Shown: positions 1 through 33,893 of the stretch, one piece after another | Layout: every line of letters begins with the position of its first letter | Numbering within the stretch: the stretch's first letter is position 1 | Assembly: GCA_001004885.1 (NCBI GenBank) | Contig: LCRX01000001.1 | Coordinates: forward strand, 73,849 to 107,741 | Length of the DNA stretch: 33,893 nucleotides | Direction: 5' to 3' | Source: Candidatus Magasanikbacteria bacterium GW2011_GWA2_56_11 | GTDB taxonomy: Bacteria > Patescibacteriota > Patescibacteriia > Magasanikbacterales > UBA922 | Translations under genes and position numbers: made by a program | The notes under the pieces: model-generated | What the model saw: only the letters and a program-made list of their open reading frames with translations | What the model was told of the DNA's origin: nothing | Databases searched by the model: none

Positions 1-1221
1 CTCGCTTTTAGCCTCATGGCTTTTACGGCCGTGATCGTGATTGCCTGCCCGTGCGCGCTGGGCCTGGCCACCCCGACGGCCATTATGGTCGGGACAGGAA
101 AGGGGGCCGAATACGGCGTGCTCATCAAGGGTGGGGAGCCGCTCGAAGCCGCCTGCAAGGTAAATGCCGTTGTGTTCGATAAAACCGGCACGCTTACCAA
201 AGGAAAACCGGAGGTTACGGAGATAATCGCTTTCGGGTCGCACGATGAAGACGACGTTCTGGCTTATGCCGCCAGTCTGGAAAAGCTTTCGGAGCACCCG
301 CTGGCCGAGGCGATCGTGCGCTATGCCGAGGAAGAGGCGGCCGGGCTGGTCGAGGTGCGACAATTCCAGGCTATTCCCGGCCACGGTGTGAAAGGTGAAA
401 TAGGCGGGGAAAACTATTATCTGGGAAACAGAAAGCTGATAAGGGATAAAGCCGGCTTGTCTCTCGAAGCGGCGGAGCGAAAAATTCGCCGGCTCGAAGA
501 AGCGGGAAAGACGGTCATGGCGCTGGCCTCCCAAAAAGAGCTGGTGGGTCTGATAGCCGTCGCGGATACGCTTAAAGACACCTCGGTTGAGGCTGTCCGC
601 GCTTTGGAGAAGAAAGGGCTTAAAATTTACATGATCACCGGAGACAACCGGCGCACGGCCGAGGCCATCGGTAAGATGGTCGGCATTACGAACATCCTGG
701 CCGACGTATTGCCGGAAGACAAGGCCAACGAGGTCAAGAAGCTCCAGGACTCCGGCCTGAAGGTGGCGATGGTGGGGGACGGTATCAACGACGCTCCGGC
801 CTTGGCCCAGGCCAATTTGGGCATTGCCATGGGGAGCGGAACGGATGTGGCCATGGAGACCGGCGGGATCGTGATCATGAAAAGCGACCTGAAAGACGTG
901 CTGACGGCGATTGATTTGAGTCGCGAGACCATGGGCAAGATCAAGGTGAACCTTTTCTTCGCGTTGTTTTACAACGTCATCGGCATTCCCATCGCTGCCC
1001 GGGTATTTGCGGCTATTGGGCTGGTGCTCCGTCCTGAACTGGCCGGTCTGGCTATGGCTCTGAGTTCGGTATCGGTGGTTACGAACTCGCTCCTCCTGCG
1101 CCGTTTTAAGCCGGGAAAGAGGAATTACCTGTCTATAGTGGCCCCGATAATCATGGCCGCGGCCTTTACGCTGCTCTTTATACAGTTCGGCCGAATCAGC
1201 AGTTCGCAAATGGGGGATTGA
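1..1221 (+). CDS. copA: Heavy-metal (Cu-type) P1B ATPase, 3' part (5' truncated by window edge)
   Basis: Frame is open from base 1 ([11 protein letters not shown]...). CPC membrane motif ([14 protein letters not shown]), DKTGTLTKG phosphorylation site, [10 protein letters not shown] hinge motif. Symbol is family-level only. Confidence 0.93.
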
Positions 1222-1227
1222 TCGCCA

Positions 1228-1261
1228 CCAAAACTTCCTGATAATTATCAGGAAGTTTTGG
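1228..1261. terminator. Perfect 34-nt palindrome, likely terminator
   Basis: CCAAAACTTCCTGATAA/TTATCAGGAAGTTTTGG just after the ATPase stop codon. Confidence 0.8.
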
Positions 1262-1306
1262 CGTGCCAGTAGAAGGCAGGCTCCAAACGAACGGGCAGAC
1301 GGACAA

Positions 1307-1335
1307 TTGCCAAAAAAAGCGGAGAAATATATACT
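1307..1335 (+). promoter_or_regulatory. Putative sigma70-type promoter upstream of the Tat-signal peptidase-like gene
   Basis: TTGCCA (1307-1312), 17-nt spacer, TATACT (1330-1335). Confidence 0.5.
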
Positions 1336-1494
1336 TTGTTTGGCTAAATAGCGGCATGGGACCTTAATCTAAGTCTGTCCTGGTGCAGGAAGTCGCCGGG
1401 AAAATTTTTCCTTTTGGCTCGCCGGAATAACCGACGGAAAAATTTTAAAGTAACTGTCCGGCCGAAAGTCCGCCGCCCGGGCGGTTAAAGTTTA

Positions 1495-3123
1495 GTGCCT
1501 GCTATGGGAAAGTTAAGGGATATATTTCTTGGAGATCCGGCCCCCAAAGGATCGGGGAGAAGGGAATTTTTGCAGCGGGGAGCAGCCGCTGCGGCTGCCT
1601 ATGCCGTGCTTGGGTCGAGAAACGCAGAGGCGGGAGAACCTAACCCGGAAGCCGCCGTGCAAAATTTTTTGCAGGAGGCAGAAGACCTGGTGGCGGTTTA
1701 TAAAAAGGAATTTTTTTCCCTTTCCACCAAAGAACAGGTTGACGGCATGCCCGATTTATTTTTCTTTGCTTTGCTGACGCTAAAACAAGTGGACACCATG
1801 CGCGATGGATTTCTGAAGAAGTTCGGATCGGGGATTCTCCAGTTGCTGGAGATGGCGGCGAAGGTTGATGAGGGGCTGCGCGTTTCGTTCCTAAATATGT
1901 TGAACCGTTTTGATTGCTACGGACTTGTCTATCGGCATCTGCACGAAAAAAAAAGTTATTTAAATCGGAAGAACTTCATTCCGGCCGTTTTTGACAAAGA
2001 GGCGCATTTCCGTGCGCGGGCCACTGATTTTTTGCCGGACGGGGGAGAGGTGCTGGACACGGAAATTGATCCCAGGATCGGGCAGCTGGACCAGTCTTTT
2101 GCTCATCATGAAGAAGTCAAACAGACAATAATTGATTTTCCGGGCTGGACAAAGCCGGAGCGGCAGCGGCAATTTAGAGAAGTAATATCCGAACCCGAGG
2201 TCAGAGCCGTGTTGACGCAGTCTGACTGTACTTTGGCCGAGGCGTACTCTCTGGTTAAGGCCGTCATACGTTACCGCGAGCTCCATCCCCAATCACGGAT
2301 TGCCAATGCCGACATAGCCAAGGATCTCTTGCAGAAGAGGGAGGTGTTCAAACAGGAGGTGATTGCCGGTCCGGAAACTGACCAGTTCATCTATTTTGGA
2401 TATGGATCTCCGTTGGAACCTTTTCGTTTCGACCCGGAACTTTTGCTGCCCACCGTAAACAAAGTTATGAGACGGCCTGTTGGGGATGCGGTGGAAACAA
2501 AAGAGGAGACAGACAAAAGAATAACTACTATTTCCGGGAATGACGAACTGGGCGGCGGGCTTGACCTGCGCAAAAAAATTTGGGAGAGTCGGGGCAAAAC
2601 TACAGTATACATTGATACGCATGGCGCCCCTTCTGAAATGGGGCTAAATTCTTACGGTAAAGAATTCAATCGGATCACCGTGGCTGAAGTGGCCCATGCT
2701 CTGCTGACGCGTCTTTTAAATGACGGCGACCGGGATACGCTTGTGCAGTGCGTCGTTGTTTTTGAGGCCTGTTATTCATACGATTTTCAGGGAAATTTAT
2801 TAGCTAAAATGAAAGAAATATACGGAAGCCGCAATGAAAATTACGGCCAGTCCTTGGCCGAAAAAATAGGAATTCCTTTTGAAAAAATTCTTTTGCCAAC
2901 GATAATTACATCTGCGCAGGAGGGATCCGTGTCGTATGGCGGCATGACTAGAGATTTGCAAACCAATTATACCTCTTTGGGACCCATAACCGGTGAATAT
3001 TTGCTGCGCCGGGTACAGCCCAAGGTGTATGAAAGCGCCGATATAGTTTTTTTCCTGCACGGTCGGGGCGAGTGGGATGAAATTGGAGCTGGGGACAGGC
3101 CGGCAGAAACTGTGTCAGTATAA
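1495..3123 (+). CDS. Tat-exported protein with C-terminal clan CD (C13/caspase-like) cysteine-peptidase-like domain
   Basis: GTG start 1495 or ATG 1504. Tat motif GRREFLQRGAAAAAAYAVLG. YIDTHGAPSEMG (His-Gly) and VVFEACYSYDF (Glu-Ala-Cys) resemble the legumain-type DHGAPG...EACES dyad. Confidence 0.65.
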   Translation: MPAMGKLRDIFLGDPAPKGSGRREFLQRGAAAAAAYAVLGSRNAEAGEPNPEAAVQNFLQEAEDLVAVYKKEFFSLSTKEQVDGMPDLFFFALLTLKQVDTMRDGFLKKFGSGILQLLEMAAKVDEGLRVSFLNMLNRFDCYGLVYRHLHEKKSYLNRKNFIPAVFDKEAHFRARATDFLPDGGEVLDTEIDPRIGQLDQSFAHHEEVKQTIIDFPGWTKPERQRQFREVISEPEVRAVLTQSDCTLAEAYSLVKAVIRYRELHPQSRIANADIAKDLLQKREVFKQEVIAGPETDQFIYFGYGSPLEPFRFDPELLLPTVNKVMRRPVGDAVETKEETDKRITTISGNDELGGGLDLRKKIWESRGKTTVYIDTHGAPSEMGLNSYGKEFNRITVAEVAHALLTRLLNDGDRDTLVQCVVVFEACYSYDFQGNLLAKMKEIYGSRNENYGQSLAEKIGIPFEKILLPTIITSAQEGSVSYGGMTRDLQTNYTSLGPITGEYLLRRVQPKVYESADIVFFLHGRGEWDEIGAGDRPAETVSV

Positions 3124-3255
3124 TTACCATCGAGGCCAGGACACAGACGCTAAGGAGCAATCTCTTCCTTTTGTGGCCGTTTTGGTGTATGCTAGCGACA
3201 GCTTGGCGGTTTAACAGTTGTCAACCGCATTTAGCCTTTTTGACATTTTAGTCCT

Positions 3256-4155
3256 ATGGCTACTCTCACTCGGGTGCGGTCAAAAGTTTTTATCTCCATT
3301 TCCTTGTTGGTAGGGGGGATTTGCATCTTGTTGGCCTCCGTACCGCTCATAATTGACTGGAATGAGGACGGTAGCGCGGCCAATGCCGCCACTTACAACT
3401 GGAATTTGTTGAACGTGGACAATTTTTCGCTGGATTCAAACAAAATCCAGGTAACGCAGGGGGCCGCAAATTTGAAAAAATTGGACCAGACGGATAACGA
3501 CAACAGCCTGTCGGGTTTCGGCGCCGGTGATTTCGCCGGCACGCAGTGGAGCGAAGCTGCCGGCGGCCTGATATTAACTCCGGAGGGGTTACAAGCCGGG
3601 TCCGGATCTTTTACTTCGAGAATCCTGGATGCCGGCGCGCCGGTTGCCTGGAGCGCTCTCTCTGTGTCACCAGCCGCTCCTTTCGGAAAAGAACTTCCTG
3701 ACGGCGGCTTAAGCGAGAACGGATACAGCACGGGCAACGCCAACATGACAGGCAACACGGCTTTGCTTCACTTTAACGAAGACGATGGCTCGGCCAATTT
3801 TGCCGACAGCTCATCGCTCTCTAACAATGGCAGCTGCGCGGCCGGCAAATGTCCGGCTGCGGCCAGCGGAGTTTTCGGCAATGCCGCTCATTTTGACGGC
3901 TTGGACGACTACGTGGACATCGGTACGGCGGACAATTTGGCGCTGGGAAACAATTTCACGATCGAGGCCTGGATAAATCCCGAAGATATGGGTAATTACC
4001 GCACCATCGCCTCCAAGGCCGGTAGTTTCTTTTTTGCCCAGGCGAATGTCGGCGGCTCGCTCCGGATAGCTACCTATTTTTTTGGATTAAAGTACGCTAC
4101 CTGGCAGGCGGCCAACGATAGTATCCCGCTGTACTCGTGGTCGCACGTGGCGGCG
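3256..4155 (+). CDS. N-terminal part of large surface protein with LamG/concanavalin-like domain; reading frame lost near 4150
   Basis: N-terminal TM/signal segment; ALLHFNEDDGS..AAHFDGLDDYVDIG..FTIEAWINPED..YSWSHVAAIW is LamG-like. Downstream residues of this ORF (to 4473) look like out-of-frame translation. Confidence 0.7.
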
Positions 4156-7100
4156 ATTTGGCCAGTAAAGCCTATAAGTTTAAGGGCGGCATTGATGAAG
4201 CGGCTATATACAACCGCGTGCTTACTACGGAAGAATTGTCCGCGCGCTACAGGCGCGGCGCCGTCAAATGGAATCTTCAGGCCAGAAGCTGCGCCAACGC
4301 GGACTGCGCCGGAGCGGTTTTTGTCGGGCCAGACGGCACGGCCGGCAGCTATTACTCCGAAGGGCAAAACTCCACCTCCTCGACGCCGTCGTTTGGCCTG
4401 GTCACCGCGCCGGCGGCCAGATATTTTCAATATTCCTTGCAGCTGCAAACGACTACCAGCTCTCCGGCCATAAACGCGGTGTCTGTGCTACCCGATCATT
4501 TTTACGCCGATGCTCCGGCCATAGTCCCCCAATCTTCGTCCGCTTTGGCCTATTCTTCCGCCTTGTTAGGTTTTTCAGCCGCCGAGAGCGGCGCGGGCAG
4601 AGTTTACTATCAGCTTACCAACAACGCCGACGCGGTCTCGCCAACCTGGTATTTTTGGAATGGAAGCAGCTGGACAGCGGCCGTGAACCCGACCGATTAT
4701 AATACCTCTTCCACCATCAACGAGGCTATCACGTCGTTTCACACGCAATTGGGTTCGGGAAATTTTTCTTGGCGCGCTTTCTTGACGTCGTCTGGCGGCG
4801 CCGATCCGGTCGGATTATCCTGGGTCTCGGTGGCCTACAACCAGCCGCCTTTGGCCCCGGAAGCCTTGTACGCGGGCAGCACCCAGGCTCAGAGCGGCGC
4901 TACTAACCCCACAGACATTTCGTCCGCGACCCCTCATTTTTCCGGCGTCTACCAGGATAATGATCCCGTGGCCGAGGGTACAAAAGCCAGGATACAGGTG
5001 TCTGTCGATCCCACTTTTTCCTCCGTTACTCACTGGGATTCGGGCGAAGTCGGGGCAATCATTGCCCCGACCGCCACGAGTACCAGAATCGCTGACATTG
5101 TCTACGGTTCCTTTGGCGCGGCCCCTTTGCAACCGTTGTCTTTGGACGACGGGCAGATTACTTATTATTGGAGATTGCAATTAGGGGACGACCACAGCTT
5201 CGGGCCTTTTTCTCAGGGTGGTTTTTTCACCCTTTTGGATAAGCCGTCCGCCCCGGCTTCGATGTCGGCCTCCAGGACTAATGATACTTTTCTTCTTAAC
5301 TGGCAAGATCTCTCAACAAACGAAGACAGTTTCGTGGTAGAAAGAGCCGACGACACTGGTTCCGGACAAGGGGATTGGATTGTGGTCGCCACGTTGCCCG
5401 CCAATGCCACCTCCTATCATGATACTGCCACGCGGGCGAGCGCGCAGTATTGGTACCGGGTTATGGCCGCCAACCAGGCCGGATCTTCGGAACCGGCCAC
5501 GGACAACGTCTCGCACTACACTACTCCGGCCGCGCCGACCAACGTCTTTGCCCAGTACGGTCCGGATAGCGCTTTCAGCGTCAACTATACCGCTGTCGGG
5601 GCGGTTGAGAATATTTTTTCTGTGGAGAGGTGCGTGAACGCCGACTGCGATAACTCCGCGTATACTCCGGTTTTGGGTTCGCCTTTTTCTTCGTCGCCGC
5701 AAATTGACAATCTGGTCTCTCCGAACAGCCGCTACCGATACCGGGTGCGCGTCGGATCCGAAGAAACTACGACCTCTACCTTTGGCTATTCAGATTACGA
5801 GTATACGCCGCCTAGCGCGCCGACTGGCGTCCAGGCTCAGTATGTAAGCGATGACCGCATACAGCTGACCTGGCAGGACACTTCCGGGTATGAAAGCGGT
5901 TTTGTTGTGTACGCGGCCGAAGACGGAGGCGAATACCAAGCCGTTTCTTCCACCGCCGCCTACACTGTGGGCCAAAACGTGGCCGCGTATACTTATGTGC
6001 TGGGAGCCAAGGACCACAGTTATAAATTCAAGATTAGGGCCTATATTGGCGGCACGTCGGCTAATCCCGAACTGTTTTCGGCCGATTCCAACGAAACCGA
6101 AGTTGTCTATACGTCGCCTTCGGCGCCGGTAATGGAGAGCCCGACGGTTCTGTCGGCCACGTCTGTCCAGTGGAATTTCTCCAGCTCTTCGGTTTTGGCC
6201 GGAGGCTGGCGTGTTTACTCTTTGGCCGGTACCGTGGTCTCCACTCTTACCACCAACAGCGCCACGTCTATAACTGAAGACAATTTGTCGCCCGGTACGT
6301 GTTATACCCGGCGGCTGGCGGCCTTTACCCCCAGCTCCGAGTCGGCGCTTTCTTCGGAAAAGATGGCCTGTACCTGGGCGCAGCCGCCGGCCGGTCCGCA
6401 GGCTAGCTCCCTGACAGAGGGAAGCCTGGTGTTGACCTGGAGCACCGGCAACAACTCCACGAGTACTGAGTACCTGGCGGTAAATACTGTTACCGGGGCC
6501 AATTCGGGCTGGAAAACAGAAAATACCTGGCTGGTTTCTGGCCTAAGTTGCGGCACGCAGTACGCGTTCAATGTTAAGGCCCGTAACTTGGCCGGCGTGG
6601 AAACCGGCAACAGCGATACCCTTACCGTAGCCACTGCCGCCTGCGGCGAATCGGATACGGAGACAGAGAGCAGCGGTTGGAGCCAAAGCGAAAGTGTTTC
6701 TATCGAGCCGGACGAAACAGCGGAAACGCCGCTATCCGTTCCCGTTTCCGGCCCTGGTCCGTCTCTGACGACTACCCCGGTGGATGGCCGCGGCGGGACT
6801 TTGCCGGATAAGCTGCCTGTCGAGGAGTTGCCGCCGGCATCTTCGACTCTTCCTGTCTTGCCGCCCGCGGAAATTATTTCCAGTACCCCGCCTGTGCCCG
6901 AAGAGATTCCCGATTCCCTGCCGGCAACGAAAAAGGTTTTGCCGCCATCCGTCCCCAGTTCCTCTCCAGTGGCTGTTATTCCTCAGGAAAAGACAAAGCC
7001 CTTGGCGGCCAAGAAAAACGAGCTCCAGCCGGCCGTTCCCGTTCCGCCGCCGGCCACCGAAGAAACTACCAGGCCGGAAATCAGCGCGCCGGCCGAACCT

Positions 7101-7574
7101 CAGAGCGGCGCCGGCAGTTTAAGTCCAGAGATCAAGGCGGAAATTGAGGACAAAGCCACCCTCTTGGCTGTCGTTGACCAGCCGGTGCCGCGTTATTATC
7201 GTCTGGTATCCCAGCCCGTGGAAGCGGTCAAGGGAGAGAGTATCCAGATTTTGGTGCACCCCAAGAAACCGGTCCACAGTATTACTGCCCGGGTGTACCT
7301 CGAGGACGGAAAAGAATTGTCGGCGGAAAAAACCAAGTGGCTGCAGGCCTTTATGCTCGAGGCCGCCGATGCGTCCTCTCCGGTGTACCGGGGCACTGTC
7401 AGTTCCGCCGGGCTGGCCGAGGGTAAGTATCGCCTGCAGGTCTCTTTCAACCATGAGGACGGAACAAAACAGCACCTGGAGAGGGTGATAGAAGTGAAAA
7501 AAAACGAAGCGTCGGTAGAAGAAAAGAGCCGGTGGCAGCGGTTTAGACAGCTGATTAAACCGGCCAATAACTAA
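4137..7574 (+). CDS. Continuation of the same surface protein: end of LamG, multiple FN3-like domains, Pro-rich stalk, C-terminal domain
   Basis: GGIDEAAIYNRVLTTEEL is the usual LamG end. Repeated FN3-like units (SAPASMSASRTNDTFLLNWQD...YWYRVMAANQAGSSEPA; SAPTGVQAQYVSDDRIQLTWQD...). Pro/Ser/Thr-rich linker at about residues 880-1010. The listed start is probably not a true start. Confidence 0.75.
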   Translation: MVARGGDLASKAYKFKGGIDEAAIYNRVLTTEELSARYRRGAVKWNLQARSCANADCAGAVFVGPDGTAGSYYSEGQNSTSSTPSFGLVTAPAARYFQYSLQLQTTTSSPAINAVSVLPDHFYADAPAIVPQSSSALAYSSALLGFSAAESGAGRVYYQLTNNADAVSPTWYFWNGSSWTAAVNPTDYNTSSTINEAITSFHTQLGSGNFSWRAFLTSSGGADPVGLSWVSVAYNQPPLAPEALYAGSTQAQSGATNPTDISSATPHFSGVYQDNDPVAEGTKARIQVSVDPTFSSVTHWDSGEVGAIIAPTATSTRIADIVYGSFGAAPLQPLSLDDGQITYYWRLQLGDDHSFGPFSQGGFFTLLDKPSAPASMSASRTNDTFLLNWQDLSTNEDSFVVERADDTGSGQGDWIVVATLPANATSYHDTATRASAQYWYRVMAANQAGSSEPATDNVSHYTTPAAPTNVFAQYGPDSAFSVNYTAVGAVENIFSVERCVNADCDNSAYTPVLGSPFSSSPQIDNLVSPNSRYRYRVRVGSEETTTSTFGYSDYEYTPPSAPTGVQAQYVSDDRIQLTWQDTSGYESGFVVYAAEDGGEYQAVSSTAAYTVGQNVAAYTYVLGAKDHSYKFKIRAYIGGTSANPELFSADSNETEVVYTSPSAPVMESPTVLSATSVQWNFSSSSVLAGGWRVYSLAGTVVSTLTTNSATSITEDNLSPGTCYTRRLAAFTPSSESALSSEKMACTWAQPPAGPQASSLTEGSLVLTWSTGNNSTSTEYLAVNTVTGANSGWKTENTWLVSGLSCGTQYAFNVKARNLAGVETGNSDTLTVATAACGESDTETESSGWSQSESVSIEPDETAETPLSVPVSGPGPSLTTTPVDGRGGTLPDKLPVEELPPASSTLPVLPPAEIISSTPPVPEEIPDSLPATKKVLPPSVPSSSPVAVIPQEKTKPLAAKKNELQPAVPVPPPATEETTRPEISAPAEPQSGAGSLSPEIKAEIEDKATLLAVVDQPVPRYYRLVSQPVEAVKGESIQILVHPKKPVHSITARVYLEDGKELSAEKTKWLQAFMLEAADASSPVYRGTVSSAGLAEGKYRLQVSFNHEDGTKQHLERVIEVKKNEASVEEKSRWQRFRQLIKPANN

Positions 7575-7648
7575 GTCGGCCGGATGCCGGGCGCACCTTG
7601 CCGGGGGCCGGTTCAATGTGCCGGTCCCGACAGTTGGCAGGCGCGCTC

Positions 7649-7677
7649 TTGATTTCCCGGCGCGGTTGTGCTATCCT
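7649..7677 (+). promoter_or_regulatory. Putative promoter of rpmG
   Basis: TTGATT, 17-nt spacer, TATCCT. Confidence 0.45.
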
Positions 7678-7734
7678 ATACCCGTCCCGGCAATGGTAGA
7701 TGCCGGGGCGATCCTCATAACCTAAACCAGATTT

Positions 7735-7890
7735 ATGTCTCAAGACAACATGATCAAGCTCGAGTGCACCGAGTGCAAGCGAGTGAACTATTTTTCGCGC
7801 AAGAACAAAAAGACGATAAAGAATCGTCTGGAGCTGCAGAAACATTGTCCGTTTTGCGCCCGGCATACCGTACACAAAGAAACTAAGTAA
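7735..7890 (+). CDS. rpmG: 50S ribosomal protein L33 (51 aa; absent from supplied ORF track)
   Basis: Hand translation: [51 protein letters not shown]; CxxC...CPFC zinc ribbon and ...HTVHKETK end are typical of L33. Confidence 0.95.
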
Positions 7891-7901
7891 GGTAGACTAA
7901 A

Positions 7902-7928
7902 AACAGTCCCGACCCAGTCGGGACTGTT
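7902..7928 (+). terminator. Hairpin downstream of rpmG
   Basis: AACAGTCCCGAC-cca-GTCGGGACTGTT, perfect 12-bp arms. Confidence 0.75.
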
Positions 7929-7943
7929 ACCTTAATAAGGCCT

Positions 7944-8768
7944 ATGCGGTTTTTTCAGCGTTTCTATAAAAGTCTCTTTGATTTAGGTTACCTGCGCTCC
8001 GAGCGGGGCAAGCCGGGCCGGGCCTGGGGCTACGCGGTACTGTTTTTGTTTCTGGTTTCGGTTATCCAGCTGGCGCCGGTCATCTACCGTATCCCCGGGT
8101 GGCTGCGCGAGGCGCGCGCGGTGGTTGAGCGGGAGGTGCCGGAGTTTACCGCCCGGGCGCGGGCGGGCGAGCTCTCGGTCGAGGGCGTGGAGCAGCCGTA
8201 CGTAAGAACTGTGGACACGGATGACGGCTCATTCAAGATTATCATTGACACGGTAAGCACGACCACGCCGGACATAGCGGAGTTTTTGGACAAGAACACC
8301 GACAGCGGCGTGCTTGTCGGCCGCACCGAGGCGGTCGTCTACAGCTCCGGGGATGGCCGGACCCAGGCGCAATCATTTTCCGATCTGCCGGCCAGGGAAG
8401 AGGCCTTTACCAAGCAAGACCTGCTCGGAATTGTGGACCAGGTGCAAAGCAAGGGCGTTTATCTTATCGGGGCCGTTATGATCTTCGCCTTTTTTATCTT
8501 CCTGCTTATCGGCAAATTGATTTACCTGTTCTTCATCTCCCTCATTGCCTTTATGATCGCGGCCGCGACCAAGCGCACCTGGCGGCTGGGCGAGATATAC
8601 ACGGTCGGGCTCTATGCCCTGACGCTGCCGACTCTGATCCAGACCATCGGCCGCTGGCTCGGCTACCCGCTGACATTCGTGTATACGATTGTGCTCGGCA
8701 TAGTGCTCTTTGGGGCGGTATTTTACCAGGAAGATGGCAAGACCGAAGGCGCGGCCGGGCCGGCTTAG
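7944..8768 (+). CDS. DUF1189-type membrane protein
   Basis: N-terminal FFQRFYKSLFDLG, TM segment, extracytoplasmic domain, four C-terminal TM segments; matches DUF1189 architecture. Confidence 0.7.
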   Translation: MRFFQRFYKSLFDLGYLRSERGKPGRAWGYAVLFLFLVSVIQLAPVIYRIPGWLREARAVVEREVPEFTARARAGELSVEGVEQPYVRTVDTDDGSFKIIIDTVSTTTPDIAEFLDKNTDSGVLVGRTEAVVYSSGDGRTQAQSFSDLPAREEAFTKQDLLGIVDQVQSKGVYLIGAVMIFAFFIFLLIGKLIYLFFISLIAFMIAAATKRTWRLGEIYTVGLYALTLPTLIQTIGRWLGYPLTFVYTIVLGIVLFGAVFYQEDGKTEGAAGPA

Positions 8769-8785
8769 CCACAGTAAAAATCCCC

Positions 8786-8815
8786 AAAATCAAGTCCTAT
8801 TCCGGGCTTGATTTT
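8786..8815 (+). terminator. Rho-independent terminator
   Basis: AAAATCAAG...CTTGATTTT followed by T-run. Confidence 0.75.
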
Positions 8816-8845
8816 TTAGCCGGTTTGTTTTATGATGATTGTCAT

Positions 8846-8919
8846 GGGCGCGTAGGTAAATGGTATACTTTCGGTCTCCAAAACCGAAGTCGTAGGTTCG
8901 ATTCCTACCGCGCCTGCCA
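8846..8919 (+). tRNA. trnW: tRNA-Trp (anticodon CCA), CCA end encoded
   Basis: Acceptor GGGCGCG/CGCGCCT, D-stem GGTA/TACT, anticodon stem TCGGT-CTCCAAA-ACCGA, T-arm GTAGG-TTCGATT-CCTAC, discriminator G, CCA. Confidence 0.95.
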
Positions 8920-8955
8920 GGTGGCTCAACGGAGCCATTTTTTTAATGAAACGGA

Positions 8956-8983
8956 TTGACAATTATACTATTTGCTATATACT
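8956..8983 (+). promoter_or_regulatory. Strong sigma70-type promoter upstream of the 57-aa ORF / fic
   Basis: TTGACA (8956-8961), 16-nt spacer, TATACT (8978-8983). Confidence 0.65.
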
Positions 8984-8991
8984 TTATTTGT

Positions 8992-9165
8992 ATGACCAAA
9001 AAGAACATTATCTCCAGCCTTAAAGCTTACCGAAAATACTCTGCAAAAAAACGCCAGGGTTATCTTCGTGATTTTACCGAAAAGATGGTGTACCGTACAA
9101 CCAAGACCGAAAATCCGGAAACGACGAGAACGATGGTCAAGAAGGTGCTCAATCGAATTCACTAG
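8992..9165 (+). CDS. Small basic protein (57 aa) directly upstream of fic; possible antitoxin partner
   Basis: MTKKNIISSLKAYRKYSAKKRQGYLRDFTEKMVYRTTKTENPETTRTMVKKVLNRIH; stop lies 3 nt before the fic ATG (9169). No clear antitoxin motif. Confidence 0.55.
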   Translation: MTKKNIISSLKAYRKYSAKKRQGYLRDFTEKMVYRTTKTENPETTRTMVKKVLNRIH

Positions 9166-9168
9166 GCT

Positions 9169-9784
9169 ATGGCTAAGAAACGGATTGGCGAAACGAGTTA
9201 CCATGAGACCGCGTTTGGTATTATCCCACGTTCCCAACTGATCCCCCCTGGAAATAGAGGGTATCAAACGAGCGTGGGATTTTATAATTAAAAGCCGCGC
9301 AGGTGTTCCGCTAACAACGGCTTCTTTAAAAAGGGTTCATAAAGTTGGTTTTGGTTGGATTTTTCCAGAATACGGCGGCCAGTTTCGGAAGATTGAAGTT
9401 AAGGTTTCTAAACATTCACCCCCGAAATCGTACCTGGTACCTCAATTGACGGAGGATTTTGTGAAGGATTTAAAAGTTCGTCTTCGTTATTTACCCAAAA
9501 TCAATGCGGATAAATTTATTGATGAATTGGTTGGACTTATTGCTTGGGCTCATCATCGTTTCCTGTGGATCCACCCGTTCAAAGATTATAACGGCCGGAT
9601 TGGGCGGTTGCTTATTAATATTATTTTGCTTAACCTAGATTTACCGCCGATCGAATTGCAAGTTGATACTCCTGCCGGAAGGAAGAAATATATTGATGCC
9701 TTACAGCAAGCTGACGCTGGTAGTTATGAGAAATTAGAAAAACTTATTCGGTCCGCACTTGAGGAGACAATAGGGGAGATCTGA
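9169..9784 (+). pseudogene. fic: Fic-family AMP-transferase-like gene with single-base frameshift (or phase-variable / sequencing error)
   Basis: MAKKRIGETSYHETAFGIIPRSQLIP in one frame, then LEIEGIKRAWDFIIKSRAGVPLTTASLKRVHKVGFGWIFPEYGGQFRKIEVKVSKHSPPKSYLVPQLTEDFV...HPFKDYNGRIGR in another. Removing one C from the C6 run (9243-9248) restores a continuous Fic protein. Confidence 0.85.
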
Positions 9785-9838
9785 AAAAAGTTCCAATATC
9801 CGTCCACGACGGCCTGCTCGTAAAGTACGTCAGAACCT

Positions 9839-9860
9839 AAAAAGGCCGCCAGGCCTTTTT
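9839..9860 (+). terminator. Rho-independent terminator after fic
   Basis: AAAAAGGCC-gcca-GGCCTTTTT. Confidence 0.8.
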
Positions 9861-10022
9861 AGCATATTATTGATGAACTTAGGGCAATGTGCTACCATTC
9901 TTTCGTGTCGACCCTTGCTAAATTTATTTTGAATCTCACATTTCGGAACAGGCGGCTAGACGGCGGGAATCCGGCATAAAGCACGCGGTTTCCGTATCGA
10001 AGCCGCTTATATTAGAGAGAAT

Positions 10023-10661
10023 ATGAAGAAAAAATTACTGCTCCTGCCGGTAATAGTCATTATTTATCTCCTTTTGCATTTGGTTGTCAAATATAATGAA
10101 AATAGAAAGGATGAACTCATTGAAGCTCAGGTACGAGGAGAAATGGAAGATAGATATGAAACATTCAGCCGGGAATTGGCGACATGGAAGATCTTTGAGT
10201 TTAAAGAAATGGGTTATAAAGCATCATTTCCTGACGAGCCCAAATACGAGGTGTTAAAGCTGGAAATTGAGGGCAAGCAGGATATTGAGTACGAACGTAT
10301 TTCTGCCCCCATTGGGAGTGAGGCCTATGATCCCGAGATTTCGTATGTTGTCATAAAAAGGGGGTATAGTGAAGAAAATATTGAATTCGGGAGTAAAAGA
10401 TTATTGGAGGATTCCGTATATTTTTTGTCTTGGATTGAAAATGCAGAACAAGTGTCCAGCAATTTTGGGACATTTAAGGGGTATGATTCGTTGAGATTTG
10501 AATTAGAGGCAATAAATACTGGGTTTATATACAAAGGAGAGGTGATTTACCGTCCCGCACATAAAAGTACGTATATAATTATGCAAAAAGACAAAAAGTA
10601 TAAAGGTGCCCCCGGAGGGATGTACGATCATTTACTTGAATCTTTCGAGTTTCTTGAGTAG
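10023..10661 (+). CDS. Membrane-anchored hypothetical protein
   Basis: N-terminal TM segment MKKKLLLLPVIVIIYLLLHLVV; soluble domain with YKASFPDEPKYE. Confidence 0.75.
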   Translation: MKKKLLLLPVIVIIYLLLHLVVKYNENRKDELIEAQVRGEMEDRYETFSRELATWKIFEFKEMGYKASFPDEPKYEVLKLEIEGKQDIEYERISAPIGSEAYDPEISYVVIKRGYSEENIEFGSKRLLEDSVYFLSWIENAEQVSSNFGTFKGYDSLRFELEAINTGFIYKGEVIYRPAHKSTYIIMQKDKKYKGAPGGMYDHLLESFEFLE

Positions 10662-10685
10662 TCAGGTATTTCTCGTTGTTGCCTT

Positions 10686-11423
10686 ATGTATTTACATAAT
10701 ATTCGAGCAGCTAAATTTGGCCTCTCGTTTGTGGTTGTGATTTTGCTAGGTGCAGGATGCACCAACGTGCTAGAAAAGCCCATCGTAAAAGAATTTGAGC
10801 CAATTAATGCGGAAGCCCCAGAGAAAATGGAAGATATTTTGACCGAAAGTAATCTCGAATACGGTGTTAACCGCCTCGATCTGGCAGCGCTTCAAAGGAA
10901 GGAGTGCATTTCAGGCGGTAGTACTGGGCCAAGTAAAGTGGAAGCTTTTGGGAAAAACGGTGCGAAAAAGTACACTTTTACGTGCGGCGACGGAGGCGGT
11001 TATGAGGAAGAGGTGCTTTTTGTAAGCGCTTCACAGCGGCCCATGTTTTATTATCGTCAAGGAAATTTGCTCGGTGGCATTGAATTTCAAAGATCCAAAG
11101 ATAAGACATCATACGGCATCAATGCTAATTACAGCGTGATTGAGCCTTGCTCCGGAGAGCTCGGTGGTTTTGACGGAAAAATTCGGGTCGAAGAGATGCT
11201 ACTCAATGGTAGGGCGGATCTACATTCAGGGAATGCTGACCTCCCCTTTGTGCAGAACGGCTGTAGTTTTTTTCCAACCAACTTTACCGTACTTGACCAA
11301 ACATTTTTTAACGCGACATTCGAGGTCGCTGGAAAAAAATTCATCATCAACTTGCGAATGCCGCAGCCGTTTGTAGTTCAATTTGGTGATCCGGCGGCAT
11401 ATTACAAGGCTTCGGGTACATGA
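10686..11423 (+). CDS. Putative lipoprotein of unknown function
   Basis: Signal peptide with lipobox LLGAGC. Confidence 0.75.
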   Translation: MYLHNIRAAKFGLSFVVVILLGAGCTNVLEKPIVKEFEPINAEAPEKMEDILTESNLEYGVNRLDLAALQRKECISGGSTGPSKVEAFGKNGAKKYTFTCGDGGGYEEEVLFVSASQRPMFYYRQGNLLGGIEFQRSKDKTSYGINANYSVIEPCSGELGGFDGKIRVEEMLLNGRADLHSGNADLPFVQNGCSFFPTNFTVLDQTFFNATFEVAGKKFIINLRMPQPFVVQFGDPAAYYKASGT

Positions 11424-11460
11424 GATAGGTTCTAACGTCATCCACGACGGCCCGTTAGTT

Positions 11461-11489
11461 ACAAAAACAGGAGTTTTTCTCTGTTTTGT
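11461..11489 (+). terminator. Putative terminator
   Basis: ACAAAAACAG...CTGTTTTGT stem with one bulge. Confidence 0.5.
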
Positions 11490-11513
11490 CTTATTTGGGC
11501 TGGAGTGGAGTAA

Positions 11514-11556
11514 TCCTGGCTGCGGTTTGATTATTCGCCAGGAGCCATAGTATACT
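11514..11556 (+). promoter_or_regulatory. Promoter with overlapping palindromic operator-like site
   Basis: TTGATT (11527-11532), 18-nt spacer, TATACT (11551-11556). Inverted repeat TCCTGGC (11514-11520)/GCCAGGA (11537-11543) brackets the -35. Confidence 0.45.
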
Positions 11557-11589
11557 CACGGCATCCGTTTTTCTAAGTATTCATAATCT

Positions 11590-12531
11590 ATGAGAGAAGT
11601 TTCGCCCCAAGTGGAGCAGGGGGTGCAAAAGTATATTTCAGAAGTCAAAGAAGCGATTGGCGACCGTCCGACTGTACTTCAGGAAGTAGATTTTCCAATT
11701 TTGGAAGAGATATTTAAAAAGATGCTTATCAAGTGCGGGATTGCCGGGGAAGGGATAAACTTTTTAGGACCGGAAAGAATAGTCGCCGACTATCGTTACG
11801 CCGGTTATGGCGGCAGCTATTCGCCCGAAGGGAATGTGATAAAAATTTACGATAGCGAAAGAGCGCAAAATCTTATTGGCTTCTTAAGGGAAGAAGGCGT
11901 TGAAGAAGACGACGCCGCGGTCAAAGAATTTAAACGATTAGCCGGAATTTCGGCCCTTATCCACGAAGAAACTCATGCCGTAGCCAGGAGCGTCTGTGTA
12001 AAGGCCGGCGAAGGGAGTAGTAAGTACGCGCCAGAGGGCCGGATTGTGCGGCAGCAGTTGGGTTATCAAATTGATCAGCTCAAGGATCCTTCGCAGGACA
12101 GTGATTTTGTCGAGGATGTTGACAGTTTTTTTGCCGCTTTCAACGAGGCCATAACCGAAATGATCGCCCGAGAAATTTTTTATGAGTATCTACAGGCCAA
12201 TGGCCTAAACTCTACGCCGGGAGCGAAGTTTGCGCAAAAATATCTCGAGGGCAAACATCAATATAATGTTTTTATCGTAATAGCGGAGAAAATGGCCGAT
12301 AAAATAGCGCGTAAAACCGGCCAGAGTCGGGACGCTGTTTTGCAGGCGTTCAAGCGGGGAATGATCGAGGGCGAGGTTATTACTCAAGGCGAGTCCAGAG
12401 AATGGTTTGAAGAGATATTTACCAAAGATTTTTTTAGTTCACTAGAAAAATTGGACACTTACGATTACGACGCGGCAGCAAATTTTATTGATGAGTGGTT
12501 TGAAGGAGAGCTTGGATCGGGAACTCAGTAG
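11590..12531 (+). CDS. Putative HExxH zinc metallopeptidase-like protein
   Basis: ALIHEETHAVA (HEETH) plus downstream FNEAITEMIAREI as candidate third-ligand helix. Confidence 0.6.
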   Translation: MREVSPQVEQGVQKYISEVKEAIGDRPTVLQEVDFPILEEIFKKMLIKCGIAGEGINFLGPERIVADYRYAGYGGSYSPEGNVIKIYDSERAQNLIGFLREEGVEEDDAAVKEFKRLAGISALIHEETHAVARSVCVKAGEGSSKYAPEGRIVRQQLGYQIDQLKDPSQDSDFVEDVDSFFAAFNEAITEMIAREIFYEYLQANGLNSTPGAKFAQKYLEGKHQYNVFIVIAEKMADKIARKTGQSRDAVLQAFKRGMIEGEVITQGESREWFEEIFTKDFFSSLEKLDTYDYDAAANFIDEWFEGELGSGTQ

Positions 12532-12537
12532 TTTACT

Positions 12538-13590
12538 ATGCGCAAAAAACTCCACTGGAAAAAAATCCTAACACGCGAGTACACTTTTCTGTACGCCAGT
12601 TACGGTGTTGACTGTTTTAAGATAATGAAAAGAACGGTCGGCACGACTCTGGACTTTGACTTTTTTTATGGCGAAGGAAAGATACTGACGATTTATCGCA
12701 TTGAAAAAGATATTTTGAATTCTTACCGGCTGATAGAAAAAATCGCCAGACGAAGTGAAGCGGAAATTTTAAGGAAGATGGATAATTTTGAGGAACTTAC
12801 TCGGCGAGTTTACGCATTATTCGCGACCATCAAAAAAACAAGAGATAAACAACAGATTAAAAAGTTCCTCATAGAGTTGGATAAGACTTTCCTCATCACC
12901 TTAAGTCATTATTTGTTTTTTGTATTTTTGGGGTATGCCGGTGATCGGCCGTCGATAGCCCGATTCCTAAAGAAAAATTTGGAGAGGTTCGGTAAAATCC
13001 GTACTTCGACTATTGACACCGACATGAATATCGAGTACCCCAATTTGTTCGGGAAGTACGACAAAAAGCTAAGGGCCTCGGCCTCCTATATGACCAGGAG
13101 TGAACTGATGGGAGCGCTACGGGGCAAAGCCTTGCCGTTGGACAAAATAAAAAACAGAAAAAAACGCTACCTGGTAGTGATGAAGAACCGCCGGGCTAAG
13201 GAGTGCGATTTAGACCGGATAGACGACGTATTGGCTAAAGAGCTAGGACAACCAAAAAAGGTGGCCCAAAATTTCGTTAAGGGGCAGATTGCGTGCAGGG
13301 GGAAAGTACGCGGTCCGGCTGTGGTCGTGTTTAGCCGGGACGATTACGTCAAAATTAAAAAGGGCGATATTCTCATTACGCCCATGACCAAACCCAATAT
13401 TGTACCTTTTTTACCCAAAGTTCGCGGCATTGTCACTAACGATGGCGGAGCTCTTTCCCATGCCTCAATCATCTCGCGCGAGATGAAAATCCCTTGCGTC
13501 GTGGGGACAATATATGCGACCGACGTATTCAGGGATGGTGATTTGGTCGAAATTGATACTGAAAAAGGGGAGGCCCGAAAACAAGGTTAA
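12538..13590 (+). CDS. Stand-alone PEP-utilizer mobile (swivelling phosphohistidine) domain fused to uncharacterised N-terminal domain
   Basis: C-terminal GIVTNDGGALSHASIISREMKIPCVVGTIYATDVFRDGDLVEID is the PEP-utilizer mobile domain (GGxxSHAxI His). No ATP-grasp or PEP-binding TIM barrel visible. Confidence 0.8.
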   Translation: MRKKLHWKKILTREYTFLYASYGVDCFKIMKRTVGTTLDFDFFYGEGKILTIYRIEKDILNSYRLIEKIARRSEAEILRKMDNFEELTRRVYALFATIKKTRDKQQIKKFLIELDKTFLITLSHYLFFVFLGYAGDRPSIARFLKKNLERFGKIRTSTIDTDMNIEYPNLFGKYDKKLRASASYMTRSELMGALRGKALPLDKIKNRKKRYLVVMKNRRAKECDLDRIDDVLAKELGQPKKVAQNFVKGQIACRGKVRGPAVVVFSRDDYVKIKKGDILITPMTKPNIVPFLPKVRGIVTNDGGALSHASIISREMKIPCVVGTIYATDVFRDGDLVEIDTEKGEARKQG

Positions 13591-13606
13591 TTCTAACAAT
13601 TTGTAT

Positions 13607-13807
13607 ATGCAAAATAATCCCGCCCACAGTAGCCCCTGTCCAATCTGCAAGGGAAATGAATTTACCTGGGGTGATCTCCGCGCCCAAGGTATAAAGTTTG
13701 TTCCCGGTGATGGGTCGGTATTAGACAAATTGGGCCTTACCTGGGGAACAAAAATTCAAGCCCGGCAATGCAATGCCTGCCACAACGTGCAAATGTTCAA
13801 TGCCTAG
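13607..13807 (+). CDS. Small zinc-ribbon protein (66 aa)
   Basis: SPCPICKGNEF...ARQCNACHNVQMF, two CxxC knuckles. Start ATG 13607 lies inside ORF 13514..13807. Confidence 0.65.
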   Translation: MQNNPAHSSPCPICKGNEFTWGDLRAQGIKFVPGDGSVLDKLGLTWGTKIQARQCNACHNVQMFNA

Positions 13808-13850
13808 ATTTCGATCAAAAAATATCCTATTTATCCTACCTAATAATGGT

Positions 13851-13866
13851 AAAACGCCGGCGTTTT
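13851..13866. terminator. Short palindromic terminator-like element
   Basis: AAAACGCC/GGCGTTTT. Confidence 0.5.
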
Positions 13867-13926
13867 CTGTCTATGATGGCTGTTAACCTACCAGGCTAAA
13901 ACTTTGACTCACTGCATTACGGGTCT

Positions 13927-14925
13927 ATGAGGAGCATTTTTTTTATCCTCCTTTGGTCTTCGCCGGTTCTCAACACCGCTCTTTATTATTATCGAAAATG
14001 GATCAATAAACAGCGAAAAGAGGGAAAATTTTTGAAAGCGGGGGTGCATATCCATAAGGTAATTATCAGCGGACCAAAAAATTGGCTGTGGTTTCGCCAT
14101 TTTTTTGAAGACTTTCTTATAAAATTTGTTCTGGCCTCTGTTCCGGCAATGATTCTGTGGGATATTCGTTTTTTTGCTGTTCTCCTGTCTATTGGATTTT
14201 TGGCTTTAATTTTAAAGATTGGCCTTACTTTGCATCCCTACCCGTGGCCGGTATTTTTTTGGGGTAAGAGGGGGGTATGGACTTTTTATCGTTTCACTTT
14301 TTACTATCTACGCGGTTTTGGCGCTTTTATTCTGGGCGGACTTGCCGGCGCTGCTTTGCTAATAATATCCGTGGAAATTTTTTCGACGAAACCTGAAATG
14401 CTACTGTTCGAGCCTACCGTTTTGGCCCGCTTTATCGACAATAGCGTGGGGACGACTCCGATTTGGGTACTTTACGCGGCGGTGATTATTTTCGTCATTG
14501 CGATGGTGCTGAATATTTTTTACCTGCTTTTTAGGATCACGCCGCTATTCACCAGATTCTATGTTGAATACAATAGCGGGGTACTGCGGCTAGTTGGCCG
14601 GGTGAGCAAAAAGGAAATGGCGAAAATAGATTTTAATAAGCCATATTCATGCGAACAAGCCTGCGATGATAGGTCATCATGGAGTTTTGGCGAACTGGAG
14701 ACATACATTTTCGCACAAGATAATAAAGCGGTCGCGATTACGGAGAGTTTGTACGGATCTTGGGGAGAAGATTCCGTGCCCCGCGGCAGGCCCCGCACCC
14801 GTGCCAGGCCGTGGATATGGGACGCCAAATTGCCCAGTCAAGTGGGCGTTACCTATGTGCTGACTCCGGAAGAGTGTGGTATCATCTTCGATGAATTAAT
14901 AAAAAAATACAAGAAAAAGGGGTGA
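13927..14925 (+). CDS. Multi-pass membrane protein of unknown function
   Basis: Several hydrophobic segments, then a soluble C-terminal domain (332 aa). Confidence 0.7.
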   Translation: MRSIFFILLWSSPVLNTALYYYRKWINKQRKEGKFLKAGVHIHKVIISGPKNWLWFRHFFEDFLIKFVLASVPAMILWDIRFFAVLLSIGFLALILKIGLTLHPYPWPVFFWGKRGVWTFYRFTFYYLRGFGAFILGGLAGAALLIISVEIFSTKPEMLLFEPTVLARFIDNSVGTTPIWVLYAAVIIFVIAMVLNIFYLLFRITPLFTRFYVEYNSGVLRLVGRVSKKEMAKIDFNKPYSCEQACDDRSSWSFGELETYIFAQDNKAVAITESLYGSWGEDSVPRGRPRTRARPWIWDAKLPSQVGVTYVLTPEECGIIFDELIKKYKKKG

Positions 14926-14954
14926 TCTTGCGGTTGATAGGTGTTTACCGACAG

Positions 14955-15010
14955 ACCATCCGTACCGTTAACAGTTGCCGTGAACTTTTAGAATCAGTGG
15001 TACCGATGGT
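14955..15010. repeat. Nested inverted repeat
   Basis: ACCATCCGTACC (14955-14966) against GGTACCGATGGT (14999-15010), 11/12 complementary, with inner AGTT/AACT. Confidence 0.45.
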
Positions 15011-15058
15011 TGCTGAACTAAGGTAATCATCCTCCCTTGTATTGACCTTGTACTGATA

Positions 15059-15086
15059 AAAATAACGGCCGCGCGGCCGTTATTTT
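15059..15086. terminator. Perfect 28-nt palindrome, bidirectional terminator
   Basis: AAAATAACGGCCGC/GCGGCCGTTATTTT, downstream of the minus-strand small CDS. Confidence 0.75.
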
Positions 15087-15101
15087 GTGCGTAAATCTTT
15101 T

Positions 15102-15356
15102 TTAGACGCCGACCGCCTGTTTAATACCCGCTTTTTGCTCCAGCACGGTAACGCGTTCGTCGAGATTGCGGTAGTCAATCTGCCAGGCGGCCTGCGAGAG
15201 GCGCAGGTCGATGCGCTCGATATCGGTTTTGAGTCCCTGTAGTGTGCCGTCGACTCCGATAAGTCTGCTCTCGATTCCATCGATTTTTCCGCCCATCTCT
15301 GCAAAACCCTGGGCCACCATGGCCGCCAGGTCATCCAAGGTAATTTTTTTCTTCAT
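15102..15356 (-). CDS. Small coiled-coil-like protein (84 aa)
   Basis: MKKKITLDDLAAMVAQGFAEMGGKIDGIESRLIGVDGTLQGLKTDIERID...; strong Shine-Dalgarno (aaggagg) upstream. Confidence 0.75.
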   Translation of the reverse strand: MKKKITLDDLAAMVAQGFAEMGGKIDGIESRLIGVDGTLQGLKTDIERIDLRLSQAAWQIDYRNLDERVTVLEQKAGIKQAVGV

Positions 15357-15397
15357 AAAATTTTCCTCCTTAGATAATAAATGGCGCTCTTTAAACG

Positions 15398-15425
15398 AGT
15401 ATACCACGGCGCTAAACGCTGTCAA
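15398..15425 (-). promoter_or_regulatory. Promoter for 15102..15356
   Basis: Minus strand: TTGACA, 16-nt spacer, TATACT. Confidence 0.65.
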
Positions 15426-15441
15426 TTTGCTTTTGCGTCTA

Positions 15442-15471
15442 TTGCCAGGCAGCTTTAAAATGGCGTACAAT
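15442..15471 (+). promoter_or_regulatory. Promoter for phosphoribosyltransferase gene
   Basis: TTGCCA, 18-nt spacer, TACAAT. Confidence 0.5.
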
Positions 15472-15504
15472 GAGGGGTGTCCTTCCAGGTAATGACAGCC
15501 AGGT

Positions 15505-16068
15505 ATGGTTGAAAAAACTTTGCTCAGGGAGAGCTTGCTCTCCGCGGTAACTCTGGATAAGGGAAATTACCGGTATATTTTGCATCCGATAAGCGACGGC
15601 ATACCCCGCCTGTCGCCGGCGCTTTTGGAGGAAACAACAGGAAATTTTGTTCGCCGGCTCAATTGGCAGGAGGCCGACGCGATAGTTACCGTGGAGACAA
15701 TGGGGATACCGGTGGCAACCGCGCTCAGTTTGCGCCTGGGGCTACCGCTCACTGTCATCAGAAAAAGACAGTACGGGCTGCCCGGGGAAACTGCTATCGG
15801 ACAAAATACTGGCTACGGCCGCAGTACGCTGTACATCAACGGCGTGGCCGCCGGCGACAAGGTTTTGTTGATAGATTGCGTTGTCAGCACCGGGGGGACC
15901 CTGATCTCCGTCTTGGGAGGCCTGAAAGACAGGGGAGCGCAAATACTGGATGTGGCCTGTGTTTATGGGAAAGAGGGCGGCAAAGAAAAAGTGTTCGCCG
16001 CGACCGGGCTCCGGGTGAAGACCTTGCTCGATGTCCGAGTTAACGAGGCAGGCGAAGTGCGTCTGTAA
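15505..16068 (+). CDS. Phosphoribosyltransferase resembling archaeal-type hypoxanthine/guanine PRTase
   Basis: HPISDGIPRLSPALLEE..., VTVETMGIPVATALSLRLGLPLTVIRKRQYGLPGE, GYGRSTLYINGV, PRPP loop VLLIDCVVSTGGTL. Confidence 0.85.
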   Translation: MVEKTLLRESLLSAVTLDKGNYRYILHPISDGIPRLSPALLEETTGNFVRRLNWQEADAIVTVETMGIPVATALSLRLGLPLTVIRKRQYGLPGETAIGQNTGYGRSTLYINGVAAGDKVLLIDCVVSTGGTLISVLGGLKDRGAQILDVACVYGKEGGKEKVFAATGLRVKTLLDVRVNEAGEVRL

Positions 16069-16110
16069 GTTTTATCGGGTGGAAAAATTTGCGTGGGTTT
16101 GGAATAAAAA

Positions 16111-16815
16111 ATGCCGGCTACTCCCGTTAACACTGTGTTTACAAATATGGAAATTAAAGGTTTTCTTTTCGACGTTGACGGCGTCCTCTACGATTCCATG
16201 CCGCAGCACGCCAAGTCGTGGGCGCAGGCCTTTGGGGAGGAGGGGATAAAAGTGCCCGCTAAACATGTATATCTTTGCGAAGGCATGCCGGAAGTGGAAG
16301 CCGCGAAGTACCTGGCGGCCGCCGTCGGCGCCAGGCTGGCCAGAAAAATTTTGGCCAAGGTTGTCGAGCGCAAAAGGGATTTGTACAACGGCTACAAAAA
16401 TCCGGAGTTTGTCCCGGGGGCGGGGGAACTTCTGGCCTACTTGCGCAAACATAAAATCAGGGTGTGCCTGGTAACCGGCTCCCATCAGCTTAAGACGATC
16501 AAGAATATTAAAAAAGATTTTGCCCTCAAAAGAAGCGAGATTGTTACCGGCAAGGACGTATCGCGCGGCAAACCGCACCCCGAGCCGTTTCTCAAAGCCC
16601 TGAAAAAAATCAAGCTGCCGCCGGCTTCGGTCTTGGCCGTTGAAAATGCCCCCTTGGGAATCGAATCGGCCAAGAGAGCCGGGTTGAAATGCGCGGTCCT
16701 GAAGACCGGGCTGATAGCGAAACGCGATTTAAAAAAGTGCGGAGCCGACTGGGTGTTTAAAGATTGCCGCGAACTGCTTCAGGCGATAAAATCCGGGGAT
16801 TTGTTGAAAGCCTGA
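16111..16815 (+). CDS. HAD-superfamily hydrolase (beta-phosphoglucomutase/phosphatase-like)
   Basis: FDVDGVLYDS (motif I), VCLVTGSH (motif II), GKPHPEPF, VENAPLGIESAKRAG. True start may be ATG 16147. Confidence 0.88.
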   Translation: MPATPVNTVFTNMEIKGFLFDVDGVLYDSMPQHAKSWAQAFGEEGIKVPAKHVYLCEGMPEVEAAKYLAAAVGARLARKILAKVVERKRDLYNGYKNPEFVPGAGELLAYLRKHKIRVCLVTGSHQLKTIKNIKKDFALKRSEIVTGKDVSRGKPHPEPFLKALKKIKLPPASVLAVENAPLGIESAKRAGLKCAVLKTGLIAKRDLKKCGADWVFKDCRELLQAIKSGDLLKA

Positions 16816-16897
16816 TGCCGGCCGGCGGTAAGTTCTTTTAGGATAGCCGCTGGTCGTGATATACCCTTTTTCGGTTTAATTTATTCGTGAAGGAGAC

Positions 16898-18418
16898 ATG
16901 AGGTTAAAGATGCTCAGAGCGCGGATAAAGCAAATTATGGCCGGAATACTCCCGGGCAGGCAATCCGGACGATCCACTTGGCGGAACATAGAACAGGCGA
17001 GGCCGGTCTACTGGCTTGTTTTTTTGGTCATCTTCGGGGCGTTCATCTATCGCGCGGCCCTCGGGCTGTATTTTTTTCAGGACGACTTTGTCTGGATAAG
17101 CCGCGCCAAAGATTTCGCCGCCGACTGGAGGCTGATATTTTCCGCCGATATTTCCGGTTTTTTCATGCCGGTGGTGCACGCTTATTTCGTTTTGGCCTTC
17201 CGACTATTTGGCCTGGAGTCCGGCTGGTATTATGCCGCCAACATCGTCCTGCACGGTCTTAACGCTTTGCTTTTGTTTAAGCTCGTGGATAAGGCGGCCA
17301 AAAGCCGCCGAACAGCCATTTTTTCGGCGCTTTTTTTCCTGTCTTTCCGCTACCCAATGGAGGCCGTGGTCTGGATTAGCGCCGTTACCGAGTTGCTTTC
17401 GGCCGGCTGGCTCTTGGGGATCGGTCTGGCCTGGGTTAGCTATTTGGAATCATCCAAGAGGCGCTGGTACGTTGTCGCTTTGATTTTGACTTTGGGGTTT
17501 CTTTTTACCAAGGAATGGTCGGCGCTTACGGTTCCTTTTTTGGCGTTGCTTGGTACTTGGCGCTTGGCAAACAGCGGCGCCTGGAATCGCGCCAATATCC
17601 GGCGTCTTTTTGTCCGGCTGGCGCCATTTTTGGCGGTGTTCGCCGGATATTTTTGTTTTGAATTTTTTTTGCAGCACCAGCAAAGTCCCCTTATCGCCAA
17701 GGGTTACTATGTTGTCGGGTGGCACGCAGTGCCGAATATCGCCGGCAATTTTTTACTGTCTTTCGTCCCCCTTACCGAAGCGGCGCACCAGTACCCGCGA
17801 CTGTGGCTCACAGCTTCGGCCGCGGCACTGCTCGCGGCCGCCTTTATCGGCGTCCGCAGCTGGCGTAGGCGGCGCGATAGCGCCCCTGCTCTGTGCGCGT
17901 CATGGATAATTATCGCGTTTGTCCCCACTTCTTTTTTTACTTGGGATCCGTTTATCAGCCGCTACGATTACCTTCCGGCCCTCGGCGTGGCAGTTTTTTT
18001 AGCCGTGGTACTTAATTATTTTACCTTTGCCAAGCAAGCCGGTTTGCGCTTTGCGGCCGTATTTTTAGCCGCCGCCTACATAGGCATTAATATCTTTTTT
18101 ATATCCAAAATGACCCGGCTGTACTACGCGCCTGTCCATGCGGAAAACAAAAAATTTACCGAGGCTGTGGCTGCCAAACTGTACAGCCTGAAAGACGCCG
18201 GGACTCTGGGCATATATCCCAATACGCCGCACAAAAGTTTTATACTGCCTGAAGTGCTCCAGGCTTTGTTTGATATTCCACGGAAGAACATCAGGGTGTT
18301 GGCGCCGGAAACGCCGTGCCCGGAGGCAACGGTCTGTTTGCGGTGGGATCCGGAAACAAAGGCAGTCGGTTTATCCACAGCCTTGACCGCTATTGCCGAG
18401 CTCGAGAATACTCTATAA
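16898..18418 (+). CDS. Multi-pass GT-C-like membrane glycosyltransferase
   Basis: Many TM segments; acidic loop YFFQDDFVWISRAKDF after TM1, as in PMT/ArnT-like proteins; SD gaaggag. Confidence 0.65.
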   Translation: MRLKMLRARIKQIMAGILPGRQSGRSTWRNIEQARPVYWLVFLVIFGAFIYRAALGLYFFQDDFVWISRAKDFAADWRLIFSADISGFFMPVVHAYFVLAFRLFGLESGWYYAANIVLHGLNALLLFKLVDKAAKSRRTAIFSALFFLSFRYPMEAVVWISAVTELLSAGWLLGIGLAWVSYLESSKRRWYVVALILTLGFLFTKEWSALTVPFLALLGTWRLANSGAWNRANIRRLFVRLAPFLAVFAGYFCFEFFLQHQQSPLIAKGYYVVGWHAVPNIAGNFLLSFVPLTEAAHQYPRLWLTASAAALLAAAFIGVRSWRRRRDSAPALCASWIIIAFVPTSFFTWDPFISRYDYLPALGVAVFLAVVLNYFTFAKQAGLRFAAVFLAAAYIGINIFFISKMTRLYYAPVHAENKKFTEAVAAKLYSLKDAGTLGIYPNTPHKSFILPEVLQALFDIPRKNIRVLAPETPCPEATVCLRWDPETKAVGLSTALTAIAELENTL

Positions 18419-18456
18419 GTAGGGTGGACACACCACTCTCGCATAAGGAGACAGGC

Positions 18457-19818
18457 ATGAGTAGTACGAAGATCGCGATCTGGTTGCTCGCGGCGTGTTT
18501 GGGATGCGACGATTCCTCGTCCCCCCGTTTTCCGCCGTCTTTGGAGATCATCGTAGTACATGATGATGATCCGGACCCGTCCGATGCGACCACGGTGGCG
18601 AACGATCATGACCTCGTGCGGCCGGAGGATGTCGAAGACGCATCCCCAAGCTCTGGGTCGCCGGAAGCCGAAGACACGGGAGACGAACAGAGTGCCGCAG
18701 CTGGCGATGCCGGAAGGGGCTGGGACGCTGAAGATACTGAAGAAGGTATAGACGGAGAGGACGCGGCAGAAGCCGCCGATTACCTGGAACCCACAGGGAC
18801 TGAGGACGCCTTCGAGTCCGAAGATTGGGCTCCCGATGTCTCTCAGCCTGAGAAAGACACGCAAGACGCTGGCGAATCCAACGATGGGACAGAGGACGCC
18901 GTCTCGGAAACGTCGCCGCCCCAGGCTGTGGATTCACTGCCGGGTTCTGTCCTGTTCGGCAATCCAGATTCCCTGGCCGCAGCGTGGGCGACCGGCAATA
19001 CCGATGCCCCGGCCTCCGATTTGCAGGCGATTCACGAGCTGGCCGAAATTCCGACTGCCGCCTGGTTCGGGGCCTGGAATTCCGACCTGGCAAACGAGGT
19101 CGGCAGCTACGTGTCTTTGGCCGATAGTGCCGGCGCCGTGCCGGTGCTGGTAGCCTACCGCTTGTCGTGGTGCAACACTTTTGCCGCCGACGGGTCGGAC
19201 GAAGCTGCCTACCTCTCCTGGATCGAAGAGATGGCCGAGGGTGTCGGCGGCCGGAAGGCCGCGGTGATCCTCGAGCCGGGAGCATTGACCCCGTCCAACC
19301 TTGGCTGCCTGACCGAGGCGGACAAGGGCAAGCAGCTGGCTCTCATTCAATCCGCGGTCAGCCTGCTGAAGCAGCAAGGCGCCTGGGTATACATTGACAC
19401 TGGCCGACCGAAGCTGGACGAGTTGCCGGCTGTTGCCGAGCACCTGGTGGCTGCCGGAGTGGGATCGGCCGACGGATTCGCGGTCAATGTGGCCGGTTTC
19501 GAGACGTCGGACGATAGTATCGTTCTCGGACAGGCGCTGGCCGGCATCATCGCCGGGCATGGATTTGATACTCATTTCGTGATTGACACTGGCCGCAACG
19601 GCAATGGGCCGGAGGGTGGACCGGACAGCTGGTGCAACCCCCCTGGCCGGGCGCTTGGCCATATTCCCACAACCGTAACCGGCGCCCTGCTGGTAGACGC
19701 CTTTTTGTGGGTCAAGCCGCCGGGTGAGTCGGACGGCGAGTGTAACGGCGGCCCGGCCGCCGGTAAGTTCTGGCCGGCGTACGCGCTTGAGCTCATCGCG
19801 AACACCGTCTGGTGGTAG
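18457..19818 (+). CDS. Lipoprotein with acidic linker and glycoside hydrolase family 6-like domain (active site apparently degenerate)
   Basis: ATG 18457 with SD AAGGAGA. Lipobox LAAC. Long Asp/Glu-rich linker. GH6 signatures: VIDTGRNGNGPEGGPDSWCNPPGRALG and VDAFLWVKPPGESDGECNGGPAAGKFWPAYALEL. Confidence 0.85.
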   Translation: MSSTKIAIWLLAACLGCDDSSSPRFPPSLEIIVVHDDDPDPSDATTVANDHDLVRPEDVEDASPSSGSPEAEDTGDEQSAAAGDAGRGWDAEDTEEGIDGEDAAEAADYLEPTGTEDAFESEDWAPDVSQPEKDTQDAGESNDGTEDAVSETSPPQAVDSLPGSVLFGNPDSLAAAWATGNTDAPASDLQAIHELAEIPTAAWFGAWNSDLANEVGSYVSLADSAGAVPVLVAYRLSWCNTFAADGSDEAAYLSWIEEMAEGVGGRKAAVILEPGALTPSNLGCLTEADKGKQLALIQSAVSLLKQQGAWVYIDTGRPKLDELPAVAEHLVAAGVGSADGFAVNVAGFETSDDSIVLGQALAGIIAGHGFDTHFVIDTGRNGNGPEGGPDSWCNPPGRALGHIPTTVTGALLVDAFLWVKPPGESDGECNGGPAAGKFWPAYALELIANTVWW

Positions 19819-19898
19819 CCGCCGTTCGCTGCTTCCGCTAGACACGCCGGCGCAATTCCCCTCGCGGTACGTGTGAGGTCGTTATCGTTCTTTCCTTC

Positions 19899-19919
19899 GG
19901 AGGAAACGTGCCTTCCTCC
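19899..19919 (+). terminator. Hairpin downstream of GH6-like gene
   Basis: GGAGGAA-acgtgcc-TTCCTCC. Confidence 0.4.
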
Positions 19920-20001
19920 CGCCAACTGCCATTTTTATATTCTGTTAGAGATGGTTGAAGCGATCGGCTAACTAGAACCCATCTCAAAAATAATTCCGAG
20001 A

Positions 20002-20104
20002 CAATTTTGGCCTGCTTTGAGCGAAAATTGTCCGGGTTGAGGAGGCATAGTGGTACTATGGCGACGAGAACCGGACAATTTGCAGCCGAAACAGGCCAAA
20101 ATTG
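20002..20104. repeat. Long imperfect inverted repeat (34-nt arms) with nested inner palindrome
   Basis: CAATTTTGGCCTGCTTTGAGCGAAAATTGTCCGG (20002-20035) against CCGGACAATTTGCAGCCGAAACAGGCCAAAATTG (20071-20104). Inner CATAGT-ggt-ACTATG (20046-20060). Confidence 0.85.
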
Positions 20105-20147
20105 AGCCGGAAGTTATCGGTCTTAAAATATTTATAATGTTCAAGTT

Positions 20148-20858
20148 ATGAAAACAAAAATTATCGCCATTTTTTTGGTTGTTGCAGCGGTGGCTGCCGG
20201 TTGGGCTTATTTTCGCCTGGGCATAGACGAACCTACCGGGCCGGGAGGGAGCATCTCGGCGCTGGAACAAACCCCGGCTGCACCGGCGAACGCAGTCGAG
20301 GAACAGGTCAGGGCCGGCACGTATGCAGTGTCAGCGGCTGATAGCCGCGTAATTTGGGAGGGGCGCAAAACTCTTATTCAGGACTATGCCGATCGAGGCA
20401 CGCTGGCCGTGAAAGAGGGAGTGCTAACCTTGGACGGCGCCGGAGCAGCCGGCAGGATCGTTTTTGACATGACCTCTATCAAGGCGGCGTCTACGGGCCG
20501 GCAGGCCGGAGAACCAACACTCGAGAAGCATCTGAAGTCGGAAGATTTTTTTGCGGTGGAGAAATTTCCGACGGCAGCATTTGAGCTCACGTCGGCAGAG
20601 CCGGCGGACGCGGCCGACCCCGGCCGCTATCTGCTTCGGGGGAACCTGACCATGAAAGGCCTGACGCGCGAGATCGAGTTTCCGGCGGCCGTTTACATGC
20701 GGGCGGGGACTCTTTACGCCGAAGGGACCGCCACGGTTGACCGCACTCAGTGGGATATTCGTTTTGGTTCCGATAAGTTTTTTGATAACCTGGCTGACAA
20801 TGTCATCGATGACAATTTTACGGTGGCGTTCACGCTCGTGGCTAAAAGCGCACCCTAA
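20148..20858 (+). CDS. YceI-family (polyisoprenoid-binding-like) exported protein
   Basis: GTYAVSAADSRVIWEGRKT..., LEKHLKSEDFFAVEKFPTAAFELTS, GNLTMKGLTREIEFPA; N-terminal signal/TM segment. Confidence 0.9.
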   Translation: MKTKIIAIFLVVAAVAAGWAYFRLGIDEPTGPGGSISALEQTPAAPANAVEEQVRAGTYAVSAADSRVIWEGRKTLIQDYADRGTLAVKEGVLTLDGAGAAGRIVFDMTSIKAASTGRQAGEPTLEKHLKSEDFFAVEKFPTAAFELTSAEPADAADPGRYLLRGNLTMKGLTREIEFPAAVYMRAGTLYAEGTATVDRTQWDIRFGSDKFFDNLADNVIDDNFTVAFTLVAKSAP

Positions 20859-21050
20859 ATACCCCCGTATAGGCGGATACCAAAAAGGGCTGAGACGGTC
20901 TTAATATCCGCTAGTATCTCGAGAGGGATGGTTGCTGGCTTTTAGCTGGGCTGTCTGTTTTGGTTGGCGGCCGGATTTTTGCCTGGCTTCCGGTATGGTC
21001 TGCAGCCATCATTGCCATAAGTGCGTATCTGTAGTAAGCTACGCAATATT

Positions 21051-22385
21051 ATGAACCCACAACCCCCCCACCACAGCACGCCGGACGCCGGGACGCCGTC
21101 CACTTTTCACTCCTTGGGCATCGCGAAAAATCTTCTGAACGTTCTCGATAGCGCCAACTTTGTTACCCCGACTCCAATTCAGCAAAAGGCCATACCGGTG
21201 GCCATCGAGGGCAAGGATGTTATCGGCATTGCCCAAACCGGCACGGGTAAGACCCTCGCTTTCGGGATCCCGATGATCCAGCGTCTCGGCCTCCATAAAG
21301 GCCGCGGTTTGGTGATTTTGCCCACGCGCGAGCTGGCCTTGCAGGTAGACGAGACCATCCAGAAGATCGGCCGGTCCCTGGGGTTGCGCACCGCGGTGCT
21401 TATCGGTGGGGAATCTATGGGCAAGCAGATAAATGCCATTAAGAACCGGCCGCATGTTGTCGTCGCCACTCCGGGGCGCTTGATTGACCACCTGAGGCAA
21501 AAGACAGTGGCTCTTAACGAAGTCAATATTCTGGTTCTCGACGAGGCCGACCGCATGTTTGATATGGGCTTCGCTCCGCAGCTCAAACAAATTCTTTCCG
21601 CCGTGCCCAAAGAGCGCCAGACGATGTTGTTCTCGGCGACCATGCCGCCCGAGATCGTCAAAATCGCGACCGCGCACATGTCGTTGCCTCTGCGGGTGGA
21701 AGTGGCTCCGACCGGCACTGCCGCCGAGCGTGTCGAGCAGGAGCTGTTTATTGTCAAACGGGACGAGAAAGGAAGACTGCTGGGAAAATTGCTCACTGAG
21801 TACTCCGGTACCGTACTTGTGTTCTCCCGCACCAAGCATGGGGCCAAGCGCATCACGCGTCTCATCCGCGAGTGGGGGCACACCGCGGCGGAAATTCATT
21901 CGAACCGCTCGCTGGCGCAGCGCAAAGACGCGCTGCAGGGCTTCAAGTCCGGCAAGTACCGGGTGCTGGTAGCCACCGATATCGCGGCGCGCGGCATCGA
22001 CGTGACCGGGATTGAGCTCGTGATCAATTACGATCTGCCGGACAACTCCGAGGATTATGTCCACCGCATTGGCCGCACCGGCCGCGCCGGACGCCATGGC
22101 CGGGCGATTTCATTTGCCGAGCCTGGACAGCGCGATGAGATCAGAAGCATCGAGCGGGTAATTCGCCAACCGCTGCCCCAGTCGAAAATGCCGGAATTGC
22201 CGCCGGCCGTGGACCAGCCGTATCATCCCGAAACGGATCGTCAGCGCGGCGGCGGGCGTCCGGCGCGGTCTTTTGCCGGCCATCACCGGCGGTCGAGCGA
22301 GTCCGGAAGCCGGCCGGCTAAAACCGGACGGCGGCCGTATCGCCATGGGGTCGGGCATTCCCGGCCATCCGGCGCGCGGACTTAG
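21051..22385 (+). CDS. DEAD-box ATP-dependent RNA helicase (RhlE-like)
   Basis: AQTGTGKT, PTRELALQ, TPGRLIDHL, DEADRMFDMGF, SAT, HRIGRTGRAGRHG; basic C-terminal tail. Confidence 0.95.
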   Translation: MNPQPPHHSTPDAGTPSTFHSLGIAKNLLNVLDSANFVTPTPIQQKAIPVAIEGKDVIGIAQTGTGKTLAFGIPMIQRLGLHKGRGLVILPTRELALQVDETIQKIGRSLGLRTAVLIGGESMGKQINAIKNRPHVVVATPGRLIDHLRQKTVALNEVNILVLDEADRMFDMGFAPQLKQILSAVPKERQTMLFSATMPPEIVKIATAHMSLPLRVEVAPTGTAAERVEQELFIVKRDEKGRLLGKLLTEYSGTVLVFSRTKHGAKRITRLIREWGHTAAEIHSNRSLAQRKDALQGFKSGKYRVLVATDIAARGIDVTGIELVINYDLPDNSEDYVHRIGRTGRAGRHGRAISFAEPGQRDEIRSIERVIRQPLPQSKMPELPPAVDQPYHPETDRQRGGGRPARSFAGHHRRSSESGSRPAKTGRRPYRHGVGHSRPSGART

Positions 22386-22404
22386 GGTTTATTGATTATT
22401 GCCT

Positions 22405-24147
22405 ATGGGGAGATTAGCCGGTTTTATTTTTCGCCATAAAATAACCGCCGTCATTGTTTTGGGTATTGCCGGCATCGCCGGCGTAATGGCGTGGCGGAGC
22501 CGGGCTTCGGACTCCGGCACTGCCGTTACCGTGTCTGTCGGGCGCGGCCGGGTTGTAGAGGAAGTGAGCGTTACGGGCAAGGCACAGGCGGCCGAAGCGG
22601 TCGACTTGGCCTTTGAGTCCGGCGGCAAGGTGGCGACGGTACGCGTCAAGGTGGGCGACAGGGTTTCGGCCGGCGCCATTATTTCGGAATTGGCCTCCGG
22701 CGACCTGGCCGCGAATATCCGTCGGGCCAACGCCAGTATCGTGAGCGCGCAGGCCGATGTTTCCCATTATGCCGCGATAGTCGAATCGGAAAAAGTGAAA
22801 CTGGCCGAGTTGGAGCGCGGACCCCGTCCCGAAGAAGTGCGGATAGCCGAATCGGCGGTGGCAAGCGCTATTACCGCCCTTGACGACGCCCGCGAAGCTT
22901 TGGTTAAAACCCAAGAAAAGGCGGACCACAGCCTGGCTGTCCTGTATGAATCGGTTGACGAGGTGATCCACGAAGCCTACTCCAAAGCCAGTGAAGCGCT
23001 TGATAAGCAAGTGGCGCCGTTATTCACCGGTGTCCCGGGAAATGAGCGGCTGTCTTTTATTGTTAATAGCCAACAGACGGAATTTGACGCGACTGTCAGA
23101 AAGTCCGCCGCCGATCGGACGCTTTCGGACATTAACATTAACATCTCCGGGCTGGGCAGCGATGAAGCCAGCCGGGACGCCGCTCTTTTGAGAGCGAAAT
23201 CCGGTTTAGTCTCGCTGCGTTCTTTTTTTGACTTTTTAGGTAGCGCGGTAGAAAATTCATCTCTCTCCGCATCCGATCGCCAGACTTACTCCGGCTATAT
23301 CGCTTCCGCTCGGACGCTCAATGACAGCGCTATTTCTCTTTTGACGGGCCGGCAGCAGGATATCTCCGAACAGCGCGTGGACAACTTACAGACCGTGCAG
23401 TCGGCCGAGACCGCGGTAAATGCGGCCGAACGCGCTCTGGAAACCAAGCGGCGCGAACTGGAATTGAAACAAGCCGGGTCCAGCGCCGAAGAGGTGGCCG
23501 CCCAAAGAGCGCGCCTCAAGCAGGCAGAGGCCAATTTGGCCTCTGCCCGGGCCCGGATAGCCCAGGCCGCCGCGGACCGCGACGGCGCCCAAGCCAATTA
23601 CGCCAAAACCGTACTGCGCTCACCGATTGCCGCCCTGGTAACTAAGGTGGATTTGGAGGTGGGTGAGATCGTGCCGCCGAACCAAACCGGAGTGGTTCTC
23701 ATGTCGGAAGCCCAATACGAGATCGAAGCCTTTGTCCCGGAGGCGGATATTGCCAAAGTGGCCTTCGGGCAGACGGCGCGTGTAACGCTCGATGCCTATG
23801 GCGATGCCGTTACGTTTGCGGCGGCGGTTACCCACATCGATCCGGCCGAAACCGTGATCGAGGGTGTGGCCGCTTACCGGGTAGAGCTGCAGTTCTCCGA
23901 CAAAGATGAGCGGGTCAAAAGCGGGCTTACGGCTAATGTGGATATTGTTACCCAAGAGAAGGGCGATGTCCTGGTTTTGCCTGTTAGGGCTGTTACCGCA
24001 AAAAATGGCGGCCAGTTCGTGGCCGTAATGGGAGCTGGGGGCGAACCGGTGGAACGGCGGATAGAGACAGGTGTCCGCTCTGTTGACGGCCTGGTAGAGA
24101 TAGTCTCCGGACTCGCCGAGGGCGAGACAGTGGTCCTCGACCGTTGA
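22405..24147 (+). CDS. HlyD/RND-type periplasmic adaptor (membrane fusion) protein
   Basis: N-terminal TM, lipoyl halves (GKVATVRVKVGDRVSAGAII...; VLRSPIAALVTKVDLEVGEIV), long coiled coil, beta-barrel. Confidence 0.88.
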   Translation: MGRLAGFIFRHKITAVIVLGIAGIAGVMAWRSRASDSGTAVTVSVGRGRVVEEVSVTGKAQAAEAVDLAFESGGKVATVRVKVGDRVSAGAIISELASGDLAANIRRANASIVSAQADVSHYAAIVESEKVKLAELERGPRPEEVRIAESAVASAITALDDAREALVKTQEKADHSLAVLYESVDEVIHEAYSKASEALDKQVAPLFTGVPGNERLSFIVNSQQTEFDATVRKSAADRTLSDININISGLGSDEASRDAALLRAKSGLVSLRSFFDFLGSAVENSSLSASDRQTYSGYIASARTLNDSAISLLTGRQQDISEQRVDNLQTVQSAETAVNAAERALETKRRELELKQAGSSAEEVAAQRARLKQAEANLASARARIAQAAADRDGAQANYAKTVLRSPIAALVTKVDLEVGEIVPPNQTGVVLMSEAQYEIEAFVPEADIAKVAFGQTARVTLDAYGDAVTFAAAVTHIDPAETVIEGVAAYRVELQFSDKDERVKSGLTANVDIVTQEKGDVLVLPVRAVTAKNGGQFVAVMGAGGEPVERRIETGVRSVDGLVEIVSGLAEGETVVLDR

Positions 24148-24184
24148 AAGCGCGCCTAGGCGCCTTTCGGCCAACTGACGCTTT

Positions 24185-25702
24185 ATGCCGGCCAAAATTC
24201 TTCTTCTTATTCTTGACGGCTGGGGTCTGTCTTCCGCGTACCGGCACAACGCTATTGCCGCCGCCCGTCCGCCGTTTTGGCAATCTCTTGTCGAGCGTTA
24301 TCCGCCGGCCGTGCTGGCCGCCAAAGAGGACGCGGTAGGCCTGCCCCCAGGATGTCTCTCCGGTTCCGAGGTCGGTCATATGACTATCGGGGCGGGACGG
24401 GTGGTTTGGCACAGCGTCGCGGCTATTGACCGGGCTATTGCTTCGGGCGAGTTTTACCAAAAAGAGGAACTCAGAGAGGTGGGGACTTATTTGCGTGCGT
24501 CCGGAGGCAAGCTCCACTTGATGGGTCTTTTGAGCACCGGCGGTATTCACGCTCACGTGAACCACCTGAAAGCTCTGATTGAGTGGGCCAACCGCGGCGA
24601 AATTGGCGCGGTTGCCCTGCATCTTTTTCTCGATGGGCGGGATATGCCGCCCGCGAGCGCGGCCGAACTGCTGGAAGCCGAAATCACTCCCGAGCTTAGC
24701 GACCGCGTCCGGATCGCCACCTTATCAGGCCGGTCAATCGCCATGGACCGAACCGAACGATGGGAACGGACGCTCTTAACCTGGCAGACGCTTACCTCCC
24801 AGTCCGGAATTTCCGCCAAGCGTCCGGCCGATCATCTGCGCGCTCAATATCGCGAGGGAATAACCGATGAGTTTGTTCAGCCGATACGATTTGACTCGGC
24901 GGCGGTCCGGGACAATGACGCTATCGTCTGCTTCAATTTTCGCGCCGACCGCATGCGCCAGCTAGTGCGTCTGGCCACCGGGCGCGCTCCGCGAGCCGTG
25001 CAGGCGCACGCTTGGTTGCCGGCCAGTCTGCGTCTTTGGAGCCTGACCGAATATGACGACGAATACGCCGACGTGCTTGTACTTTTTTCGCCGGAGAGGC
25101 CGGTAAATACGGTCGGAGAATGGATCGCCAAGCAGGGCATGGCGCAGTTTCGATGCGCGGAAACGGAAAAGTACGCCCATATTACGTATTTTTTAAACGG
25201 CGGCCGGGAAGATAGTTTTGCCCGCGAAGAGAGACTGCTCGTGCCTTCGATCGGGTTGTCCAATTACGCGTCGCAGCCGGAAATGAGTTTGTGGGAAGTA
25301 ACCGCCATGGTCGAACGCGTACTCGCCGCCGGCCGCCATGAATTCGTTGTCGCCAACCTGGCCAACGCCGATATGGTGGGTCATAGCGGAGACTGGACAG
25401 CGGCCATAAAAGCCGTCCGGGCGGTTGACGCGGCGCTCTCGCGCCTTGTGCCGGCGGCACAGGCGAATGGATACACGGCCGCTATCACTTCCGACCATGG
25501 CAATATCGAGTGTATGGCAAACAACGGAGAACCGCATACCGCGCATACTTACAATGATGTGCCGTTTATTGTGGCCAATCCAAACATTCGCCTCGAGCCG
25601 CGCGGGGCGCTGTACCAGGTGGCGCCGACTATTCTTAGGCTAATGCGGCTAACGCCGCCGGAAGAAATGACGCGCCGGACTCTGCTGACCGGTCCGGCTT
25701 GA
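24185..25702 (+). CDS. gpmI: 2,3-bisphosphoglycerate-independent phosphoglycerate mutase
   Basis: LLILDGWGLS, SGSEVGHMTIGAGRVV, HLFLDGRDMPPASA, CFNFRADRMRQL, NADMVGHSGD, TSDHGNIE, HTAHTYNDVPFI. Confidence 0.95.
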   Translation: MPAKILLLILDGWGLSSAYRHNAIAAARPPFWQSLVERYPPAVLAAKEDAVGLPPGCLSGSEVGHMTIGAGRVVWHSVAAIDRAIASGEFYQKEELREVGTYLRASGGKLHLMGLLSTGGIHAHVNHLKALIEWANRGEIGAVALHLFLDGRDMPPASAAELLEAEITPELSDRVRIATLSGRSIAMDRTERWERTLLTWQTLTSQSGISAKRPADHLRAQYREGITDEFVQPIRFDSAAVRDNDAIVCFNFRADRMRQLVRLATGRAPRAVQAHAWLPASLRLWSLTEYDDEYADVLVLFSPERPVNTVGEWIAKQGMAQFRCAETEKYAHITYFLNGGREDSFAREERLLVPSIGLSNYASQPEMSLWEVTAMVERVLAAGRHEFVVANLANADMVGHSGDWTAAIKAVRAVDAALSRLVPAAQANGYTAAITSDHGNIECMANNGEPHTAHTYNDVPFIVANPNIRLEPRGALYQVAPTILRLMRLTPPEEMTRRTLLTGPA

Positions 25703-25717
25703 CACCTCGAGCGCCCA

Positions 25718-26155
25718 TCAGAATAACTCCGCGATGTCGGCCGGTATTTCTTTGCGGATTTTTTCCGCTTCGCCCGGACTCATGTGTTCGAGTATAACCT
25801 GTAAAGCGTACGAAACCAGGCCTTCGAAATCGATCTCGAGGGAAAAGGGGAATTCGCTGCGAATATGGTCCAGGAAATCGGTTCGGTGCATCCTTAGGGG
25901 AAGATTCGCCGGCCGCCAGCCTTCGTAAAACACGCCTTGCAGGATGAGCGGCAACTGGGCCGCGAAATGCGCCGCTTGTTCGACAGTAAAACGGTCCCGC
26001 AGAGCATGCAGCACGCCGCGGACGATGGCGTATGATTGTTGTCGCCTTTCCGTCCAGCCGAATTCGTCTTCTATGTCGCGTAAAATAGCGATGGTTTTTT
26101 GGATCGAAGCGTCGAGCGAGCTTACATTGGTGGTCATACGCAGGGTGTTAAACAA
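25718..26155 (-). CDS. DUF2267 family protein
   Basis: Helical protein with DAIRDRFTVEQAAHFAAQLPLILQGVFYEGW-type pattern (here LRDRFTVEQAAHFAAQLPLILQGVFYEGWRP). Start may be the internal M at 26137. Confidence 0.75.
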   Translation of the reverse strand: MFNTLRMTTNVSSLDASIQKTIAILRDIEDEFGWTERRQQSYAIVRGVLHALRDRFTVEQAAHFAAQLPLILQGVFYEGWRPANLPLRMHRTDFLDHIRSEFPFSLEIDFEGLVSYALQVILEHMSPGEAEKIRKEIPADIAELF

Positions 26156-26378
26156 TATCCAGGTAGCATAGGCGCCCGCGTTTGCCGGGTCAAGGGAGGT
26201 GTCCGGTATCTCTCACCGGTAGATTTCGCGTATGCGACTCGGCCCTAAGTAAGTGCCGCGGGTGCCAGGCGTCAAAAATACTGAAGGAAAGCGGCATCAC
26301 CTGTTTTTGAACTTATGCCCAATGAACGTCCCAGTTAATTGGCAGATTATTTTTGGGAGTAGGCCCTAAATACTTTGT

Positions 26379-26816
26379 ATGGCCCAAGTGAGTACGGTCA
26401 AAGTCAGCTATACCGCCACGCACCCGGCTGTCCAGGCTTATAATGTTTTGCATGTCGGCTTTTTTCTGCTGCCTGTTATTGCCGGTCTGGACAAGTTTTT
26501 TGAACTCTTGGCGAGATGGGGAATTTATTTGGCCCCGGCGATTCCCGCCGCTCTGGCCGTCAGTCCGCAGGTGATTATGTATGCTGTCGGGATTATTGAA
26601 ATTTCTATCGGTATAATAGTACTGGCCCGGCCGCGCGTCGGCGGGTATTTAGCCGCAGTTTGGCTGTGGCTCATCATCACTAATCTGCTTATTCAGGGCG
26701 TTTACTACGACATTGCTTTGCGGGATTTTGGTCTCTCTTTGGCGGCCCTGGCCCTAGCGCGCTTAGCCGAAGCAGACGGCGAAGAATATACCGAAGTAAG
26801 CGGACGGGCGGAATGA
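26379..26816 (+). CDS. DoxX-like four-TM membrane protein
   Basis: Four hydrophobic segments; VLHVGFFLLPVIAGLDKFFELLARW and MYAVGIIEISIGIIVL. Confidence 0.55.
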   Translation: MAQVSTVKVSYTATHPAVQAYNVLHVGFFLLPVIAGLDKFFELLARWGIYLAPAIPAALAVSPQVIMYAVGIIEISIGIIVLARPRVGGYLAAVWLWLIITNLLIQGVYYDIALRDFGLSLAALALARLAEADGEEYTEVSGRAE

Positions 26817-26843
26817 ACGACAGAGCGTCCGCCTAGCTCAAAT

Positions 26844-27365
26844 ATGAAAATTACCAGTAATTTGCCCCAATTTTCCGGACGCCCCTATCTAATCATCGTG
26901 GCCGGGCGTCAGGAAGCCAAATTTTATCTCGCCGGGAACAGTGTCATCCGCACTCTGGAATCATTTCGGGTACGTACTCCGCTCTATTCCGATCGCGAGG
27001 GATTTTTCGAGGCCAGCGGCCGCATGGGCGTGATTCGCTCCGGTTCAGCGTACGAGCCGCCCAAAGAAGCCGTGATCCAGGAATTTATCCGCGGTCTCAA
27101 GGAACATTTGGCCGCCATCGAAGCTGCCGAAGAAATCGCCAGCGCGGCCGTTTTTGCCCCCAATTACATGAAGGGCTATATCCGTTCCGCTTTGTCTGCC
27201 AGTCTGGAGCAGCGGCTGGAATTGGTGGTCGAGGGGAACTTTTACCGCTCTCCGCCTTTGGCGTTGTGGCGTAAAATATGGGAAAACCGGGAGCCCCGCG
27301 CGGTTAAGCCCCGAAGCGGCGAGGCGGACAATTTGTGGCATCGAGGGGCCAAACCGCCGCCATGA
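26844..27365 (+). CDS. Host-attachment protein / baeRF-like (archaeo-eukaryotic release-factor-like) domain protein
   Basis: LIIVAGRQEAKFYLAGN... and AAVFAPNYMKGYIRSALSASLEQRLELVVEGNFYRSPPLALWRKI pattern. Confidence 0.5.
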   Translation: MKITSNLPQFSGRPYLIIVAGRQEAKFYLAGNSVIRTLESFRVRTPLYSDREGFFEASGRMGVIRSGSAYEPPKEAVIQEFIRGLKEHLAAIEAAEEIASAAVFAPNYMKGYIRSALSASLEQRLELVVEGNFYRSPPLALWRKIWENREPRAVKPRSGEADNLWHRGAKPPP

Positions 27366-27375
27366 TTTTTTTAGG

Positions 27376-27443
27376 CCGCTCTCATCACCAGCCGGCGCAT
27401 CCGCCCCCTCCACGCGGACGGCACCGGCTGGTGATGAGGGCGG
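27376..27443. terminator. Bidirectional terminator between convergent genes
   Basis: CCGCTCTCATCACCAGCCGG (27376-27395) against CCGGCTGGTGATGAGGGCGG (27424-27443), 19/20 complementary, with inner TCCGC/GCGGA. Confidence 0.75.
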
Positions 27444-28496
27444 TCAGCGCCGGCGAACCAGATTGTCTTGGATCAACCGGCGCATTGCCCAATGATAACG
27501 CGCGGATATGGCGAGACTGGGAATCATGGCACCGGCTTTTTTGCTGTACGCGGTCATTAATTTTTTGATGTCGGCGCGCGCTGAGTACTTCTCGGCTAGC
27601 TGTTTGACGAGGATGATGTCGTCGGGGGAGGCGTCTCGATTTCCGAATATCGTCTCCAGCCGGGCGCGCACGCGCGGCGTCGCTTGGCGCGTCAGATACG
27701 ACCGGAGCAAGGTTTGTTTGCCGGCGCGGATATCGGAGCCTGCCGGTTTGCCGGTTTGGGATTCTTGGCCGAATAGTCCCAGGTCGTCATCTTTGAGTTG
27801 GAATACGAGCCCTAGATATGCGCCGAAACGTCCGAGCTGTTTTAATTCTTTGTCCGGCTGTCCGGCCAGGAGGGCGCCGAGCATGAGCGGCAGCGAGAAG
27901 GTGTACCGGGCGGTTTTGTAAAGGTACAGCCGCGTTATTTGGGCTGGACAGACCCTGGCGCGCGTGGCGCCGAGTTCCACGTCCGACATCTGAGCCAAGA
28001 TTACTTGGCTATATTCTTCCGTGGTTATTCTTGCTAGCCGTTTTTGTCGAGCCGTATCAGGGCTAATCTTGGCAATAATTCCCTGGGCTAAGAAAAAGCA
28101 GAGATCGGCGAGACAAATAGCCAAACTAAGGCCGAAATGAGGACAATCCCTCAGCCTTTTGGCCTCGCCCATAATAGAGAGCTCACGATGGATGGCCGGA
28201 CGGCAGCGTCTTTTATCGTCTCGATCCATAATATCGTCATGAATTAACAGCCCCGCGTGCATAATCTCTGTCGCTGCCGCCAGGGGATAAACGGCGGTTT
28301 CGGCGTCTCCGCAGTACCAGCGGTGGGCGCGTATAAGCAGAGAACCGCGCCATAGTTTACCGCCGGTAGAAAAGCGTTCGATTATGCGGCCGGCCTCCGC
28401 GCCCCAGGGCTGGCGCCGAAGCAGTACTTGCTCTTGTCTAAGGACAGTCCGTATTTCGCGGATCAGCCGTTTTTTGTCTTGCGCTTCGCTGGCCAT
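27444..28496 (-). CDS. Polyprenyl (trans-isoprenyl) diphosphate synthase
   Basis: LLIHDDIMDRDDKRRCRP (first DDxxD) and FQLKDDDLGLFGQ..GKPAGSDIRAGKQTLL (second Asp-rich region). Confidence 0.93.
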   Translation of the reverse strand: MASEAQDKKRLIREIRTVLRQEQVLLRRQPWGAEAGRIIERFSTGGKLWRGSLLIRAHRWYCGDAETAVYPLAAATEIMHAGLLIHDDIMDRDDKRRCRPAIHRELSIMGEAKRLRDCPHFGLSLAICLADLCFFLAQGIIAKISPDTARQKRLARITTEEYSQVILAQMSDVELGATRARVCPAQITRLYLYKTARYTFSLPLMLGALLAGQPDKELKQLGRFGAYLGLVFQLKDDDLGLFGQESQTGKPAGSDIRAGKQTLLRSYLTRQATPRVRARLETIFGNRDASPDDIILVKQLAEKYSARADIKKLMTAYSKKAGAMIPSLAISARYHWAMRRLIQDNLVRRR

Positions 28497-28500
28497 ATTT

Positions 28501-30453
28501 TTAGACTGCGCAACGTTTAATAAATTGCCTTATTTTGAGGGCCTCAACCTCAGCCGCGGACGCGGCTTGGACCATTCGGTCGGCCATGCGCGCCAAATAG
28601 TCAGGATTTTTTATATAGACGGCGCTCGACAAGATATCCTGGGCTTTTTTCGCTTCCCGCAGGATTAGTTGGTTTCCCTCGGCCAGAACTTCGTGCCAGA
28701 ACAAAGAACGGAGACGTTCTTTGTTTGCGGCCAGGGTAATGCTTCCGTTGTCCCCGTGCTTCTTTGAGAATTTACGCAGGAGGAGCGCCACTATAGGCGT
28801 GATTCTTCCCTGGTCCAGGTCTTCTTCCCAGTCGTGGATATCGTCGTGTATTTGGCGCGCCCCCAGGTAGTGCCGCATGAATTTGATGGTTTGTTCGACT
28901 TCCGGTCCGGTCGGAGAGTAACCGGATAACACGGTTACTGCCGCTACCCCAGCGGCATGTCCGAGAGAGCGATTGGCCCAGAGGCTCAAATCGGCGAACT
29001 CCGGCAGGGGGTTGAAATTAAAGACGCCTTCTGTGTGTTCGGCTCGGGCGTTGGTCAGTTCCCAATAGTTGGCTTCTTCGAGCTGGTCGAGAATACCGTG
29101 GAATAGGGCCAGGGCCTCGGGGTGGCTCGCAAACAGCTTGCTATACACCGCGGTAACATTTCTTAGGCAAAGATTGGCAACTGGCAGGAGGCGTTCGCTC
29201 CGGCCGCCATCCATAATGCGATCGTAAATGGTGTACGCTATCCAGCCCATCATATTGGCGCGACCGAGTTCGGTGAGACTGTGGTCGCGTATTTGGTTCG
29301 GAGTCTCCAGCGCTTGAGCCGCATAATACGGGAGGAGACCGATTTCTTGGTCAGTATCTTGGCGCAGAACCATGGCCAGACAATCAAGCCCGGCTGTTTG
29401 CATATCTGGTCCGCAACTGGCGAAGCAGCGGGCGGTTTCTCGTGTAATACGGTCGTACAACTGATGTGCCCTGCTCCGGAGTGGGACAGTCGGCCGCTGG
29501 CGGGGCAGACTTCGATAAAGCGCCAGAGCCTCCAGCCTGGCGGCGGCCGAGAAAGCGCGAGAACCGGAATACCAGACAGTGTTGGCAGCGGTTTTTTCAA
29601 TGACGTAGGCGTACGGTCTGTCCCAGACATTTGTCGGCCAGGCCAGCAAAGACTGTATTCCGGATTCAATCATATTGAGCGGGGACTGACAGCGTATCAG
29701 GGCCGACACCATGAGCGCCGTAAAGAATGGATTCAGCCAAATCCCCGGGCCAGTTTGCCGCGCGGCGATAGCCCCTGTGAGCTGAATTCGCCGGCCGCTG
29801 CCATGGCTGCGGGCCAGGGCGTACAAAACCGGGTAAGGGCTAAAGTAGAAAGGGGACTGCGGAGGATCGCCGGATAGCGCCTCGTCGAGGTAGCGTTCCA
29901 ATGGCGGCAGGGTTACCCCGTAAAGGCTAAGAAAGTAGGCGATATTACTGTTGACCACCACGTCTACGTTGCCAGTTTTTTCCGGGGCGCAGTCGGCCGC
30001 GGCCCAGGTGTAGTAGGGCCCGCCGAGTTTTACTTCCAGCCTGGACAGCAGCATCGTAATCTCGGCTAGCGTCTCTCCGGTGATAGCTTCGGGCCGGAGT
30101 CGGGTGAGCGCGGATAGACCTAGACAAGTATCATCCAAATCATCGGGCAGGCGTTCGCCGGGCGGCAAAACACTGTCTCTCGTCCAGTAATTATACGACG
30201 AGCCCTCGCGGCGTTCGGCACAGAGAAAGTCGGCCAGCCGCTCTTGGGCCGGAAAATAGTCTGCCTCAGTTATCTCGGCCAACGACAGGGCGATTGATGA
30301 AGCATAGAACGTGGTTTGGCGCTCTTGCGGAGCCAGAGATAAGTCCTTGTCATAGCTGGTGGTGCTCTTAAAGCTGCCGTTGGCATTTTGTTCCTCATGG
30401 AGACAATTAATAACAAGAGCGCACTCTCGGCGCCACTGTTCTAAGCTTACCAT
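28501..30453 (-). CDS. Two-domain terpene-cyclase-like protein: N-terminal alpha-toroid with DxDD, C-terminal class I isoprenoid-synthase-like domain
   Basis: LPDDLDDTCLGLSAL (DxDD at residues 105-108, 30130-30141) in a squalene/terpene cyclase-like toroid. C-terminal YTIYDRIMDGG and RQIHDDIHDWEEDLDQGRITP. Confidence 0.75.
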   Translation of the reverse strand: MVSLEQWRRECALVINCLHEEQNANGSFKSTTSYDKDLSLAPQERQTTFYASSIALSLAEITEADYFPAQERLADFLCAERREGSSYNYWTRDSVLPPGERLPDDLDDTCLGLSALTRLRPEAITGETLAEITMLLSRLEVKLGGPYYTWAAADCAPEKTGNVDVVVNSNIAYFLSLYGVTLPPLERYLDEALSGDPPQSPFYFSPYPVLYALARSHGSGRRIQLTGAIAARQTGPGIWLNPFFTALMVSALIRCQSPLNMIESGIQSLLAWPTNVWDRPYAYVIEKTAANTVWYSGSRAFSAAARLEALALYRSLPRQRPTVPLRSRAHQLYDRITRETARCFASCGPDMQTAGLDCLAMVLRQDTDQEIGLLPYYAAQALETPNQIRDHSLTELGRANMMGWIAYTIYDRIMDGGRSERLLPVANLCLRNVTAVYSKLFASHPEALALFHGILDQLEEANYWELTNARAEHTEGVFNFNPLPEFADLSLWANRSLGHAAGVAAVTVLSGYSPTGPEVEQTIKFMRHYLGARQIHDDIHDWEEDLDQGRITPIVALLLRKFSKKHGDNGSITLAANKERLRSLFWHEVLAEGNQLILREAKKAQDILSSAVYIKNPDYLARMADRMVQAASAAEVEALKIRQFIKRCAV

Positions 30454-30456
30454 AGG

Positions 30457-31911
30457 TTATCTGCTTGGGTTTAACGGTAAGTGGACTATAAATTTTGTGC
30501 CTATGCCCGGCCGGCTGGCGACGGTAATCGTGCCGCCAAGCTCTTGAGTTACTATACGAGAAACAGTCGCGAGCCCTATCCCCAGCCCGTGTCCTGGTTT
30601 TTTGGTGGTAACCAGCGGATCAAATATGCGCGGCAGGATATCGGCCGGTATGCCCTGTCCGCGGTCCGATACGGTCAGTTCAACTCCGCCCGGTGTCTCT
30701 GCCAGGGTGATATCGATGAAACGCTCTCCGGGTTCGGGGACTCCTTCATAAGCGTCAATGGCGTTGGCCGTCAAATTGACCACCACTTGGTGGAATTTGA
30801 TGGCGTTACCCCACATAAAAACAGGCTTTTCCGGTTGCAGGCGGATTTCCGCCGACAGCGTGCGCGCTTTGTACCCGAGGACATCGATGGCTTGTTGTAT
30901 TTCGTCGCGCAAAGAGAAATACGTCCTCGTGTCTTCGTTTTGAATTTGTTTTTTGATCATCCCCATAAACTGCTCCAGTTTCTTGGTGGCCGAGAATGCC
31001 TGGTTAAGGCGATTTTTGGTTTCGTCGAGTGTCGTCAGCCGGCCGGAAGTGAGTTGTTCGAGGTGAAGCGATACGGCCGTTAAGGGGTTTACGATGTCGT
31101 GGAAAAAGCCCGAGGCCAGACGCCCGAATTCGGCGAAGCGGTAGACCTGTTCAAAATTTTTGAGCTGGACTTCTTTTAATTTTTTCGTCCGTTCTTCCAC
31201 CCGGCTTTCGAGCAGGTCGCGGTCTTTTTTTATCGTTGCCTCCGAACGTCGCGCGCGGCGCAGCGATTTTTCAATTTCCCGGTTGGATAGCCAGGTAACA
31301 ATGGCGAACAGGCCCAGCATGACGCCAAGCTCGATAACATATGTCCATTGGACCGGGTCGGCTAGCCAACGTTGGTCGAAAGCGACAAACCCCCGGCGAT
31401 TGCCGTAATACAGGCAGCCAAGATAAAACACGATGAAGCCGGAGACGGCGAAGGCGGCTCGCGTGCCGGCAAGGATGCTCAGCATGACCACCACCAGAGC
31501 AAGTCCGAGCAGAGGAATTTCGAGAAGCAGTCCCCAATGGTACAGCGAATAGGCGCTCGGAAAGAAATACACGGCCACCAGCAGGTAGGCAGCGGGGTGG
31601 TAGTGCCCCAATCTCGATAGGACATAGAGCCCGATAAAGACGCTGACGAGGAGACCGGCTGAAAGCGGCGTGATGCCTTTGTACGAGCTGCCTTCGGCCA
31701 GGCGATTCAGACAAACTGACAAGAAAAATAAAGCCGAGAGCGCGAGTGAGCCGGCGAGAAGTATGTTAAGGATATATTCCCGGCGGGCATCGTCTTCGCG
31801 CCGTGATTTCGGCGCCAGTTGGCGGCCAATAAGAAAACAGATACTCCGGGCTATTGACGCGAAACGGCGCACGACCGGGGGCCAGTTTGGTTTTAAGCGC
31901 GGAGTATCCAT
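30457..31911 (-). CDS. Membrane sensor histidine kinase
   Basis: About six TM segments, then coiled coil, FFHDIVNPLTAVSLHLEQL (H-box), VNLTANAIDAYEG (N-box), DRGQGIPADILPRIFDPLVTTKKPGHGLGIGLATVSRIV (G-boxes). Likely start is MDTPRLKPN at 31911, not the ORF-track start 32070. Confidence 0.9.
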   Translation of the reverse strand: MDTPRLKPNWPPVVRRFASIARSICFLIGRQLAPKSRREDDARREYILNILLAGSLALSALFFLSVCLNRLAEGSSYKGITPLSAGLLVSVFIGLYVLSRLGHYHPAAYLLVAVYFFPSAYSLYHWGLLLEIPLLGLALVVVMLSILAGTRAAFAVSGFIVFYLGCLYYGNRRGFVAFDQRWLADPVQWTYVIELGVMLGLFAIVTWLSNREIEKSLRRARRSEATIKKDRDLLESRVEERTKKLKEVQLKNFEQVYRFAEFGRLASGFFHDIVNPLTAVSLHLEQLTSGRLTTLDETKNRLNQAFSATKKLEQFMGMIKKQIQNEDTRTYFSLRDEIQQAIDVLGYKARTLSAEIRLQPEKPVFMWGNAIKFHQVVVNLTANAIDAYEGVPEPGERFIDITLAETPGGVELTVSDRGQGIPADILPRIFDPLVTTKKPGHGLGIGLATVSRIVTQELGGTITVASRPGIGTKFIVHLPLNPSR

Positions 31912-31922
31912 TATCTGCCGGG

Positions 31923-32036
31923 CTAGACCGCCGACCACGGCGGGGACGAGCTGGCAATAGAGACGGCTAAACTGCCGAGCATGATCTTGCCTCTCGCGGC
32001 CTTGGCGGTCAGAATGGCGGTGATTAGGTTCGCCAT
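31923..32036 (-). CDS. Possible 37-aa leader ORF before the histidine kinase
   Basis: MANLITAILTAKAARGKIMLGSLAVSIASSSPPWSAV; GGAAAG SD-like sequence upstream; stop lies 11 nt before the kinase ATG. Confidence 0.3.
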   Translation of the reverse strand: MANLITAILTAKAARGKIMLGSLAVSIASSSPPWSAV

Positions 32037-32232
32037 ATTTTGTCTTTCCGGTATCGCTGTCCCTAGGCAAGGGAAACGATACTAGAGGGATAAAATTTTG
32101 CCGTAAACGCGACGGCTGTCGACCCCAGCGCGGTTTTTCGGCGAGTACCCCACAGAGAGCGCGCCGTGGTGTACCAGACTAGTATACTGGGCGGGAGATG
32201 AAATTTTCATAACATTTATTTTTGAGTCAATT

Positions 32233-32270
32233 AACAAAATTTTCCTCTTATTTAAGAGGAAAATTTTGTT
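32233..32270 (-). terminator. Strong terminator after response-regulator gene
   Basis: AACAAAATTTTCCTCTT-attt-AAGAGGAAAATTTTGTT, 17-bp perfect arms. Confidence 0.85.
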
Positions 32271-32275
32271 CTCAG

Positions 32276-32950
32276 TCAGGCTTTGCTGTCAAGTTTGTAA
32301 CCTCTTCCGGGAACGGTGTGGATAAGTTTTTGCTTGCCATGGCCTTCAATTTTTTTACGCAGACGCAAGACGTGGGTTTCAATGGTATTCGAGAACGGAT
32401 CAGCGTCGCGATCCCAGACATGCTCGAGGAGCGCGGCGCGCGACACTACCTCGCCGCGCCGTCGTACAAGATACTCGAGGAGCATGTATTCCTTGCGGTT
32501 GAGAGTGATTTCCCGTTTGCCCCGCCGGACACTCTGACGTTGGGTATCGAGGGACAAGTCGCCTACGCAGTACAGATCGTCGGTGATCATGGGACGGCGG
32601 CGGAGCATGGCGCGGATGCGGGCCTGGAGCTCGGCAAAGGAGAACGGTTTGGTGAGATAGTCGTCCGCTCCGGTGTTCAGCAGTTCGACCTTGGTTTGAA
32701 TATCGGTTACTACGGAGAGGATCAGGATCGGTACCCGCTTATTTCTCTCCCGGACTTCGCGGCAAATTATTGAGCCGTTTTTGCCGGGTAAATGATAGTC
32801 AAGAATTATCAGGTCGTAATCGTGCGTGCGCGCCCAGTACGATCCGGTTTCTCCGTCGCGGGCCAGGTCGACAACATAACAGGCATCACCGAGGCCGGCC
32901 TTAATAGAATCGCCAAGTTCGTCTTGGTCCTCGATAACTAAGAGACGCAT
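32276..32950 (-). CDS. OmpR/PhoB-family response regulator
   Basis: MRLLVIEDQDELG, LIILDYHLPGKNG phospho-acceptor, LTKPFSFAELQARIRAMLRR, winged-helix end TIETHVLRLRKKIEG..IHTVPGRGYKL. Confidence 0.95.
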   Translation of the reverse strand: MRLLVIEDQDELGDSIKAGLGDACYVVDLARDGETGSYWARTHDYDLIILDYHLPGKNGSIICREVRERNKRVPILILSVVTDIQTKVELLNTGADDYLTKPFSFAELQARIRAMLRRRPMITDDLYCVGDLSLDTQRQSVRRGKREITLNRKEYMLLEYLVRRRGEVVSRAALLEHVWDRDADPFSNTIETHVLRLRKKIEGHGKQKLIHTVPGRGYKLDSKA

Positions 32951-33000
32951 AGGGCCGTTTGCTTTTTGCTATTTACTCTATCATTTTATTTCAGGTATAG

Positions 33001-33028
33001 CAAAAAGGACCCGGGCGGGTCCTTTTTG
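33001..33028 (-). terminator. Rho-independent terminator after CHRD segment
   Basis: CAAAAAGGACCC-gggc-GGGTCCTTTTTG. Confidence 0.8.
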
Positions 33029-33037
33029 GCGTTCAAC

Positions 33038-33480
33038 CTAGAATCCGAATGACTCCAGCAGATTTTTCAATTGCGGCACTAAACCGCGCAGCTGGTTCAA
33101 CAGCGATTCGCGTACGGTAATAACGAAAGTGCGCGCCCCTGGTATATCGTCCTCCACTTCGCGGATGGCAATATCTGTCGAGGTGGCAAAAGGCGGGCCG
33201 CCGATGCCGTCGGATGACTTCATCTCGATCTGGCCGCGAATTTCGCCGTCAGGATTGGCGCTCGTGTGCACGTTTACGTAAAGCTGGCCATCCCGCATAG
33301 CCTGAGTGAGCGCGGCCAGGCTGCCGATACTGGGGTTGCAGGTGCTGGCTGCCGGGAGAATGTCGTCTGCCTGGATGGCGCCGGCGGCCAGTCGGCCTTC
33401 GATATCAACCGGAGCGTCGGGGATAAACAGATTAACTATTGGCGGCCCCTCAGCTCCCGGCGCCGCGAGCCCGCCGGAGA
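33038..33480 (-). pseudogene. 5'-truncated CHRD-domain coding segment
   Basis: APGAEGPPIVNLFIPDAP..GRLAAGAIQADDI..AMRDGQLYVNVHTSANPDGEIRGQIEM is the C-terminal part of a CHRD domain. The start of ORF 33038..33532 (MRSNGKTVIRLLQKW...) is out-of-frame kinase sequence. Confidence 0.6.
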
Positions 33481-33893
33481 TCGCGGACCATTTCTGCAAC
33501 AGTCTGATAACGGTCTTCCCGTTGCTTCTCAAGCGCGCTATTCAGGACATGGAGAACCTCCGCTGAAGCGTCGGGAACGAATTTTAAAAGGGACTCTGGT
33601 TCTTCATTCAAGATCGAATACATCAGTGCTGCATCATGTTCGCCGCGAAAGGGGAGGTGACCGGTGAGCATTTCGAACAAGACAGCGCCGAAGGAAAAGA
33701 TATCGGAACGATGATCCGAGTCCGCGCCCTGAATTTGTTCCGGCGCCATGTAACCAAGCGTTCCCACCGTGCTGGTGGCTTTTGTGAGTTTAAGCGAGCC
33801 TTTCAGCTTCGCCAGACCGAAATCCATCACTTTGATTTGATTCTTCTTGTTCACCATGATGTTGTCAGACTTAATATCACGGTGGACGATGCC
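33450..33893 (-). CDS. Ser/Thr protein kinase (Pkn-like), N-terminal part beyond window edge
   Basis: GIVHRDIKSDNIMVNKK (HRDxKxxN), VMDFGLAKL (DFG), GTLGYMAPEQIQG (APE), SDIFSFGAVLFEMLTGHLPF. Confidence 0.93.
   Translation of the reverse strand, partial: GIVHRDIKSDNIMVNKKNQIKVMDFGLAKLKGSLKLTKATSTVGTLGYMAPEQIQGADSDHRSDIFSFGAVLFEMLTGHLPFRGEHDAALMYSILNEEPESLLKFVPDASAEVLHVLNSALEKQREDRYQTVAEMVRDLRRARGAGS

Follow-up and report, generated by a model that had tools for sequence, protein, structure and literature searches.

A conserved operon of Patescibacteria with a Trp-ending peptide, a cyclase-prenyltransferase fusion and a membrane kinase as a candidate prenyl-peptide signalling system

The window, i.e. 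the whole stretch of 33,893 nucleotides analysed here, originates from Candidatus Magasanikbacteria bacterium GW2011_GWA2_56_11, the assembly of which represents a 1.25 Mb genome at 99% completeness. A preliminary description of this DNA had placed three genes head to tail on the minus strand, and they are indeed found there: a kinase, a protein of 650 amino acids and a polyprenyl synthase, with gaps of 3 nt and 4 nt, respectively, between them. As read from the sequence, no obvious Shine-Dalgarno motif precedes the gene of the 650-aa protein or the synthase gene, and the hairpin proposed at the end of the operon does exist, with arms of 23 nt (27376-27398 and 27421-27443) that are 91% complementary. 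A further gene had been missed: 37 codons between the genes of an OmpR regulator and the kinase, with a stop codon 11 nt upstream of the kinase start (ATG at 31911). The features of the locus are the following:

27376-27443, no strand: terminator-like hairpin at the operon end, common to the operon and the convergent gene
27444-28496, minus strand: polyprenyl diphosphate synthase (PF00348, 6.8e-48), probable donor supply
28501-30453, minus strand: cyclase-prenyltransferase fusion of 650 aa, assigned by profile, Foldseek and motifs
28504-29466, minus strand: P domain of the fusion (residues 330-650), class I trans-prenyltransferase-like, with D411/D415 in the FARM, Q534 before the SARM and D537/D538 in the SARM
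29554-30453, minus strand: C domain of the fusion (residues 1-300), class II terpene cyclase toroid, DxDD motif (DLDD) at residues 105-108
30457-31911, minus strand: sensor histidine kinase with six membrane helices and HATPase_c, without extracytoplasmic domain
31923-32036, minus strand: peptide gene, 37 aa (MANLITAILTAKAARGKIMLGSLAVSIASSSPPWSAV), candidate precursor with Trp34 as candidate acceptor, by profile rank and conservation
32181-32230, minus strand: promoter-like sites 5' of the peptide gene, weak and near chance level
32233-32270, no strand: perfect 18-bp palindrome 3' of the regulator gene, possible terminator before the peptide operon
32276-32950, minus strand: OmpR-family response regulator, 224 aa, REC and Trans_reg_C (Pfam, 8.6e-24 and 2.9e-26)

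The palindrome together with the weak promoter-like sites (6 found in the region as compared to 3.0 expected) suggests that peptide, kinase, enzyme and synthase may be encoded on a single transcript. Beyond the operon, a Host_attach/baeRF-like protein (PF10116, 4.4e-7) is encoded convergently on the plus strand (26844-27365) and has the same terminator hairpin.

The 650-aa protein matched nothing above the cut-off in Pfam or NCBIfam, where it returned only noise. The preliminary description had seen two domains in it, and this is correct: the N-terminal half is related to class II cyclases (3e-12), and the C-terminal half adopts, in a model with pLDDT 88.4, the fold of class I isoprenoid synthases. 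The C domain is a toroid with the DxDD acid motif as in the class II enzymes MstE and drimenol synthase; in profile comparisons it matches drimenol synthase (3e-12), a squalene-hopene cyclase and MstE (0.023), and in Foldseek drimenol synthase and squalene-hopene cyclases (3.4e-9). The nearest solved relatives by profile and fold, with aligned DxDD motifs, are drimenol synthase (9mhs, 9m7d) and MstE (6sbb); these are fused to a haloacid dehalogenase or stand alone, whereas the C domain studied here is fused to a class I domain. The P domain resembles FPP, GGPP and hexaprenyl-PP synthases in Foldseek (2e-5 to 5e-4); PF00348 does not match the window enzyme and matches one of 19 members weakly (0.056). 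In the window, the FARM reads DRIMD rather than DDxxD, and the SARM retains DD. Q534 and D537 are kept in 51/51 aligned members that include the region, a few of which duplicate one genome, and the Asp pair at positions D1/D5 of the FARM is present in 48/50. Compared by described motif, this is the signature of trans-IDS-like prenyltransferases, i.e. the FARM, a Gln before the SARM and the first SARM Asp. According to a 2026 review, the Gln just before the SARM and the first SARM Asp recognise indole in ComQ, PalQ, ChrPC and Ord1, and tryptophan is the target of every characterised trans-IDS-like prenyltransferase (PMC13290415).

The DxDD motif is intact in 25 loci, and the C domain is degenerate or truncated in others; the 270-300 aa forms encoded at loci L056-L064 have no C domain at all and retain the P domain. 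Since the C domain is variable and the P domain is kept, the constant core consists of peptide, P domain, kinase and regulator. No PF00348 protein other than the polyprenyl synthase, in which the FARM reads DDIMD and the second motif DDxxG, was found in the genome. A synthase lies beside the module in 8 loci, seven of them with an intact DxDD motif and the eighth, L050, with DLDC in a C domain of full length, a distribution that, small as the sample is, fits a dedicated donor for the cyclising forms. Isoprenoid enzyme, membrane kinase and OmpR regulator do form one conserved module as had been proposed, but the synthase, present in those 8 loci only, is an accessory rather than a core part of it.

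Evidence for the short gene as a true coding sequence comes from its conservation. All 32 first-pass loci whose upstream sequence is present have a short open reading frame in the gap between regulator and kinase with a Trp one to seven residues from its end (that of L058 is uninterrupted yet lacks a standard start codon), and such Trp-ending frames are present in further independent loci. The precursors are 22-43 aa long. An alignment of 23 loci shows no variation at Leu9, Arg15 and the Trp, and a Pro precedes the Trp in 20 of them. Leave-one-out profiles placed the peptide at rank 1 in 23/23 loci among 39-464 open reading frames (E 3.5e-5 to 7.5e-19; for the window, rank 1 of 464 with E 1.1e-9). 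All six codons are used for the invariant Leu9 and likewise for the invariant Arg15, and the differences by codon position are 0.54, 0.31 and 0.68; both observations indicate selection at the protein level. In the L056-L064 lineage the leader is altered, and the ending G-T/I-P-W-R-D/S is retained in most. Finally, the peptide profile found matches in 13 of 380 genomes, three of which (those of the window, L030 and L045) had been built into the profile and ten had not, and all 13 also encode the enzyme. Given 21 enzyme-positive genomes among the 380, the chance of such agreement is about 1e-18, a value that is not strictly independent because of the three genomes in the profile.

The module is widespread and real. 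Using the window protein as a single query, a contig scan gave no matches; three further genomes from the family encode the 650-aa protein, each time behind a homologous kinase. An alignment-based scan with one genome per species yielded 21 loci, the title of each naming Patescibacteria or a phylum within it, and enzyme matches in 21 of 380 genomes of the phylum are spread across many families, with two of the matches being marginal. Two loci with weak enzyme matches, L065 (G144) and L119 (G708), were judged to be non-members. Across the species scan and additional samples at class and phylum level, nearly all loci have the order regulator, kinase, enzyme, with the OmpR-regulator homologue 5' of the kinase in most loci, and the flanks vary. 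A lack of conserved synteny had been named beforehand as an outcome that would speak against a system; since the order recurs in many Patescibacteria, the linkage is not due to chance, an origin that is also disfavoured by the mixed phyla and the varying flanks. A FastTree topology of the P domain, with no tests applied to it, mixes the named phyla and has Magasanikbacteria in several places, a pattern suggestive of horizontal spread as well as loss. A probable decayed copy is found at L117 (G738), a cyclase-domain fragment with an in-frame stop (5154-6176, minus strand), near which neither kinase nor peptide was found.

The kinase has HATPase_c and a sub-threshold, weak match to HisKA (PF00512), and no HisKA_3 (PF07730). 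Its structure model consists of six membrane-length helices and a subsequent long coiled coil, with no extracytoplasmic domain. Mean identity is 30% in the sensor half as compared to 42% in the kinase half, as expected for the receptor of a variable ligand, but also for membrane domains generally. The regulator carries Trans_reg_C (PF00486) and not the GerE/LuxR domain (PF00196).

Taken together, we consider it likely that the operon encodes a signalling system which functions in the manner of ComQXPA and is based on a Trp-prenylated peptide. As its precursor, the 37-aa peptide would comprise a recognition leader, the N-terminal LxxxLTxxxxR, and a core, the C-terminal P-W segment. A long prenyl diphosphate would come from the polyprenyl synthase; the P domain would ionise it at D411/D415 and move the chain onto Trp34, gripped by Q534 and D537; where the DxDD motif is kept, the C domain would protonate the chain and cyclise it. 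The modified peptide may then leave the cell, and the six-helix membrane kinase may sense it and phosphorylate the OmpR regulator, which would in turn act on targets. Judging from the motifs, the product would probably be polycyclic in the forms with DxDD, including that of the window.

Four observations argue that the enzyme modifies a peptide: the conserved Trp-ending peptide, the Trp-recognition signature, the enzyme lineages that have only the class I domain, and locus L114 (G735). Here, the peptide (6921-7031, minus strand) is directly followed by the enzyme (5486-6973, minus strand) with no kinase between them, and neither kinase nor regulator was found nearby. This argues that the peptide belongs to the enzyme and is not a leader of the kinase gene; L114 itself is possibly a sender-only or a RiPP locus.

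The signalling reading has to be weighed against three alternatives. (i) The modified peptide might be a secreted RiPP effector, e.g. an antimicrobial or partner-directed lipopeptide, with kinase and regulator merely controlling its production. Prenylated peptides made by such enzymes are indeed known as RiPPs and not just as pheromones (PMC13290415), CPR bacteria are inferred to be epibionts, and a distant cyanobacterial relative of the P domain, described below, adjoins an NHLP precursor. However, in nearly every locus the kinase stays beside peptide and enzyme, its sensor has six helices, and no recurrent transporter, protease or immunity gene was found near the module in the loci compared. 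We therefore regard a pure effector as unlikely, keeping in mind that effector and signal roles may coincide in known systems. (ii) The short frame might be a regulatory leader or ribosome-arrest peptide for translation of the kinase, which would sense a free terpenoid made by the enzyme. Arrest peptides may depend on Trp and Pro close to their ends, as present here, and the frame lies directly 5' of the kinase gene. Yet in L114 the enzyme follows the peptide directly and no kinase is present, the distance from Trp to stop varies from one to seven residues, and the enzyme carries the Trp-recognition signature, all of which makes this explanation very improbable. (iii) The self-monitoring system for membrane lipids or free terpenoids of the preliminary description, in which the peptide has no part, would account for a class II cyclase domain, a polyprenyl synthase and a membrane kinase in one operon, but it is hardly credible given the evidence for peptide modification listed above, the absence of the synthase from most loci and the several lineages that lost the cyclase domain while P domain and peptide stay.

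The proposed prenyl-peptide system resembles ComQXPA of Bacillus (PMC4008528) in having an enzyme of the isoprenoid synthase superfamily, a short precursor with a Trp close to the C-terminus next to enzyme and kinase, a multi-helix kinase and an adjacent response regulator. The differences are substantial: ComQXPA has a LuxR-type regulator, ComA, a HisKA_3 kinase and the single-domain PF00348 enzyme ComQ, and occurs in Firmicutes, whereas the module of Patescibacteria has an OmpR-type regulator, a kinase with weak HisKA and a class I domain fused to a class II cyclase. Similarity to the precursor ComX (PF05952) was sought and not found, the five peptides tested having no Pfam match up to E 1. 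Moreover, the SARM of ComQ requires N/G-D (PMC5331326), and DD is found here; PalQ retains Asp at positions 200 and 204. The PalP-PalX-PalQ cluster of Paenibacillus alvei provides a precedent for clustering of a kinase, a precursor and a class I-like Trp prenyltransferase (PMC10853753). PalX, however, belongs to the NHLP precursors and ends in Trp, whereas no NHLP domain was seen here and the Trp is one to seven residues from the end, and PalQ lacks the cyclase domain. Since kinase, regulator and precursor families differ, the module is a member of neither ComQXPA nor PalPXQ. Prenyltransferase and cyclase are also combined in one protein in ChrPC and NctPC (Hubrich 2024, via PMC13290415), with a trans-IDS-like P domain in ChrPC and a C domain resembling MstE in NctPC; this comparison is one of descriptions, and the review states no link of these enzymes to a kinase.

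A tblastn search against plasmids gave two weak cyanobacterial matches. The one from Nostoc falls within an annotated TPR protein and was discarded. On plasmid unnamed6 of Tolypothrix sp. PCC 7910 (E 6e-3; positions 1-1115 of L124), an unannotated P-domain-like open reading frame is followed by a precursor of the Os1348/NHLP clan with a Trp within its C-terminal part. Comparison of this frame with the P domain by profile yields values of 94% and 8.6e-8 for the single pair. Likely, the two genes encode a cyanobacterial peptide prenyltransferase and its precursor, a link that is supportive of the prenyl-peptide reading but not decisive.

In a 2014 census, loci for ComQXPA-like prenyl-Trp pheromones were confined to Firmicutes (PMC4008528), and a 2020 survey of quorum sensing in CPR bacteria leaves ComX, prenyl groups and pheromones unmentioned (PMC7567580). 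A description of the module was not found in the literature combining CPR with pheromone, RiPP or prenyltransferase; the module has probably not been described before, although coverage of subscription papers was incomplete and an earlier account is possible. It is tempting to speculate, although this may well prove wrong, that it represents a new pheromone class with a polycyclic terpenoid on Trp, made and sensed by one operon of Patescibacteria; lineages with linear prenyl groups would then have arisen where the cyclase domain was repeatedly lost, and the system would be the first prenyl-peptide signalling outside the Firmicutes. If so, genomes of about 1 Mb would devote four or five genes to producing and hearing a terpenoid peptide. 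This would open signalling in bacteria that are mostly uncultured to concrete tests and would also yield a group of new peptide prenyltransferase-cyclases. The pairs of peptide and enzyme are of small size, and E. coli can serve for testing them, with no need to grow the source organism.

Several genes near the module, i.e. those of a penicillin-binding protein, HrcA, a P-type ATPase, glycosyltransferases, a U32 peptidase and a PAS protein, are common to close relatives only; we therefore claim no target or exporter. After the enzyme, L041 (5091-5690) and L052 (10462-10935, plus strand) encode small proteins that are related to each other, with a PAS domain in the L041 copy. In the window, a Pkinase fragment (1.7e-31), truncated where the contig ends, runs into an open reading frame with a CHRD domain in a different frame (33038-33532 and 33450-33893, minus strand). 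Finally, a protein with a cellulase-type glycosyl hydrolase family 6 domain (2e-45) is encoded at 18316-19818 on the plus strand of this 1.25 Mb genome.
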